From contig FNPA01000005.1 of NCBI GenBank assembly GCA_900107185.1, positions 62,001-126,000 of the forward strand: 64,000 nt of DNA, read 5' to 3'. The stretch comes from Ruminococcaceae bacterium YAD3003. GTDB lineage: Bacteria; Bacillota; Clostridia; Saccharofermentanales; Saccharofermentanaceae. Below the pieces are notes generated by a model. That model worked only from the letters and a program-made list of their open reading frames with translations, ran no database searches and was not told where the DNA came from. The translations under genes were made by a program, and so were the position numbers. This document shows positions 1-64,000 of this stretch, piece after piece (within the stretch, counting starts at the first letter, position 1; each line of letters opens with the position of its first letter).

Positions 1-587
1 GGACAATTAATATAATCGTCGCCACCCTTACCGTATCTGGAAGCTCTGAATGCTCGTGACATATCAATTGAATCGCCTGTTACGATAGGAGCAGCACTGT
101 CAAAGAAATGAAGTCCTGATGTATCGCCAGTTACTCTGAGAATATCTTCAAAGAGATCACCTTCGGTGAGCGGACCGGTCGCAACGATAACTATACCTTC
201 TTCAGGGATCTTCGGAACTTCAGCATTAATAACTTCAATCAAAGGATTGTTTCTGATGGATTCCGTTATGTAACCGGAGAATTCATCTCTGTCTACTGCT
301 AATGCGCCACCGGCAGGAATACTCGCCCTATCAGCTGATTCCATGATCAATGAACCAAGACGTCTGAGTTCCTCTTTGAGAAGACCAATTGCATTCTCTC
401 TAGATGCAGCCCTCAAAGAATTGCTGCAAACCAGTTCAGCAAAATTCTGAGAATGATGAGCCGGACTGTATTTAACCGGCTTCATTTCATAGAGCTTGAC
501 ATGAACACCGGCTCTGGCGCAGACATTAGCTGCTTCTGAACCGGCAAGTCCTGCTCCGATAATGGTAACAGTAGGATTATTCTTCAT
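1..587 (-). CDS. trmFO: tRNA uridine-54 C5-methyltransferase TrmFO, N-terminal part (cut by window edge)
   Basis: FAD- and folate-dependent enzyme that methylates U54 of tRNA (ribothymidine of the T loop) using methylene-tetrahydrofolate. About 195 residues are visible. They start with a dinucleotide-binding fold ([14 protein letters not shown], residues 6-19), followed by the family-typical stretches [12 protein letters not shown] and [10 protein letters not shown]. The visible part ends in GGDDYINC, close to the family GYINCPM motif, and the rest lies outside the window. The ATG at 587 overlaps the 3' end of topA by 11 bases, so it is probably translated from the same mRNA. The order comM-dprA-topA-trmFO is common in Clostridia. 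The family is usually about 435 residues, so a little under half is seen. Confidence 0.93.
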
Positions 588-2742
588 CTTCGCTATTCTT
601 ATTCTTGGAAGAAGATTTGCTCTTCCTTACGTTTGATACACAGTCCTTATTTGAGCATCTGGGATAAGCCTTTTTACCAAAATGCTTGAGAACCATATAG
701 CTGCCGCACTCAGGACAAACCTTACCATCGATAGGAAGATCCCATGAAATAAAATCACAATTAGGATCAGAGCCCTGCTTATCGCATGTATAGAAAGACT
801 TGTTTCTATACTTCTTAGACTTATGTACGAGAAGTCCGGATCCGCACTTAGGGCATGTACCCTTAGCATATACAACAATATTCTTTGTATAGTTGCATTC
901 AGGGAAATTGGCACAAGCAATAAACTTACCGTATCTGCCTTCTTTATATACGAGTTCACCACCGCACTGAGGGCATACTTCACCTGTCTTTTCAGGCTCG
1001 AAAGTAATCTTATCGATAGATTCCTGAGCTGCCTTAATCTGAGAGTTGAATTCAGGGTAGAATCTGTTGAGAATATCTTCCCATTCTTCCTTACCTTCTT
1101 CTACTTCATCCAATTTATTCTCCATATCGGCTGTAAAAGAAAGATCAACGATCTCGCTGAAGTTTTCAGAAAGCATATTGGTAACGATCTTACCAAGATC
1201 AGTTATCTGAAGAAGACGACCGTTCTTCTCAATGTACTTACGATCAAGGATAGTAGAAATCGTAGGTGCATAAGTAGAAGGTCTGCCGATTCCATATTCT
1301 TCCAGAGCCTTGATAAGTGTTGCTTCCGTATAATGCGGAGGCGGAGTTGTAAACTTCTGTAATGACTTAAGATCAAGGAGTTCGAGCTTAACACCATCTT
1401 CAAGCGGAGGAATTGCAGCCTTGCCATCCTGATCGTCATTTTTTGTTGTATCTTCAGCTATATCATCGTAAAGAACAAGGAAACCCTTGAATGTAATAGT
1501 CTCACCTGTTGCTCTGAACACTCTGTTATTGCATGATGCCTGGCATGTAACAGTATCCAGCTTGCAGGCTGTCATCTGAGTAGCAAGGAATCTGTCCCAA
1601 ATAAGCTGATAAAGCTTGTACTGATCATTTGAAAGAGAAGATCTGATCTCTTTGGGATCGAGATCAAAATGAGTAGGTCTGATCGCTTCGTGAGCATCCT
1701 GTGCAGAATTCTTATTCTTATATTGTCTCTTAAAGTTTGCACAGTATTCACTGCCGAAACGTGCCTTGATCAATTCCTTAGCTGCAGCAACAGCCTCTTC
1801 AGAAATACGGACTGAGTCAGTTCTGATATAAGAAACAAGAGCTGTCTGTCCCTGTCCTGCGATTTCAACACCTTCGTAAAGCTGCTGGGCAATAGACATT
1901 GTCTTCTTAGATGAGAAACCAAGTCTCTTTGAAGCTTCCTGCTGCAAAGTGGATGTTGTAAACGGAGGATAAGGATTACGCTCCTTATTACCCTTCTTGA
2001 TAGAATCTACGACAAGCGGACCACTGCCAACATCAGCAACTACCTTCTCAGCATCTTCAAGACACTTAAGGTCATCCTTCTTAACCTTGCCGGATGCATC
2101 GGAAACACCATAATAACCCAAAACAAATTTATCAGAGTTCTTACCGGGTGTTACTACAGCCTTAATGAGCCAATACTCTTCGGGTTTAAAATCATCGATC
2201 TCAGCGTCACGATCCATAACGATCTTAGTAGCTACAGACTGAACACGTCCTGCAGAAAGGCCCTTATGGATCTTTTTCCAAAGCAGAGGGCTCAATTCAT
2301 ATCCAACGAGTCTGTCTAAGATTCTTCTCGCCTGCTGAGCATTGGCAAGGTTCATATTAATAGTTCTCGGATTCTTAATAGCTTCCTGAACTGCAGACTT
2401 TGTGATCTCGTTAAAAGTAATTCTACACTTAGAATCCGGATCGATCTTCAACACCTTAGCAAGGTGCCATGCAATTGCTTCACCCTCGCGGTCAGGGTCG
2501 GTTGCAAGTAATATCTCGTCAGCATCTGCTGCCAAGAGTTTAAGATCTCTTACAACCTTCTCCTTTCCCTTCATTGTTATATACAGAGGCTTGAAGTTAT
2601 TCTTAACGTCTACGCCTAAATTACCCGAAGGTAAATCTCTTATATGTCCTAAAGATGCTGAAATGATATAATCGTTTCCTAAGTATCTGCCGATTGTCTT
2701 AGACTTGGCAGGAGACTCAACGATGACAAGTTTCTTACCCAT
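577..2742 (-). CDS. topA: DNA topoisomerase I (type IA)
   Basis: Relaxes negative supercoils by cutting one strand through a 5'-phosphotyrosine. The 721-residue reading starts at the ATG at 2742, which has AGGGAG 9 bases upstream; a longer reading from 2790 would run into dprA and lacks this ribosome binding site. An N-terminal Toprim domain carries [12 protein letters not shown] and the metal site DPDREGEA (residues 82-89). The catalytic tyrosine is Y305 in YIRTDS, and [11 protein letters not shown] is the conserved cleft motif. The C-terminus has three four-cysteine zinc ribbons (CPQCGG, CPKCGS, CPECGS), the layout of Firmicute TopA, and ends in a charged Lys/Ser tail. It sits 40 bases after dprA and overlaps trmFO. 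Confidence 0.96.
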
Positions 2743-2782
2743 TTGATGGCTCCCTATATTTTTAATTAAAAATATATCATCA

Positions 2783-4018
2783 TTATACAAATGTCAACGA
2801 ATACTTGCCCTTCTCCTGACAAACTGTCCCATTAAGTTCCATATCTGTCAACAGTTTTGACAATTTATAAAAAGGTATCTGGATTGCGCTATTTATATCA
2901 TCAGCACTTAACGGGTTTAATGTCAGCATATCTTTTATAAGCAGCTTCCACTTATCATCATCCAATTCTTCAGGCTTTTCCTTTGCAAGAGTTCTCAGCA
3001 TATCTATTCCAACATCTTCAGTATCTGTTTCTGTTTTATCATCGAAATAGATATCTTCTTTATTTCCCATAGTCATCCGCTTATACATCAGAGCCTGGGA
3101 AATACTGTCTACTACTGAATCTGTGCTGACCAGAACGTTGCAACCGTCTTCCAACAGTTTTAAACCGCCCTTAGCATTCTCATAATAGATGTTATTTGGC
3201 AGAACGAATATCTCTTTGCCCTGATTAGCTGCAAAAGACGCTGTATGTAATGTTCCTGAACATGAACCTGCCTCCATAATGAGAGTACAATCTGTTAATC
3301 CAGCAATTAAACGGTTCCTGGATGGAAAATACTGCCTCAGTGGCTGTTGTCCGGGAGGCATTTCAGATAGAATGAGTCCGCCCTGCTTAATCGTGTTATA
3401 CAAATCCTTGTTATCAGGAGGATATATGTTATCGACTCCGCCTGCAAGAATAGCTATTGTGCCGCCGGCAGTTTTTACTGATGCCAGATGTGCCTGCCTG
3501 TCAATTCCTCGTGCCATGCCTGAAACTGTTGTTATTCCTTTATTTCCGAGTTCGCTGCAAAACTTTTCGGTAGCATATAACGCATACTTACTCGGATTTC
3601 TTGATCCGACAACAGCTATAGATCCCTTCAATACCATCTGATCGAGCAAAGAATAATTACCACTGAAATAGAATACCTTTGGCATTCCTGTCTGCACTTT
3701 CCAATTGTACGGATAGTTGTCGTCTTCACATGACACAACGGATATTCCATTGGTATCAGCTATTTTCTTGTACTCATTAGCAATCGTTTGGATCTTGGAG
3801 TAAGAATCTATAAGCTGATTGATCCTGGTTGTCGTCTCATCACTTAATTCGCAACTTCCGCCAACAATTCTTTTGAGCTGTTCCATATCGGCGAGTTCTC
3901 TGTAACTTCCGATAGCTTTGCTGCAGATCAGCTCATTAATTGTTTTGTAGTTGATCTCAGTATTAAGTCTTACTGCCGAATAAAAGAAATCCTTAAAATG
4001 GTCTACTGTCTCATTCAT
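2783..4018 (-). CDS. dprA: DNA processing protein DprA (Smf)
   Basis: Binds incoming single-stranded DNA during natural transformation and loads RecA; also widespread in bacteria not known to be competent. 411 residues. The central Rossmann-like domain is clear: VVGSRNPSKYAL, SGMARGIDRQAHLASV, LAGGVDNIYPP, LSEMPPG, FPSRNRLIAGL and EAGSCSGTLHTA. The first 120 residues are the variable helical N-terminal part. The last 60 resemble the winged-helix tail (LSADDINSAIQIPFYKLSKLL). The start ATG overlaps the comM stop as ATGA, so the two genes are translationally coupled. Confidence 0.95.
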   Translation of the reverse strand: MNETVDHFKDFFYSAVRLNTEINYKTINELICSKAIGSYRELADMEQLKRIVGGSCELSDETTTRINQLIDSYSKIQTIANEYKKIADTNGISVVSCEDDNYPYNWKVQTGMPKVFYFSGNYSLLDQMVLKGSIAVVGSRNPSKYALYATEKFCSELGNKGITTVSGMARGIDRQAHLASVKTAGGTIAILAGGVDNIYPPDNKDLYNTIKQGGLILSEMPPGQQPLRQYFPSRNRLIAGLTDCTLIMEAGSCSGTLHTASFAANQGKEIFVLPNNIYYENAKGGLKLLEDGCNVLVSTDSVVDSISQALMYKRMTMGNKEDIYFDDKTETDTEDVGIDMLRTLAKEKPEELDDDKWKLLIKDMLTLNPLSADDINSAIQIPFYKLSKLLTDMELNGTVCQEKGKYSLTFV

Positions 4019-5541
4019 ATCAATGCTCCTTTCACTCTGAATAAAGATGCTTCCGATATATCATCGACCGATACATCATCTGTTTCATTTAAATCTGCTA
4101 TTGTTCTGGCTACTCTTAATGCCCTGGTAAATCCACGTGCAGAGAAGAATTCCTTTTCCGCCATCTCAGATGCGTACATAATTACCTTGTCAGGAATCCT
4201 CATCAGATCTTTAATGTCTTCATCCGGAAATGTTCCGTTGAGAAATCCATTACCATAACGTTCATGCTGTATCTGCCAGCAGGTTTCTACTCTTTTGCGG
4301 TATTCAAGACTCTCACTATCTGAGTCTCCAATATAAATTGACGCCATATCGTTTCCGGATATAGATCTCATCTCACTGAAAATATCTATTCTCTCCAGAA
4401 AAGGACCGCTGATCCTGGATTGATACTTTCTTATTTGGCTTTCTGAACATCTGCACTTACTTCCTCTCTCATACATCTGTCCGCATTTACAGGGATTACC
4501 GGTACCCAGGAAAATGAAATTACAATCGAAAGAATAGAGTTCACCCTTTTTAACAAGGTTTACCTTACGTTCTTCCAGAGGTTTTCTCAGAAAATCCAGC
4601 ACTTCTGATTTATATAGTGGGAGTTCATCTGCGAAGAGAATCCCATGATTTGCCAGTGCGAGTTCTCCAGGTGTCAGGCTCATAGAATTACCTAAGAGTT
4701 TTCCGACAGTAACACTGGGCTCTACGATCCTTACCGGTCTTTCTTCACTTATCCTTGCTGCTTCGCCTTCAACCAATTCGGATAAAGAATAGACATCAGA
4801 CAATTCATTTCTGCTAAGCGGAGGCATTATTCCTGACAGGATCTTCCCGGCCATAGTTTTCCCACTGCCTGGACTTCCCATAAGTAAAATGTTATGAAAT
4901 CCTGCTGCACTGATCAGTAGAGCGCGTTTTGCCTTTTCCTGTCCCTTGAGCATGGAGATATCGAGCATCTGACTGATCTCAGAACTTCTTTCATAATCAA
5001 AACCTGTCTCTGTATATTTATTCTCATCGAAAATACTGACAAGATCAGATAAGTTTTTAATTCCCATACCGCGAAAATCAGCTACTCCGGCACTTCCTGA
5101 TTCATTATTTGGAATTACTCTATAATCAAAATCCATATCACGGACAGTTTTAAGTCTTAAACATGCTCCGGGTGTTCCCTTTACTTCACCACTAAGTGTT
5201 AATTCACCTTCTGCATATATCTTTACTTCAGGCGGCAGATATAACTGGCCGGAAGCAAACAGAATGCCCATAGCCATCGGCAGATCAAATGCTGAACCTG
5301 CCTTTTTCATATATGCAGGACTGATACCGACAGTAATGTGACCTTTGGGCATATTAAATCCACAGGATTTAAATGCTGATTTAAGTCTTCCCTGGGATTC
5401 TCTTATCGATGAATCACATAAACCAATTACTGAAAACGACGGTATGCCGGGTGAAATAGAAACTTCAATTAATGAAACGGTAGTATCAGTACCGGAAGCA
5501 AAACAGGAATACAAAGTAGCAACGTTGGGTTTTGAAGCCAT
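4015..5541 (-). CDS. comM: YifB/ComM family Mg-chelatase-like AAA+ ATPase
   Basis: In Gram-negatives ComM is a hexameric helicase that helps branch migration during transformation; the Firmicute role is less studied. 508 residues from the ATG at 5541, preceded by AAAGGAGG seven bases upstream. An upstream in-frame ATG at 5559 lies inside that ribosome binding site and is rejected. Domains: N-terminal Lon-protease-like fold (ISPGIPSFSVIGL, AGSAFDLPMAMGIL), then AAA+ with Walker A GSPGSGKT, Walker B ILFADELP (most relatives have LFLDELP), and the signature GTGNPCKCG with further cysteines. The tail SARGFTRALRVARTIADL is family-typical. It is the first gene of the run to dprA, topA and trmFO. 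Confidence 0.93.
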   Translation of the reverse strand: MASKPNVATLYSCFASGTDTTVSLIEVSISPGIPSFSVIGLCDSSIRESQGRLKSAFKSCGFNMPKGHITVGISPAYMKKAGSAFDLPMAMGILFASGQLYLPPEVKIYAEGELTLSGEVKGTPGACLRLKTVRDMDFDYRVIPNNESGSAGVADFRGMGIKNLSDLVSIFDENKYTETGFDYERSSEISQMLDISMLKGQEKAKRALLISAAGFHNILLMGSPGSGKTMAGKILSGIMPPLSRNELSDVYSLSELVEGEAARISEERPVRIVEPSVTVGKLLGNSMSLTPGELALANHGILFADELPLYKSEVLDFLRKPLEERKVNLVKKGELYSFDCNFIFLGTGNPCKCGQMYERGSKCRCSESQIRKYQSRISGPFLERIDIFSEMRSISGNDMASIYIGDSDSESLEYRKRVETCWQIQHERYGNGFLNGTFPDEDIKDLMRIPDKVIMYASEMAEKEFFSARGFTRALRVARTIADLNETDDVSVDDISEASLFRVKGALI

Positions 5542-5592
5542 AAATAAACCTCCTTTCAAAAACAGAATAGACTGTTGAAATGAGGATTATCA

Positions 5593-5775
5593 GTGCAAAA
5601 ACATCGCACGAAACCTGCAAGAAAAGTAGCAAAATTCAGAACAAAAACTCCCAAAACCGACGCAAAAGTACAAAAACCAACAAAGGCAGGGCCAAAAGTA
5701 TCCGAAAAACCAACAAACACCCTACAAAGTATTATTTTTAGATGTGCTAAAATAGTGGAGCAAATAACAGATTAA
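5593..5775 (+). CDS. Possible small basic protein, 60 aa (weak)
   Basis: A short open frame with a GTG start and GAGG seven bases upstream, ending 12 bases before ychF. The product would be rich in Lys, Thr and Pro, with no domain I recognise and only a short hydrophobic patch near the C-terminus (SIIFRCAKIV). The frame is probably open only because this strand is almost free of T over 5593-5730, which removes most stop codons. It overlaps the likely ychF promoter. I list it because the ribosome binding site is reasonable, but regard it as probably not a gene. Confidence 0.15.
   Translation: MQKHRTKPARKVAKFRTKTPKTDAKVQKPTKAGPKVSEKPTNTLQSIIFRCAKIVEQITD
5622..5717. repeat. Imperfect A-rich direct repeats between comM and ychF
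   Basis: AAAAGTA occurs at 5622-5628, 5664-5670 and 5694-5700, and AACCAACAAA at 5675-5684 and 5708-5717, giving two good copies and one poor copy of a unit of about 30-40 bases. The 228-base divergent region 5560-5787 is otherwise strongly A/C rich on the plus strand. Seen from comM, the leader would be U/G rich and nearly free of A. No clear hairpin is seen. Confidence 0.5.
5745..5753 (+). promoter_or_regulatory. Probable extended -10 promoter of ychF
   Basis: TGCTAAAAT matches an extended -10 element (TG one base before TAAAAT). No convincing -35 is found 17 bases upstream. Transcription would start about 30 bases before the ychF ATG. Confidence 0.4.
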
Positions 5776-5787
5776 TGAGGTATATAT

Positions 5788-6879
5788 ATGAAGCTTGGTA
5801 TCGTAGGACTTCCTAATGTCGGTAAGAGTACGCTTTTCAATGCAATCACAAGAGCCGGTGCGGAAGCAGCAAACTATCCTTTCTGTACAATTGAACCTAA
5901 TGTTGGTGTTGTATCTGTACCTGATTACAGATTAGACAAACTCGCTGAGATCTATAATCCTGAGAAATATACACCTGCAGTTGTTGAGTTCGTTGATATT
6001 GCAGGTCTTGTTGCAGGAGCTTCCAAGGGTGAAGGTTTAGGAAACAAGTTCCTCTCAAACATCAGAGAGTGCGATGCTATCGTTCACGTTGTAAGATGCT
6101 TTGACGATCCTGATGTAGTACATGTAAATGGTCACGCTGATCCTGCCGGAGATATCGCAACTATTGATGTTGAGCTTATCCTTTCCGATTTAGAGATCAT
6201 GGAAAAGAGAATCGACCGCACAAAGAAGATGATGAAAGGCGGAGACAAAGCTTTCGCAAAAGAACTCGCAGTATATGAGAGAATTTACGATTGTCTCGCT
6301 GAAGGCAAATCTGCCAGAACACTCGAATTCGAAGACGACGAGCAGGAATATTTAAGAGAATTACAGCTTATTTCTATGAAGCCTGTCCTCTACTGCGCAA
6401 ATATCGCTGAAGACGATATAAAGAAAGAGAGCATTCCTTATGTTGATGTTGTTAAGGAAATAGCTGAAAAAGAAGGTTCAGGCGTTGTTGTTATTTCTGC
6501 AAAGATTGAAGAAGAATTAGGCGAACTCGCACCTGAAGACCGTGAGATGTTCCTCGAAGATCTCGGAATTGAGAGTGCAGGTCTCGATAAGATGATCAAT
6601 GCTTCTTATACTCTTTTGGGTCTTATCTCTTTCCTTACAGCTGGTCCAAAAGAAGTTCGTGCATGGACAATCAAGAACGGCACCAAAGCTCCCCAGGCTG
6701 CTGGAAAGATCCACTCGGACTTTGAGAGAGGCTTTATCAGAGCAGAAGTTGTTGCTTACGACGACCTTATTGCATGTGGTACTTATAATGCAGCAAAAGA
6801 AAAGGGGCTCGTAAGATCAGAAGGAAAAGAATACGTCATGAAAGATGGCGACGTAGTAGTATTCAGATTCAACGTTTAA
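5788..6879 (+). CDS. ychF: Redox/ribosome-associated P-loop ATPase YchF (OLA1 family)
   Basis: Universal Obg-related nucleotide hydrolase that binds ribosomes and prefers ATP. 363 residues, the usual length. G1 is GLPNVGKST (residues 7-15), followed by [12 protein letters not shown] (switch I) and [17 protein letters not shown] (G3 and switch II). The NKxD position reads YCANIAED, as expected for the ATP-preferring branch. A coiled-coil region (about 130-200) and a C-terminal TGS domain ([17 protein letters not shown] through [12 protein letters not shown]) follow. The ribosome binding site is GAGG nine bases before the ATG. Monocistronic, closed by the hairpin at 6906-6935. Confidence 0.97.
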
Positions 6880-6905
6880 ACAAAATTACAATTTAACTCA
6901 ATACC

Positions 6906-6935
6906 AACCCGTGAAGATATCAATCTTTGCGGGTT
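6906..6935 (+). terminator. Terminator of ychF overlapping the end of the convergent gene
   Basis: AACCCGTGAAGAT, a 4-base loop ATCA, then ATCTTTGCGGGTT: 13 paired positions including two G-U pairs, followed by GTATTTT on the plus strand. The loop contains the stop codon (6920-6922) of the convergent DUF308 gene, so its last codons form one arm. On the minus strand the downstream sequence is only weakly T rich. Confidence 0.75.
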
Positions 6936-7492
6936 GTATTTTCGAATTTTCTAACAAAGCTAAGAAGACAGGTTTCAACACCACTCAAAATGAGTGCAGC
7001 ACCAGTAAATACGATTACATTAACGGTTCCCTTAAATGCATTACAGATCAGTGCAATACCGCATACGATCAGGGCAAGTGCCAGAATGAGTAACACCCAC
7101 GAATTAATATCTTTCGAATTGAACATGAAAATCTCACGGCGGGCTTTTACGATACCGTCGATCATGAAGAATAAACCGACAAACGCGGAAAGGAACTGAA
7201 ATACCATATTAGGTTTAAGAATAAAGACTATTCCTATAGCTATAATTACAATCGAATATACGAGCACGATTTCCGCACCGGCAGCCTTACCGTAGTTCTC
7301 CTGTTTAAATTGATTAATTGAAATAATGTAACCGATAATTTCTGAAATTCCGGCAACAAACAGAACGACTCCAAAAAGGATACCTATTACACCTGATGCC
7401 ATTTCAGGATAAAGAATAAAGAACACACCGGCAAGAATGGCAAATATGCCACCGATGTAAGAAGGAATTCTTCTTGTAGTTCTTGAATTCAT
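6920..7492 (-). CDS. DUF308/HdeD-like integral membrane protein
   Basis: 190 residues with about six hydrophobic helices arranged as repeated pairs (IGGIFAILAGVFFILYP, VIGILFGVVLFVAGISEIIGY, IVLVYSIVIIAIGIVFIL, FLSAFVGLFFMIDGIV, WVLLILALALIVCGIALI, VIVFTGAALILSGVE). This pattern, with acidic or aromatic ends, is that of the DUF308 family, to which the acid-resistance protein HdeD belongs. The molecular function of the family is not established. GAGGA lies well placed before the ATG. It is the last gene of the run that starts near 16996 and converges on ychF. Confidence 0.8.
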   Translation of the reverse strand: MNSRTTRRIPSYIGGIFAILAGVFFILYPEMASGVIGILFGVVLFVAGISEIIGYIISINQFKQENYGKAAGAEIVLVYSIVIIAIGIVFILKPNMVFQFLSAFVGLFFMIDGIVKARREIFMFNSKDINSWVLLILALALIVCGIALICNAFKGTVNVIVFTGAALILSGVETCLLSFVRKFENTTRKD

Positions 7493-7507
7493 CTTTTTAT
7501 CCTCAAA

Positions 7508-8161
7508 TCAGTATCCAGGTTTAATTATAGTAAAAACAAAATCCTTACCGCGTGCAATAAATTCACGGCAATAATTATATGGCTTAATAACATATCCGGA
7601 ATTAATAGCTTCAACACCTACAGATTCTATACCAAACATATGACTGTCGTAAACGGATCTGGACACATGGAATCCGGTGGTAACAACAACAGCAGAACTA
7701 ATATTAAACTCTTTTACTGCTCTCATCATTGACTCATAGGTAGAAAGTCCCAGAGGATCACATACGATATCAGATTCATTAATGCCTTCATCAATGAGGA
7801 AAGCTGCCATTGCTCCAGTCTCATCGTATTTTTCCGGATCTAAACTGTCACCTGTTACCAGGATATAATCAGCACAGCCCGTCTTAAAAACAGATGCCGC
7901 TGTACGTAGTCTGTCTGCGAGCATAGGGCTCGGACCGGAATCCCATACGGCACAGCCTAAAACAATTACTGCATCGTAATGATCTGAAGATACTTCTGAC
8001 TGTTCAAATGCTTCCAATGAAAAAACATCTGACTTGTTATTATTAATCATGCAGATATTGATAATGCCAAGAAATAAAACTCCGATTATTCCCAGCGTAA
8101 GAAATACAAGAACGGTTTTCTTAATTACATTCTTAATTTTGCTGTCAGTCTTTTTTCTCAT
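7508..8161 (-). CDS. DUF218 (YdcF/SanA-like) membrane-anchored protein
   Basis: 217 residues from the ATG at 8161, overlapping the upstream gene by 17 bases; a longer form from a TTG at 8197 has no visible ribosome binding site. A basic N-terminus and one membrane helix (VLVFLTLGIIGVLFLGIINI) precede an extracellular DUF218 domain: AVIVLGCAVWDSGPSPMLADR, ILVTGD, a switch-like ESMMRAVKEF and VVVTTGFHVSRS. SanA and its relatives act in the envelope barrier or peptidoglycan metabolism, but the reaction is unknown. Position after polA and coaE suggests only co-transcription. Confidence 0.78.
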   Translation of the reverse strand: MRKKTDSKIKNVIKKTVLVFLTLGIIGVLFLGIINICMINNNKSDVFSLEAFEQSEVSSDHYDAVIVLGCAVWDSGPSPMLADRLRTAASVFKTGCADYILVTGDSLDPEKYDETGAMAAFLIDEGINESDIVCDPLGLSTYESMMRAVKEFNISSAVVVTTGFHVSRSVYDSHMFGIESVGVEAINSGYVIKPYNYCREFIARGKDFVFTIIKPGY

Positions 8162-8471
8162 CTTCAATCTTATTTTCAGCCTTTTTAGAAGCTTCAACTA
8201 TTGATCTTGTCATGAAGAAAATCAAACCTACCGTAAAAAGGAAAACAAACAGAATCGTTATATTGGAAATAACAACAAAAACAACAGGAAGCTGTTTCAT
8301 TATCAGTGTAAATACCAAAACCAATACAGAACCGCTAACATAAACACCGCAAGATGCTCTGAAGAAATTCAGATATTTGCTGCCCTTCAAAGGTCCCTTA
8401 CCAATGAGAAGGAACGTAAGAATTGCCAGAGCAAATACTAGAAAGGCAATCGCGGTAATAGTAGCTGTCAT
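8145..8471 (-). CDS. Small three-helix membrane protein of unknown function
   Basis: 108 residues with three hydrophobic stretches (about 3-23, 40-57 and 63-86) and a charged C-terminal tail rich in Lys and Glu, so probably a small integral membrane protein with a cytoplasmic tail. I do not recognise a family. The ATG overlaps the coaE stop as ATGA and the 3' end overlaps the DUF218 gene, so it sits inside a tightly packed operon and is very likely translated. Its fit between coaE and a DUF218 protein gives no specific hint of function. Confidence 0.7.
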   Translation of the reverse strand: MTATITAIAFLVFALAILTFLLIGKGPLKGSKYLNFFRASCGVYVSGSVLVLVFTLIMKQLPVVFVVISNITILFVFLFTVGLIFFMTRSIVEASKKAENKIEDEKKD

Positions 8472-9073
8472 ATCCTGATTCCTCTCTCGTGGAGCTGCTC
8501 CCTGATAAGTGTTTCAACTTTATCCCGGAGGTCTTCGAGACTCCATGAATTATCAATAGAATAATCACCCAACTCACAATATTCGTCATCAGTCATCTGT
8601 ACGGCGATTCTTCTTTCAGCCTCTTCCTTATCCATACCGCGCTTCTGCAAACGGGCAAGTCTTACATCCTTATCGCATGTAACAACCCATATCTGATTGC
8701 ACAGTTCACGGAATTTATTTACGGGGATCGGAACATCCAAAACAACACATTTCGAACCCTTCTCCTTCTCTTTCTCAAGAGTGTCGATAATCTGCTCGAA
8801 AACATGTCTGTGAATAATGGTGCTCAAATCATCGAGTTTTTTCTTATCACCGAAAGCAATATCAGACATAACACGTCTGTTAAGTGCTCCATTAGAAGAA
8901 ACAACCTTTTTACCAAAAGCTTCAGCGATCTCAGGCATTGCCCTGCCGCCCGGACCTGTAACAGATCTGGAGATCTCATCAGCATCTAAAACTAATAAAC
9001 CCTTATCAGCAAGAATGCCGCTGACAGTACTTTTTCCGCTTCCAATTCCACCTGTAACACCTAATACAAACAT
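8468..9073 (-). CDS. coaE: Dephospho-CoA kinase
   Basis: Last step of coenzyme A synthesis: phosphorylates the 3'-hydroxyl of dephospho-CoA with ATP. 201 residues from the ATG at 9073. This ATG overlaps the polA stop (TAATG) and has GGAAG eight bases upstream; a TTG at 9091 is less likely. Walker A is GGIGSGKST, followed by LDADEISR (substrate-binding DAD motif), a lid region and VVTCDKDVRLARLQKR. The gene order polA-coaE is found in many Firmicutes. Confidence 0.95.
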   Translation of the reverse strand: MFVLGVTGGIGSGKSTVSGILADKGLLVLDADEISRSVTGPGGRAMPEIAEAFGKKVVSSNGALNRRVMSDIAFGDKKKLDDLSTIIHRHVFEQIIDTLEKEKEKGSKCVVLDVPIPVNKFRELCNQIWVVTCDKDVRLARLQKRGMDKEEAERRIAVQMTDDEYCELGDYSIDNSWSLEDLRDKVETLIREQLHERGIRI

Positions 9074-11769
9074 TACTTTGCTTCCAGCCAATCCTTTCCG
9101 AATCCAACCTCTGCAAGAAGCGGCACGCTTAATTTAGCTGCAGCTTCCATCTCGCTCTTGAGAATTTCAGCGCAGAGATCCTTATCTTCAATATTGCATT
9201 CACAAATAAGTTCATCATGAACCTGCATGACGAGTTTTGCAGAAGGCAGACGCTCTTCCAAAGCTTTGGATACACGGTTCATTGCAATCTTTATAATGTC
9301 AGCAGCTGTACCCTGGATAGGAGTATTCATTGCTGCTCTATAACCGAAGTTCTTAATATTTCTGTTCTGGCTCTTAAGTTCATTAAGGATTCTCTTACGG
9401 CCATACATAGTAACTGCATAACCCTTCTCCTCTCCTGATTTCTTCAATGAATCAAGATAAGAAGTGATACCCGGGAACTGATTGTTGTATTCCTTAATAA
9501 GCTCAGCAGCTTCCTTATATCCGATACCGAGATCTGTGGCCAGACCATATTCACTAATACCGTAGATGATGCTGAAGTTTACAGTTTTCGCTGTGGCTCT
9601 CATCTTATGAGTAACCATTTCTTCAGAAACACCGAATACCTTTGCTGCAGTTCTCTTATGAATGTCTTCGCCTTCCCTGAACGCGGAGCACATGATCTCA
9701 TCGCCGCTTAATGCAGCCAGGAGACGAAGCTCGATCTGAGAATAGTCAGCATCAACCAGGATTTTACCTTCTTCTGCAGTAAAAGCTTCACGAAGTCTTG
9801 AACCTTCTTCTGTTCTTACAGGAATATTTTGAAGATTAGGCTCTGTTGACGAGAGTCTTCCCGTATTAGTCATTGCCTGTGTAAATGTCGTATGAATACG
9901 TGAATCAGACTTGATCGAACGTGCGAGGCCAGACGCATAAGTGGAATCGAGTTTAGATATCTCCCGATACTTGATAATGTAATCAATTGCAGGAGAATAA
10001 TGTCTCAATCTGTTGAGTTCATCGATGCCTGTAGAGAAATCGCCGCTCTTACCTTTCTTACCGGAAGGAAGATTAAGATATTTCTCACCATATAAAACAT
10101 CAGCCAACTGCTTGGGTGAAGAGATATTAAACTCTGTTCCGCACTCGTCGTAAATATGAGCACTGATATCTTCCAGACGCTTTGTATACTCACTATGGAG
10201 CTCGGCAAGGCGCTCACCTGAAACATGCATTCCGTTACGCTCGATCTTATCAAGAGTAATTACGAGCGGGAATTCAATATCATACAAAAGATTCTTAAGG
10301 TCATTATCCTTTTCGATCGTGTCAGATAAAACCTTGGCGATAGCAACATCAACCAGGAGTTTTTCAGCACACTCCTGAACCTTTGATGAACCATCATCTT
10401 CAACGATTTCTTCAAACAGTGATAGCTGCTTTGCAGGGCCCCTCTTATCCTCAACAGGATAAGCAGAGAGCATAACACTCTCATATAATCTCTGGAGATC
10501 AGGCTTACCGGAAAGAATATTCAAAACATATCCGGCAATCTCCACATCGAAAACAGAATCAACTGACTTAAGAGGTTCCTTGATAAGTTTTGATCTGTCT
10601 TTGTACTGATAAGAAACAGGTAAAACTTTCTTACCTTCAGTAAGAGAATTAAATTCCTCAGGACTTAAAACATAAGCGGTTTTGCTGTTCCAATCGAGCA
10701 ACACAACTTTATTTCCCGAAGGAATATCAACAAAATCAACACCACAATTAAGGCTATCGAAATCAACAGACGAAGGGACCTCATACTTAACAGCTAAACC
10801 ATTTTTAAGCACGGTTTCAACTTCTGAAGAAACTGCACTGATGCTCTCATCTACTTCTACAGGAGCTTCAAAACCTGCAGGCTTAACATTCTCGAGATCA
10901 AGTTTCTTAAGAAGAGATTTTAATGCCAAACGGTTAAGAGCACCTGACATAGCAGGAAGATCTCTTGTTGATGAAGGATAAACAGCATCATCTGCCGTAT
11001 ATTCAACAGGTGATTCTCTGTCGATGGTACAAAGCTTGATATTAAGTGCAAGTAAATCAACTGATGCCTTAACTCTCTCACTCAATGCAGGGGATAACTT
11101 ATCCGCATTAGCAATTACGTTATCACAAGAACCATAGTCTGCGATAAGTTTAAATGCGGTCTTCTCTCCTACCTTCTCAACACCTTTGATGTTGTCGGAG
11201 TTATCACCCATAAGAGCCTTAACCTGAACGAAAACTTCAGGTTTAACACCATAAGTTTCCTCGAACAGTGCTCTGTCATATAAAACACGGGGTTCTTTAC
11301 CTTTACCAGACTGCGGCATGATTACTGACACCTTATCTGAAATGAGCTGGAAATCATCGTGGTCACCACTAAAGATATATACTTCCATTCCCTTTTCTTC
11401 GCCTTGCTTTGACAAGGTTCCGATAAGATCATCTGCTTCATAACCAGCGAGTTCCATACGGCAAATACCGTAGAGATCAAGGAGATTTTTAACTACAGGC
11501 ATCTGGGCAGCGAGATCATCAGGCATACCCTTGCGGTTGGCCTTATACTCAGTGCTCATCTTATGTCTGAATGTAGGTTCTCTCCTGTCAAAAAGAACAC
11601 ACATGTGATCAGGATTGTATTCCTTCATGACACCAAGGACAGAATTGAAAAATCCGTTTACTGCACCTGTTGGTGTTCCATCAGGAGCAGTCATCGGAGC
11701 TCTGCCGATAACGGCATAGTAAGCTCTGTTCATGATTGAATTTCCGTCTACAAGAAGGAGCCTGCTCAT
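9073..11769 (-). CDS. polA: DNA polymerase I
   Basis: Okazaki-fragment maturation and repair synthesis. 898 residues: N-terminal 5'-3' nuclease (LLLVDGNSIMNRAYYA, GYEADDLIGTL, SGDHDDFQLIS), a central 3'-5' exonuclease-like fold, and the polymerase domain with motif A DADYSQIELRLLAALSGD, the finger helix RATAKTVNFSIIYG and motif C QVHDELICE. In the central fold the DxE of exonuclease motif I is absent, so no proofreading is expected, as in Bacillus and Thermus Pol I. The ATG at 11769 lies 11 bases after the activase gene, and coaE follows with overlap. Confidence 0.97.
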   Translation of the reverse strand: MSRLLLVDGNSIMNRAYYAVIGRAPMTAPDGTPTGAVNGFFNSVLGVMKEYNPDHMCVLFDRREPTFRHKMSTEYKANRKGMPDDLAAQMPVVKNLLDLYGICRMELAGYEADDLIGTLSKQGEEKGMEVYIFSGDHDDFQLISDKVSVIMPQSGKGKEPRVLYDRALFEETYGVKPEVFVQVKALMGDNSDNIKGVEKVGEKTAFKLIADYGSCDNVIANADKLSPALSERVKASVDLLALNIKLCTIDRESPVEYTADDAVYPSSTRDLPAMSGALNRLALKSLLKKLDLENVKPAGFEAPVEVDESISAVSSEVETVLKNGLAVKYEVPSSVDFDSLNCGVDFVDIPSGNKVVLLDWNSKTAYVLSPEEFNSLTEGKKVLPVSYQYKDRSKLIKEPLKSVDSVFDVEIAGYVLNILSGKPDLQRLYESVMLSAYPVEDKRGPAKQLSLFEEIVEDDGSSKVQECAEKLLVDVAIAKVLSDTIEKDNDLKNLLYDIEFPLVITLDKIERNGMHVSGERLAELHSEYTKRLEDISAHIYDECGTEFNISSPKQLADVLYGEKYLNLPSGKKGKSGDFSTGIDELNRLRHYSPAIDYIIKYREISKLDSTYASGLARSIKSDSRIHTTFTQAMTNTGRLSSTEPNLQNIPVRTEEGSRLREAFTAEEGKILVDADYSQIELRLLAALSGDEIMCSAFREGEDIHKRTAAKVFGVSEEMVTHKMRATAKTVNFSIIYGISEYGLATDLGIGYKEAAELIKEYNNQFPGITSYLDSLKKSGEEKGYAVTMYGRKRILNELKSQNRNIKNFGYRAAMNTPIQGTAADIIKIAMNRVSKALEERLPSAKLVMQVHDELICECNIEDKDLCAEILKSEMEAAAKLSVPLLAEVGFGKDWLEAK

Positions 11770-11780
11770 TGTGTTTCCCC

Positions 11781-14700
11781 TTATTTCTTCTTATTCTCGT
11801 CTTCGATTTCCTGAGCTCTTACAGAATGAGCTGTGCTGATCATGAGCTTGATTCTGTTGAGCTGGTTAGCTTCAGATGCACCAGGGTCATAGTCGATAGG
11901 AACGATGTTGGAATTAGGATATTGTCTTCTGAGTTCCTTGATCATTCCCTTACCTGTTACATGGTTAGGAAGACATGCGAAAGGCTGTGCACAGATTATA
12001 TTCGGTACACCATCCTGAATGAGTTCGATCATTTCAGCTGTAAGGAACCATCCCTCACCGCAGGAGTTACCGCAGCTCAATACTGAAGATGACTTTTCTG
12101 CGAGTTCCTGGATTCTCTCAGTCAGCATGAACTTACCATTAGTCTTCTTGAACTCTTTGTTGATAGGCTTTCGAAGTGACTCAAGGAAAGTAATGGCCAT
12201 ATTCATAATGTGACTGGTCTTCTTGCTCTTACCAAGATTCTGAGCCTGCCAGATAGGGTTATAAGCGCAATAGAGGAAGAAGTCCAAAACGCCCGGCAAT
12301 ACAGCCTCACAACCTTCTGCCTCGATAACATCAATTGCGTTGTTATTTGCATCAGGCTGGAACTTAACGAGGATCTCACCAACAAGACCTACACGAGGTT
12401 TTCTCGGAATATCAGCAAGAGGCAGAGCATCAAACTTTGCAACTGCAAACTTAACGAATTCCTTGTACTTAGTAATAACAGGAACATTATCAAGGTCAAC
12501 GCCGATAGAGAGCAAGCAGTCTCTGATCTCTTTCTTCTGCTCGATCGATTTTGAGAAATAACTGTTAGGCATAACAACATCGTATCTCTCTGTCAGATCA
12601 TCATTCATCAACTTAGGGTTAAATAATCTTCTGCCGATTCTGTTGATGTATGAATACAAAGCATTTGCAGATCCTTCAACCTTCTCATAAGGTCTTACTC
12701 TCAAGAGTAATGTTGAGAGCATATCGCCTGCACACAAAGCCTTAACGGCATCGAGAATAAATGAAACAGAGTATTCAAAGCCTTCGTTCTTCTCAAATCT
12801 CTGAGCAGAAATAGTGATTACAGGAATCTGGGGATAACCGGCTTCCTTCAATGCCTTTCTTAAGAAAGCAACGTAGTTAGTTGCACGGCATCCACCACCT
12901 GTCTGTGTGATTGCGAGCGTTGTGTTATCAGGATCTATCTCGCCGCTTAAAATAGCATTGATCATCTGACCGATAACAATGATCGTCGGGAAACAAGCAT
13001 CGTTATTAACATACTTAAGACCACACTCGATATCTTCCCTTGTAGCCTGCTTCAGGAGCTTTAACTTATATCCATGCTTGTGGAAAACAGACTCTACGAG
13101 CTCGAACTGGATAGGAGCCATCTGAGGAGCAAGGATAGTGTGATTCTTCTTATGTTCCTTAGTGAACTCAACTCTATGCATCGTATAAGGTGCATCTTCA
13201 GAATCAGCATACATAACTGTGCTCTTCTGACCGTTTGCTTCGAGTTCTAATCTCTCGTTCATTGCTACAACAAGAGATCTCATTCTGATTCTAGCCGCAC
13301 CGAGGTTACTTACCTCATCGATCTTAAGGAGTGTATAAAGCTTACCGGAGGACTCAAGGATCTCCTGTACCTGATCAGATGTAACAGCATCAAGTCCGCA
13401 TCCGAAGCTTGTAAGCTGAACGAGTTCCAGATCAGGTCTTGTAATTACGAAAGCAGCTGCCTCATAAAGTCTTGTGTGATACATCCACTGGTCAATAACT
13501 CTGATAGGACGCTTCAACACACCAGGCTTTGCAACAGCATCTTCAGTAAGAACTGCAAGCCCCAAAGAGTTGATCATCTCAGGAATACCGTGGTTGATCT
13601 CAGGATCGCAGTGATAAGGTCTGCCTGCGAGGACAATACCTTTAAGACCCTTTTCTTCCATCTCTTTTAAGATCTCGACACCCTTTTGTCTGATGTCTTC
13701 CTTGTACTTGTAATACTCCTCTGCGCCTGCCTCTACTGCAGCCTTTGCTTCTTCAGCAGAAACACCGAGATAGTTGAAAATCTCAGTTAAATGCAGAGCA
13801 ACATTATCAAGATTATCAAGCGGCATAAACGGATTTAAGTACTTGATATTCTTCTCTGTGAGGTTTTCAACGTTATTACGTATTACCTCAGGATATGAGC
13901 ATACAATCGGACAGTTATAGTGGTTATTTGAATTCTGGTTCTCGATATTCTCATAAGGAACATCAGGATAGAAGATCGTTTTGATTCCTCTGGAGATGAG
14001 ATTCTCAATATGACCGTGAGCAAGTTTTGCTGGATAGCATACAGACTCAGACGGAATAGTCTCCATACCGCCTTCATAGATCTTATGTGAGGATCTCGCT
14101 GAAATAAGAACTCTGAATCCGAGCTTTGTAAGTACAGTAAACCAGAAAGGATAATTCTCATACTGGTTAAGAACTCTGGGAATACCAATCTCACCACGGG
14201 GAGCTTCCTCGATCTTCAGAGGCTTATAATACTTGAAAGTTCTGGAATACTTATATTCAAAGAGGTTAGGAAGCTTCTCCTTATTCTTAACAGGAGCACG
14301 GTCAAGAGCCAGGTCCTCACCTCTCTCGCAACGGTTACCGGATACGAACTTGGTACCATTGGAGAATGTAGCAATAGTAAGACGGCAGTGGTTTGTACAA
14401 CCCTGGCACTGTGTATTCTCTGTATCCATCTGGAATGAATCGAGTTCATCCTTACCGAGAACATTGGATTTTGATCCGTCCTTTGCTCTCTTCTGGGCAA
14501 TAAGAGCAGCACCAAAAGCACCCATCAAACCGGCAACATTAGGTCTGATAACATCTCTACCTGATACGAGCTCAAAACATCTCAAAATAGCATCGTTGAG
14601 GAATGTACCGCCCTGAACGACAATATTCTTACCGAGCTGTTCAGTATCACGGATCTTAATAACTTTATAAAGCGCATTTCTGACAACAGAATAAGAGAGA

Positions 14701-16217
14701 CCTGCAGAGATATCTCCTACAGAAGCTCCTTCCTTCTGTGCCTGCTTAACCTTTGAGTTCATGAATACGGTACAACGTGTTCCGAGATCAACAGGCTTTG
14801 TTGAGCTCAAAGCAGCTTCAGCGAACTCAGGTGTTGTAAGACCCAATGTCTGTGCAAATGTCTGGATAAATGAACCGCATCCTGAAGAGCATGCCTCATT
14901 GAGCATGATCGAATCGATAACACCGTTCCTGATCTTCATGCACTTCATATCCTGTCCACCGATATCGATAATGAAATCAACATCAGGACAGAAGAATTTT
15001 GCAGACTGGAAGTGAGCCATTGTCTCTATCTCACCGATATCAACGTTTAGAGCAGCTCTGATAATGTTCTCACCATAACCTGTAACGCAAGAATGAGCGA
15101 TATAGCAATCTTCAGGCATCTTGGAATAGATGTCCTTCATAATGTTTACCGCACTCATAACAGGGTTACCCTTGTTACTTGCATAGTATGTGTAGCAGAG
15201 TTCACCCTTGTTATTCATGACTACAGCTTTTGTAGTTGTAGAACCTGCATCGATACCAAGGAAGAGTCCGCCATGCTGATCCTTAAAATCAATGACAGGA
15301 ATCTGATCCTTTTTATGTCTCTCATCGAAAGCTTTCTTATCTTCTTCACTAGTGAAAATAGGATCGATTCTGATAATGTCAGGTACGAATCCTTCTCTAT
15401 TCTTAAGCTTTACGAGAAGGTCTGATAAAGCGATAGGATTCTTACCATCAGCAGACAGAGCAGCGCCCAAAGCTACATAAATTTGTGCTTCTTCAGGCAT
15501 CCAGAAAGAATCGACCTTACCTTCCAATGTTCTCTCAAATGCATTTCTGAGCTCTGAGTTGAAGAACAAAGGACCGCCAAGGAATGTAACATTACCCTTG
15601 ATAGGTCTTCCGCATGCGAGACCGGAAATAGTCTGGTTAACAACGGACTGATAAATAGAAGCAGCGAGATCTTCTTTAGCAGCACCTTCATTGATAAGGG
15701 GCTGGAGATCTGACTTCGCGAAAACTCCGCAACGGCTGGCAATTGTATAAAGTGATCTGTAATCTTTAGCAAAGTTATTCAGACCATCAGCATCTGTCTG
15801 GAGAAGTGATGCCATCTGGTCGATGAATGAACCAGTACCACCTGCGCAGGTACCATTCATACGCTGCTCAAGAACAGGATGCATATATGTAATCTTTGCA
15901 TCCTCACCACCCAATTCGATAATTACATCTGTCTCAGGATGATATGTCTTGATTGCCTTAGTCTCAGCCATAACTTCCTGTGTAAACTTAAATCCAAGCC
16001 AGTTAGCTACAGAGAGTCCGCCTGATCCGGTAATAACAACATCTACACTGATTCCCGGAAATTTCTTATTAAGGTCTTCGAATAAATCATTCAGAAGTCC
16101 CGAAACATCTGAATGGTGTCTCTGATAGTCGCTGTGAATGATCTTCTCACCATCGAGAAGAACCACTTTAATTGTTGTAGATCCGATATCAAGACCGAGC
16201 TTGTATACCTTGTCCAT
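11781..16217 (-). CDS. Fused 2-hydroxyacyl-CoA dehydratase activase-type protein (BadF/BcrA ATPase pair + DUF2229 + dehydratase-like domain)
   Basis: 1478 residues from the ATG at 16217; the ribosome binding site is GGAGG, which suits this ATG better than the adjacent GTG at 16220. Two ASKHA ATPase modules start with GLDIGSTTIKVVLL (near 10) and GIDAGSTTTKAVVM (near 322). Each keeps a cysteine pair able to hold a [4Fe-4S] cluster: TCAGGTGSF with RCGVFAKSD, and ACSSGCGSF with RCTVFMNSK. A cysteine-rich CQGCTNHC follows near 640, then a DUF2229-like region and a region like the dehydratase subunits (CGNSCGEGW, QPFACLPNHVTGKG). Such fusions are common in Clostridia, and relatives transfer electrons in ATP-dependent steps. 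The substrate here is unknown. Confidence 0.85.
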   Translation of the reverse strand: MDKVYKLGLDIGSTTIKVVLLDGEKIIHSDYQRHHSDVSGLLNDLFEDLNKKFPGISVDVVITGSGGLSVANWLGFKFTQEVMAETKAIKTYHPETDVIIELGGEDAKITYMHPVLEQRMNGTCAGGTGSFIDQMASLLQTDADGLNNFAKDYRSLYTIASRCGVFAKSDLQPLINEGAAKEDLAASIYQSVVNQTISGLACGRPIKGNVTFLGGPLFFNSELRNAFERTLEGKVDSFWMPEEAQIYVALGAALSADGKNPIALSDLLVKLKNREGFVPDIIRIDPIFTSEEDKKAFDERHKKDQIPVIDFKDQHGGLFLGIDAGSTTTKAVVMNNKGELCYTYYASNKGNPVMSAVNIMKDIYSKMPEDCYIAHSCVTGYGENIIRAALNVDIGEIETMAHFQSAKFFCPDVDFIIDIGGQDMKCMKIRNGVIDSIMLNEACSSGCGSFIQTFAQTLGLTTPEFAEAALSSTKPVDLGTRCTVFMNSKVKQAQKEGASVGDISAGLSYSVVRNALYKVIKIRDTEQLGKNIVVQGGTFLNDAILRCFELVSGRDVIRPNVAGLMGAFGAALIAQKRAKDGSKSNVLGKDELDSFQMDTENTQCQGCTNHCRLTIATFSNGTKFVSGNRCERGEDLALDRAPVKNKEKLPNLFEYKYSRTFKYYKPLKIEEAPRGEIGIPRVLNQYENYPFWFTVLTKLGFRVLISARSSHKIYEGGMETIPSESVCYPAKLAHGHIENLISRGIKTIFYPDVPYENIENQNSNNHYNCPIVCSYPEVIRNNVENLTEKNIKYLNPFMPLDNLDNVALHLTEIFNYLGVSAEEAKAAVEAGAEEYYKYKEDIRQKGVEILKEMEEKGLKGIVLAGRPYHCDPEINHGIPEMINSLGLAVLTEDAVAKPGVLKRPIRVIDQWMYHTRLYEAAAFVITRPDLELVQLTSFGCGLDAVTSDQVQEILESSGKLYTLLKIDEVSNLGAARIRMRSLVVAMNERLELEANGQKSTVMYADSEDAPYTMHRVEFTKEHKKNHTILAPQMAPIQFELVESVFHKHGYKLKLLKQATREDIECGLKYVNNDACFPTIIVIGQMINAILSGEIDPDNTTLAITQTGGGCRATNYVAFLRKALKEAGYPQIPVITISAQRFEKNEGFEYSVSFILDAVKALCAGDMLSTLLLRVRPYEKVEGSANALYSYINRIGRRLFNPKLMNDDLTERYDVVMPNSYFSKSIEQKKEIRDCLLSIGVDLDNVPVITKYKEFVKFAVAKFDALPLADIPRKPRVGLVGEILVKFQPDANNNAIDVIEAEGCEAVLPGVLDFFLYCAYNPIWQAQNLGKSKKTSHIMNMAITFLESLRKPINKEFKKTNGKFMLTERIQELAEKSSSVLSCGNSCGEGWFLTAEMIELIQDGVPNIICAQPFACLPNHVTGKGMIKELRRQYPNSNIVPIDYDPGASEANQLNRIKLMISTAHSVRAQEIEDENKKK

Positions 16218-16231
16218 CACATTCCTCCAAG

Positions 16232-16996
16232 TTAATTGTCTCTAGTAGGCTTAGGTGTGCCCTTAGGCTGTACTGATTTGTTAACTACAGGATAAGCCTG
16301 ATCTCTGTAGTTTTTAGTTGAAGCCGATGATTTACGGCTCTTTGTCGTTTTCTTACGTGCAGGAATAGAACCGAACAACTTAAAGGACTTATCCTTAAGA
16401 TCCTTAAGCCAGTTCATCTGTTCGCTTCTGAGCATTTCCTTGAAATCTCTGCTGTCGAGGCTCTGCTTAAACTCCTGATTCAATCTGACGCGCAAAAGCT
16501 CATCAGGTATACCGAGAGATAAGTCAAACGGCTTACCAAATGAATCAAATACTTCGAGCTGCAGAGATTCACATACTTTTCTGCAATTCTCCTCATAGAG
16601 TTCAACTGAACATTTAATGCCAAGCTGAGTCATAAGACCTGTAAAATTCAGGTTAATGTAAGGAAGATTGCTGGAAAATATAAGATGAAGGCAGATAAGC
16701 TTCATGTAAGACTCAAGGCAGATACAATCCTGGTCACAGATAAGTGACAACTGACCATCAGAAGTCATCTTAGAGATATCAGCCTTCTCGTTCTCAAAAC
16801 CATTTGCCCACAGGAAATACAGTTCTCTGTATACTTCCCTCTTAAAGCTCTCAAAATCACGGGTCAATGGCTCAGCCAAGACCTTATTTCCGAAATTAAA
16901 GATATATTGCATATAAGATACTTCAAGGTGACTCGGAACCGAGAAATACTTGAAGTAAGCAGCTACATCACGGCTGTTATAAATATATTTACGCAA
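16232..16996 (-). CDS. Unknown protein, 254 aa, with basic low-complexity tail
   Basis: I do not recognise a family. It starts at a TTG (16996) with AGGAGAG six bases upstream; the next in-frame ATG would remove 28 residues and has no such site. Residues 1-190 look like an alpha-helical soluble domain with many aromatic residues and five or six cysteines, including CDQDC near residue 90. The last 60 residues are a Lys/Ser/Thr/Pro-rich tail, probably disordered. It lies 14 bases upstream of the activase gene and is the first gene after the promoter near 17032, so it is likely co-expressed with the activase and polA. It could serve the activase, but that is only a guess from position. Confidence 0.7.
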   Translation of the reverse strand: MRKYIYNSRDVAAYFKYFSVPSHLEVSYMQYIFNFGNKVLAEPLTRDFESFKREVYRELYFLWANGFENEKADISKMTSDGQLSLICDQDCICLESYMKLICLHLIFSSNLPYINLNFTGLMTQLGIKCSVELYEENCRKVCESLQLEVFDSFGKPFDLSLGIPDELLRVRLNQEFKQSLDSRDFKEMLRSEQMNWLKDLKDKSFKLFGSIPARKKTTKSRKSSASTKNYRDQAYPVVNKSVQPKGTPKPTRDN

Positions 16997-17017
16997 ATAG
17001 ACTCTCCTGTCCGCATA

Positions 17018-17036
17018 ATAATTCAGGATGAATTAT
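17018..17036. promoter_or_regulatory. Palindrome overlapping the -10 of the activase-polA run (candidate operator)
   Basis: ATAATTCA, 3 bases, TGAATTAT: two perfect 8-base arms centred just downstream of the TATAAT box at 17032-17037, over the expected transcription start. Placement is that of a repressor site; the regulator is unknown and the sequence does not match CodY, Rex or PerR boxes as I know them. Confidence 0.45.
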
Positions 17037-17040
17037 AGCA
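17032..17040 (-). promoter_or_regulatory. Extended -10 promoter for the 16996-6920 run
   Basis: Read on the minus strand: TGCTATAAT, a perfect extended -10 box. The -35 position 17 bases upstream (TAAGTA) is poor, which extended -10 promoters tolerate. It precedes the TTG-started gene at 16996 by 35 bases. Confidence 0.6.
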
Positions 17041-17107
17041 TAAATACCCTAATATACTTATTAAAAATAAAAGAGATATTGGGCAAAACAAAATCAATCG
17101 ATAGAAA

Positions 17108-17144
17108 TGTCCCGAAAAAGCTGAAAATCAGCAATTCCGGGACA
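17108..17144 (-). terminator. Terminator of the apeB-uppP run
   Basis: TGTCCCGAA pairs with TTCCGGGACA (one bulged C) and an inner GCTGA/TCAGC stem closes on AAA. Read on the minus strand the hairpin is followed by TTTCTATCGATTGATTTTG. It lies 20 bases after the uppP stop. Confidence 0.65.
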
Positions 17145-17164
17145 GATTTTAACGATTTAACTAA

Positions 17165-18052
17165 TTAAGCAGCTGCTACAGGTGCTGCTACACCACCGAT
17201 TACTCCGGCAGCACCAAGAATAAGTACTAAAACGCCGAGAATAATACGATACCAACCAAAGCATGTAAAAGAATGCTTCTTAATGAATGCCATGAGTCTG
17301 TTGATTATAAGCAAACTGACTCCAAAAGCAGTAATCATGCCGACAACGAGAAGTCCAATTTCATGACCTGATACATCACCATCAAACTTAAGGATCTTAA
17401 GAAGGCTTGCACCGAACATTACAGGAATAGCAAGGAAGAATGTAAACTTCGCTGCTGCATCTCTTTTAATGCCGATACCAATTGAACCTACGATAGTAGA
17501 ACCTGATCTGGATGCACCGGGGAAAATAGCTGCAAAGAGCTGGAATAGGCCAACTGCCAGTGCGTGGCCCCAGTTAAGCTGATTTACAGTCTTAACAGAC
17601 GGTTCGCTGTTCTTCTTTATCTTCTCAACAACGATGAAAGCAACACCAAATACTATAAGAGAAATAGCTACAACAACGTAGTTATAAAGGTGCTCATCGA
17701 GCCAGTCGTCAAAAAGAACACCGACAATTGCTGCAGGAACGCATGCAAGAGCAATCTTAAGCCACATAATGATCTTATCTTTCATGATATAGCTGCCGAT
17801 ACCTTCTTTCGCGAAGGGGTGATCATTATTCTTCTTGCCAAACGGCCAGATTTCTTTCCAGAAAATTACTATAACCGCCATAATCGCACCTAACTGGATA
17901 ACAACAAGGTACAGATCATAGAATTCAGGTGATACATTCAGTTTCAAAAATTCGTTTAATATGATCATGTGACCGGTAGAACTGATAGGAAGCCATTCAG
18001 TTATACCCTCAACGACACCGAAAATGAACGCTACAAAATAATCCCAAATCAT
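17165..18052 (-). CDS. uppP: Undecaprenyl-diphosphatase (UppP/BacA)
   Basis: Membrane enzyme that dephosphorylates undecaprenyl diphosphate to recycle the lipid carrier of peptidoglycan; overexpression gives bacitracin resistance in other species. 295 residues with about eight hydrophobic helices. Both catalytic motifs are present: EGITEWLPISSTGH (residues 14-27) and PGASRSGSTI (near 170). A final Ala/Gly/Val-rich stretch ends the protein. Last gene of its run, followed by the hairpin at 17108-17144. It works with UppS, encoded at 60762-61529. Confidence 0.96.
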   Translation of the reverse strand: MIWDYFVAFIFGVVEGITEWLPISSTGHMIILNEFLKLNVSPEFYDLYLVVIQLGAIMAVIVIFWKEIWPFGKKNNDHPFAKEGIGSYIMKDKIIMWLKIALACVPAAIVGVLFDDWLDEHLYNYVVVAISLIVFGVAFIVVEKIKKNSEPSVKTVNQLNWGHALAVGLFQLFAAIFPGASRSGSTIVGSIGIGIKRDAAAKFTFFLAIPVMFGASLLKILKFDGDVSGHEIGLLVVGMITAFGVSLLIINRLMAFIKKHSFTCFGWYRIILGVLVLILGAAGVIGGVAAPVAAA

Positions 18053-18084
18053 TATTTAATTCTCCTTTTCCTAAAACCCAACAA

Positions 18085-19767
18085 TCATAACACATTTATC
18101 ATTCTGTTAAAGGCGCAAACTACGGCACGAACGGAAGATTTAGTGACAGAGCTCGATACACCTGCACCAATGTAAGTCTGCTTATTCTTTTTATTTGCGA
18201 TCTCGATATATGTAATAGCTGCAGAATCTGAACCAGACTTCATAGCGTGCTCTGAATAGTTCGAAATCGAGAACGGTATATCCGTATATTCACAGAAAGC
18301 ACTGACGAAAGCATCGAGAAGACCGTTACCCTGCCCTTTGATGGTAACTTCTTTACCATGGTCAGTTATAAGTGCAGTAACAGTAGATACCTGGTCGCTG
18401 TCCTGTTGTTCTGAGAAGTTCTTCAGGCCATAAGGCTCAAGGACATTGATGTATTTATCATCGAACAGATCGAAAATCTGCTGGGGCGTGAGCTCATTCT
18501 CAATTCCGTTAGCCTCAGTTGCTGCTTTAACAACAGGCAGGAAGTCTCTCTGGAACGCCTTCGGGAGCTGAACACCGAAATAAGTCTCCATAACATAGGC
18601 GATTCCGCCTCTGCCGGACTGGGAATTGATTCTGATAATCGGCTCATATTCACGTCCGACATCTTTAGGATCAATGGGAAGATACGGAACAGCCCAAATG
18701 CTCTCGCCTCGTTCTTCCATCTTCTTTCTGCCCTTGTTAATCGCATCCTGATGAGAACCTGAAAATGCAGTAAATACGAGTTTACCGGCCCACGGATGTC
18801 TGGGTTCAACCTTCATTCCGGTGAGTTCTTCGTAAATATCAATAGTTTTATTTATGTTCGAGAAATCAAGACCGGGATTTATACCGAGCATCATCATGTT
18901 TATAGCGAGTGTGATGATATCAACATTTCCGGTTCTCTCACCGTTTCCAAATAATGTACCTTCTACTCTGTCTGCTCCGGCCAAAAGGCCGAATTCAGAC
19001 GTGGCAACGGCAGTTCCTCTGTCATTATGTGTATGAAGAGAAACAATTATTGAATCTCTCCACTTGGTATGCTCACAGAAATATTCAATCTGGTCGGCAT
19101 ATACATTAGCTGTCTGATACTCAACCGTTTCGGGAAGGTTGATTATTACCTTCTTATCAGGAGTAGGTTTCCAACAATCTAAAACGCTGTCACAAATCTT
19201 AACTGCGAAATCCAGCTCTGTATCAGAGAAAGCTTCAGGAGAGTATTCGAGGATAAAATTAGTACCACTCTTATCCTCATTTATTCTGTCAATGATCATT
19301 TTCGCACCATCGACAGCAAGATTGATGCATTCATCACATGAAAAACCGAAAACTACATCTCTATGGAGAGTACTGGTTGCATTATAGAGATGGATAATAA
19401 CATTAGGTGCACCGGATACGGCTTCCATTGTCTTATCAATGATATGACTTCTAGATTGGGTTAATACCTGAATGGCTACATCGTCAGGAATGAGATTGTT
19501 ATCTATCAAATGCCTGCAGAAGTTATAATCCGTCTCAGAAGCAGCCGGGAAACCGATTTCGATTTCCTTGAAGCCTATAGAACATAAATATTCGAAGAAT
19601 TCAACCTTTTCTTCAAGCGTCATCGGTACTTCCAACGCCTGATTTCCGTCTCGTAAGTCAACAGAACACCAGATAGGAGCCTTCGTAATCTGACGGCTCG
19701 GCCACTTACGTCCGGGCAGATCAACTGTCGGATGAGCTTTATATCTTTGGTAATTCATGTCTGGCAT
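18085..19767 (-). CDS. leuA: 2-isopropylmalate synthase (LeuA type 2)
   Basis: First committed step of leucine synthesis: condenses acetyl-CoA with 2-oxoisovalerate. 560 residues, the length of the LeuA type 2 branch. The N-terminal TIM barrel carries SVDLRDGNQALE and the metal-binding SLHTHNDRGTAVA; GSGSHQDA-like FSGSHQDAINKG is also present. The C-terminal about 130 residues form the leucine-binding regulatory domain (GKEVTIKGQGNGLLDAFVSA). AGGAGAG precedes the ATG. No other leucine genes are in the window and no T-box leader fits in the 24-base gap to murD, so regulation is probably feedback or operon-level. Confidence 0.95.
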   Translation of the reverse strand: MPDMNYQRYKAHPTVDLPGRKWPSRQITKAPIWCSVDLRDGNQALEVPMTLEEKVEFFEYLCSIGFKEIEIGFPAASETDYNFCRHLIDNNLIPDDVAIQVLTQSRSHIIDKTMEAVSGAPNVIIHLYNATSTLHRDVVFGFSCDECINLAVDGAKMIIDRINEDKSGTNFILEYSPEAFSDTELDFAVKICDSVLDCWKPTPDKKVIINLPETVEYQTANVYADQIEYFCEHTKWRDSIIVSLHTHNDRGTAVATSEFGLLAGADRVEGTLFGNGERTGNVDIITLAINMMMLGINPGLDFSNINKTIDIYEELTGMKVEPRHPWAGKLVFTAFSGSHQDAINKGRKKMEERGESIWAVPYLPIDPKDVGREYEPIIRINSQSGRGGIAYVMETYFGVQLPKAFQRDFLPVVKAATEANGIENELTPQQIFDLFDDKYINVLEPYGLKNFSEQQDSDQVSTVTALITDHGKEVTIKGQGNGLLDAFVSAFCEYTDIPFSISNYSEHAMKSGSDSAAITYIEIANKKNKQTYIGAGVSSSVTKSSVRAVVCAFNRMINVL

Positions 19768-19791
19768 AAACTCTCCTCCACCCTAATATGC

Positions 19792-21285
19792 TCATTCAAG
19801 TTCATTTACCAAATCTCTGAACATGTCGCCTCTATGCTCAAAGTGTCTGAAATGGTCATAAGAAGTACCTATGGAAGACATAATAACAATCTCTCCGGGT
19901 TTTGCCCACTCTCTTGCCTTATTGATGGCTTCCTTATAAGCATTTACAACATTATCGCGTGTCTTCGGGAACTCATAGACGTCGCCTTCTTTATCAGGAA
20001 TCCTGTAAATCTCATACTGTCGTCCGTGAGCTTCTTTCGCGATGATATCAGTGACAAGATCAGCATTAGAACCATAAATGATGATTCTGTCACAGACATT
20101 AAGGATTGCATCACCAAGTTTTGCGTAAAGACACTTCTTATCGGCACCGCCGCAGATGAGAACGCCTTTTTCATTTCTGGCGGCCAAAGCATTCATAGTA
20201 TTAAGTGAACGGTTCGGCGAAGTATCGATTGATGAGTTATACCACCTAACGCCGTCAAGTTCTCTGATGAACTCGATTCTATGTGGAACACCCTTAAATG
20301 TCTTTGCTACATAAGCAATATCTTCCGGCTTTACATAGTCAATAACAGCGCATGTCGCAGCAAGGAAATTCTCAACATTATGAGTTCCCGGAATGAATAT
20401 CTCATCTATACCGCAAATATCGTAGATATCTCCATTCTCTTCATAGATAAGCCTGCCATCCTCTGTATAAGCACGGGGATAAAGCGGTGAATCTGTTCTC
20501 ATTACCTTGCCTTTATTGGCTGAGAAGAGCTTTACACGGCCTCTGGCTATATCTTTCATCTCATAAGTCAGATCACATCCTGCATTGAGAACAACTTTTC
20601 CGACCGGGCCCTGATTTCTGAATACATTAATCTTAGCCTGGATATACTCGTCATAATCTTTATGGAAATCCAGATGGTTAGGCGTAATGTTAGTAACAAT
20701 CGCAACATCTGCAGGCGTATTCATGCCAAGGAGCTGGAATGAAGAAAGTTCAAGAACTACCTTGTCATCAGGTTCGATCTCAGCAATACGGTCAAGCAAA
20801 GGTGTTCCGATATTACCGCCGATCCATACCTTGTATCCTGCCTGCTTAAGGATCTCAGAAGTAAGTGTCGTAGTTGTAGTCTTACCGTCTGAACCTGTAA
20901 TTGCAAATATTTCTGCAGGACAAAGATTCATAAAGAGTTCCATCTCTGTCGTAAGGATAGAACCCATCTCTTTCAGCGCCTGGAGTTCAGGCGTTTCAAA
21001 TCTCATCTTAGGAGTCTTAAATACGATGTCATAATGATCTTCTCTCAAATGAGTAAGATATGATTCGCCCAGAGACCACTTGATATCTGAAGAAATCTCT
21101 TTTAATGCATCGATATTCTTCTTAAGCACCGGGTCTTCATCCGTCATCTTATCGCATGCTGTAACATTGCAGCCTAAAGAAATAAGCCACTTGATAAGCG
21201 GGGTATTGGAAATGCCGATCCCGATAACTGCAGCATTTCTACCATTGATATACTTTTTAAACTCTTCGAACTTATAGTTACCCAT
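19792..21285 (-). CDS. murD: UDP-N-acetylmuramoyl-L-alanine:D-glutamate ligase
   Basis: Adds D-glutamate to UDP-MurNAc-L-Ala in the cytoplasm during peptidoglycan precursor synthesis. 497 residues from the ATG at 21285, which has AGGAGG five to six bases upstream; a further in-frame start at 21318 would run into the upstream ABC gene. N-terminal UDP-binding fold (NAAVIGIGISNTPLIKWL), ATP-binding SDGKTTTTTLTSEIL (usually TNGKTTT), ELSSFQL, NITPNHLDFHKDYDEY, and a C-terminal ligase domain (PHRIEFIRELDGVRWYNSSIDTSP is the start; SSIGTSYDHFRHFEHRGD the end). It is the only mur gene here, away from the usual dcw cluster. Confidence 0.94.
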   Translation of the reverse strand: MGNYKFEEFKKYINGRNAAVIGIGISNTPLIKWLISLGCNVTACDKMTDEDPVLKKNIDALKEISSDIKWSLGESYLTHLREDHYDIVFKTPKMRFETPELQALKEMGSILTTEMELFMNLCPAEIFAITGSDGKTTTTTLTSEILKQAGYKVWIGGNIGTPLLDRIAEIEPDDKVVLELSSFQLLGMNTPADVAIVTNITPNHLDFHKDYDEYIQAKINVFRNQGPVGKVVLNAGCDLTYEMKDIARGRVKLFSANKGKVMRTDSPLYPRAYTEDGRLIYEENGDIYDICGIDEIFIPGTHNVENFLAATCAVIDYVKPEDIAYVAKTFKGVPHRIEFIRELDGVRWYNSSIDTSPNRSLNTMNALAARNEKGVLICGGADKKCLYAKLGDAILNVCDRIIIYGSNADLVTDIIAKEAHGRQYEIYRIPDKEGDVYEFPKTRDNVVNAYKEAINKAREWAKPGEIVIMSSIGTSYDHFRHFEHRGDMFRDLVNELE

Positions 21286-21295
21286 AGTTCCTCCT

Positions 21296-23017
21296 TTATC
21301 CGGATATATACGAAGCATAGAGCTTGCTGTAAAATCCGCCGTTTGCGATCAGCTCATCGTGTGATCCGATCTCTGAGACCTTACCGCCGTCTATAACAAC
21401 GATCTTGTCACAGCTCGTAATCTGCGAGAGTCTGTGCGCAATAATAATGCTTGTTCTGCCGTTCAGAAGCTCACGTATAGCCTTCTGTATACGGTCTTCT
21501 GTAACAACGTCGACTGATGAGGTAGCCTCATCGAGAATCATTATCGCCGGGTCAGAAGCCATCGCTCTGGCAATAGTAAGAAGCTGTTTCTGACCTTCGG
21601 ATATATCATCCCTGTCGTTTTCTATCTGTTCATTATACCGCTTTGGCAATTTTCTGATAAAAGAATCGCATCCGCTCTTTTTGCAGGCCTCGAAGACCTC
21701 TTCATCAGTAATATGCGGGCCGGAGAATCTTATGTTCTCCATTACCGTATCATCAGACAGCCACGTATCCTGGGTTACAAAACCAATATAATGCCTGAGT
21801 TCTGATCTCGGAATATCTTTGATCGACTTACCATTAATAAGGATGTCACCAGAATCAGGCTCGTAATAACGCATGAGCAGATTGATTAGTGTTGTCTTAC
21901 CGCATCCTGTCGGACCAGCAATAGCAAATGACTCGCCCTTTCCAACCTTAAAAGAAATGTCCTTGAGAACAGGACGTCCTTCAACATAGGAAAAACTGAC
22001 ATTTTTAAACTCAATATCGAATTGTACATTCTTATCCGGTAATGCTTCAGGAACAGGTTCCTGAGGTATCTCAGGGCTGTCTAAATGCTCGAAAATCCTG
22101 GCAAGACAAGCAAAGCTGTCTGACAGTTCAGTATAAACAGCTGACAAATCATTAAAAGGCTTCATAAACTGATTGGAATAAGCCAAAAGTGACATAAGCG
22201 AACCAATGGAGATTGTTCCGCCGATTCCTGATAAACAGCCTGTAAATACAACGCCTGCATAAATCAGAGCATTTACAAATCTGGAAGAAGGATTGCTGAT
22301 GGATGACAGGAAAGTTGCCTTAGTAGCCGTTTTCTTATACTGCTCATTTATCTCATCGAATCCATTGATTCTTACATCAGTTACGTTATAAACCTTACAT
22401 TCTCTGAAGTTATTAACTGATTCAGCAACAAAAGCGGTCTGTTTACTTCTTATCTCTGCCTGCTTAGCGAAAGATTTATAAGAACCCTTAGCAATAAATG
22501 TTGATACGGCAATAGATACAGGCGTAAATACAACAACTATGAGCGATATCTTCCAGTTAATGTAGAACATTACCAACAAAGTAATGATTATGGTCGCAAT
22601 ACCTGAAGCAAACTGATTTAAGAAGAGGAGCATTCCGTCAGACACAGTCTCAACATCGCTGATGATGAGGCTCTGAAGGCTTCCGGCAGAAGTCTTATCA
22701 ATATAAGACATCTTTACCCTGTGCATCTTCTCATATGCAGCATTACGAAGCTTTAGACCTATTGTAAAAGCGATCCTGTTATTCATCTTGATCAGAGCGA
22801 ACTGAAGCAACGCAGCAACAACAATAAGTCCAACTATATAAATAATATATTTCACGAGACTGTCCATATCACCGAGGCAATCAATCGCTTTACCTGCAAA
22901 AAATGGAATAGCTACTGTAGCAGTTCCGAAAAGGATTCCGATAATTATCGACAGAACAACAAGGCCTGTTGATCCTCTAAGATATGTAAGGAGGCGCTTA
23001 ACATTTTTAGTATTCAT
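21296..23017 (-). CDS. ABC exporter subunit, membrane-ATPase fusion (canonical ATP site half)
   Basis: 573 residues: an N-terminal six-helix exporter domain (about 1-310) and a C-terminal nucleotide-binding domain with Walker A GPTGCGKTTL, Q-loop VTQDTW, signature SEGQKQLL (usually LSGGQ) and Walker B IMILDEATSSVD, plus the switch histidine IIAHRLS. Its ATG overlaps the stop of the partner gene (23014) as ATGA, with GGGAGG upstream, so the two are translated together. Most likely one half of a heterodimeric multidrug or peptide exporter. Substrate unknown. Confidence 0.92.
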   Translation of the reverse strand: MNTKNVKRLLTYLRGSTGLVVLSIIIGILFGTATVAIPFFAGKAIDCLGDMDSLVKYIIYIVGLIVVAALLQFALIKMNNRIAFTIGLKLRNAAYEKMHRVKMSYIDKTSAGSLQSLIISDVETVSDGMLLFLNQFASGIATIIITLLVMFYINWKISLIVVVFTPVSIAVSTFIAKGSYKSFAKQAEIRSKQTAFVAESVNNFRECKVYNVTDVRINGFDEINEQYKKTATKATFLSSISNPSSRFVNALIYAGVVFTGCLSGIGGTISIGSLMSLLAYSNQFMKPFNDLSAVYTELSDSFACLARIFEHLDSPEIPQEPVPEALPDKNVQFDIEFKNVSFSYVEGRPVLKDISFKVGKGESFAIAGPTGCGKTTLINLLMRYYEPDSGDILINGKSIKDIPRSELRHYIGFVTQDTWLSDDTVMENIRFSGPHITDEEVFEACKKSGCDSFIRKLPKRYNEQIENDRDDISEGQKQLLTIARAMASDPAIMILDEATSSVDVVTEDRIQKAIRELLNGRTSIIIAHRLSQITSCDKIVVIDGGKVSEIGSHDELIANGGFYSKLYASYISG

Positions 23018-24735
23018 GCGTTGCCTCCCTTCATCTGAAGAGAATTCATATATCGGTAATTCTCAGATATCTTAAGGAGCTCGTCGTGAGGTGCAATCGC
23101 TTCAATCTTACCGTCATCCATAAGAACGATTCTGTCGCAATTCATACAGGTTCTAACCTTCTGCGAGATAAGAATAACGGTAGGTTTCTCAGAAATAGAC
23201 TTAATGTTATTAAGAAGTCTCTTCTCTGTACCCCAGTCGAGTGCTGAAGTTGAGTCATCAAGAATAACAAGGCCGGGCTTTGCAGCCAACGCCCTGGCTA
23301 TACCGATTCTCTGTCTCTGGCCACCGGACAGGCCTGCGCCACCATCAGAGATAACAAATCCGAGACCTTCCTTTTTGGAGTCCAGAACATCATCACTACA
23401 GGACAATCTGCAAGCTTCATTAATGTCTTCATCACTTAAAGAATCTCTGCCTAAAGTAATATTGTCTTTGAGAGTTCCTTTGAACAATCTCGTTTTCTGA
23501 AGACTTATTCCGACATTATCAGAAAGACTCGAATTTGAAATATCTCTTATGTTAATTCCATCAAGGAGTACTTCTCCCTGCTGTGCATCATAAATACCTG
23601 CAATAAGTGAAGCAGCAGTTGATTTACCGCAACCGGTACTTCCTATAATGCCAATAGTCTCACCGGGCGCAATATCAATCGAAAAATCTTTGACGGATTC
23701 TTCATTATTCCCCTGATATGTGAAAGATACATTCTTCAAAGATACTGAAACAGCCTTAGAGGAATCGAGTTCCTTAGTACCGTTATTAGATGTGCTAACA
23801 ACTCCGGCAAGTCCTTCTGCCCTCTTAAGACAGGCATACGCTCTCGAAACAGAAACAATAAGATTAGCAAGTTTTACGAGCTCAATAAGGATCTGGGACA
23901 TGTAGTTATAAAGTGCTACAACCTGTCCGTCAGACAGATCTCCGATATTAAAGTGAACAGCACCTCTGTAAATCAGGAAACAGATAGCAAGATTAACTAC
24001 AGCATATGTAAGAGGATTGAGCCAGGCAGCAAAATCAGACGCTTTTGTCTGTGAAATGTTAAGACGTCTGCTCTTCTCTTCGAACTTCTTAAAATCATCA
24101 GAAGTCTTGTTAAATCCTCTGATAACACGCTCACCGGAGATTCCGTTTGAAGTCTTCTTAACCAGTTCATCCAAACCTTCTCTGGCCTCTTTATGACGAA
24201 CTATAGAGAACTTCATATTGAGAACAATTACAACTGTAAGCAATGCCGTACAACCGACAAAGATCAATGCCATTGAAGGCTTGACCACAGCAGCCATTAT
24301 GCATGCACCGATAACAATAAACGGTGATCTTAAAAGAAGTCTTAAGAACAGATTGATACCTGTCTGAATCTGGTTAACATCAGAAGTTAAAAGAGTAACT
24401 GCGCCGGAAGCTCCGATTTTCTCATAATCAGCAATCGATAATGTCTGAATCTTGTCATGAAGACTCTTTCTGATACCTGATGAGATACCGGCAGCAGCAT
24501 AAGCAGCAAAATACTGAGCCGTAATTGCACTTACAAAACCGACTACAGCAAATAATATGAGGATCCATACGTGAGAATTAACATAAGCCTTATCAGAATT
24601 CTTAATACCAAAATCGATAAGGTTAGCAACAATCAATGGAACCGTAAGTTCAAAACATGCCTCAAGGAGCTTAAACACCGGGCTTAAGATCGAGGCGGTT
24701 CTGTATTTCCCAATGTGATTGAAAAGAAGTTTCAT
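23014..24735 (-). CDS. ABC exporter subunit, membrane-ATPase fusion (degenerate catalytic glutamate half)
   Basis: 573 residues, same length as its partner. Exporter-type membrane domain, then Walker A GSTGCGKSTA, Q-loop LQKTRLF, the regular signature LSGGQRQRIGIARAL and Walker B LVILDDSTSALD. The catalytic Glu after Walker B is Asp here, and the switch His position reads LISQKVR. This asymmetry (one good, one poor ATP site) is typical of heterodimers such as LmrCD, BmrCD and TM287/288. First-translated half of the pair; it starts 3 bases after the amidohydrolase stop. Confidence 0.92.
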   Translation of the reverse strand: MKLLFNHIGKYRTASILSPVFKLLEACFELTVPLIVANLIDFGIKNSDKAYVNSHVWILILFAVVGFVSAITAQYFAAYAAAGISSGIRKSLHDKIQTLSIADYEKIGASGAVTLLTSDVNQIQTGINLFLRLLLRSPFIVIGACIMAAVVKPSMALIFVGCTALLTVVIVLNMKFSIVRHKEAREGLDELVKKTSNGISGERVIRGFNKTSDDFKKFEEKSRRLNISQTKASDFAAWLNPLTYAVVNLAICFLIYRGAVHFNIGDLSDGQVVALYNYMSQILIELVKLANLIVSVSRAYACLKRAEGLAGVVSTSNNGTKELDSSKAVSVSLKNVSFTYQGNNEESVKDFSIDIAPGETIGIIGSTGCGKSTAASLIAGIYDAQQGEVLLDGINIRDISNSSLSDNVGISLQKTRLFKGTLKDNITLGRDSLSDEDINEACRLSCSDDVLDSKKEGLGFVISDGGAGLSGGQRQRIGIARALAAKPGLVILDDSTSALDWGTEKRLLNNIKSISEKPTVILISQKVRTCMNCDRIVLMDDGKIEAIAPHDELLKISENYRYMNSLQMKGGNA

Positions 24736-24738
24736 GCC

Positions 24739-26001
24739 TTAAGCTAAATCTTCCTTAAACTTATTACATTCGCGGATGACCTCATTAATATCGAGAGTCG
24801 TGTAATTACCGTCCTCATAGAGGATCTTACCGTCGATCATAGTCATCTTAACGACAGAGTTATCAGCACTGTAAATGATATTTCTAATGATGTTGTTTTC
24901 AGGCTGCATAGAAGGCTTATGCATATCGAGCATTATAATATCAGCCTTCTTACCGGCATCTAAGACATCCGAATCATTAAGTCCCATACAGAGAGCTCCG
25001 CCGGTAGTACCTGCCTTAAGGATTGTAAAGGGATCAACAGCTGCTGCGTTATTAGTCTCTACATTCGAAAGAACTGTAGAAAGATACATCTCACGGAACA
25101 TTGAAAGTGCATTATTAGATCCTGCACCATCAGTTCCGATTGCGATCTTCATATCTTTTTCAATGAACTTATAAACAGGTGTGATACCACTTGCAAGTTT
25201 CAAATTCGAGCAGGCATTAAACACAGACCACAGACCTCTGTTCTTAAAGATCTCTCTGTCCTCATCAGTAAACCATACGCAATGGAAACCGCCGCCGCCA
25301 AAATCAAAGATTCCGAGTTTATCTAAAATAACTGCAGGTGTTACACCATATCTTTCTTTACAGCCTTCTACTTCAGCTGCAGTTTCGGATATATGAGTAA
25401 ATACAGGAGCGCTGTATTTATGAGCCAGCTCAGACATTCTCTTGAGATTATCCTCACAGGTCGTATATTCAGCATGGAATCCTAAGTAAAATGAAACGAG
25501 CGGATCATAAGAATTCAATCTGTTGTAGTAATCTTCCAATTCATCGAATCCACCAAAATCATTTGCAGCTCCGCAGAATACATGCCTGAAACCTGTCTCT
25601 ACTGCTGCTTTGGCATTCTCATCTTTATGAAAATACATATCAAAGCATGAAGTTATTCCACCAGCAAGATAGTCTGCATAAGCAAGCTTAGAAAACCAAT
25701 AAACATGCTCAGGAGTGAGTTTTTCTTCTCTCGGGAAAATAGCCTTAAACAACCAATCATTAAGACAGTATTCATCAGCAAGAGATCTCGAGAATGTCAT
25801 TGCAGAATGCGTATGTGCATTCTTAAGACCAGGCATCAGGAGATTGCCTTTGCAATCGATCTCGCGTTCAAAATCTTTGTCATTAGAATCAACAGAAGGT
25901 CCGATATATGAGATACGGTCATTATCAGTCCACAACTCACCTTCAATAATGTTCTCATCCTTCATTGTGAGGATTCTGGCATTGTAAAAACGAATATTCA
26001 T
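24739..26001 (-). CDS. Amidohydrolase of the MtaD/SsnA type (probable S-adenosylhomocysteine/5'-methylthioadenosine deaminase)
   Basis: 420 residues of the metal-dependent hydrolase superfamily. Metal and catalytic motifs are in order: KNAHTHSAMTF (HxH), VFTHISETAAEVEGC (His and the E of ET.EEV), GFHCVWFTDED (His) and GTDGAGSNN (Asp). This pattern, with the C-terminal GGALCMGLNDSDVLDAGKKADIIMLD composite domain, fits the MTA/SAH deaminase branch; a guanine- or chlorohydrolase-like role cannot be excluded by eye. It follows cls by 19 bases and precedes the ABC pair by 3 bases, with no obvious functional link. Confidence 0.82.
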   Translation of the reverse strand: MNIRFYNARILTMKDENIIEGELWTDNDRISYIGPSVDSNDKDFEREIDCKGNLLMPGLKNAHTHSAMTFSRSLADEYCLNDWLFKAIFPREEKLTPEHVYWFSKLAYADYLAGGITSCFDMYFHKDENAKAAVETGFRHVFCGAANDFGGFDELEDYYNRLNSYDPLVSFYLGFHAEYTTCEDNLKRMSELAHKYSAPVFTHISETAAEVEGCKERYGVTPAVILDKLGIFDFGGGGFHCVWFTDEDREIFKNRGLWSVFNACSNLKLASGITPVYKFIEKDMKIAIGTDGAGSNNALSMFREMYLSTVLSNVETNNAAAVDPFTILKAGTTGGALCMGLNDSDVLDAGKKADIIMLDMHKPSMQPENNIIRNIIYSADNSVVKMTMIDGKILYEDGNYTTLDINEVIRECNKFKEDLA

Positions 26002-26020
26002 TAATTGATCCTTTCATTTA

Positions 26021-27580
26021 TTAGAGCAACGGAGCCCAAAGTCTTAAAATGGATTTTAAGAAACGTACAATTACGTTGGGTCTCTTGCTATATTTCTCAG
26101 TAACATTCCTGCACTCATCAAAAGTAGTTACAAAATCTTCCTTTATATCCATAATGCAGTCAGTTTTAAACATATAAACAGCATTCTCAAAATGATGATA
26201 AAGGCTTCTGAAATCAAGATTGATCGTTCCTACAACAGCACATTTATCATCACAGATACATGTCTTTGTGTGATTAAATCCCGGAGTATACTCATAGATC
26301 TGTACGCCGCTGGTAACGAGCATGTTGTAATAAGACCTGGTTACATGATAAGTAAACTTCTTATCAGGAATACCGGGAGTCATTATCCTTACATCTACGC
26401 CTCTTTTAGAAGCAATCTGCAATGCTCTGGCTAACTCATCAGACAAAACAAGATAAGGAGTCATGAACCAGCAGTAATCCTGGGCATTGTTGATCATATT
26501 AAGATAAACATTCTCACCGGTAGGTTCATTATCAAGCGGACTGTCACAATAAGGAACACAATAGCCGCCAGCACCGGGAACCGGTTCTATATCCATAGGT
26601 TCGAACATGAGCATATTGTCATCTTTGGATTTAAGATCGGCAAAATTCCACATCTCAACAAACATCGCTGTTAAGCTCTGGACAGCAGGACCGGTTAACT
26701 TAATTCCGTTATCTTTCCAATGACCATAAGGATTTACGATGTTGAAATACTCATCTGCAATATTGTATCCGCCCGTATAACCCACTTTGCCGTCAACAAC
26801 CATGATCTTTCTATGGTCACGGTTATTCATGAACAAAGACAAAATAGGATAAGCAGGATTAAAGGCATTGCACTTAATTCCTTCAGATTCGAGAAGTTTT
26901 ACAAATGCCTTGCTGATGAAAGTAAATGAACCAACATCGTCATATAAGACTCTGCAATCGACACCTGCAGCTGCTCTCTCCTTCAATGCTTCATGAAGGG
27001 GCTCGAAAGCTTCTTTTGTCTCAATGGCATGATATTCGAGATAAACATATTTCTCAGCCTTCTTAATATCTTCAATCTGCTCTTTGTAGCAATCGTAAGC
27101 TACCGGATAGTATTTAATATCAGTTTTGTCGTAGATCGGGAAATTGAAATTTCTTAAATACTTGGCATTAGAAGCTCTCGCAGGATCTTCTTTACGCATT
27201 GCATCATAGAGATAATCGTTATGGTTTAAATGGCTGAAAACCATAAGATCAACCTTAGCAAGTCTTCTCTTGATTTTGTGTTTGGAACTGCTGAAATTAT
27301 TCAGAACATAGAACAAAAGACCCGGCACAGGAAAAACCAGGATAGCAATAACCCATATAAGTTTAAATGCACCACTGTGATCTCTGGAATTAATACCCAG
27401 TACGACGATTACAGACAAAACTCTGACTGCAATATCAATCGGTGGGTATTTATTACCGAGGAAATAAAGAAGAACGATAAAACCTACAATCTGCGCAAGG
27501 ACAAACAGACCGAAGATTATTATCCTTCCGATACTGTTCTTAATCGCAGTTTTACGTTCTACCGTTCTCTTCTTACTCAT
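26021..27580 (-). CDS. cls: Cardiolipin synthase (phospholipase D family)
   Basis: Makes cardiolipin from two phosphatidylglycerols at the membrane. 519 residues: two N-terminal membrane helices (IIIFGLFVLAQIVGFIVLLYFL and the one near residue 75), then two PLD active sites, NNRDHRKIMVVDGKVGYTGG and NHTKTCICDDKCAVVGTINLD. In both, the HxK is followed by a D at the expected spacing. The stop of the upstream aminopeptidase lies 2 bases before the ATG, so it is co-transcribed. Length is typical. Confidence 0.95.
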   Translation of the reverse strand: MSKKRTVERKTAIKNSIGRIIIFGLFVLAQIVGFIVLLYFLGNKYPPIDIAVRVLSVIVVLGINSRDHSGAFKLIWVIAILVFPVPGLLFYVLNNFSSSKHKIKRRLAKVDLMVFSHLNHNDYLYDAMRKEDPARASNAKYLRNFNFPIYDKTDIKYYPVAYDCYKEQIEDIKKAEKYVYLEYHAIETKEAFEPLHEALKERAAAGVDCRVLYDDVGSFTFISKAFVKLLESEGIKCNAFNPAYPILSLFMNNRDHRKIMVVDGKVGYTGGYNIADEYFNIVNPYGHWKDNGIKLTGPAVQSLTAMFVEMWNFADLKSKDDNMLMFEPMDIEPVPGAGGYCVPYCDSPLDNEPTGENVYLNMINNAQDYCWFMTPYLVLSDELARALQIASKRGVDVRIMTPGIPDKKFTYHVTRSYYNMLVTSGVQIYEYTPGFNHTKTCICDDKCAVVGTINLDFRSLYHHFENAVYMFKTDCIMDIKEDFVTTFDECRNVTEKYSKRPNVIVRFLKSILRLWAPLL

Positions 27581-27582
27581 TA

Positions 27583-29016
27583 TCAGATGTTCTCAATGAA
27601 TGCCTTATAACCTAAGTACAGGTAATAAAGGTCAATCTTGGAAATAACCTCAACAGGAGCATGCATTGACCATACAGGTACACCCATATCAACAACGTCC
27701 ATACCAAGCTTTGCCATTATTGCAGCAATTGTTCCGCCGCCACCGGCATCGATACGTCCGAGTTCACCTGTCTGCCACGGGATTGAATTCTTTTCGAAAA
27801 TATCAGTGATCTCAGCAATAAAATCACCATTTGCTTCTGAACAACCGGACTTACCTCTTGCACCTGTATACTTCTCGATCTTAAGACCGTGAGACATAAA
27901 TGCAGTATTATTCTTCTCAAATACAGAAGAATACTTAGGATCGTAAGCTGTTGTTACGTCTGTTGAGAGCATCTTTGTAGCTGCAAGAGCCTTACGGAAC
28001 TTGAGCTGGTTAAACTTATCAATGCCGCCTTCAGCCTTAGCAAAAACTTCCATAAGGAAGTTCTCATAAAGATTAGAAGTAGCACCGGAATTTGAATATG
28101 AACCGATTTCTTCCTTATCTGTAAGGAGGCATACACATGTCTTCTTAGGCTTCTCCTGTGCAAGAAGAGCTCTCAATGCAGGATATGCACAAACCTTGTC
28201 ATCGTGACCATAAGCAGCGATATATGCACGGTCAAATCCGACATCTCTTGCGTGCGTTGCAGGAACGATCTCGACCTCAGCTGAGACAAAATCCTTCTCC
28301 TTAATGCCATACTGCTCATAAAGCAGCTTCAGAACGCCTGCCTTGAAGATATCAGATGACTTCTTATCATCTGTGCAGGGAATACCACCGATAATTACAT
28401 TAAGATCCTCTGCAGGAATGAAATCAGAAGCCTTTTTGTTCATCTGTTCATTACCCAGGTGAGGGAGAAGATCAGTGATATAGAATACAGGATCAGTATC
28501 CTTCTCTCCTACTACGATCTGATGAACCTTACCGTCATTAGTGAATACAACACCATGAACAGCCAAAGGAATTGTTGTCCACTGATACTTCTTGATACCA
28601 CCGTAATAGTGTGTCTTAAAATAAACAGTATCATTATCTTCATAGATCGGGTTAGGCTTAAGATCGAGTCTGGGAGAATCAATGTGAGCTCCGAGAATGT
28701 TAAATCCTTCAGCAGGACCCTTCTTGCCGATAACTGCAGCAGCAAAGCCCTTACCTCTGATGCTCTGGTATACCTTGTCACCGGGCTTGAGCGTGTCGAA
28801 AGTAGAAATATCCTTAAATCCTAATTCTTCAGCTGATTTAATCGCATTAGCAGCAAATTCACGCTCAGTCTTGGAATCGTCTAAGAATGCCTTATACTCT
28901 TCGGCAAATTCAAAAGTTGCAGTCATATCATCTTCGGATGCAACCTCATAAAGGTTCGGAAAATCAGCGAAAAGCTCGCTAGTTTTAATCTTTTTGGTTT
29001 CTTTTTTCTTGGGCAT
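27583..29016 (-). CDS. M18 family aminopeptidase
   Basis: 477 residues, probably a cytoplasmic zinc aminopeptidase forming a large tetrahedral complex as in the family. The metal ligands can be followed: AHIDSPRLDLKPNPIY (His), FDRAYIAAYGHDD, LTDKEEIGSYSNSGA (Glu pair), STDVTTAYDPKY (Asp) and the late VPVWSMHAPVE (His). In the fourth motif the family usually has DxAHA; here it is DVTTA, so the adjacent His is missing. AGAGGTGAT precedes the ATG. First gene of the run down to uppP; the 71 bases to the divergent PHP gene are AT rich and must hold both promoters. Confidence 0.9.
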   Translation of the reverse strand: MPKKKETKKIKTSELFADFPNLYEVASEDDMTATFEFAEEYKAFLDDSKTEREFAANAIKSAEELGFKDISTFDTLKPGDKVYQSIRGKGFAAAVIGKKGPAEGFNILGAHIDSPRLDLKPNPIYEDNDTVYFKTHYYGGIKKYQWTTIPLAVHGVVFTNDGKVHQIVVGEKDTDPVFYITDLLPHLGNEQMNKKASDFIPAEDLNVIIGGIPCTDDKKSSDIFKAGVLKLLYEQYGIKEKDFVSAEVEIVPATHARDVGFDRAYIAAYGHDDKVCAYPALRALLAQEKPKKTCVCLLTDKEEIGSYSNSGATSNLYENFLMEVFAKAEGGIDKFNQLKFRKALAATKMLSTDVTTAYDPKYSSVFEKNNTAFMSHGLKIEKYTGARGKSGCSEANGDFIAEITDIFEKNSIPWQTGELGRIDAGGGGTIAAIMAKLGMDVVDMGVPVWSMHAPVEVISKIDLYYLYLGYKAFIENI

Positions 29017-29087
29017 AATATCACCTCTTTCTAATAAACTTATGATACCATAAAGTAAAATAAAATCTTTTAATTATAAGGACAATT

Positions 29088-29900
29088 ATGATAACCGACG
29101 GACATAATCATACAAAGCACTTTTCACCTGATGCAGGCCAGTCGATTGAAGAACTGGTTTCGGAAGCAAAATCTAAGGGTTTTAATAGGATCGGCATTAC
29201 AGAGCACTATGAGATCGACTATCCTGAAGACGGTTTAAACTGGATGTTCGATCTTAACGATTATGACCGTACTTTCGATCAGTGGCACAAAGAATTCAGT
29301 GATTTTGAGCTCTTAAAAGGCATAGAATTCGGTTATCAGACGCATGTTGCCGAAGAAATCGATAAAACATCTATGCTTATTCCTTTTGATGTTGTTTTAT
29401 TGAGCGTTCACCTGTTCAGAGGCAAAGATTTCTATGTAGAACGTGAATGCTATGAAATGCCTGCCAAAGACCTGCACACAGAATATATCAGCATGATGGC
29501 GGAAATGTGCGAGAAATGCGATAACTTCAATGTAGCAGCACATTACGACTATATCAACAGATATACGGATAAAAAGGATGATTTCGTAACTTACGACGAG
29601 TGTCCGAAGGAATTTGACAGATTCTTTGAAGCTCTTATCTCAAAAGAAAAAGCTCTGGAAATCAACACAAAATCCATTCAGAAGCACAGAGAAGGCGGGT
29701 TCAGCAGATGTCTGCCCGACGCTGCAATTCTGAACAGATATAGAGAAATGGGCGGAAAACTCATAACTCTTGGTTCAGATTCACACTTTCCCGGAACATT
29801 AGCAGTAAGCTTCAACGATGCTGTTGAATACCTTAAGTCATTAGGATTCACCGAAACAGTTTATTTCAAGGACAGAAAGCCCTATTTCGAATCCCTCTGA
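29088..29900 (+). CDS. PHP-domain phosphatase, histidinol-phosphatase (HisJ/HisK) type
   Basis: 270 residues of the PHP superfamily. Motifs: DGHNHTKHFSPDAG (HxH), GITEHYEIDYPEDG, LLKGIEFGY (Glu), LLSVHLFRG (His), AAHYDYINRY and LGSDSHFPG (DxH) form the trinuclear metal site. The length and motif order fit HisJ-type histidinol phosphatases, which release phosphate in the next-to-last step of histidine synthesis. No other his gene is near, so a different phosphate ester is possible. AAGGAC precedes the ATG. It ends only 2 bases from the stop of the convergent adenylate cyclase gene. Confidence 0.8.
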   Translation: MITDGHNHTKHFSPDAGQSIEELVSEAKSKGFNRIGITEHYEIDYPEDGLNWMFDLNDYDRTFDQWHKEFSDFELLKGIEFGYQTHVAEEIDKTSMLIPFDVVLLSVHLFRGKDFYVERECYEMPAKDLHTEYISMMAEMCEKCDNFNVAAHYDYINRYTDKKDDFVTYDECPKEFDRFFEALISKEKALEINTKSIQKHREGGFSRCLPDAAILNRYREMGGKLITLGSDSHFPGTLAVSFNDAVEYLKSLGFTETVYFKDRKPYFESL

Positions 29901-29902
29901 TT

Positions 29903-32722
29903 TTATTTCTTTACGAACCTGAATACGTTACCTTTATCGTCATCAGACATGTTATGAATATAGTTCAAATACATGTCTGTTACGTAATCGCTCCTGCCTG
30001 AATCAGCAAGGAGCTGTAATGCTGACTCAGCTTCTTTTCTTCTGCCTAGAGCGAAAAGTCTTATAGCTTCACGCAGTTCCCTGTTATTTGCAGAACGTGC
30101 AGTCTTAGTATTATCAGGAAGACAGTCGAGGACCTCATATATAGCTTCAACTTCATTAACACCTGCAACCTGGACAATACCGAGATAACGGAGATCCAAT
30201 GAATCCGGATCGCTCATTCTGTCGATAGTACTCTTGGATACGAGCATAGCTGTCTTATACTGCTTCGTAAGAGATTCCAATCTGGAACTCATGTTTACAG
30301 TATCAGAAATAACCGTACCTGAGAGTCGCTCAGACTCACCTACGATTCCGACCATAGCCATACCAGTGTGAATTCCAATTCCAATATTGATATCACTAAC
30401 ATTGAGCTCTTCAGCAGTCTTAGGATCGAGAACTATCGTTTTATACATTTCGATACCGCATCTGACAGCATCATCAGCATTCTCGAACAATCCCATTACG
30501 GCATCGCCGATATACTTATCAACAAATCCGTTGTTGTTTCTGACGATAGGGCCCATTTTACCGTAGATGACATTTGCGAAAGCAAAATTTTCCTTAGCTG
30601 TCATCATCTCAGAATTAATGGAGAATCCACGGATGTCACAGAACAAAACTGTCAATTCGCAGCTCTTTGCGTCACCCAGAGCCAGATCCGTAAAGTTCTC
30701 TTTACCCAGCAATTCTCTGAATTTCTCAGGAACAAATTTATAGTAGAACTTCTCAGTCTCATCTTTTTCATCGAAGAGCCTTTCGAGATTCTGACCCATC
30801 TCGTTAACTTCTGAACAGATCTGACCCAATTCATCTTTGGACCTGTAATTAACTCTTGCAGACAAATTACCGCTGGAAATCTGCTTTACGGCAGTAGATG
30901 CCTTCTTAATTACTCTCATAGTATTAAGTGATGTAAGAACGATCAAAATCGTCAGAGCAGCAATGATCAGCACCGCACATGCTACGACAGAAGCAAGTAT
31001 ATTTTCTCTCTGGGTATATAAAGTCGCACTGTCCGTGCTGACCATAAGATAATATCTGCCTGTGTTATTTTTGTCTTTTATCTGACTGAATACAGAAATT
31101 CTCGATGACAGGGTATTATCCTCAAAGAATGACATTATAGTATCTGAAACATAAGCTTCACCAGCGCCCTGCAGGTCTGTAAACATGTCATAACTGAATA
31201 CCTGAAGAGGCATGTAATAGTAGTCATCTGATGCAACTTCCAATATGTAGTCATCACTCGCTCTGTAAACAATGGTGAACACATATTCACTGCTCCAGTT
31301 TCCGCCGGTTCCAGAACTTAACTGATTGAATTTATCTCTTATATCTTTGTAGGATTTTCCGGTGTTTTCATTGGCTGTCATGAGATCATTGAAATCATAA
31401 TCCTCGAACTCATTCTTGGCCAAATCGCAAACCATGGACAGTTCTCTGTTTGTCCTGGCCCTCATCTGATCTTCCAAATAACCATAGGCATAATTAGAAA
31501 CTAAAACTGTCAGGACAATGATAACCGGAAGGATAATAATCAAATGCTTATACAAGAGAGTCTTCTTGCGGACAATAAGGTTAATAACAATTGCAATAAG
31601 AACAAACAAAAGAATATTTTCCAGTGCAAGAAATAAATGCATCAGGAATGTCGGTTCGAAAGTAATAACAGTATCTTTTACATCAATCTCGCCATCAGTA
31701 TATGTAAGAATTCCATTCTGGAGGCAGACTACCAAAGATTCAGTATCTGAACCATTCATACGATATGAATCAAGTGCAACGGTATAACCAAGATCCTCAT
31801 CCAGCTCAAACACAGGAGTAATCTCGCCGTCTTCGAGAAGATAAATATAATACAGATTCTCGTTATCAGTAATATAGAGTTTACCGTTAACTAATGTAGC
31901 CATATTAAAAAACGGATGATCGTATTCACCTTCGGCATTAATATCGAAGTGATAAATACTCTCCTCTAAAGGTTCATTGAATCCGACACGGTAAACATTG
32001 CCGTCACTTCTTAAGAAAATAAATGAACCATCTATAGGAATAACATAAGATGTAAACGTACCATCTTCATCATTCTGATAACAATCACTGACTGTAAGTG
32101 CCTGAGTTTTGGTATCGATTGAATAGAGCCAGGCTCCATCTTCATTAACAACAGCAAAAGTAACGGTATTATTGTAATAATTCAGTTTGCTCAGCATAGT
32201 CTGTCTGAATCTGGTACCTTCACCATAATCAATCTCACAGACTTCACCGAGATAATTAAAATCATCAGATAATCTTACGATAGATTCACTGGTAATTATT
32301 GAGTTAGCGTCATCGTAATAGGTTCTGACGGCATAAATGACATCATCATCAGTAAGAACGAGATTTGATGGTGAGAAATAATCATTTTTCTCAAAATCCA
32401 CATTAACTTGATCAATGTTGGAAAACAGAGTATCCCATTCATCGAAAGCTACAGTTGCTTCGTAATTATTTCCAAATGCGAGGCTGTTAAATACAGCTTT
32501 ACCATTGTTGTTAACTGAGAAACTATCAGGAGCATCAAGATAAAATTCTTTCAAAAATCCATCACTGGTATCATTACGTATACCTGATGTATAAGGATTC
32601 AACGCAGGATTAAAAGAAGGTATACAGATAATTGCGAATATAACAACGGCAGCTACTACGAACCACCAGGCTTTACCGAATATCTTAAAAAAAATGTCTT
32701 TGATCTTCTTAAGAACCTTCAT
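29903..32722 (-). CDS. Membrane class III adenylate cyclase with large extracellular sensor
   Basis: 939 residues. Helix at about 18-35; an extracellular beta-rich region to about 350 that reads like repeated propeller blades (PF-VNGKLYITDNE style); a membrane cluster about 357-415 with at least two helices; a second extracellular loop about 415-575; a helix at 576-598; HAMP about 600-650; and the cyclase domain about 690-845. Catalytic residues are all there: D696 (FCDIRGF) and D740 (YIGDAVM) for metals, K736 and D807 for adenine, N810 and R814 for the transition state. The K/D pair points to ATP, hence cAMP. The C-terminal 75 residues are helical. No cAMP receptor gene is visible here. Confidence 0.88.
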   Translation of the reverse strand: MKVLKKIKDIFFKIFGKAWWFVVAAVVIFAIICIPSFNPALNPYTSGIRNDTSDGFLKEFYLDAPDSFSVNNNGKAVFNSLAFGNNYEATVAFDEWDTLFSNIDQVNVDFEKNDYFSPSNLVLTDDDVIYAVRTYYDDANSIITSESIVRLSDDFNYLGEVCEIDYGEGTRFRQTMLSKLNYYNNTVTFAVVNEDGAWLYSIDTKTQALTVSDCYQNDEDGTFTSYVIPIDGSFIFLRSDGNVYRVGFNEPLEESIYHFDINAEGEYDHPFFNMATLVNGKLYITDNENLYYIYLLEDGEITPVFELDEDLGYTVALDSYRMNGSDTESLVVCLQNGILTYTDGEIDVKDTVITFEPTFLMHLFLALENILLFVLIAIVINLIVRKKTLLYKHLIIILPVIIVLTVLVSNYAYGYLEDQMRARTNRELSMVCDLAKNEFEDYDFNDLMTANENTGKSYKDIRDKFNQLSSGTGGNWSSEYVFTIVYRASDDYILEVASDDYYYMPLQVFSYDMFTDLQGAGEAYVSDTIMSFFEDNTLSSRISVFSQIKDKNNTGRYYLMVSTDSATLYTQRENILASVVACAVLIIAALTILIVLTSLNTMRVIKKASTAVKQISSGNLSARVNYRSKDELGQICSEVNEMGQNLERLFDEKDETEKFYYKFVPEKFRELLGKENFTDLALGDAKSCELTVLFCDIRGFSINSEMMTAKENFAFANVIYGKMGPIVRNNNGFVDKYIGDAVMGLFENADDAVRCGIEMYKTIVLDPKTAEELNVSDINIGIGIHTGMAMVGIVGESERLSGTVISDTVNMSSRLESLTKQYKTAMLVSKSTIDRMSDPDSLDLRYLGIVQVAGVNEVEAIYEVLDCLPDNTKTARSANNRELREAIRLFALGRRKEAESALQLLADSGRSDYVTDMYLNYIHNMSDDDKGNVFRFVKK

Positions 32723-32723
32723 C

Positions 32724-33788
32724 TTATGTCACCTTTTTCTGTTTATTAATTCCTAGCACATTTTGAATCAAACTCTTTACCTTATCAATAGCAGAATCAA
32801 TAATCCATGCTAAGAGCAGACTAACTGAGAATACACATATAAATAGAAAATACTTCGACTCAATATTTAACTGGTCAACAACGAAATTATTCAACAGATA
32901 AACAGAAAATGCGTGTTTACCTACGAAGACCAAAGCTTTAGACTTTAGGATTTTTCCTATAAAACCATCAGGATACAGAGCAACAAGTATAACCAGAATA
33001 CACATGAAAAATCCGACAGTAAAGATCAATTCCCAGCCGACATAGTAATCGGCCAAAACAGGATCAATATATTTAAGAACATCACAAGAAGAGGCTATAA
33101 CAAGTAAAACAAGCATTAAGATCAAAACCTGACCAAGTATTGAATGCTTACTGAAGAAAGCCTTTTTCTTCTCGTTTGTACGTATATATCTGAAGAAATA
33201 CCCAGCAGCAATTCCCAGCATCAGCTGATCCATTCTGATATCAAACATGTCAGAATTCAAATACAAAATCCTTATAACCGCTGACAGAACAATAAAGATT
33301 ACAGCACAGACCAAATCATTTCTTAAGAACTTGATTTTCTTTGCCAGTAAAAGCAATATCACAAATACAAAAGGAATAATATACATGAGCCAGAAAAAAG
33401 CATATACATACCATAAATGCCCATGTATATCGCCAAAGTAAAGAAGCTTAAGGAATACATCTTTTTCTATGACGTTAAATCCGGTCTGAAGATACAAAAT
33501 CAAGAGAACAATATAATAGGCCGGCATTATACGGATTGCCTTGGATTTATAGAACTTCAGGATGTTCCAAATCGAAAGGAATCTTTGTTCATATGCATCC
33601 TTAAAAGGATTGATTAATAAAAATCCTGAGAGGGCAAAGAAAACAGCATTAGCTACTCCACCCTGATTCAGGATATTACAATGACTCAAAACAACGGTAA
33701 TAATGGCGATTCCACGCAATCCGTCGAATTGAACCAGACGCGCTGATGGTTGATTATTTACAGTGGGTTTATCTGTATTATTTCTCAT
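32724..33788 (-). CDS. Acyltransferase family 3 membrane protein
   Basis: 354 residues with about ten hydrophobic helices. The family hallmark is at the N-terminus: FDGLRGIAIITVVLSHCN, where RGIAI and the following His mark the catalytic region, then NAVFFALSGFLLINP and IRIMPAYYIVLLILY. Such proteins O-acylate envelope polysaccharides or lipids using acyl-CoA. There is no C-terminal SGNH domain. The ATG lies inside the last codons of prfB (11-base overlap) and the stop is 1 base before the cyclase gene. Target polymer unknown. Confidence 0.9.
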   Translation of the reverse strand: MRNNTDKPTVNNQPSARLVQFDGLRGIAIITVVLSHCNILNQGGVANAVFFALSGFLLINPFKDAYEQRFLSIWNILKFYKSKAIRIMPAYYIVLLILYLQTGFNVIEKDVFLKLLYFGDIHGHLWYVYAFFWLMYIIPFVFVILLLLAKKIKFLRNDLVCAVIFIVLSAVIRILYLNSDMFDIRMDQLMLGIAAGYFFRYIRTNEKKKAFFSKHSILGQVLILMLVLLVIASSCDVLKYIDPVLADYYVGWELIFTVGFFMCILVILVALYPDGFIGKILKSKALVFVGKHAFSVYLLNNFVVDQLNIESKYFLFICVFSVSLLLAWIIDSAIDKVKSLIQNVLGINKQKKVT

Positions 33789-34893
33789 TCTTCATGCCAG
33801 ACAAGTAAGCATTGATAAATCCGTCAAGCATACCGTCCATAACGGCATCAACATCAACTTCCTCATAACCGGTTCTGTTATCTTTAACAAGCGTATAAGG
33901 ACAGAATACATAGGATCTGATCTGTGAACCCCAGGCAATTTCCATCTGATTACCCTTCAAGTCTTCAATCTTCTCCATTTCAGAAGCTCTGGCAAGAGCA
34001 AAGAGCTTAGCCTTGAGCATTCTCAAACATGTTTCCTTATTCTGTAACTGAGATCTCTCAGCCTGGCATGAAACAACGATTCCTGTAGGATTATGTGTCA
34101 TACGTACAGCTGTATCAGTTTTATTGATGTGCTGACCACCCTTACCTGTAGCACGATAAGTATCAACACGGACATCTGACATGTCGATCTTAATGTCATC
34201 TTCTGTCTTCTGGTCGAGTTCAGGAATAACTTCGCAAGAAGCAAAAGAAGTATGTCTTCTGCCAGCCGAATCGAAAGGAGAAATTCTTACGAGACGGTGA
34301 ACACCTAATTCTGATCTTAAGAATCCGTATGCATTCTCACCCTTGATCATTACAGAAACAGACTGTATTCCTGCTGTATCGCCTTCGACATAGTCGAGTT
34401 CTTCAACAGCAAAACCATGGCTCTCTGCCCATCTGGTATACATTCTGTAGAGCATGGAACACCAGTCCATAGCTTCTGTTCCACCTGCACCGGCATGAAG
34501 AGTAATTGTTGCGTTATTAGCATCATAAGGACCTGTAAGAAGAGTCTCAAGACGCATCTTCTCAAAGTCTTCCTTAAATTTTGCAGTACTCTCCTTCAGT
34601 TCTTCCAAAGAGCCGAGATCTTCTTCCTCGTTTGCCAATTCGCATAATGCGAGGAGGTCTTCTCTCTCGGAAACCAAAGAATTATAACCGTCTACCCTCT
34701 TTTTTAATCTTCCCAGAGTCTGCTGGATCTCTGTAGCTTTATCAACATTATTCCAGAAATCCGGTTCCTGCATACGGTTCTCATATTCGCTTATCTGATC
34801 AGATACGCGGTCAATGTGAAGAGCATCTTTAAGCTCTGCTACAGGCACTTCGTAAGATTCAAGATCGAGTCTTATGTTGTCAAATTCAAGCAT
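33778..34893 (-). CDS. prfB: Peptide chain release factor 2
   Basis: Recognises UGA and UAA and releases the finished peptide. 371 residues, full length in one frame. The stop-codon recognition motif SPF is in RISPFDSAGRRHTSF, and the peptidyl-transfer motif GGQ in RATGKGGQHINKTDTAVRMTH. The N-terminal coiled coil runs straight from the ATG at 34893 (ribosome binding site AGAGG), so the +1 programmed frameshift near codon 25 used by many bacteria is not needed. It lies 3 bases after the aminotransferase gene. Confidence 0.96.
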   Translation of the reverse strand: MLEFDNIRLDLESYEVPVAELKDALHIDRVSDQISEYENRMQEPDFWNNVDKATEIQQTLGRLKKRVDGYNSLVSEREDLLALCELANEEEDLGSLEELKESTAKFKEDFEKMRLETLLTGPYDANNATITLHAGAGGTEAMDWCSMLYRMYTRWAESHGFAVEELDYVEGDTAGIQSVSVMIKGENAYGFLRSELGVHRLVRISPFDSAGRRHTSFASCEVIPELDQKTEDDIKIDMSDVRVDTYRATGKGGQHINKTDTAVRMTHNPTGIVVSCQAERSQLQNKETCLRMLKAKLFALARASEMEKIEDLKGNQMEIAWGSQIRSYVFCPYTLVKDNRTGYEEVDVDAVMDGMLDGFINAYLSGMKNEK

Positions 34894-34896
34894 TTA

Positions 34897-36081
34897 TTAC
34901 CTCTTATGTTCTTCAACAAATTCTTTTACAAGTTTCATAGCTTCCTTGATGTCTTCCAAAGATGCAGCATAACTGATACGGACAAAGCCTTCTCCACACT
35001 TACCGAAAGCATTGCCCGGAACTATAGCGACATGCTTTTCGAGCAGGAGCTTCTCACAGAATTCTTCAGATGTCATTCCTGTGATCTTAATGCAAGGGAA
35101 AGCATAGAATGCACCGTAAGGAGTAAAGCAATCAAGTCCGGCATCCTTTAAGCCCTGAACGATCACTCTTCTTCTGTGATTATATTCATCACGCATCTTC
35201 TTTATCTCATTGTCAGCATTCATAGCTGCTTCAACAACTGCAAGCTGTGATGTCGAAGGAGCGCACATGATGCAATACTGATGGATCTTAATCATGGGGG
35301 CAATAAGCTCATGAGGACCAGCAAGGTATCCGACTCTGAAACCAGTCATGGCATAAGACTTCGAAAAGCCGTTAACCATTACTACTCTGTCTCTTAACTC
35401 AGCAAACTGTGTAAGAGATGCGGGCTTACCGTCAAGATAATTAAGCTCACAGTAAAGCTCATCAGAAAGTACGATAACATTTGGATGTCTCATGAGAACA
35501 TCCTTGATCTTTGCCCAGTCTTCCAGCGTCATAATAGCGCCTGTAGGATTATTAGGATAACCGACGATTATATACTTTGTCTTATCAGTAATTGCTGCCT
35601 CGAGATCTTCAGGCATGAGCTTATAATTATTCTCAGGCTTCGTCTCAACGATGACAGGAATTCCGTGAGCAAACTCAACAGTAGCTTTGTATGCAACGAA
35701 ACAAGGCTCGACAACGATAACTTCATCACCCGGATTGATAAGGGCACGTGCCGCAAGATCCAGACCTTCAGAACCACCGACTGTAATAAGGATCTCAGAT
35801 TTAGCGTCATAAGAAACGCCATATCTTCTCTTAAGATAATCAGCGACAGCAATTCTGGAATCGATATATCCGGAGTTGGGTGAATAATGTGTATATCCGT
35901 CAATAATTGAATTAATAGCAGCTTCTCTGATCGACCAGGGAGTAACAAAGTCAGGCTCACCTATAGAAAGTGAGATTACATGACCCTTCATCTCATTAGC
36001 AAGATCAAAGAACTTTCTAATGGCAGAAGGCGGTACCTGCTGTACTGCTTTTGATATCTTTGAATCGTAATCAAAACTCAT
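34897..36081 (-). CDS. PLP-dependent aminotransferase, class I (aspartate aminotransferase-like)
   Basis: 394 residues of fold type I. LSIGEPDF near 40, YTHYSPNSGYIDSR, GGSEGLDLAARALINPGDEV, NPNNPTGAIM-like YPNNPTGAIM, DELYCELNYLDG and the PLP lysine in NGFSKSYAMTGFRVGYLAGP; the C-terminal Arg of VRISYAAS binds the substrate carboxylate. Substrate could be aspartate, another amino acid or an aromatic one. Its start overlaps the upstream Lrp-type regulator as ATGA, suggesting the regulator senses an amino acid handled by this enzyme. Confidence 0.92.
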   Translation of the reverse strand: MSFDYDSKISKAVQQVPPSAIRKFFDLANEMKGHVISLSIGEPDFVTPWSIREAAINSIIDGYTHYSPNSGYIDSRIAVADYLKRRYGVSYDAKSEILITVGGSEGLDLAARALINPGDEVIVVEPCFVAYKATVEFAHGIPVIVETKPENNYKLMPEDLEAAITDKTKYIIVGYPNNPTGAIMTLEDWAKIKDVLMRHPNVIVLSDELYCELNYLDGKPASLTQFAELRDRVVMVNGFSKSYAMTGFRVGYLAGPHELIAPMIKIHQYCIMCAPSTSQLAVVEAAMNADNEIKKMRDEYNHRRRVIVQGLKDAGLDCFTPYGAFYAFPCIKITGMTSEEFCEKLLLEKHVAIVPGNAFGKCGEGFVRISYAASLEDIKEAMKLVKEFVEEHKR

Positions 36082-36566
36082 AAGATGATTGCCTGCCTGT
36101 CGTCAGAATTCGGATTATCGTAGATTATACCATTCGCCTTATACTTCTTAAGGATAAAGTGTGTCGTTGTGGAAAGAACGCCTTCCATAGTAGCGATCTT
36201 CTCAGTAACGAAAGTAGCGATATCTCTGAGAGTCCTGTCCTCATAGATGATCATAAGGTCAAATCCGCCGCTCATGAGATAGCAGGCTGTAACCTTGTCA
36301 TACTTGCTCAAGATCTGGGCAATATGGTCATAACCCTTGTTCTTAACCGGTGTGATCCTTACCTCGATCATACCGATGCAGTTATCGGGTGCCTTCTTCT
36401 CCCAGTTAATGATCGTGTTATAACCAAGAATGATGTTCTCATCCTTAAGTCTCTTGATTTCGGCTTCCACATCCGCGGCGGTTGTACCGAGCATAACGGC
36501 AATCTCTTCAGAAGAGAGTCTTGCGTTGTTCTCAATAAGTCTTAAAAGCTCTAAATCGTCAATCAT
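36078..36566 (-). CDS. Lrp/AsnC family transcriptional regulator
   Basis: 162 residues: an N-terminal helix-turn-helix (LLRLIENNARLSSEEIAVMLGTTAADVEAEIKRL) and a C-terminal RAM ligand-binding domain (GMIEVRITPVKNKGYDHIAQIL, TACYLMSGGFDLMIIYEDRTL). Proteins of this family bind amino acids and act as dimers or octamers. AAGGAG lies well before the ATG. It is translationally coupled to the aminotransferase gene, which it probably regulates. The promoter must lie in the 77 bases up to the malic enzyme stop, which also hold the terminator at 36595-36623; I could not find a convincing one. Confidence 0.93.
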   Translation of the reverse strand: MIDDLELLRLIENNARLSSEEIAVMLGTTAADVEAEIKRLKDENIILGYNTIINWEKKAPDNCIGMIEVRITPVKNKGYDHIAQILSKYDKVTACYLMSGGFDLMIIYEDRTLRDIATFVTEKIATMEGVLSTTTHFILKKYKANGIIYDNPNSDDRQAIIL

Positions 36567-36594
36567 GTGGAAACTCCTTTACTATAAATTGCAA

Positions 36595-36623
36595 AATCTC
36601 CCGCAACAAATTTGCGGGAGATT
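36595..36623 (-). terminator. Terminator of the malic enzyme gene
   Basis: AATCTCCCGCAA, loop CAAAT, TTGCGGGAGATT: a perfect 12-base stem. On the minus strand it is followed by TTGCAATTTATAG, giving a TTTTGCAATTT run with the stem end. Confidence 0.75.
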
Positions 36624-36643
36624 GTTGCTTTAATTCAGTTTAT

Positions 36644-37816
36644 TCAAATTCTTGCTACGCCTGTGTCACGTGCAGCCTGAGCAACTGCAGCAGCTACAGC
36701 CTTACCAACTCTTGCATCAAATGCATCAGGAAGGATGTAATCAGGATTGAGTTCAGCATCAGAAACGATGCCGGCGATAGCGTTAGCAGCAGCAATCTTC
36801 ATCTCATCGTTGATGTCAGAAGCTCTAACGTCGAGAGCGCCACGGAAGATACCAGGGAATGCGAGAACGTTGTTAACCTGGTTCGGGAAGTCAGAACGGC
36901 CTGTAGCCATAACTGCAACACCAGCCTTCTTAGCTTCATCAGGAAGGATCTCAGGTACAGGGTTAGCGCAAGCGAAAACAACCGGATCCTTAGCCATAGT
37001 AGCAACCATATCAGCTGTGAGAACGCCAGGAGCAGAAACACCGATGAAAACGTCAGCACCAACGATTACTTCTGCAAGAGAACCAGCCTTCTTCTCAGGA
37101 TTTGTGATTTTAGCCATCTCTTCCTTAGCAGAATTGAGTCCTTCTCTTCCCTCATAGATAGCTCCCTTACGGTCGCAGAGGATAACATTCTTAAGGCCTC
37201 TTGAGATGAGGAGCTTTGTGATAGCTGTAGCAGCAGCACCAGCTCCGTTAACTACTACGTGGATGTCTTCCATCTTCTTGCCAACGATCTTAAGAGCATT
37301 TGTAAGACCTGCAAGTGTGATAACTGCTGTACCGTGCTGGTCATCGTGGAAGATCGGGATGTCACATCTTTCCTTAAGCTTCTTCTCAATCTCAAAGCAT
37401 CTGGGAGCTGAAATGTCCTCGAGGTTAACACCACCGAAAGAACCAGCGAGAAGAGCTACTGTATTAACGATCTCGTCAACATCCTTTGAACGGATGCAGA
37501 GAGGGAAAGCATCAACATCACCGAAAGCCTTGAAAAGTGCGCACTTACCTTCCATAACAGGCATACCTGCTTCAGGTCCGATGTCACCAAGGCCAAGAAC
37601 TGCTGTACCGTCTGTAACAACAGCTACAAGGTTATGTCTTCTTGTGTATTTGTAAGAGAGGTCAACATCCTTCTGAATCTCAAGGCAAGGAGCTGCTACG
37701 CCAGGTGTATAAGCGATAGCGAGTTCTTCCTTAGAACCTACAGGAGCTGTGGCAATAACTTCGATCTTACCACCCCACTCTTCGTGCATCTTAATTGCTT
37801 TTTCATTAACGTCCAT
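36644..37816 (-). CDS. NAD(P)-dependent malic enzyme
   Basis: Oxidative decarboxylation of malate to pyruvate. 390 residues, the short bacterial form without a phosphotransacetylase tail. Motifs: AIAYTPGVAAPC, VVTDGTAVLGLGDIGPEAGMPVMEGK, the metal-binding PIFHDDQHGTA, the dinucleotide fold VVNGAGAAATAITKLL and FACANPVPEI. GGAGG precedes the ATG at 37816. It appears to be a single-gene unit, with a TTGTTT/TATTAT promoter upstream and the hairpin at 36595-36623 downstream. Confidence 0.95.
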   Translation of the reverse strand: MDVNEKAIKMHEEWGGKIEVIATAPVGSKEELAIAYTPGVAAPCLEIQKDVDLSYKYTRRHNLVAVVTDGTAVLGLGDIGPEAGMPVMEGKCALFKAFGDVDAFPLCIRSKDVDEIVNTVALLAGSFGGVNLEDISAPRCFEIEKKLKERCDIPIFHDDQHGTAVITLAGLTNALKIVGKKMEDIHVVVNGAGAAATAITKLLISRGLKNVILCDRKGAIYEGREGLNSAKEEMAKITNPEKKAGSLAEVIVGADVFIGVSAPGVLTADMVATMAKDPVVFACANPVPEILPDEAKKAGVAVMATGRSDFPNQVNNVLAFPGIFRGALDVRASDINDEMKIAAANAIAGIVSDAELNPDYILPDAFDARVGKAVAAAVAQAARDTGVARI

Positions 37817-37851
37817 AGTGTTGAACCTCCAAAATTTAACTTGACTGATTA

Positions 37852-37880
37852 ATAATAAATATAATTAGAAATAAAAACAA
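37852..37880 (-). promoter_or_regulatory. Promoter of the malic enzyme gene
   Basis: On the minus strand: -35 TTGTTT (37875-37880), 17 bases, -10 TATTAT (37852-37857). The start would fall about 30 bases before the ATG. The -35 overlaps the T run of the possible upstream terminator. Confidence 0.5.
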
Positions 37881-37927
37881 TCTCGCTCGTATAAGAATTT
37901 TGAACTAAATCGAGCCGTTTATTGTTG
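37876..37927 (-). terminator. Possible weak terminator of the upstream membrane protein gene
   Basis: On the minus strand AACAAT and GGCTCG pair with CGAGC and ATTGTT across internal loops, with a 20-base apical loop, then TTTATTTC. The stem is interrupted and the call is weak. Confidence 0.3.
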
Positions 37928-37948
37928 TTTTGAACAGAATTATCTGAT

Positions 37949-38782
37949 TCAGATGGCGTATGGCCTTCTTCCGCTCCTGATAGGATAATCCTTCATGGTG
38001 CAGTAAGATATCGCGGCGAGTCTTGCTATTGAGAGCCAGAGCCACGTAGTTACAGCCGCATCGACAATGTAAAAGGCCGTAAGAGACACATTTGAGATCA
38101 AAGGGATCAGGAAATCCGCTACCAAAACAGCGAATAATACTACCGCGATACTTCTCATATTTGCGAAATAATAGCGGAAAGACAACTTAACGGAATAAGG
38201 TATTGCACTGAAAAGGCCCTTATCACCGGATAAATAAGCAACCGGAGCCGTAAAAATAAACGGAAGACCAACAAGAGCAAAAAACAGGAAATACATTGAA
38301 ATCGTAAGCAAAGGCAGAGCGACAAAAACAGTCACAAGCATTATCAAAAGTAGTCTTCCGACCAGTTTTGAAGGCTTAATGGGCTCATCGGGAATAAGCG
38401 GAGCAGCATAATTAATTACATCAGAACCATGTTTTGAGATAATCTCTGCCTTTTCGATCCTGTATTGTCTAACATAGATGGAAGCATAAATATAGGCACT
38501 TCCGATAAGAATCAGCTCACCTACCAACAAAGTAAGCAAATATATGATATTTCCCTTACTAAGAGGCATAGTCATCATGAGAGAGTTATAAACTTCCGGA
38601 TCATAATCGGTCATGTTATAAAAACTCATCAACCAGCTCTCAAGCGGGGAAAAATCAGTATCAGCAAAGGGATTAAAATGAATTGCAGCATTAAGGACAA
38701 CGGTAATCAGGTAAAGAATACGTACTCCCCACCTTTTTCCGACATTATCAATATTAAATATTGTTCTTATGGTTGTTAACAC
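37949..38782 (-). CDS. Unknown integral membrane protein, 277 aa
   Basis: About six hydrophobic helices (near 21-37, 81-105, 142-165, 160-185, 214-233 and 236-258) with a soluble loop at 110-140. The layout somewhat resembles DUF975-type membrane proteins of Clostridia, but I cannot be sure. The start is a GTG at 38782 with a mediocre AGGA ten bases upstream; no ATG follows until residue 69, so GTG is the best choice. It is transcribed divergently from the GS-like gene and stands alone between it and malic enzyme. Confidence 0.65.
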   Translation of the reverse strand: MLTTIRTIFNIDNVGKRWGVRILYLITVVLNAAIHFNPFADTDFSPLESWLMSFYNMTDYDPEVYNSLMMTMPLSKGNIIYLLTLLVGELILIGSAYIYASIYVRQYRIEKAEIISKHGSDVINYAAPLIPDEPIKPSKLVGRLLLIMLVTVFVALPLLTISMYFLFFALVGLPFIFTAPVAYLSGDKGLFSAIPYSVKLSFRYYFANMRSIAVVLFAVLVADFLIPLISNVSLTAFYIVDAAVTTWLWLSIARLAAISYCTMKDYPIRSGRRPYAI

Positions 38783-38856
38783 CGCTATTAATCCTAAATG
38801 CCAATTTCCACATTATTTTACGCTAAAATTCGAAATAAAAAAATAAAATCAGAAAA

Positions 38857-38886
38857 AAACAGTTATTAATATCATTACAACTGTTT
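38857..38886. promoter_or_regulatory. Inverted repeat in the divergent region upstream of the GS-like gene
   Basis: AAACAGTT (38857-38864), 14 bases, AACTGTTT (38879-38886): perfect 8-base arms in the 147-base AT-rich region between divergent genes, 44 bases before the GS-like ATG. Could be an operator or an mRNA hairpin. No clear -35/-10 pair was found nearby. Confidence 0.35.
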
Positions 38887-38929
38887 ATTGTGTTAAAATT
38901 GCCTATTATGTTAGAAGAAGGTAGTTCTA

Positions 38930-40840
38930 ATGATTGATTTTCACGTAATCCCGGATTTACTTTATGTAATTCCCACAGCTAACCACTCTGCACAGGATAT
39001 CAGAAATATCTTAAGCGCTCATCCAGAGGTCAGATTTGTATCTCTTGCTGCTGTTGACCTTATGGGCAATGACACGGATGAAAAGATCCCGATAGCCGAT
39101 TTTATCGATAACATCGAGAATTATATTGATGGCAAGGCTGTCCAAACAGATGGTTCTTCCGTTGTTTTACCTGGAATTGCTACATTAAATGACGGTAAAG
39201 TCGACCTTATTCCCGACAGCAACGTCATCTGGTACGTTGATTACAACTACGAACATATAGATTTTGAAACAGGAAAGCCTATCGGAACACTTCGTATCCC
39301 ATCTTTCCTTACACATAACGGTGATGAGGTCTGCTCCAGATCCATTCTCCGCAACAGTGCAGCTTATTTCCAGAACACTATCAAGGAACGTTTCCTGAAT
39401 GACAGTGCTCTGTGTGCTGAATATGGCTTTACTCCTGATGAGCTCGACCATATTACGCTCATTACTGCTACTGAGCTTGAGTTCTGGGTAAATTCTCCTG
39501 ATGAGATCATCAGCACAGAACAGCTCTCTATCTCACAGGAACTTAAGGAATCCTACTGGAAGCGTACAAAAGGCGTTGTCAGAACTGCTCTTGAGCAGGT
39601 TATCCTTATTCTTGAGAACTATGGATTCAACCCTGAAATGGGTCACAAGGAAGTTGGCGGCGTTAAGGCATCCCTTAATTCTTCCGGTGAATTCCACTTC
39701 ATCATGGAACAGCTCGAAGTTGACTGGAAGTATTCTGAAGCTCTCCAGGGTGCTGATTATGAGCTCATTGCCAGAATCATTATCAAGGAAATCTTCAGAC
39801 TCCATGGTCTTGATGTCAGCTTCAATGCTAAGCCTCTTCCCGGTGTTGCAGGTTCAGGTGAGCATACTCACGTTAATGCTGTTGCTTATCTTACGAGCGG
39901 CAAGAAGATCAACCTCTTCGCACCTGAAGATCCTAAGGCTGATTTCCTCTCAAGATTCGGCTGGGGCTGCCTCATGGGCATCATGAAGCACTATAGCAAA
40001 GTAATCAATCCTTTCGTTACTGCTACAACTGATGCTTTCGAGCGTCTTACACCCGGATTTGAAGCTCCTACACACTGTGTAAGCTCAATCGGTAAAGACG
40101 TCCTCACTCCTTCACGTAACAGATCAGTTCTTTTGGGCCTTGTAAGAAGCGAAGACAATAAGTATGCAACAAGATTTGAGCTTCGTGCTCCTAATCCGCA
40201 TACAAATACATATCTCTGCCTGGCTTCTGTATATCAGGCTATGCTCGATGGTATCGCTTATGCGTTGGATTCAGGTAAGAGCATCAAGGAACTCGAAGCT
40301 GAATTCGTTAAGCCTTATGGTCAGGATAGCGATTACCTTGAGACAAACAAACTCTACCGTTGCGAAGACGATATTTTCGAAGATATGGATTCCAACGAGA
40401 GAGACAGACTCTTCGGTACTCCTGCAGCAACAGTATACGAATCACTCCAGCCTTTGAAGGATTCTGATGTAGCTGAACTCCTTTGCAGAGGAAATGTTTT
40501 CGATAAACAGCTCATTGATTCTTACTATCAGGCTATGCTCGTACGTTGGGAGATGGAGCTCATGGAGAAGATCATCCCTGCTAACCTCTCACTTATCAGA
40601 AGCATTACCAGAACTGATGACGGTTCTGAGAGCTACGATAACGAGCTCTGGCAGGACATCAACGATCTCAAGAGACTTTTGGCTAAGGATACTGCTTCAC
40701 AGGATTCTATCTTCTCAAGAATTGCAAAGGCAGTTAACTCCGGAGATTGGGAAAAGACTTCTGTATATCAGCTCGCAATGAAGAACGCAATGAACGAGCT
40801 CAAGAGCAAGTACAAGACATATTGCGATAACCAGCTCTGA
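38930..40840 (+). CDS. Glutamine synthetase family protein, long divergent form
   Basis: 636 residues, longer than GS-I (about 445) and shorter than GS-III (about 700). The catalytic fold is clear: TELEFW (E182, E184), HKEVGG (E241), SSGEFHF (E254), KPLPGVAGSGEHTH (H312), SRNRS and RFELRAPNPHTNTYL for the arginines. The metal- and substrate-binding residues thus look intact, with an extended loop between E241 and the following helix. A helical extension of about 150 residues follows the catalytic domain. Probable role is ammonia assimilation (glutamate plus ATP plus ammonia to glutamine); gamma-glutamyl ligation to another amine is possible. Closed by the hairpin at 40865-40888. Confidence 0.85.
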   Translation: MIDFHVIPDLLYVIPTANHSAQDIRNILSAHPEVRFVSLAAVDLMGNDTDEKIPIADFIDNIENYIDGKAVQTDGSSVVLPGIATLNDGKVDLIPDSNVIWYVDYNYEHIDFETGKPIGTLRIPSFLTHNGDEVCSRSILRNSAAYFQNTIKERFLNDSALCAEYGFTPDELDHITLITATELEFWVNSPDEIISTEQLSISQELKESYWKRTKGVVRTALEQVILILENYGFNPEMGHKEVGGVKASLNSSGEFHFIMEQLEVDWKYSEALQGADYELIARIIIKEIFRLHGLDVSFNAKPLPGVAGSGEHTHVNAVAYLTSGKKINLFAPEDPKADFLSRFGWGCLMGIMKHYSKVINPFVTATTDAFERLTPGFEAPTHCVSSIGKDVLTPSRNRSVLLGLVRSEDNKYATRFELRAPNPHTNTYLCLASVYQAMLDGIAYALDSGKSIKELEAEFVKPYGQDSDYLETNKLYRCEDDIFEDMDSNERDRLFGTPAATVYESLQPLKDSDVAELLCRGNVFDKQLIDSYYQAMLVRWEMELMEKIIPANLSLIRSITRTDDGSESYDNELWQDINDLKRLLAKDTASQDSIFSRIAKAVNSGDWEKTSVYQLAMKNAMNELKSKYKTYCDNQL

Positions 40841-40864
40841 TATATTTAATCAAATAGTTTAATC

Positions 40865-40888
40865 AGGCTGTCTCAAACGAGGCAGCCT
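40865..40888 (+). terminator. Terminator of the GS-like gene
   Basis: AGGCTGTCTC, loop AAAC, GAGGCAGCCT (10 pairs, one G-U), followed by TTTAATTT on the plus strand. Confidence 0.8.
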
Positions 40889-40910
40889 TTTAATTTGCAT
40901 ATAACAATAG

Positions 40911-40942
40911 AAAAGGGGCGCCTCATATGAGGCACCCCTTTT
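40911..40942. terminator. Bidirectional terminator between the GS-like gene and aquaporin
   Basis: AAAAGGGG, a mismatch, GCCTCA, TA, TGAGGC, CCCCTTTT: 14 pairs with A/T runs on both flanks, so it can end transcripts from both sides. It lies 22 bases after the aquaporin stop. Confidence 0.8.
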
Positions 40943-40964
40943 ACCCGGTCGGGTTAATAATGAA

Positions 40965-41669
40965 TCAGTAAGGTTTTTCAGCCTTCTTCTTTCCAATGAG
41001 AATGTAAACCAGAGCTGCGAGAGCTGCTCCAACGAAAGGTCCGACAATGAAAACCCACAAAGAAGCGAGAGCATCACCACCTGCAAAGATTGCAGGACCG
41101 ATAGAACGAGCGGGGTTAACTGATGTTCCTGTAAGACCGATTCCAAGGATGTGAACCATTACGAGTGAGAAACCGATAATGATTCCGCCGAATGAACCGT
41201 GTCCATAGCTGGAATCAGTTACACCTAAGATAACAAGAACAAAGATGAATGTAAGAAGGATTTCAACAATGAGGCCGGCAACAGCACTACCGTTGACACC
41301 TGCCAAGCCGTTAGAACCGAGACCACCTGTCATATCCTTGACCTGACCCATACTGAAGATAATCTTGAGGCATGCAGCACCACTGATGGCACCTAAAACC
41401 TGTGAAATTACATAGAAGAAAAATTCACCGACCTTCATTCTGCCTGCAATGAGAACAGCTAATGAAACAGCCGGATTAATATGACATCCTGAAACGTTAC
41501 CAACACAATAAGCCATGCCGACAATTACAAGGCCAAAAGCAAATGCTGTAAGAATATAACCACAGCCAGAAGCTGAATCACAACCTACGAGCATCGCTGT
41601 GCCGCATCCGATCAGAACAAGCGTGAACGTACCGATAAACTCGGCAACATACTTTTTGACTGAGTCCAT
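40965..41669 (-). CDS. Aquaporin (MIP family channel)
   Basis: 234 residues, six membrane helices and two half-helices with the NPA boxes CHINPAVSLAV (near 63) and TSVNPARSIGP (near 183). The second carries the Arg of the selectivity filter. The short length, a compact loop C and the general look favour the AqpZ-like water channel branch over GlpF, but glycerol transport is not excluded. The 48-base gap after purM holds alternating complementary hexamers that can hide the ribosome binding site (41675-41711). Confidence 0.93.
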   Translation of the reverse strand: MDSVKKYVAEFIGTFTLVLIGCGTAMLVGCDSASGCGYILTAFAFGLVIVGMAYCVGNVSGCHINPAVSLAVLIAGRMKVGEFFFYVISQVLGAISGAACLKIIFSMGQVKDMTGGLGSNGLAGVNGSAVAGLIVEILLTFIFVLVILGVTDSSYGHGSFGGIIIGFSLVMVHILGIGLTGTSVNPARSIGPAIFAGGDALASLWVFIVGPFVGAALAALVYILIGKKKAEKPY

Positions 41670-41674
41670 AACAA

Positions 41675-41711
41675 TACCTGCCTTTAATTATTTGAGCAGG
41701 TATGGACCTGC
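41675..41711 (-). promoter_or_regulatory. Alternating hairpins over the aquaporin ribosome binding site
   Basis: On the minus strand GCAGGT (41706-41711), ACCTGC (41696-41701) and GCAGGTA (41675-41681) follow each other. The middle copy can pair with the first (6 pairs, loop CCAT) or the third (7 pairs, 14-base loop). The third copy holds the AGG that precedes the ATG by 7-8 bases, so the second fold would block translation and the first would free it. No T run follows, so a terminator role is unlikely. Confidence 0.45.
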
Positions 41712-41717
41712 CCTTAT

Positions 41718-42893
41718 TTAATTATAGACAAATTCCTGTCCCTGAGATTTTATAATGACTTCATTTGTGTTACCGTTTGAAGACATTTCAACATGGCCGA
41801 TAACTCGGGATTCAATGTTGAAAGACTTAGCAATCTCGATGATTCCTGAAGCAGCTGATTCATCTACATAGAACTCAATTCTGTGGCCGCAGTTAAATAC
41901 CTGATAGAGCTCCTTCATAGGAATCTCGCCAGACTCATAGATAGCCTGGAAGAGCGGCGGGAGATCAAACAGATTGTCCTTAACATAACGGACGCCTGTA
42001 CCAAAATCTCTGCACTTAGCCTGTCCGCCACCTGTGCAGTGGATGATTCCGTAAACATTCTGTCTGTAAGAAGCGAGAACCTTGGAAATTACAGGAAGGA
42101 ATGTTCTTGTAGGAGCAAGAATAGCCTCACCTACTGTAATGTCAGTTCCGGGGAGTTTGTCGGAGAGAAGATACTTACCGCAGTATGCCTTATCCACACC
42201 TAATGTATCTGAGAAAGATTCCTTATAGTTCTCATAGTAATGCTTGTTAAGGAGCATATGACGAGCAGCTGTAAGTCCGTTTGAAGACATACCTGAATTG
42301 TACTTATCCTCGTATGTTGCCTGTCCGAAAGAAGCAAGACCGACAATTACATTACCGGGCTTGATATTAGCAGCGTTGATAACTTCAGATCTCTTAGCTC
42401 TTGCAACGAGTGTTGAATCAACGATAAGTGTCTTTACGAGGTCGCCTACGTCAGCAGTCTCACCACCACACATTGTGATGTTGATTCCGTTAGCAGCAAG
42501 CTTTGCAATGATCTCGTCATAACCTTCGATTACCTTTGCAATAGCCTTACCGTCAACTCTGTGAGCATTACGGCCGATAGTGTTAGATAACATAAGATTC
42601 TCTGTAACACCGCAGCAAGCGAGGTCATCAGTATTCATTACGAGAGAGTCCTGAGCAAGACCCTTAAACCAGTCGTAGTTGCCTGTTTCTTTGAACATAA
42701 GATAAGCAACGGAGGATTTTGTGCCTGCTCCGTCAGCATGAATTGCAGTGCAGTATTCAGGATCGCCTGCGAGGTCTTCGATAAGTTTGCAGAAAGCACC
42801 CGGGAAAACACCTTTGCTCTGGTTCTTAACTGCTGCCTTAACATCATCCTTTGTAGGTGAAACGCCTCTGCTCAAATAAGATTCTGCTGACAT
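41718..42893 (-). CDS. purM: Phosphoribosylformylglycinamidine cyclo-ligase (AIR synthase), long Bacteroidetes-like type
   Basis: Closes the imidazole ring in purine synthesis (FGAM plus ATP to AIR). 391 residues, about 45 longer than the usual PurM. Family motifs: HADGAGTKSSVAY, MNTDDLACCG, GGETADVGDLVKT, GLASFGQATYED, SSNGLTAARH, CTGGGQAKC and FNCGHRIEFYV. From memory, the RGVSPTKDDVKAAVKNQ opening and the GIFPxAFCK-like GVFPGAFCK match the PurM of Bacteroides species better than that of Bacillus or Clostridium. GGGAGG lies before the ATG. No other purine genes are near; the gene follows rnpB by 40 bases. Confidence 0.88.
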   Translation of the reverse strand: MSAESYLSRGVSPTKDDVKAAVKNQSKGVFPGAFCKLIEDLAGDPEYCTAIHADGAGTKSSVAYLMFKETGNYDWFKGLAQDSLVMNTDDLACCGVTENLMLSNTIGRNAHRVDGKAIAKVIEGYDEIIAKLAANGINITMCGGETADVGDLVKTLIVDSTLVARAKRSEVINAANIKPGNVIVGLASFGQATYEDKYNSGMSSNGLTAARHMLLNKHYYENYKESFSDTLGVDKAYCGKYLLSDKLPGTDITVGEAILAPTRTFLPVISKVLASYRQNVYGIIHCTGGGQAKCRDFGTGVRYVKDNLFDLPPLFQAIYESGEIPMKELYQVFNCGHRIEFYVDESAASGIIEIAKSFNIESRVIGHVEMSSNGNTNEVIIKSQGQEFVYN

Positions 42894-42933
42894 GTTTATA
42901 TCCTCCCAAAATAAAATGCTATGTTAACGTTTT

Positions 42934-43274
42934 CCGTGCAGACCGGTAAGCCGGGTTCTGTATGTGACGATCATCTATCTAGACGTAATATCTCTAAAAC
43001 GTTCAAGCCGTCTCCTAAGGCTCGCGGACCACGATATGCCTTTCCACGACGTTGCTCCGGATGGGGTTTACAAGGCCGATATGTCTCCACATCGCCGGTG
43101 AGCTCTTACCTCGCCTTTTCATCCTTACCCTTGCGGGCGGTTTTCTTTTCTGTTGCACTTTCCTTAAAGTTGCCTTCACCGGGAACTGCCCGGCACCCTG
43201 TCCTGTGGAGCCCGGACTTTCCTCATGCGCCGTACTTTCGTACAGTGGCGCCCGCGATCGTCTCGGCCTGCCCG
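42934..43274 (-). ncRNA. rnpB: RNase P RNA, type A
   Basis: Catalytic RNA that matures the 5' ends of tRNAs. About 341 nt. Conserved parts read on the minus strand: GAGGAAAGTCCGGGCTCC near the 5' end, ACAGAAAAGAAAACCGCC, GGTAAGGATGAAAAGGCG, AGGTAAGAGCTCACCGG, and AGAACCCGGCTTAC at the 3' end. P1 forms between CGGGCAGGCC and GGTCTGCACG with one mismatch. The layout (P6/L15 and the A-type stem between P10 and P15) is type A, as in most Clostridia, not the Bacillus type B. Ends were set by P1 and may be off by a few bases. It fills most of the 412-base protein-free stretch 42894-43305. Confidence 0.96.
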
Positions 43275-43305
43275 AAAAACATAATTATTCTAATAATAAA
43301 AGCTC

Positions 43306-44073
43306 TTAAAGTATAGATGATACTTCGTTGTTATAATTCACAGTAATATCAATGCCCGGATACTTTTCCGAGAGCAACTTCTCTATCTTGGGCAAATATA
43401 CCTGCTCAGTAGCGGAATGTCCTGCAATTATCGTATTAATGCCCATCTGTTCCAATCCGACACAGATATGATGCTTGATCTCGCCGGAAATAACAGTATC
43501 TACCCCTGCCTTTATAACGCCATCAACAGAGTCTTCATCAAAAGAACCACCCTGTACGAAAACCCTCTTAACCTTACTGTCAGGTTTATTGATCGTAATA
43601 GTACCGCTGGTTGCGAGGTCTTTTCTTACCTTCTGGCAATACTCATTTACTGTAGTCTCGTTCTCGAGCTCGAAAACAATCCCGCAAACAACGCCTTCAA
43701 CAGGTTTAGCATTAACGGCACCGAGTTTATCAGCTATAGCAAGGTTTCCAAATTCGTCTGTAAGATCAAGATTTGTATGGCAGCTTATGACTGAAAGTCC
43801 TGATTTAACCAATTCAACAAGAGTGCTACCAACGTAATCATCCATCGTCAGGGCCTTAATACCGCCGAAAATAATAGGATGATGGGTAACGATAAGATTT
43901 GCACCGTTTTCTTTGGCAACTGCAATAGCCTTACTGGTGAGGTCCAAAGATACAACTATTGCAGAAACAACCTTATCCCTGTCACCTGCAATAAGTCCGA
44001 CATTATCATAATCAAGAGCATTTTCCTTCGGGAAAACTTCGTTTAAGAACAATTCAATATCATTGACCTTCAT
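43306..44073 (-). CDS. Nif3-like dinuclear metal centre protein (YqfO)
   Basis: 255 residues, the form without the extra PII-like insert. THHPIIFGG (near 62) and SCHTNLD hold metal ligands, and the C-terminal GEIKHH and GHSATEQVYLP close the site. Conserved across bacteria; it has been linked to GTP cyclohydrolase-like and NAD-related functions, without a settled role. Its ATG overlaps trmK by 14 bases, a pairing conserved in Firmicutes (yqfN-yqfO). Confidence 0.92.
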   Translation of the reverse strand: MKVNDIELFLNEVFPKENALDYDNVGLIAGDRDKVVSAIVVSLDLTSKAIAVAKENGANLIVTHHPIIFGGIKALTMDDYVGSTLVELVKSGLSVISCHTNLDLTDEFGNLAIADKLGAVNAKPVEGVVCGIVFELENETTVNEYCQKVRKDLATSGTITINKPDSKVKRVFVQGGSFDEDSVDGVIKAGVDTVISGEIKHHICVGLEQMGINTIIAGHSATEQVYLPKIEKLLSEKYPGIDITVNYNNEVSSIL

Positions 44074-44755
44074 TCTTTAATCTCTCCTCTAATGCAGATT
44101 TAACAATAGGGTTGCTTCTTTTTCTAACTTCAAACAGCTCATTTAGATGAGCAAAATAATCAGCTACGACTTCGTCATCACTGTTATACTTCTTTAGCAA
44201 AACCGGGCCATAGCAGGCTTCTTCGTCTGTAAGTGTTGAACTTATCCCCTTAAAGACAACTCTCATACAATTATAGAATATATCCCTGTCATAACAAACA
44301 GACTCATCAACAAACACGAATCCTGTCTTGGCAAGGAAATTCCTTACTATCTCATTGGATTTCTGAGGCTGTAGAACGAAAGTTACATTCTCTAATACCG
44401 AGTAACCGTTATCTTTTATTGCGCGTGAAATAATATCAATGATGTTCAGTCCGCCCATTCCGGCAATGACAATAACATCGCCCCTCATAAGAGGAACACC
44501 TCTTAAACCGTCAGTTGTATAAACCTCTGACACCTCTTCAAATCCTGCCTCTACCAGTGCATTCATTGATCTTTTGGCAGGAGATTCATGAATATCAGTG
44601 CAAATAACGCTATCAGCTATGCTTTCTTCAAGGCATCTGACAGCAAGATATCCGTGATCTGAACCAACATCAATTATTCTGGTGCTGCCTTCTTTTTGAA
44701 CAGAAGATCTTACCTGTTCAAGAACCATCTCAAGTCTTACAGGCAAGATCTGCAT
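44060..44755 (-). CDS. trmK: tRNA (adenine-22 N1)-methyltransferase
   Basis: Methylates N1 of A22 in tRNAs with S-adenosylmethionine. 231 residues: the SAM-binding fold has IIDVGSDHGYLAV (near 27), CTDIHESPAKRS, IAGMGGLNIIDII (the family motif GMGG) and VLQPQKS. A C-terminal helical extension follows. It starts at an ATG overlapping the dnaG stop (TGATG), so it is translationally coupled to the primase. Confidence 0.93.
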   Translation of the reverse strand: MQILPVRLEMVLEQVRSSVQKEGSTRIIDVGSDHGYLAVRCLEESIADSVICTDIHESPAKRSMNALVEAGFEEVSEVYTTDGLRGVPLMRGDVIVIAGMGGLNIIDIISRAIKDNGYSVLENVTFVLQPQKSNEIVRNFLAKTGFVFVDESVCYDRDIFYNCMRVVFKGISSTLTDEEACYGPVLLKKYNSDDEVVADYFAHLNELFEVRKRSNPIVKSALEERLKNEGQ

Positions 44756-46701
44756 CAGAGTTCTCCAATCTTATTTCGTAATGAGAGCTTGTAATCAGAT
44801 AAACGTCTGAGCATCTCATCGATCTTAGCCTTATCCTGACCGGATGCTGCGGCTCTCATATTCATTAATCTCTCTTCTTCGCGTTCGATTATAGAAGTTC
44901 TTACCTTAAACAATAGAGCAAGATACATATCGCGTTTAACAGTAACATTACTGCTCTTATCTGCAATCTCTACTGCACGGAGCATTACATCTTCTGCTGG
45001 CATTCCGTTAATGGTGAGTCTTGAAAAATAGTCACTCATCTTTGCAAACAAAGTCTCATTCTTGCCGTCAAAGATATTAAGAAAGATTCTGACTAACTCT
45101 TTGATTGTATCGCCATTAAAATCGTCGGGCCTGATAATATCGGTCTTCTCGACGATCTTCTTATCTGATAAAGCGCTTCCGAGCGAAAGAGCATACGCAA
45201 ACAGAGCAATCTCTTCCTTGGTAGCAGAATCGTTTACCTTCTTGTATTCTCTTTCAGCAGCAGGTACTTCTTCGACTGTTCCGGGATCTTCAGAAATTAC
45301 TTCAGCACTGTTACGCTTACTTAATTCTTCCCTTCTCTCACGTTCCAGAGCTCTGGAATTTGTCAGTTCCAGCTTCTTATCCTCGTTCTCACTGTATCTT
45401 TGCATCTGGCTCATTACAGCCTGCTGTGTGGCACCCAGCAAAGGAGCTGCAACGCCGGCCATTCTGGACATCTTGATATCATCATTCATCCAGGAACCAT
45501 ACTGACAGATATCTTCCTGATATCTGCCGCGGTCGAGAACGCCTGAATCAGGATCAGTATTATCATTCTTAGCTCTCTCCAACAGATAATCTTCAACATA
45601 GAGAGCATTCTTAACTACTTCTTTGAACTTATCGGCACCATTAACTTTTATATACTCATCAGGGTCCTTGCCGTCAGGAACCTTAGCAATTCTGATGCGG
45701 ATGTTAATACCAGTGAGTTTTTTCAGATAATCCATCATCATCTTAATGGCTCTTAGAGCAGCCTTCTGACCGGCATTATCAGCATCAAAGAAGAAAACGA
45801 CTTCTTCAGCATATCTGGAACAAAGCTTCAACTGGCTGTCAGTAAAAGAAGTGCCCAATGCTGCTACTGTATTCTTAAAACCGGCTGAATGCATTGCTAT
45901 GGCATCCATGTAGCCTTCAACAACAATAAGCTGTTTAGACTGTTCTTTTCTCGCGAAATTCATCGCATAAAGATGATTTTGCTTGTTATAAACAAGAGAA
46001 TCGGGCGAATTGATATACTTCGGTTTCTCATCACCTAATGCTCGTCCACCAAAAGCAATGATCGTGCCGAATGAATCAAAAATCGGGAACATGAATCTTC
46101 CACGGAACAAGTCATAGGGTTTATTAGTCTTGGAAGATTTTGCGAAAATGCCGGATTTTAGCATCTCCTCATCTTTATAGCCTTTTTGCTTGAGGATTTC
46201 ATATAATCCGCCGTTTATAGGAGAATAACCCAGGCCGAAATTATCTAAAGTCTGCTTAGTAAGGCCTCTTTTAGCGGCATAATCTCTGGCTGGTTTACCG
46301 ATATGTTCGTCATTAAATGAGTTGTAGTAATATTTTGCAGCTTCCTTAAGAATCTCTTTTACACGGTTCTTCTCTTCTTTTTGGATGTTATCACCCGAAA
46401 AACCTGTCTCAGGTACTTCAACACCATATAAACCACCCAGATGCCTGATGGCCTCAGGATAATTCATATGCTCTATTTCCATTATGAAATTAATGGCATT
46501 TCCGCCCTTACCGCAACCAAAGCACTTATAAATGCCCTTAGCCGGATTTACGGAAAAAGAAGCTGTTTTCTCTGAATGAAAAGGACAAAGTCCCCAAAGG
46601 TTGCTGCCTGAACGCTTAAGAAGAACATAACGTCCTACCACGGATTCTATATCCGCTCTGGTAAGAATCTCATCTATAACGTTTTCAGGTATCAGTCCCA
46701 T
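44755..46701 (-). CDS. dnaG: DNA primase
   Basis: Makes RNA primers at the fork. 648 residues: N-terminal CHC2 zinc domain CPFHSEKTASFSVNPAKG then YKCFGCGKGG, the RNA polymerase core, and a Toprim domain with VVEGYMDAIAMH and FFDADNAGQKAALRA (the DxD site). The C-terminal helicase-binding part begins around residue 470 after a charged linker. AGAGGAC precedes the ATG. In most Firmicutes dnaG is followed by rpoD; here trmK follows directly. Confidence 0.96.
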   Translation of the reverse strand: MGLIPENVIDEILTRADIESVVGRYVLLKRSGSNLWGLCPFHSEKTASFSVNPAKGIYKCFGCGKGGNAINFIMEIEHMNYPEAIRHLGGLYGVEVPETGFSGDNIQKEEKNRVKEILKEAAKYYYNSFNDEHIGKPARDYAAKRGLTKQTLDNFGLGYSPINGGLYEILKQKGYKDEEMLKSGIFAKSSKTNKPYDLFRGRFMFPIFDSFGTIIAFGGRALGDEKPKYINSPDSLVYNKQNHLYAMNFARKEQSKQLIVVEGYMDAIAMHSAGFKNTVAALGTSFTDSQLKLCSRYAEEVVFFFDADNAGQKAALRAIKMMMDYLKKLTGINIRIRIAKVPDGKDPDEYIKVNGADKFKEVVKNALYVEDYLLERAKNDNTDPDSGVLDRGRYQEDICQYGSWMNDDIKMSRMAGVAAPLLGATQQAVMSQMQRYSENEDKKLELTNSRALERERREELSKRNSAEVISEDPGTVEEVPAAEREYKKVNDSATKEEIALFAYALSLGSALSDKKIVEKTDIIRPDDFNGDTIKELVRIFLNIFDGKNETLFAKMSDYFSRLTINGMPAEDVMLRAVEIADKSSNVTVKRDMYLALLFKVRTSIIEREEERLMNMRAAASGQDKAKIDEMLRRLSDYKLSLRNKIGEL

Positions 46702-46724
46702 TTAGTCCTCTGTCTCTAAATAAA

Positions 46725-46749
46725 AGGCCCGGTAGATTTGACCGGGCCT
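46725..46749 (-). terminator. Terminator of the dapA-dapB-yajC run
   Basis: AGGCCCGGT, loop of 7, ACCGGGCCT: a perfect 9-base stem; on the minus strand followed by TTTATTTAG. Lies 25 bases after the yajC stop. Confidence 0.88.
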
Positions 46750-46774
46750 GAATATTAAGCCTGTCCTAAACGGA

Positions 46775-47194
46775 TCAGTCGTCTTCTTTCTTTTCCTTCT
46801 TCTTACCGAAGAGTCCTGTCTTCTCAGGTTCTTCAGTCTTCTTTATTGTTCCGTCAGAATTGAGCTGATCACGCTTCACTACAGATTGTATTGCACTCTT
46901 TGTGAAAGTTACAAGTGTATTAGCTGCAGAAGTTGAGATTGTAACCTGATCATCCTTAATATTGGCCACAAAACCAACCAAACCACCAATAGTTACTACT
47001 CTGTCACCGACAGCAAGCTTATTCATCTGCTCCTTGAGTTCCTTATCCTTCTTACGCTGAGGTCTGATAAGGATAAAGTAGAAGACAACGAACATGACAA
47101 GAAGAAGTCCGAGAGATGCAACTGATCCCATCATCTCGCCATTCTGGCCTGTTAACATGTCTCCCAAGCCGGCAGCATCATCAAAATTAAACAT
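46775..47194 (-). CDS. yajC: Preprotein translocase subunit YajC
   Basis: 139 residues: a membrane helix (VASLGLLLVMFVVFYFIL) followed by IRPQRKKDKELKEQMNKLAVGDRVVTIGGLVG, the diagnostic YajC block, and a basic C-terminal tail rich in Lys and Glu. Associates with SecDF in other bacteria. It usually lies with tgt, queA and secDF, but here it follows dapB by 19 bases and is closed by the hairpin at 46725-46749. GGAGG precedes the ATG. Confidence 0.94.
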   Translation of the reverse strand: MFNFDDAAGLGDMLTGQNGEMMGSVASLGLLLVMFVVFYFILIRPQRKKDKELKEQMNKLAVGDRVVTIGGLVGFVANIKDDQVTISTSAANTLVTFTKSAIQSVVKRDQLNSDGTIKKTEEPEKTGLFGKKKEKKEDD

Positions 47195-47213
47195 TTATTA
47201 TTCCTCCAATAAA

Positions 47214-47981
47214 TTATTCGCCTGTGTACTCAGCAATTATATCAGACATTGTGAAATATCCACGTTCTTTTCCGCACATAAATGAAGCAGCTCTGAGAGC
47301 ACCCTTAGCGAAAACATCTCTTGTCTGAGCTCTGTGACTTATGGTAACGATTTCCTCGTCGCTGATGAACATAACATCATGATCACCGACAATGTTACCG
47401 CCTCTAATCGAAGAGATACCAATCTCCTGCTTAGATCTGGCCTTATTTACACTATGTCTGTCATAAACAAATTCTGTCTGATCAGGAATCTCCTGATCAA
47501 TGGCATTGGCAATCATCATTGCAGTACCTGAAGGTGCATCAAGTTTTCTGTTATGATGAGCCTCAACGATCTCAATATCAAAATCAGGATAAAGGATCTT
47601 AGTAGCCTGCTTAGCGAGCTCGATCATAAGATTAATACCAACGCTCATATTAGCAGACTTAAATATAGCAATCTCTTCGGAAGCATTAAGAATATCTGCA
47701 ACTGTCTGATCAGAAAGAGCTGTTGTGCAGCAGATAAAAGGTTTTTTGCGTGACTTAGCAAATTCAAGAACTGTAGGAACAGCAGTAGCATTAGAAAAAT
47801 CGATAATTACATCGAAATCCTCAGTGCACTCATTAAGGCTTGTATATACCGGGAAGCTGTAATTATTGTTCTCGATAATATCTCCGCCTGCTACGATCTT
47901 ATAATCAGGGTTATTCTCGCAGAGAGCTGCAATAGCTTTACCCATTCTTCCGCAACAACCGTGTAAAAAAATCTTAACCAT
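47214..47981 (-). CDS. dapB: 4-hydroxy-tetrahydrodipicolinate reductase
   Basis: Second step of the diaminopimelate/lysine branch, NAD(P)H-dependent. 255 residues with the cofactor-binding GCCGRMGKAI at the N-terminus, DFSNATAV, the catalytic block EIVEAHHNRKLDAPSGTA (the HH pair and the Lys), and a C-terminal ALRAASFMCGKERGYFTM. It starts 20 bases after dapA and leads to yajC. Confidence 0.96.
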   Translation of the reverse strand: MVKIFLHGCCGRMGKAIAALCENNPDYKIVAGGDIIENNNYSFPVYTSLNECTEDFDVIIDFSNATAVPTVLEFAKSRKKPFICCTTALSDQTVADILNASEEIAIFKSANMSVGINLMIELAKQATKILYPDFDIEIVEAHHNRKLDAPSGTAMMIANAIDQEIPDQTEFVYDRHSVNKARSKQEIGISSIRGGNIVGDHDVMFISDEEIVTISHRAQTRDVFAKGALRAASFMCGKERGYFTMSDIIAEYTGE

Positions 47982-48001
47982 TGATTACTCCAGTCTGTTT
48001 C

Positions 48002-48910
48002 TTACTGAGCAAGAAAACTCTTCATTGCAGATGTGTCGTACTTAGCGAGTACATCAACAACCTTATCGTGATTTGCAGCACTCATCTCGCAAAGAGGAAG
48101 TCTGCAAGGACCTGCATTCCAACCAAGGATATTCATTGCTTCCTTAACAGGAATAGGATTTACTTCACAGAACATAGCCTTAACAAGAGGAATAAAGTTG
48201 ATCTGTGCATTCTTAGCCTTCTCAATATCACCGTTGATGTAATCGTGGATCATTTGAGATGTTTCCTTAGGCATGATGTTAGCAATAACAGAGATTACAC
48301 CCTTAGCTCCGAGTGAAATCATAGGTACAGCAAGTCCGTCCTCACCGGAATACAGAGCATATCTGTCACCGCAAAGGCTGTAGATCTCAGGAACCTGTGA
48401 GAAATTGCATTCCTTAACACCAATGATATTCTCACACTCTGAAAGTCTTAAAAGAAGTTCAGGTGAAATATTAACGTTAGTTCTGGAAGGAACGTTGTAA
48501 AGGATGAGAGGCAAATTAGGAACTGCATCAGCAACCTTTTTATAGTGACGATAAAGTCCTTCCTGTGTGCACTTATTGTAATAAGGAGTAACGAGCAATG
48601 CAGCATCAGCACCAAGCTCTTCTGCCTGCTTTGTGAGTTCAACACAATAAGCTGTATCATTTGAACCTGTTCCGGCAATTACGGGAACGCGGCCTGCAAC
48701 TGTATCTACAGCACACTTGATAGCAGCGATATGTTCTTCGTGATTCATGGTAGCAGCTTCACCGGTTGAACCGCAAATGATGATAGAATCGATCTTCTGT
48801 GCGATCTGGAATTCGATCATTCTCTTGAGTTCGTCAAAATTGATTCCGCCGTCTTCGAAAAACGGAGTAACGATAGCAACACCGGCGCCTACAAATACAG
48901 GCTTTGACAT
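48002..48910 (-). CDS. dapA: 4-hydroxy-tetrahydrodipicolinate synthase
   Basis: First committed step of lysine and diaminopimelate synthesis: pyruvate plus aspartate semialdehyde. 302 residues of a TIM barrel. Motifs: GSTGEAATMNHEEH, AGTGSNDT, VTPYYNKCTQEGLYRH, the proton-relay YNVPSRTN, and the Schiff-base lysine in IIGVKECN. AGGAGG precedes the ATG, which lies 70 bases downstream of a good promoter (48981-49010). No lysine riboswitch could be folded in the leader. Confidence 0.97.
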   Translation of the reverse strand: MSKPVFVGAGVAIVTPFFEDGGINFDELKRMIEFQIAQKIDSIIICGSTGEAATMNHEEHIAAIKCAVDTVAGRVPVIAGTGSNDTAYCVELTKQAEELGADAALLVTPYYNKCTQEGLYRHYKKVADAVPNLPLILYNVPSRTNVNISPELLLRLSECENIIGVKECNFSQVPEIYSLCGDRYALYSGEDGLAVPMISLGAKGVISVIANIMPKETSQMIHDYINGDIEKAKNAQINFIPLVKAMFCEVNPIPVKEAMNILGWNAGPCRLPLCEMSAANHDKVVDVLAKYDTSAMKSFLAQ

Positions 48911-48980
48911 ATTAATGCCTCCTCGCGAAAAAACTTGAAAAAGATACGGTTTATAAGCCTAAATCCTCAATCTGAAAAGG

Positions 48981-49010
48981 ATTTTAACACCCAATCATAT
49001 TAATAGTCAA
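48981..49010 (-). promoter_or_regulatory. Promoter of dapA-dapB-yajC
   Basis: On the minus strand TTGACT (49005-49010) and TAAAAT (48981-48986) are 18 bases apart (17 to TTAAAA). The 153-base gap 48911-49063 after priA holds this promoter. A short AAATCC/GGATTT inverted repeat with a 12-base loop (48961-48984) overlaps the -10 and start region. Confidence 0.7.
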
Positions 49011-49063
49011 TTTATACTTCTGGGGTGCACACATGTACTTCCACAGCGTACAATTCAAGGGTT

Positions 49064-51325
49064 TTAGCCATCTTGAGGATCGTTATCAAACGACATCGGG
49101 TACTTTACGTGGTCAAAGTCCTCAATGAGTCTTTTAAACACTCCGTTTATGGCAGATTTGTTGGCAGCTTTAATGACAAATGACATCCTGTATCTGCCGC
49201 GGAGCTCATAAATAACGCAAGGCATAGGGCCAAAAACTTCAAACTGATATTTCTTGTCCTGGAAACCGATAAAGTCATTGAGATACTTGGATAGCATATT
49301 AGCCCTCTGAATGAGAAGGTTCTCATCAGGAAGAGACAACACTACTTCACCAATAGCCTTAAAAGGCGGCAAACTCAGTTTTTGCCTGTATTCGATCTCC
49401 TGTTCATAGAACGCTCTGTAATTCTGAGTGCAGGCAAATTGAAACAAAGGCTGTTCGGGTCTCATGCTCTGAATGAATACTGTTCCCGGATGATCTCCCC
49501 TGCCCGCGCGTCCTGCTGCCTGGGTAATGAGCTGGAATGCTCTTTCAGACGCTTTGAAAGATGTAGATGCGAGCATAAGATCCGCACCGAGAACACCAAC
49601 AACCGTAACATCAGGGAAATCCAGACCTTTTGCTATCATCTGAGTACCGATAAGGATAGATGCTTCTTTATTAGCAAACTTCTCGATTATTTCTTTATGT
49701 GCACCGGGAGTCATTGTTGAATCCTGGTCCATTCTCAATACTTTCTCGTGCGGAAAAACAGTATGCAGAAATTCTTCTAACTGCTGGGTTCCAAAGCCTG
49801 CTTTTGTAAATCTGGTTCCATTGCAAACGGAACATACCGCTTCATAAGAAGGAACGGTATAACCGCAATAATGGCAAATCAGGCTTTGTGTTCCATTACG
49901 TCTGTTGTTATGAAGAGTCATGGCTACAGAACAATTCTTACATGTAACAGGTTCTCCACAGGACTCACATACAAGAGTTCTGGAGAAACCTCTTCTGTTA
50001 AGGAGAAGAATTACCTGCTTATTCTCAGAAAATGCAACAGACATTGCCTGTCTTAACGGTACTGACAGCATACTGCCGCTGCCGAGTTTGATCTGCTCTT
50101 TCATATCAACAGGAACAATGTTGGGAAGTTTTGCTTCCTGCCTTGCTCTCTGCTTCAATTCAAGGAGCTTATATGCCCCCAGATTTGCTGCATAAAAGCT
50201 CTCAACAGAAGGCGTTGCAGAACCCAATACAACACTGCAGCCGGTAATAAGCGACCTCATTCTCGCAATATCTTTTGCAGAATATCTGGGATGAGATTCA
50301 GATTTATAAGAACTGTCATGTTCTTCATCCAATATAATCAACCGCAAATCAACAGCAGGAGCAAAGACACCGCTTCTTGGTCCGACAATAACTTTAGCCT
50401 TTCCGGTCCTGATGTTATTCCACTGTTCATAGCGCTGCTTATCAGTAAGTCTGCTGTGAAGCACTGCAACACTGTCACCTAAACGGCCCTTAATCCAATT
50501 AATCGTCTGTGGAGTAAGAGATATCTCAGGCACCATGTAAATGACACTTCCGCCCTCAGCTATTACCTTTTTGGCACAGTTCAAATACACCTCGGTCTTA
50601 CCGCTTCCGGTGATTCCAAACAGGAGGAATGTATTTGCGTTTCTCTCGTCTATTCCGGTTAATATCTCATTTACGGCAGTTTCCTGTTCAGTACTGAGAT
50701 CATATTCTTCGGTAAACTTTCCTTCCGGGGCATCATCCAAAGATAGATAAGTTTCTTCTTCACCTGCTACTTCTTTAACAAGTCTTATTAACCCCTTATC
50801 TTCTAGGGCTTTTACCTGAGCTGATGAACAGGACAAAGAAGACATTATCTCTTTTCGTGTACACTTGCCACGCTCAAGAAGATACTCAAGGATATGTATA
50901 TGAGCTATGGATCTAAGTGTTTCACTCTTCAAGATAAATTCAGTATTTTCTTTGGATACCAGCTCAACAAACACTTCTACAGGATTCTTGTGATTAACAA
51001 CACATGAAGGAACCATGAGTTCAACAACATCACCTTTGGTGCAGTTGAATCTGTCGCTGATCTTATCAATAAGAGCCAACTGATCTGCCTTTAAAACAGG
51101 TGATGAAGAAATAACAGAACCAATATCTTTTACCAGTGATTCATCACCATCAAAAGTATCTTTTATATCAATAACAACAGCGCATCTTTGAGAGTCACCT
51201 TTTCCAAACGGAACATTAACAAGTGAACCTGCTACAACGGTGCCTGACAATTCGTCAGGCACACGATACGTAAACAGTTTATCCGTCTGTCTTACTGCTC
51301 CTCTTAAAATAACGCTGCAATACAC
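49064..51325 (-). CDS. priA: Primosomal protein N' (replication restart helicase PriA)
   Basis: Reloads the replisome at stalled forks. 753 residues: N-terminal DNA-binding part (FTYRVPDELSG, VPFGKG), then the helicase with Walker A GITGSGKTEVY, Walker B LIILDEEHDSSYKSE, GSATPSVESF, LLNRRGFSRTLVC and a zinc-binding cluster of eight cysteines (CESCGEPVTCKNC, CHYCGY, CSVCNG), then IGTQMIAKGLDFPDV and QAAGRAGRG. Start is a GTG at 51325 with GAGG about ten bases upstream. It follows polC by 12 bases. Confidence 0.96.
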   Translation of the reverse strand: MYCSVILRGAVRQTDKLFTYRVPDELSGTVVAGSLVNVPFGKGDSQRCAVVIDIKDTFDGDESLVKDIGSVISSSPVLKADQLALIDKISDRFNCTKGDVVELMVPSCVVNHKNPVEVFVELVSKENTEFILKSETLRSIAHIHILEYLLERGKCTRKEIMSSLSCSSAQVKALEDKGLIRLVKEVAGEEETYLSLDDAPEGKFTEEYDLSTEQETAVNEILTGIDERNANTFLLFGITGSGKTEVYLNCAKKVIAEGGSVIYMVPEISLTPQTINWIKGRLGDSVAVLHSRLTDKQRYEQWNNIRTGKAKVIVGPRSGVFAPAVDLRLIILDEEHDSSYKSESHPRYSAKDIARMRSLITGCSVVLGSATPSVESFYAANLGAYKLLELKQRARQEAKLPNIVPVDMKEQIKLGSGSMLSVPLRQAMSVAFSENKQVILLLNRRGFSRTLVCESCGEPVTCKNCSVAMTLHNNRRNGTQSLICHYCGYTVPSYEAVCSVCNGTRFTKAGFGTQQLEEFLHTVFPHEKVLRMDQDSTMTPGAHKEIIEKFANKEASILIGTQMIAKGLDFPDVTVVGVLGADLMLASTSFKASERAFQLITQAAGRAGRGDHPGTVFIQSMRPEQPLFQFACTQNYRAFYEQEIEYRQKLSLPPFKAIGEVVLSLPDENLLIQRANMLSKYLNDFIGFQDKKYQFEVFGPMPCVIYELRGRYRMSFVIKAANKSAINGVFKRLIEDFDHVKYPMSFDNDPQDG

Positions 51326-51337
51326 TTAAGGATATCC

Positions 51338-54300
51338 TCACATAAGATCGAACAGGTTGATCTGGGCACTCTCCGGGAGATCATCAAGGATTCCGCCGTA
51401 GTCCAGAAGTTTCTGTGTTACAGACTGACCTACACCCGTTCTCTTCATGAAATCATCACGGTTCTTAAACGGCGCTTCAGCTCTTGCTTTTTCTATTGCT
51501 TCACCGTTTGCAGGAGAAACAGCAGGAATAGCACAGAACGGAGGTCTTATGAGTTTAGGACCAGCTTTTGCGAACTTCTTACCGAGTGAATCGTTAAGAG
51601 TAATAGGTGCAAAAGTAATTCCTCTTGCATACATTTCTTCTACAAGCTCATAGAAATAGTACTTGAGTTTTGTATTCGGATCGCCCTTCGCATGCATCTC
51701 GTCAGCAAGTTCAATTCTTCTCTTCTTTACCTTTTCAGGACCGTTACACATATCTTCGGCGTTAAACAATCCTTCGCCTCTGTGTGTAAAGAATGAGCAG
51801 TAATATTCTTCCGGATAGTAAACCTTAAACCATGCTACACGAAGAGTAGAGATTGAATATGCGGCTGCATGTGCCTTAGGGAACATGTACTTGATCTTCT
51901 GACAAGATTCAATGTACCAGTCAGGTACACCGCACTTCTTCATCTCTTCAACATACTCAGGCCATTTCTCAACTTTGCCTGCAGCAACCTTACCTTTACG
52001 TACACCCTCCATGATGTCGAACGCATCTTTATTGGGAAGGCCCCAATAAATAAGGCTGGTCATGATGGAGTCACGGCATCCGATAACGGAATTAAGGTCG
52101 CATGTTCCGGCTCTGATAAGATCCTGGGCATTTCCTGTCCAAACGTCAGTACCGTGAGAAAGACCCATGAGCTGTACGAGGTCGTAGAACCTTGTAGGCT
52201 TTGTCTCCTTGATCATGCCTCGCGCCATGTTGGTACCAAGCTCTGAAAGACCCAGCGTAGCTGAACCTGCATCAGTAGCTTCGATCGGGAATCCTAAAGC
52301 ATCCGTATTTACAAGAAGGCTCATTACCTTCTCATCAGGAATCGGAATATCAGTAATGTTTACTCCGGTAATATCACTTAACATTCTTAATACCGTAGGA
52401 TCGGCATGTCCGAGAATATCAAGTTTAAGGATAGTATCGTGCATAGCACGGAAGTCAAAGTGCGTTGTTATGATTCCGCAATCAGTCTTATTAGCCGGGA
52501 ACTGGATAGGTGTAAATTCATAGATATCCATTTCCTTTGCAATAACGACGATACCACCCGGATGCTGAGAAGTTGTTCTCTTAACACCGATGATGTCTCT
52601 TGCCATGAATGCGAGATGTGCCTGAGTGAACGGTTCGCCCTTCTCTTCGCAGATCTTGCGGCATACACCATAAGCATTCTTATCCTGGTAAGCACCAATC
52701 GTTCCGGCCTTGAATGTATGCGTACCGCCAAAGAGTACACCTACATAAGCATGAGCTCTAGGCTGGTATTCACCGGAGAAGTTAAGGTCGATATCAGGCT
52801 GTTTATCACCCTTGAATCCAAGGAACGTCTCGAAAGGAATATCCTGTCCGTCCGGTGTCAGCGGTTCACCGCATTCAGGACAATTCTTCGGCGGAAGGTC
52901 ATATCCTGAACCGTACTTACCGCTGTTATCGAATTCAGCATAGTTACACTTCTTACATCTGTAATGCGGAGGCAGAGGGTTAACTTCAGAAATACCGCAC
53001 ATAGTAGCAGCAAACGAGGAACCTACTGAACCTCTGGAACCTACAACATATCCGTCGTTATTGGACTTCTTAACGAGTCTGTATGCGATGTAGTACATGA
53101 TCGCATAACCATTGTTGATAATGGAATCTAGCTCTCTGTCGAGTCTTGCCTTAACGACTTCGTTAAGAACACCCTTATGACGGTACATCCTATTTGCCTT
53201 TGTATAAGCAATATCTCTAACATCGGCAGCAGCTCTTGCGATCTGCGGAGGATAAGATCCGTCAGGGAAAGGCTTGATTCCGAATTCGATCATGTCAGCG
53301 ATCATGTTGGTGTTATCGACAACAACTTCCATCGCCTTTTCTTCACCGAGATACTTAAATTCTTCGAGCATCTCATCAGTTGTTCTGAAATACAGATCAC
53401 TCTGCATCTCAGCATCATCAAAGCCCATGCTCATAAGCATGTACTTTCTGTATCTACCGTCTTCCTTATTAAGGAAATGTGAGTCTGTCGTAGCGCATAC
53501 AGGCATACCGTGATCGTCTGCCGTCTCAACGAGCAGCTCATTAACAATACGGATGTCATCCTCGTTCATCGGAGTAGTTCCTGTATCAGATTTAGAAGGA
53601 TCCTGTCTCGTAATGAACATATTGTTGCAAAGAGGCTGGATCTCCACATAGTCATAGAGACTTAATATCTTTGAGAACTCTTCTGATTCTTTCAGGAATT
53701 CTCTTGTTGCCTGTCTGTCTTTGTTTAAAGACCTGTATTGAGTAATAACATAGCGGTATATCTCACCACGCTCGCAGGCACCACCTACAATAATTCCGGA
53801 CTTGAAATACTTAAGAAGACTCTTAGGCGTTCTCGGTCTTCTCGCATAGTAGTGTATCTGTGATTCAGATACGATACGGTAAAGGTTATAAAGTCCCATA
53901 TTAGAGCGCACAAGATAAATGATGTGATACATCGGCGCAATAGGAAGTTTATTGGCGTTCTTATCGTTTGACTTAATTCTGGCGGGAGTATAATGTCCGA
54001 CTTTATAGTTAATATCGAGAGCATCAACTGTACCGGCATCTATTAGGCAAGAAGCTAGCAATGATGCTGACTTATAACATGCGGTAAACATATCATCAAA
54101 CTCACTGCCGACTGCAGTGTAATTGAACAATGTACCCTTGGAACTTAATGCTTCGTCTACTGTCTTGAATTCACCCTTATAGAATGTCTCAAGAATATCT
54201 TCATCAGAAGTAGCAGGCATAAGGAACTTATGTCTGTAATACACCTGATCTTCAATGTTGATTCCATAACCTGCACGGCGAAGGAAAGCAAGCGTAGTGA

Positions 54301-56275
54301 AGATATCAGGACCTGTTATGTATGAATCACCGATGAATTCGAGAAGTTCTCCCATTGCAAAATATGAATCGCAAGGCTCTCCCGTACCGGGGTAGATTGC
54401 ATCTTCAAATTCAGCATGGAAATCAGCCACATGCTCGAAAACAAGTTCAGAAGGAATAACTTCATCTGTACCGTCAGCATATTCATCTTTAACATCACGT
54501 TCGATATTTACGGTCATGCCTAATGGTTCATGAGGTTCCAAAGGCTTCTTGGTGATATTCTCATCTCTCAATTCTTCGGGGACTTCACTCGGATCCCAGA
54601 GAGACTTATCTATATCGTGAGACGCAAATTCCATTGCATCCTGATCAGATTCACCCTCTTCTTCGGGCTTAACAGCCTTATATCCCTTCAGTCTGTATTT
54701 GGATGCACAGACCGACGTGAATGTATCACGCAGAGCATCGTCGCCGTTTCGCTTGATAACAATAGAAACAAAAGACCCGACTGCCTTCGGCTTGAAAATG
54801 AAGTTCAGTGAAGCATCATCATCAACATCTGAAGGTTTGATCTTATCGTTCTTAACGTCATAAGGAAGGTTATAGAAAACAGTAGGGCCGTCATCTACCA
54901 GATATCCTTCACAACCGAGGATACACTTAATAGGTGCTTCTCCGGTATCTTTGCGCTTTTTATTGATGCCTTTAGCAGCCTCAAATACATGAGGAAATGC
55001 CTGAACAACACCGTGGTCAGTAACCGCACATGCCGAGTGACCGAATTGAGCTGCAAGCTTAATCAGATCAGCAGGATCTGTCGTCGCGTCGCTCTCACTC
55101 ATCTTGGTGTGCACATGGAGCTCTACTCTCTTACGTTCTGCAGTATCTTTTCTCTTCGGTGGTTTCTCTGCACTGAAGAATCCTGATACCTTAAGACACT
55201 TATCGCCCGTAAAAGAGTCATTCTCGACATTACCCTGAATGCCGACATAACCGCCCTTACCAAATTCTTTCTGGAATCCGTCAGCTTCTTCTGGCTTTAA
55301 GAAAGCAATACATGAAATACCGTCTGTATCATCAAGGCACATGAACTTAACGATTACACTTCTGCCAGTTTTCGCGAGTTTAAAAGAGTCTTCGTTAAAT
55401 ATGAGATTACCTGCGATATTTACGTCAAAGCAGCCGATAGTCAGATTCGCAATCTTCATAAAAGTCGCCTGCTTCTTTACTTTACCGTAAAGCTGGTTAT
55501 CAGCATTAGCCTGAGCCTTATAATCGAACTTTTTCTCTTCCTGTTTAGCTTCTTTTCTAAGCTGCTGGGCCTTAGCCTCCCAGGAATTTTTATTAGGTTT
55601 TGTATCTGAATCTTCTTTCTTTTCAGATTTATTCTTCTTACCTGAACCTTTGCCTGTATCAGCAGGAACCTCATAATCTTCAAATTTCAGTTCCTTCATA
55701 GCCTGATAGATATCATCAGGCATGAGATCACTGCCTGCAATATCAGGATCAATGGTCTCTATTTCAAATCTGCCGGGAATATCAGTGCCCAGACATATAT
55801 AGCTGGCTTCTCTTACAGACTCAATAATGTTCTTCTTTTCAGAATCGCTGAGCATCAATGCCCAACCCGAAAGAATGTTGATATAAGTAACGTAGCCAAA
55901 ACAATCACCACTGTCATAATCAACATCAGCCTTAAGGTCGATGTTGTCTGCCGGGTTACTTACTTCATTTTTGTTATCTCTGGCAACGTAATACTTAATC
56001 AGATCACTGACAGCCTCATAGGCAGTCGGAAAATTAATGTCGTCAAAACCTTTGAATGTAAAATTCACTCTGGTTCCAAAATCATTCTCCAGATCATGAA
56101 CAAATGAAACGAGACTGTTTTTACCACTCAAAGACTCAACACCGTCAATAATAATATTGACGGATGCCTTAGCCTTATAGATGTCTACCTTCTGAACATA
56201 AAGCTCACTTAAATCCTTGTATCTGTCACTGTCTACGTTAAACAGATCAAGTAGTTTTACATTTATCTTCTCCAA
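51338..56275 (-). CDS. polC: DNA polymerase III alpha subunit, Gram-positive type PolC, with degenerate exonuclease region
   Basis: Main replicative polymerase. 1645 residues, against about 1440 in Bacillus. N-terminal domain (1-200), a Lys/Glu-rich linker (205-265), OB fold (270-370), PHP part 1 (384-465: H387, H389, D396, D420, H421, E456), an enlarged exonuclease-like insert (470-770), PHP part 2 to D931/H933, a zinc finger (CKKC, CPEC), and the palm with D1161/D1163 (PDIDLNFSG) and D1286 (LKLDILGH). The clamp-binding INLF sits at the end. In the insert FKPKAVG (494-500) stands where FDxETTG should be. Start is a TTG at 56275 with GGAAG nine bases upstream; no in-frame ATG follows for about 140 codons. 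Confidence 0.95.
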   Translation of the reverse strand: MEKINVKLLDLFNVDSDRYKDLSELYVQKVDIYKAKASVNIIIDGVESLSGKNSLVSFVHDLENDFGTRVNFTFKGFDDINFPTAYEAVSDLIKYYVARDNKNEVSNPADNIDLKADVDYDSGDCFGYVTYINILSGWALMLSDSEKKNIIESVREASYICLGTDIPGRFEIETIDPDIAGSDLMPDDIYQAMKELKFEDYEVPADTGKGSGKKNKSEKKEDSDTKPNKNSWEAKAQQLRKEAKQEEKKFDYKAQANADNQLYGKVKKQATFMKIANLTIGCFDVNIAGNLIFNEDSFKLAKTGRSVIVKFMCLDDTDGISCIAFLKPEEADGFQKEFGKGGYVGIQGNVENDSFTGDKCLKVSGFFSAEKPPKRKDTAERKRVELHVHTKMSESDATTDPADLIKLAAQFGHSACAVTDHGVVQAFPHVFEAAKGINKKRKDTGEAPIKCILGCEGYLVDDGPTVFYNLPYDVKNDKIKPSDVDDDASLNFIFKPKAVGSFVSIVIKRNGDDALRDTFTSVCASKYRLKGYKAVKPEEEGESDQDAMEFASHDIDKSLWDPSEVPEELRDENITKKPLEPHEPLGMTVNIERDVKDEYADGTDEVIPSELVFEHVADFHAEFEDAIYPGTGEPCDSYFAMGELLEFIGDSYITGPDIFTTLAFLRRAGYGINIEDQVYYRHKFLMPATSDEDILETFYKGEFKTVDEALSSKGTLFNYTAVGSEFDDMFTACYKSASLLASCLIDAGTVDALDINYKVGHYTPARIKSNDKNANKLPIAPMYHIIYLVRSNMGLYNLYRIVSESQIHYYARRPRTPKSLLKYFKSGIIVGGACERGEIYRYVITQYRSLNKDRQATREFLKESEEFSKILSLYDYVEIQPLCNNMFITRQDPSKSDTGTTPMNEDDIRIVNELLVETADDHGMPVCATTDSHFLNKEDGRYRKYMLMSMGFDDAEMQSDLYFRTTDEMLEEFKYLGEEKAMEVVVDNTNMIADMIEFGIKPFPDGSYPPQIARAAADVRDIAYTKANRMYRHKGVLNEVVKARLDRELDSIINNGYAIMYYIAYRLVKKSNNDGYVVGSRGSVGSSFAATMCGISEVNPLPPHYRCKKCNYAEFDNSGKYGSGYDLPPKNCPECGEPLTPDGQDIPFETFLGFKGDKQPDIDLNFSGEYQPRAHAYVGVLFGGTHTFKAGTIGAYQDKNAYGVCRKICEEKGEPFTQAHLAFMARDIIGVKRTTSQHPGGIVVIAKEMDIYEFTPIQFPANKTDCGIITTHFDFRAMHDTILKLDILGHADPTVLRMLSDITGVNITDIPIPDEKVMSLLVNTDALGFPIEATDAGSATLGLSELGTNMARGMIKETKPTRFYDLVQLMGLSHGTDVWTGNAQDLIRAGTCDLNSVIGCRDSIMTSLIYWGLPNKDAFDIMEGVRKGKVAAGKVEKWPEYVEEMKKCGVPDWYIESCQKIKYMFPKAHAAAYSISTLRVAWFKVYYPEEYYCSFFTHRGEGLFNAEDMCNGPEKVKKRRIELADEMHAKGDPNTKLKYYFYELVEEMYARGITFAPITLNDSLGKKFAKAGPKLIRPPFCAIPAVSPANGEAIEKARAEAPFKNRDDFMKRTGVGQSVTQKLLDYGGILDDLPESAQINLFDLM

Positions 56276-57308
56276 GTCTTATCACTTCCCTTACAAACTC
56301 ATCAACTGCATCGGATGCAGGAATCTTTCTGACCGGCACGCCCTTTTCGAATAAAACGAATTCGTCTTTGCCGCCTGCTAATCCGATGTCACATTCTCTT
56401 GCTTCTCCGGGTCCGTTAACAACACATCCCATTACAGCAACCTTAAGGTTATAGGGAAGCTTTGATACTTTTTCTTCGATCTGTCCCGCAAGTTCAATCA
56501 AAGGAACCTGGGTTCTGCCGCATGTAGGACAGGAAATGAAAGTTATACCGCCGTCTCTTAAATCAAGAGCCTTAAGGATCTGTTTTGCAGTTATAACTTC
56601 ATCGACAGGATTACCTGTAAGAGAGACTCTTATAGTATCTCCAATGCCCTCTGCAAGGAGAGCACCGATACCAACCGCGGATTTTATTGCGCCTTCTCTT
56701 ACTGTGCCTGCCTCTGTAACACCTACATGAAGAGGATAATCGCAGGATTTAGAAAGAATCCTGTATGTGTCGATAGTAAGTTTAGGTGATGAAGACTTGA
56801 TAGAAATAACGATATTATCAAAATCCTGATCTTCCAAAAGCTTAACAGCACCTAAAGCACTCTCTGTCATTGCATCAGCGTTGACTTCTCCATACTTGGC
56901 AAGGATCTCCCTGGAAATTGAACCGGAATTAACTCCAACACGGATAGGAATATTACGCTCTTTGCATTTATCAGCAACCAGCTTAACATTCTCCGGTCCA
57001 CCAATATTACCGGGATTGATTCTTATCTTAGCAGCACCATTATCAGCTGCAGCTAATGCGAGCCTGTAATCGAAATGAATATCGGCAACAACCGGTATCG
57101 GAGATTGAGCAGTAATCTGTTTAAGACTCTCAGCTGCCTCCATATCAGGAATGGCAACTCTGGTAATATCACAACCGGCATCAGCCAACTCCTGAATCTG
57201 TGCAAGAGTAGCCTTTGCATCTCTGGTATCAGTATTATTCATTGACTGGATCTTAACAGAAGATCCGCCACCAACCTGAACATTACCAATAAAGACAGAC
57301 TTAGTCAT
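56247..57308 (-). CDS. ispG: 4-hydroxy-3-methylbut-2-enyl diphosphate synthase (flavodoxin/ferredoxin)
   Basis: Iron-sulfur enzyme of the MEP isoprenoid route, converting MEcPP to HMBPP. 353 residues: TIM barrel starting SVKIQSMNNTDTRD, RINPGNIGG, RVGVNSGS, and the cluster cysteines in ISCPTCGRTQ and MGCVVNGPGEARE. Together with dxr upstream it supplies precursors to uppS. The last 29 bases overlap the start of polC. Confidence 0.97.
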   Translation of the reverse strand: MTKSVFIGNVQVGGGSSVKIQSMNNTDTRDAKATLAQIQELADAGCDITRVAIPDMEAAESLKQITAQSPIPVVADIHFDYRLALAAADNGAAKIRINPGNIGGPENVKLVADKCKERNIPIRVGVNSGSISREILAKYGEVNADAMTESALGAVKLLEDQDFDNIVISIKSSSPKLTIDTYRILSKSCDYPLHVGVTEAGTVREGAIKSAVGIGALLAEGIGDTIRVSLTGNPVDEVITAKQILKALDLRDGGITFISCPTCGRTQVPLIELAGQIEEKVSKLPYNLKVAVMGCVVNGPGEARECDIGLAGGKDEFVLFEKGVPVRKIPASDAVDEFVREVIRLGEDKCKTT

Positions 57309-57320
57309 AATTCACTCTCC

Positions 57321-58673
57321 TTAAGTTCCAAAACCGAATATAATCGTCAGGATATCTGATACAAACGCAAATATCAGCAAGAGAATAATCAGCACAAATC
57401 CGATTATTGTCAGCCTTCCTTCCGCCTTCTCAGACAGCTTACGACCGATAACCATCTCAACTACGATCAACAGTATCTGTACACCGTCAAGACCCGGTAT
57501 CGGGAGAAGATTGGAAAATGCCAGAGCGATAGAGATAATACCACCCAACATAATGAGCATATAGATCTTATCGCCTATGGAATCCTGTTCATCCTCTACG
57601 ACATCGTTTACCACAGATGCTATACCTATGGGACCCGATACCAAATTATAAACTTTTACCCTTCCTCTGATAGCATCACGGATGCCTCTTATCGTGAAAT
57701 TTGTCATTGAAGCTGGCATTTTGGCCGCATATGCGAACGCCTTAAAAAAGTTAGCCGGAGAATTAACTGCATAGGAATATAAAACAATTCCGCGGTCAGT
57801 ATAATAGTCCTGATAGACAGGAATAATCTCTGCTTCATTCTCTACGCCGTCTCTTACATAAGTAACGGTAATTGAATCATCATTAAGATTATTTATGTAG
57901 TCTTCGAAACCTTCATCAGCAACAGAAACACCATTAAAATGCGTTACATAATCACCGGCCTGAAGAACCGGATTACCATTATTCTGTTCTTCATCAACAG
58001 AATAGATTTTCCAGCCGTGATATTCATTTTCAGTAGATATTGATTCAACTGTAATAAGGAGCAAAGGCTTTCTCTTCTGAACAGGTTCCAGAGTAACATC
58101 GTAGAGCCTACCTGTCTCACGTGACTTCAATGTCAGAACTACATCATCTGCAGGATCAATAGTGCTCATCTCATAAGAGAAGTCATAGTACATATAAACT
58201 CTGGCACCATTAACTTTAACAATGGTGTCACGCTCTACATATTCAGAAGCTACTTCTGCGGTCTGTGCTCCAGGAACAGGATTTCCGATGTCAGTACTTA
58301 CAAATCCTGTAAAACAATACATTAGGAAAAAGATAAGGATACCAAGAATCAGGTTCATCACAGGACCTGCAAGAGCTACGAGAAGTCTTTTGAATCTGGG
58401 CTGGTTGATGAGGAGATGCGGATCATCGCTCTTAACGACGTAACCCTCCTCATCGATTTCCGAGAATCTTACATAGGCGCCAACAGGGATCAGTCTTATC
58501 GAGAAGTCTACATCATTACGCTTCCAGCTTAACAGCTTAGGGCCGACAAAAAGAGAGACCTCAAAAGCTTTGATCTTAAGGAGCTTGGCTACCCAGAAAT
58601 GTGCGAGCTCATGCATACTTGCGAGTACACCGAGTAAAATAAGTACGATTACTATGCTGATTACTATGTTCAT
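57321..58673 (-). CDS. rseP: Site-2 metalloprotease RseP/RasP
   Basis: Intramembrane zinc protease that cuts anti-sigma factors and signal peptide remnants. 450 residues: HELAH at 21-25 in the first helix, GPVMNLILGI in the second part, a PDZ region (about 175-285) that is long, and the third ligand motif NLLPIPGLDGVQ near 385. The last helix is C-terminal. Start overlaps the dxr stop as ATGA. The usual length is about 430, so slightly long. Confidence 0.95.
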   Translation of the reverse strand: MNIVISIVIVLILLGVLASMHELAHFWVAKLLKIKAFEVSLFVGPKLLSWKRNDVDFSIRLIPVGAYVRFSEIDEEGYVVKSDDPHLLINQPRFKRLLVALAGPVMNLILGILIFFLMYCFTGFVSTDIGNPVPGAQTAEVASEYVERDTIVKVNGARVYMYYDFSYEMSTIDPADDVVLTLKSRETGRLYDVTLEPVQKRKPLLLITVESISTENEYHGWKIYSVDEEQNNGNPVLQAGDYVTHFNGVSVADEGFEDYINNLNDDSITVTYVRDGVENEAEIIPVYQDYYTDRGIVLYSYAVNSPANFFKAFAYAAKMPASMTNFTIRGIRDAIRGRVKVYNLVSGPIGIASVVNDVVEDEQDSIGDKIYMLIMLGGIISIALAFSNLLPIPGLDGVQILLIVVEMVIGRKLSEKAEGRLTIIGFVLIILLLIFAFVSDILTIIFGFGT

Positions 58674-59854
58674 GATTTGATCTTACCTGCAATCAACTCA
58701 TCAGCATAGATTCTTGCATCTTTATCGGTTTGAGCAATTGTCTCTATGGTCAGATTCATATTTTTAATGTCAGGATCCATTTTCTCTACCGTCTCGAAAA
58801 CAGTTCTCTCAATATCAAGGAACTTGATCTTGCCGTCAAGATAAGCTCTTACCGCAGATTCATTTGCTGCGTTCATTACAGTAGGATATAGTCCGCCCTT
58901 ATCACCTGTTTCATAAGCAAGCTTAACCAGTCTGAAAACTTCGGTATCACAAGCTTCAAAAGTCAGATTAGAAGTAGCAGCTTCGAAAGGATCGAACTCT
59001 TTAACGATAGACGGACCTCTGTCAGGATAGTAAAGAGCAACTTCAATAGGAAGAACCATTGAAGGTTTGCCCATCTGCGCAAGAACAGAGCCGTCTTTAA
59101 GTCTGATCATTGAATGGATAACACTCTGAGGATGAACAACGACGTCAATCCTGCTGCATTCAATACCATAGAGGTGATGTGCCTCAATGATTTCCAGTCC
59201 CTTATTCATCATAGTGGCAGAATCGATAGTGATCTTACCACCCATATTCCAAGTAGGATGATGCAGAGCATCCTGAACAGTAACACTTTCGAGCTGCTGT
59301 CTGCTCATGCCTCTGAACGGTCCGCCTGAAGCAGTGATGAGAATTCTGTCTAGGTCTTCTCTCTTCTCGCCCTTGAGGCACTGCCAAATTGCAGAATGCT
59401 CGCTGTCGATAGGAAGCATCATGACACCCTTCTCTCTGATCAGAGGCATTATGATATCTCCGCCGGCAACGAGTGTTTCTTTATTAGCAAGAGCGATATC
59501 TTTGCCTTTTAAAACTGCGTGATAAACAGGCTCCAAACCTGCAAATCCGACTATTGCTCCGACAATGGTATCGATTGAATCCAGAGTTGCTACAGTTATA
59601 TTTCCTTCTCTGCCAGAAAGGACTTCTGTATCAATGCCTGCTGACTTAAGCCTTCCGGATAATTCTTTAGCTTTATCTTCCCTTACAACACTGCAGACAC
59701 GGGGTCTAAACTCAACGATCTGCTCATATAATGTTTCTATATCGCTGTCACAAGTGAGTGCCTCAACAGTAAAATCTTCAGGCGCTTTTCTGGCAACTTC
59801 AAGCGTCTGTCTACCGATAGAGCCTGTTGAACCCAATATAGATAATTTGCGCAT
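58670..59854 (-). CDS. dxr: 1-deoxy-D-xylulose 5-phosphate reductoisomerase
   Basis: Second step of the MEP pathway. 394 residues: NADPH-binding LGSTGSIGRQTLEVAR, NKETLVAGG, the metal and substrate region PIDSEHSAIWQCL, TASGGPFRG, and HPTWNMGGKITIDSATMMNKGLE (given in parts: the flexible loop and catalytic motif). Its ATG is at 59854, 39 bases after cdsA. Part of the conserved uppS-cdsA-dxr-rseP-ispG order. Confidence 0.97.
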   Translation of the reverse strand: MRKLSILGSTGSIGRQTLEVARKAPEDFTVEALTCDSDIETLYEQIVEFRPRVCSVVREDKAKELSGRLKSAGIDTEVLSGREGNITVATLDSIDTIVGAIVGFAGLEPVYHAVLKGKDIALANKETLVAGGDIIMPLIREKGVMMLPIDSEHSAIWQCLKGEKREDLDRILITASGGPFRGMSRQQLESVTVQDALHHPTWNMGGKITIDSATMMNKGLEIIEAHHLYGIECSRIDVVVHPQSVIHSMIRLKDGSVLAQMGKPSMVLPIEVALYYPDRGPSIVKEFDPFEAATSNLTFEACDTEVFRLVKLAYETGDKGGLYPTVMNAANESAVRAYLDGKIKFLDIERTVFETVEKMDPDIKNMNLTIETIAQTDKDARIYADELIAGKIKS

Positions 59855-59893
59855 ATTAAATCTCCCGAAAACAATTAATTACGAGTCATATAA

Positions 59894-60760
59894 TCAGAAT
59901 AGATTGTTGGCTATTATAGCAATGAACAACGCGACAGGAAGCGTAAAGAAAGTGCTGTCGAACCTGTCGAGCATTCCGCCATGTCCTGGAAACAGATTGC
60001 TGAAATCCTTGATTCCGGTATTTCTCTTGATTACTGAACAGAACCAGTCACCCAACTGTGACATTACGGATATAAGAATTCCGAGGAAAAATGTCAGAAT
60101 AGCGTAAGGTATCACAGGCATAGGGATCTCATCGATTCTGTGAATAACCAGGCAACAATAAACAGTTACACAAATAGCGCAGAAGATCGCTCCTCCAATA
60201 CATCCTTCCCATGTCTTCTTAGGAGAAATATGAGGTACGATCTTATGTTTCCCCAATGTAACACCTGTAAAGTAAGCAAAAGTGTCCGTTCCCCATGGAG
60301 CAAACAAACCAATGATCATATAGAACCAACCATTAGGAACAAACAACAATGCGCTGACCAAACAGAACAAAGGGAAAGAAATATAGAAAACCATTCCACC
60401 AGTAAATAAACCATTAAGAAAAGCCTTTGGGTCATTGGGTCTTACAAGCGGAAGATTGATACCACAGGATAAACAATACATACAGACAACCAAAAGATAG
60501 ATTGCCATTATATTCTCAATTTTGAGTTTGAAAATAAGACCGCATATAACAACAAGAGTTGCAAGACTCATTCCGATAATAAGAAGCAGTCTGGAAGGAT
60601 GGAATCCTCCGGTTTTAAGCGCCTTATACAGTTCAACACATGCAAAGACACCAATTATTACAGCCATAATTACTCCGGTTATCGGGAAAAAATAGGCCGG
60701 CATGAAAAATGCCAGAACCAGAACAGTAAATATGATTCCTGTAATAACTCTCTGTCTCAA
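59894..60760 (-). CDS. cdsA: Phosphatidate cytidylyltransferase
   Basis: Makes CDP-diacylglycerol, precursor of phosphatidylglycerol and cardiolipin. 288 residues from a TTG at 60760, one base after the uppS stop, with GAAGG seven bases upstream. This choice gives the usual family opening (LRQRVITGIIF); a TTG at 60817 would add 19 residues with no match to the family. About eight helices, and the diagnostic PKKTWEGCIGG with WGTDTFAYFTG upstream. Feeds Cls, encoded at 26021. Confidence 0.94.
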   Translation of the reverse strand: MRQRVITGIIFTVLVLAFFMPAYFFPITGVIMAVIIGVFACVELYKALKTGGFHPSRLLLIIGMSLATLVVICGLIFKLKIENIMAIYLLVVCMYCLSCGINLPLVRPNDPKAFLNGLFTGGMVFYISFPLFCLVSALLFVPNGWFYMIIGLFAPWGTDTFAYFTGVTLGKHKIVPHISPKKTWEGCIGGAIFCAICVTVYCCLVIHRIDEIPMPVIPYAILTFFLGILISVMSQLGDWFCSVIKRNTGIKDFSNLFPGHGGMLDRFDSTFFTLPVALFIAIIANNLF

Positions 60761-60761
60761 T

Positions 60762-61529
60762 TTAAGCCTTCGCGTCCTTTTTCGACAGACCACCGAAACG
60801 TCTGTCACGTAATGCAAAATCGCGGAATGCCTGAGTCAGTTCTTCGTAACCGAAGTCAGGCCATAAAACATCAGAGATCCAGAATTCAGAATAAGCACAC
60901 TCCCATAAAAGGAAGTTGGATATTCTGAGTTCTCCGCTGGGTCTGATAATTAATTCCGGATCCGGAACATCAGGAAGATAAAGATTATCTGAAATCATCT
61001 GTTCGGTAATATCAGAAGGCTCCAAAACGCCTGCCTTAACCTGTTCAGCAATCTTCTGACAGCTGTTTACAATCTCTCTTCTTCCACCGTAATTAAATGC
61101 AATAATGAGCTGCATCTTCTGACGGTCCTTAGATCGTTCCTCTTCGATCCTGATAACTTCTTTTACTTTTTCAGGAAGTGCATCAAGATCTCCGGTAAAT
61201 CTCATTCTTACGCCCTCTTCTTTTAGTTCGGGATCGTAACGGTCAACGAACTCAACAAAGAGCTTCATAAGCTTCTCAACTTCATCCTGAGGTCTGGACC
61301 AGTTCTCAGTTGAAAAAGCATAAACAGTAAGATACTTAACACCATATCTTCCGCAGTTGCGGCAAAGTTCCTTAAGGTTCTCTGCTCCTGCCCTGTGGCC
61401 GGCACTCCTGGGAAGATGTCTTTTGGTAGCCCATCTTCCGTTACCGTCCATGATCACACCCAAAGATACGGGAACCTTAAGGTCGCCCGTATCATAGGTG
61501 AATTCCTGTTTTTTTCCGAGAAAGGCCAT
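60762..61529 (-). CDS. uppS: Isoprenyl transferase (undecaprenyl diphosphate synthase)
   Basis: Cis-prenyltransferase that makes the C55 lipid carrier. 255 residues: GVIMDGNGRWA (catalytic Asp), RSAGHRAGAENL, VKYLTVYAFSTENWSRP, IIAFNYGGRREIV and the substrate-binding RPSGELRISNFLLWECAYSE (in two blocks, RPSGELRISNF then LLW). Follows frr by 6 bases and precedes cdsA by one. Confidence 0.97.
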   Translation of the reverse strand: MAFLGKKQEFTYDTGDLKVPVSLGVIMDGNGRWATKRHLPRSAGHRAGAENLKELCRNCGRYGVKYLTVYAFSTENWSRPQDEVEKLMKLFVEFVDRYDPELKEEGVRMRFTGDLDALPEKVKEVIRIEEERSKDRQKMQLIIAFNYGGRREIVNSCQKIAEQVKAGVLEPSDITEQMISDNLYLPDVPDPELIIRPSGELRISNFLLWECAYSEFWISDVLWPDFGYEELTQAFRDFALRDRRFGGLSKKDAKA

Positions 61530-61535
61530 CTAATA

Positions 61536-62108
61536 TCAGATTTCCATCAATTCCTTGTTCTTCTTATCACAAACACTGTCTACCTCAGCAGTATACTTGT
61601 CTGTAATCTTCTGAACCTTTTCTTCGAATTCCTTAAGAAGGTCATCTGTGAGTTCCTTCTTCTTGTTAGCAGCACGCATCTTATCGATAGAATCACGACG
61701 GTTATTACGGATAACTACCTTTGTCTCATCTCCGTAGATCTTAACCTGCTTAACAAGATCCTTACGTCTTTCCTCTGTGAGCATAGGGAAAACGAGTCTG
61801 ATCATCTTACCGTCGTTTGTAGGATTAATTCCGAGGTCCGATGCCTGGATAGCATGCTCGATCTCTTTGAGCATCTTAGGATCCCAAGGAGTAAGAGTAA
61901 TCATTCTTGCTTCAGGAACCTGAATATTAGCAACGGCATTAAGAGGCGACGGAGCACCATAATAATCAACAGTAATCTTGTCTAAAACATGCGGATTAGC
62001 ACGTCCGGCGCGGATAGTGTTGAGGTTCTCCTGAAGGTTATCGATGCACTTCTGCATTTTTGCTTCAATATCATCGTAATCTTTCTTTGTGATCTCGATC
62101 ATAGCCAT
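61536..62108 (-). CDS. frr: Ribosome recycling factor
   Basis: Splits post-termination ribosomes with EF-G. 190 residues, near the usual 185, with the family blocks LNTIRAGRANPHVLDKI, YYGAPSPLNAVANI and ERRKDLVKQVK. AGGAGG lies before the ATG at 62108. Downstream of pyrH in the universal pyrH-frr order. Confidence 0.97.
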   Translation of the reverse strand: MAMIEITKKDYDDIEAKMQKCIDNLQENLNTIRAGRANPHVLDKITVDYYGAPSPLNAVANIQVPEARMITLTPWDPKMLKEIEHAIQASDLGINPTNDGKMIRLVFPMLTEERRKDLVKQVKIYGDETKVVIRNNRRDSIDKMRAANKKKELTDDLLKEFEEKVQKITDKYTAEVDSVCDKKNKELMEI

Positions 62109-62131
62109 AATTCTGCCTCCTGTTATTTTTA

Positions 62132-62839
62132 TTATTCAACGATTGTTCCGAGTTCTTCGCCCTTTGCGATCCTTACGATATTCTCAGGATCCTTCATAGA
62201 GAATACGAGAATCTTTGTGTGGTTATCACGGCAAAGAGCAGCTGCTGTAGCATCCATAACCTTGAGATTAAGTCTCAATACTTCGTCATGGGATACCTTG
62301 TCATACTTCTTGGCATCAGGGTAAACATTAGGATCTTTATCATAAACACCGTCAACCATAGTAGCCTTAAGGAATACATCAGCACCGATTTCAGTAGCTC
62401 TTAATGCAGCACCTGTATCTGTTGAGAAGTAAGGGTTACCTGTACCACAAGCGAAAATAACGATTCTTCCCTTTTCGAGGTGTCTTACAGCTCTCTTTCT
62501 GATATAAGGTTCAGCCATCTGTCTTACTTCAACAGCTGATAAAACTCTGGTAATGGCTCCCTGCTGCTCCAAAGCATCTGAAAGTGCAAGGGAATTCATA
62601 AGAGTTGCGAGCATGCCCATGTGGTCTGCAGTAACTCTGTCCATCTTCTCGGAAGATCTTCCTCTCCAGAAGTTACCTCCGCCGACTACTATAGCAACCT
62701 GAACACCGAGATCAGCTACAGCCTTGATATTTGTTGAGATTTCCTTGAGGATATCGTCATTAATACCGACCTTAGCATCTCCTGCCAGAGCTTCACCGGA
62801 TATCTTCAGAAGGATACGGTTATATTTTTTCTCACTCAT
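62132..62839 (-). CDS. pyrH: Uridylate kinase
   Basis: Phosphorylates UMP to UDP; bacterial-type hexameric enzyme of the amino acid kinase fold. 235 residues from the ATG at 62839 (GGAGG ten bases upstream); a GTG ten codons earlier would lie on the ribosome binding site. Motifs: [40 protein letters not shown] and [17 protein letters not shown]. First gene after the promoter at 62873-62901. Confidence 0.97.
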
Positions 62840-62872
62840 TAAATAAGGTCCTCCGCAAATTTTCTTCACTAG

Positions 62873-62901
62873 ATTTTATCAATAATCGACGCATATGTGA
62901 A
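62873..62901 (-). promoter_or_regulatory. Promoter of the pyrH-to-priA run
   Basis: On the minus strand TTCACA (62896-62901), 17 bases, TAAAAT (62873-62878); five of six consensus bases in each box. It lies between the tsf terminator and pyrH, so the long downstream run need not depend on rpsB-tsf. Confidence 0.7.
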
Positions 62902-62924
62902 TTAAAAAAATAATTAATAAGAAA

Positions 62925-62948
62925 ACCCCGCACTTAATTGTGCGGGGT
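62925..62948 (-). terminator. Terminator of rpsB-tsf
   Basis: ACCCCGCAC, loop TTAATT, GTGCGGGGT; on the minus strand followed by TTTCTTATTAATT. Perfect 9-base stem, 36 bases after the tsf stop. Confidence 0.88.
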
Positions 62949-62984
62949 CTTAATTGGTTTAATCAAACAGTTGTCTGATAAGAA

Positions 62985-63923
62985 TCAGAGTCCAGCCTGC
63001 TTTCTTACTTCCTCAGCGAAGTCATCAACCTTCTTCTCGATACCTTCACCAAGACCGAAACGTGTGAAACGAACTACAGAAACGTTTGCACCGATAGCCT
63101 TGATTGACTGATCAATGTACTGGGAAATTGTGAGATCGTCATCTCTGAAGAATTCCTGATCAACGAGGCAGTTAAGCTTGTAGAAGTTCTTGATCTGTCC
63201 GGGAACGATTCTCTCCATAACGATCTTCTCAGGCTTACCCTCTTCGAGAGCCTTATTCTTGATGATATCAACTTCCTTGTCGAGCTCTGCCTGAGGTACT
63301 TCATCCTCAGTAACCCAGTTAGGTCTCATTGATGCAACCTGCATGCCGATGTTCTTAGCGAAATCAGCGAACTCAGGCTTTGTGATAACAGAATCATCAT
63401 CAGTTGTAACCTCAACGAAAACGCCGACCTTACCACCCATGTGGATGTAAGCTGCAACAGCACCGTTGCCCTCTACCTCATAGATAACGAATCTTCTGAT
63501 TGATGTGTTCTCACCGATATCAGCGATAGCTTCCTTCTGGAAAATCTCAACTGTCTTGGACTCATCATTGTAAAGAGGCTGAGCCATGAGCTCTTCGATG
63601 TTAGCAGGCTTCTTTGTAAGGATGTGTGTAGCAACTGTATCTGTGAAAGCCTTAAACTTATCTGTGTTAGCAGCAAAGTCTGTCTCGATGTTGATCTCAA
63701 CCAAAACGCCTGACTTCTTGTCATCAGCAATCTTAGCTACAACTGCACCCTCTGCAGCGATTCTAGCGGACTTCTTCTCAGCCTTAGCCATACCCTTCTC
63801 ACGAAGCCATGCCTTAGCCTTCTCGATATCACCATCGCACTCAGTAAGTGCCTTCTTACAATCCATGATGCCGCAATCTGTAAGCTCACGGAGTTCTTTA
63901 ACCTGCTGTGCTGTAATTGCCAT
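62985..63923 (-). CDS. tsf: Translation elongation factor Ts
   Basis: Nucleotide exchange factor for EF-Tu. 312 residues. UBA-like N-terminus (VKELRELTDCGIMDCKKAL), then the core with NIETDFAANTD, where the usual TDFV reads TDFA, and AAYIHMGGKVGVFVEV. Length is in the longer range of the family (Bacillus about 293). AAGGAG precedes the ATG. Follows rpsB by 37 bases and ends at the hairpin at 62925-62948. Confidence 0.97.
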   Translation of the reverse strand: MAITAQQVKELRELTDCGIMDCKKALTECDGDIEKAKAWLREKGMAKAEKKSARIAAEGAVVAKIADDKKSGVLVEINIETDFAANTDKFKAFTDTVATHILTKKPANIEELMAQPLYNDESKTVEIFQKEAIADIGENTSIRRFVIYEVEGNGAVAAYIHMGGKVGVFVEVTTDDDSVITKPEFADFAKNIGMQVASMRPNWVTEDEVPQAELDKEVDIIKNKALEEGKPEKIVMERIVPGQIKNFYKLNCLVDQEFFRDDDLTISQYIDQSIKAIGANVSVVRFTRFGLGEGIEKKVDDFAEEVRKQAGL

Positions 63924-63960
63924 ATATATTCTCCTTTGCGATTTTAGTTAAGATTTGAAA

Positions 63961-64000
63961 TTAAGACTCAGAAGCGATCTCTTCGATAGACTTATCTTCA
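63961..64000 (-). CDS. rpsB: Ribosomal protein S2, last codons (cut by window edge)
   Basis: Thirteen codons of an open frame ending in TAA are visible, coding for an acidic tail (EDKSIEEIASES). Position directly upstream of tsf is where rpsB lies in nearly all bacteria, and S2 often ends in an acidic stretch. Too little is visible to recognise S2 from sequence alone. Confidence 0.7.
   Translation of the reverse strand, partial: EDKSIEEIASES

Follow-up and report, generated by a model that had tools for sequence, protein, structure and literature searches.

The PolC encoded in the window (the whole stretch of 64,000 nucleotides analysed here) carries an exonuclease (Exo) domain that, judged from its sequence, is a pseudo-exonuclease maintained by selection. 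The domain has kept its place inside the PHP domain and its predicted DnaQ-type fold and has lost all five DEDDh catalytic residues, and the nine-residue metal site of the PHP domain, HHDHEH[C/H]DH, is complete. Taking the explanation as a whole, we consider it probable that the dead DEDDh site is kept as a scaffold and that the PHP site, whose activity we infer, is the most likely proofreader of this PolC.

The gene (51338..56275, reverse strand, as are all its features given below) is an unbroken frame of 1645 codons. Its product scores 1239 bits against NF001688 (cut-off 873) and 1117 bits against TIGR01405 (cut-off 1043), which places it above both curated models and identifies it as a PolC-type DNA polymerase III. 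The frame starts with TTG and overlaps by 29 bases (56247-56275) the end of the upstream frame, which we take to be ispG-like. The source genome (2.67 Mb in 30 contigs) is 99.9% complete, and the nearest PolC records are labelled Saccharofermentans, Ruminococcaceae or Clostridiales and come from rumen and gut. Pfam finds the PHP and polymerase domains, with no RNase_T match at E up to 1. The first part of the PHP domain (residues 381-463, 54887..55135; PF02811, E 3.5e-22) supplies the metal ligands H387, H389, D396, H421 and E456, and the second part (783-940, 53456..53929) supplies H784, C834, D931 and H933; between them lies the dead exonuclease domain (464-782, 53930..54886). In an alignment of the window PolC with 67 of 71 relatives (68 rows; L033, L036 and L068 were left out as partial and L069 because no frame was chosen), the PHP ligands HHDHEHCDH, those of the first part included, and the polymerase catalytic aspartates (D1161, D1163 and D1286, spanning 52418..52795) are conserved in 68/68 rows. 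A pattern scan also picked out the C-terminal motif QINLF (1638-1642, 51350..51364), presumably clamp-binding-like by the motif rule behind the scan.

The same alignment places V506, K508, T661, D727 and A732 at the five DEDDh positions, so that none of the five catalytic residues remains, as the earlier note had claimed. All five are kept in 21 of the 68 PolCs and none or one in the other 47, the window included; no row keeps two to four. Since the loss is shared by so many PolCs, it is not an assembly error. Pfam recognises RNase_T in all 21 intact Exo regions and in none of the 32 dead ones submitted (of 47), which match no other Pfam family either, and across the dead rows the residues at the five catalytic positions are free to vary. 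The window Exo region thus lacks both the DEDDh (DnaQ) residues and an RNase_T match, and has the DnaQ fold by model.

The decayed motifs can nevertheless be located. We assign motif I to the strand FVSIVIKRNG (502-511, 54743..54772), with V506 in place of Asp and K508 in place of Glu, because three relatives read FVTIDMKTTG (L029), FVTIDIKTTG (L042) and FVTLDIRTTG (L046) there; these look like staged remnants that retain the Asp and TTG of motif I and replace the Glu with Lys or Arg. Other stages of decay are seen in the Exo motifs of G073, G124 and G171. FKPKAVG (494-500), which had been proposed as motif I, lies ahead of the model's first long strand (model residues 38-46, equivalent to 501-509) and is rejected. 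Motif II falls on the helix GPDIFTTLAF (655-664, 54284..54313; Asp replaced by T661), within the half of the domain that hhalign covers at a probability of 98.0; the earlier proposal of TGPDIFT (654-660) had found the right place, with the register one residue off (655-661, GPDIFTT). Motif III, for which no counterpart had been recognised, corresponds by alignment and hhalign to FDDMFTACYKS (726-736, 54068..54100), in which D727 replaces His and A732 replaces Asp.

The domain is not deleted, as had been concluded from a region of about 300 residues: 319 residues stand at the Exo place, against 225 in an intact relative, or about 94 extra. Of the 85-110 extra residues, acidic and disordered, that had been suggested between motifs I and II, the flexible acidic character fits, and the number is lower, since the span between the two motifs is 155 residues in the window and 91 in L047, a difference of about 64. 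An acidic insert of the window's clade lies at 536-615 (54431..54670), and a pLDDT of 60-66 across residues 534-583 of the Exo model fits a flexible insert there. Despite this low model confidence, the insert holds residues that are invariant among the dead rows, including a conserved stretch around SLWD (558-561). The sole pattern match to a clamp-binding motif inside the dead Exo, QDAMEF at 545, was rejected because its Gln is replaced by Lys, Glu or Asp in relatives; no conserved clamp motif was found in the domain.

The structure prediction that the earlier note had proposed supports homology to the PolC exonuclease. The AlphaFold2 model of residues 464-782 (pLDDT 84, pTM 0.82) has as its top structural match the exonuclease part of Enterococcus faecium PolC (9qrn), with Z 16.0 and an rmsd of 3.3 across 170 aligned residues; next come DinG and exonucleases of the DnaQ type, E. 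coli epsilon among them (2gui, Z 11.5). Foldseek gives modest E-values, 6.8e-05 at best and 4.8e-03 for PolC. A second model, of PHP plus Exo, matches the PolC structures 9qpc and 3f2b and DnaE PHP domains, and an rmsd of 17.8 across both domains implies that the modelled placement of Exo against PHP is unlike that in E. faecium. Because intact relatives make up 21 of the 68 sequences behind the Exo model and 16 of the 52 behind the PHP plus Exo model, the predicted fold is not independent proof of homology. Aligned against each other by hhalign, the dead and intact families match with a probability of 98.0 (E 2.3e-13) over the half that holds motifs II and III, and the half with motif I is left unaligned. 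A profile of the dead domain found no match among PDB sequences up to E 1, and the case for homology is made by the fold, hhalign and the intermediates. Together, the models predict that the window PolC keeps an Exo-type insertion in its PHP domain and is hence not an Exo-less PolC.

Patterns of substitution indicate that the dead Exo domain is evolving under purifying selection. Across 13 pairs of relatives with a dead Exo, dN/dS is 0.054-0.121 in the Exo region against 0.010-0.049 in the polymerase part; in seven pairs from the intact sister clade, the corresponding values are 0.013-0.076 and 0.009-0.036. Single values are rough, as many synonymous distances exceed 1. Per pair, the ratio of Exo to polymerase dN/dS is 1.2-5.6 for dead and 1.4-4.1 for intact domains, and the dead domain thus shows no clear excess of relaxation over the intact one. 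The suggestion that the fold is kept as a scaffold fits a domain that is predicted to fold and is under selection.

A survey of related PolCs, likewise proposed in the earlier note, found the same loss in 46 other records, and we extended it across the order by adding the PolCs of 40 more genomes and two additional copies. A dead-but-kept Exo is found in g1 and, within the same family, in g27, g29 and g30 (one genome sampled each). In family f2 it is found in g5 (7/7), g8 (3/3), g26 (4/4) and g21 (1/3), and in family f4 in the single g7 genome. Intact Exo domains are found in g28, f3 (6/6), f4 (6/7), g21 (2/3) and g2. Two dead Exos, those of G124 and G075, are still recognised as RNase_T by Pfam and look from their sequences like recent pseudo-exonucleases. 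In a class-wide sample, PolC is present in 110 of 118 genomes. Nineteen PolCs from other genera than the window's, all with no co-located RNase_T, were chosen by eye from lists; Exo is deleted in 17 of them, and two retain a degenerate insert (147 or 156 residues).

A 106-row PolC tree suggests that these losses were repeated. The tree, which excludes the Exo columns, comes from a quick search with SH-aLRT support only, contains some long branches and leaves out near-copies and L157 (a probable contaminant); the PolC of G270, apparently cut at a contig end, is outside the scoring of Exo states. The dead state requires seven changes on this tree, five of them forced by well-supported branches, and the deleted state five, three of them forced. 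For example, the dead Exo of G124 falls next to two intact sisters with an SH-aLRT of 100. If loss is irreversible, the tree allows about five to seven separate decay losses in the order; g1 may share its loss with g27, g29 and g30, and g5 with g8.

Two further observations concern PolC content in the order. Genome G007 holds, beside its window-type PolC, a second PolC-like protein of 1265 aa (L159, contig C1:217951-221676) with intact PHP ligands, a dead Exo and the polymerase aspartates replaced by Arg, Pro and Glu; its sequence suggests that it is possibly a PHP-only helper. In g15 of family f2, a PolC search at E 1e-8 returned none in any of seven genomes (G091, G094, G097, G100, G108, G129 and G137). 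These genomes are 90-97% complete and give weak DnaE-like matches in six cases and none in G091, and g15 is thus, by sequence search, apparently a genus without PolC within a PolC order.

The state of the PHP site was compared with that of Exo in 147 PolCs, leaving out L159, a paralogue that lacks the polymerase triad, and any frame in the first relative set no longer than 1450 aa. The PHP site is complete in 72/72 PolCs with a dead Exo and 17/17 with a deleted Exo, against 54/58 with an intact Exo; it is broken in 0/89 of the former two groups and in 4/58 of the latter, and no PolC among the 147 has both sites broken. The association (Fisher p 0.023 over the 147 related rows, uncorrected for kinship) is suggestive and no proof, since the test ignores kinship and the rows include many near-copies. 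Nor are the counts a random sample, since 19 Exo-less and 20 Exo-bearing class-level rows were picked by RNase_T status. The four rows with a broken PHP site are G070, G262, G288 and G061. G262 and G288 fall near each other on the 106-row tree, and the single PHP substitution of G061 is probably on a contaminant contig, because a second PolC, of the window type (60% identity), is encoded in the same genome, whose contamination is 6%. The PolC of G070 (L124) shows the reverse of the window's case, with DEDDh intact and the PHP site broken (HKDRELLNH).

These counts bear on how a replicase with a dead DEDDh site might proofread. The earlier note had read the window PolC as a replicase without its own proofreading. 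In that reading the PHP ligands would serve folding, and nucleotide selectivity and mismatch repair would suffice for fidelity. The loss of the DEDDh residues agrees with it, as do the presence of both MutS and MutL in the genome, which could absorb errors, and a Pol I without a recognised 3'-5' exonuclease domain. We nevertheless find it unsupported and judge it unlikely, as the nine PHP ligands are kept in the window and in all 89 Exo-dead or Exo-deleted PolCs, yet have decayed in some Exo-intact ones, and as Bacillus subtilis hypermutators have been built with a proofreading-deficient polC allele, according to the portion of that report at hand (PMC11890065). For Pol I (9076-11790, reverse strand), the note's claim that exonuclease motif I is lacking agrees with a Pfam search up to E 0.1, in which no 3'-5' exonuclease domain is recognised. 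This loss is ordinary, since about half of PolA1 carry substitutions in the DEDDy site according to a 2026 survey, as far as its text was available (PMC12926913). The former exonuclease region of the window Pol I contains QLSLF, a clamp-binding-like motif; of 23 Pol I loci from the genus, 14 have Q-x-S-L-F there, that of the window among them, and two of seven loci from other families have QQDLF. In the available text of that survey, PolA2 is presented as the first A-family polymerase seen to carry a clamp motif (PMC12926913).

Proofreading in trans, by another protein of the window genome or by separate DnaQ-like proteins elsewhere in the genus, is in our view somewhat less likely still. Outside PolC, a scan of the window genome up to E 0.001 gives a single RNase_T protein, of 328 aa on contig C9, which we take to be KapD-like. 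RNase_T proteins of similar size and score are also found in genomes with an intact Exo (G071 and G077), so that this protein did not plainly arrive to compensate. The search of the genome for a free DnaQ, which had been suggested as a check, found none by an RNase_T scan or by a profile of intact Exo domains, whose sole match was PolC itself (E 0.005); the genome-wide scan is less sensitive than hmmscan, having missed the degenerate PolC Exo of G075 (6.1e-08 by hmmscan). A separate DnaQ-like exonuclease is found in 24 of 70 same-genus genomes at E < 1e-20, a threshold at which all matches were covered, and compensation may thus differ within the genus. The remaining 46, the 99.9% complete window genome included and several of them incomplete, have no such protein at this threshold. 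By eye, 11 of 12 inspected DnaQ-like proteins have a zinc-ribbon-like end, and L154 of G019 is a DnaQ-like exonuclease of 399 aa with a C-terminal BRCT-like part. It is very improbable, to our mind, that the domain has kept exonuclease activity through a metal site that was moved or changed. Acidic residues such as D513, E540, E542, D554, D556, E614, D618 and D625 are invariant in 32 dead rows, but the model places two of the eight (E614 and D618) in a strand and the other six in loops or the insert, and the catalytic positions vary freely in a group of which 32 members have no Pfam match. We give almost no weight to an assembly, frameshift or binning artefact: most relatives are metagenome bins, but the frame of 1645 codons is intact, the loss recurs in the 46 other records, dN/dS is well below 1 in the dead region, and L021, from strain AB4001 and by its title not a MAG, reads VKTDS at the catalytic positions.

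The reading that we prefer, in which PolC's own PHP site proofreads, would run as follows. PolC of Clostridia would ordinarily combine a DEDDh exonuclease with a PHP metal site, each of which could proofread. The DEDDh residues would have been lost in an ancestor of the window's genus, and the dead domain retained as a selected, probably folded part of PolC that gained an acidic, probably flexible insert, whose conserved short stretch could serve as a docking element. PolC products would then most likely be proofread by its own PHP site, with the PHP site of DnaE1 (1218 aa in the window genome, ligands in place by motif) possibly helping and mismatch repair standing behind both. We infer all three roles, PHP as active proofreader, dead domain as scaffold and insert as docking element. 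A broader version, which we offer tentatively and with some doubt, is that the PolC of Clostridia has two proofreaders and tolerates the loss of either one, though never of both together. In the window's order, DEDDh would have died repeatedly and independently and PHP would have taken over, and in the window's genus the dead Exo would have become a docking or regulatory module of a replicase that proofreads by PHP.

This pattern fits ideas already in the literature, as far as the accessible parts of the cited papers go. Barros et al. connected the PHP variants of Pol III with the presence of epsilon as a separate subunit and in 2013 called the role of PHP in Pol III and PolC unclear (PMC3666897). 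The 2026 survey describes three active proofreaders in most Clostridia, a PHP site often inactive in the PolC of PolC plus DnaE3 systems, and Pol III alpha as a case in which PHP, not DnaQ, is inactivated (PMC12926913); to this last pattern the window PolC is an exception. DEDDh has been removed several times with PHP kept, and the reverse holds in a few PolCs. With DEDDh gone, any proofreading in such PolCs must come from PHP or from an outside protein, and the role of PHP in PolC becomes accessible to direct experiment. There is also a practical consequence, as one study defined PolC by an RNase_T match inside PHP (PMC11963600), and pipelines demanding such a match would miss the window PolC.

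Compared with known systems, the window PolC shares its domain order, with Exo inside PHP, with the DEDDh-bearing PolC of B. subtilis and E. faecium (9QPC/9QRN; PMC12592400, in the part available), and its predicted Exo fold with the latter (Z 16.0); it differs from both in lacking all five catalytic residues, and its Exo exceeds the intact domain of relatives by about 94 residues. Exo-less PolCs, in which the insertion is absent, are reported as 6% of PolC, from Clostridia, Negativicutes and one Thermotogae copy (PMC3919608, as summarised there). They resemble the window PolC in the absence of DEDDh function and the retention of PHP ligands, as do the 17 clean deletions found here; unlike them, the window PolC retains a domain that is predicted to be folded, is under selection and is enlarged. 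A vestigial DnaQ-fold domain kept in a polymerase is also described for Pol I and PolA2/APEX, where, in the part of the account available, a PolA2 loop holds the clamp motif (PMC12926913), whereas the window PolC is a replicative C-family enzyme. In Mycobacterium tuberculosis DnaE1, the PHP site proofreads (PMC5636811, as summarised there), and the nine metal ligands of that PHP-exonuclease are present in the window PolC, where by analogy the activity is putative and the PHP domain, unlike that of DnaE1, has a dead DnaQ domain inserted in it. Among papers seen at abstract level, mostly open-access, there is no report of a PolC that retains an inactive Exo. The dead-but-kept PolC Exo is intermediate between two states already described, an active Exo and a deleted one.
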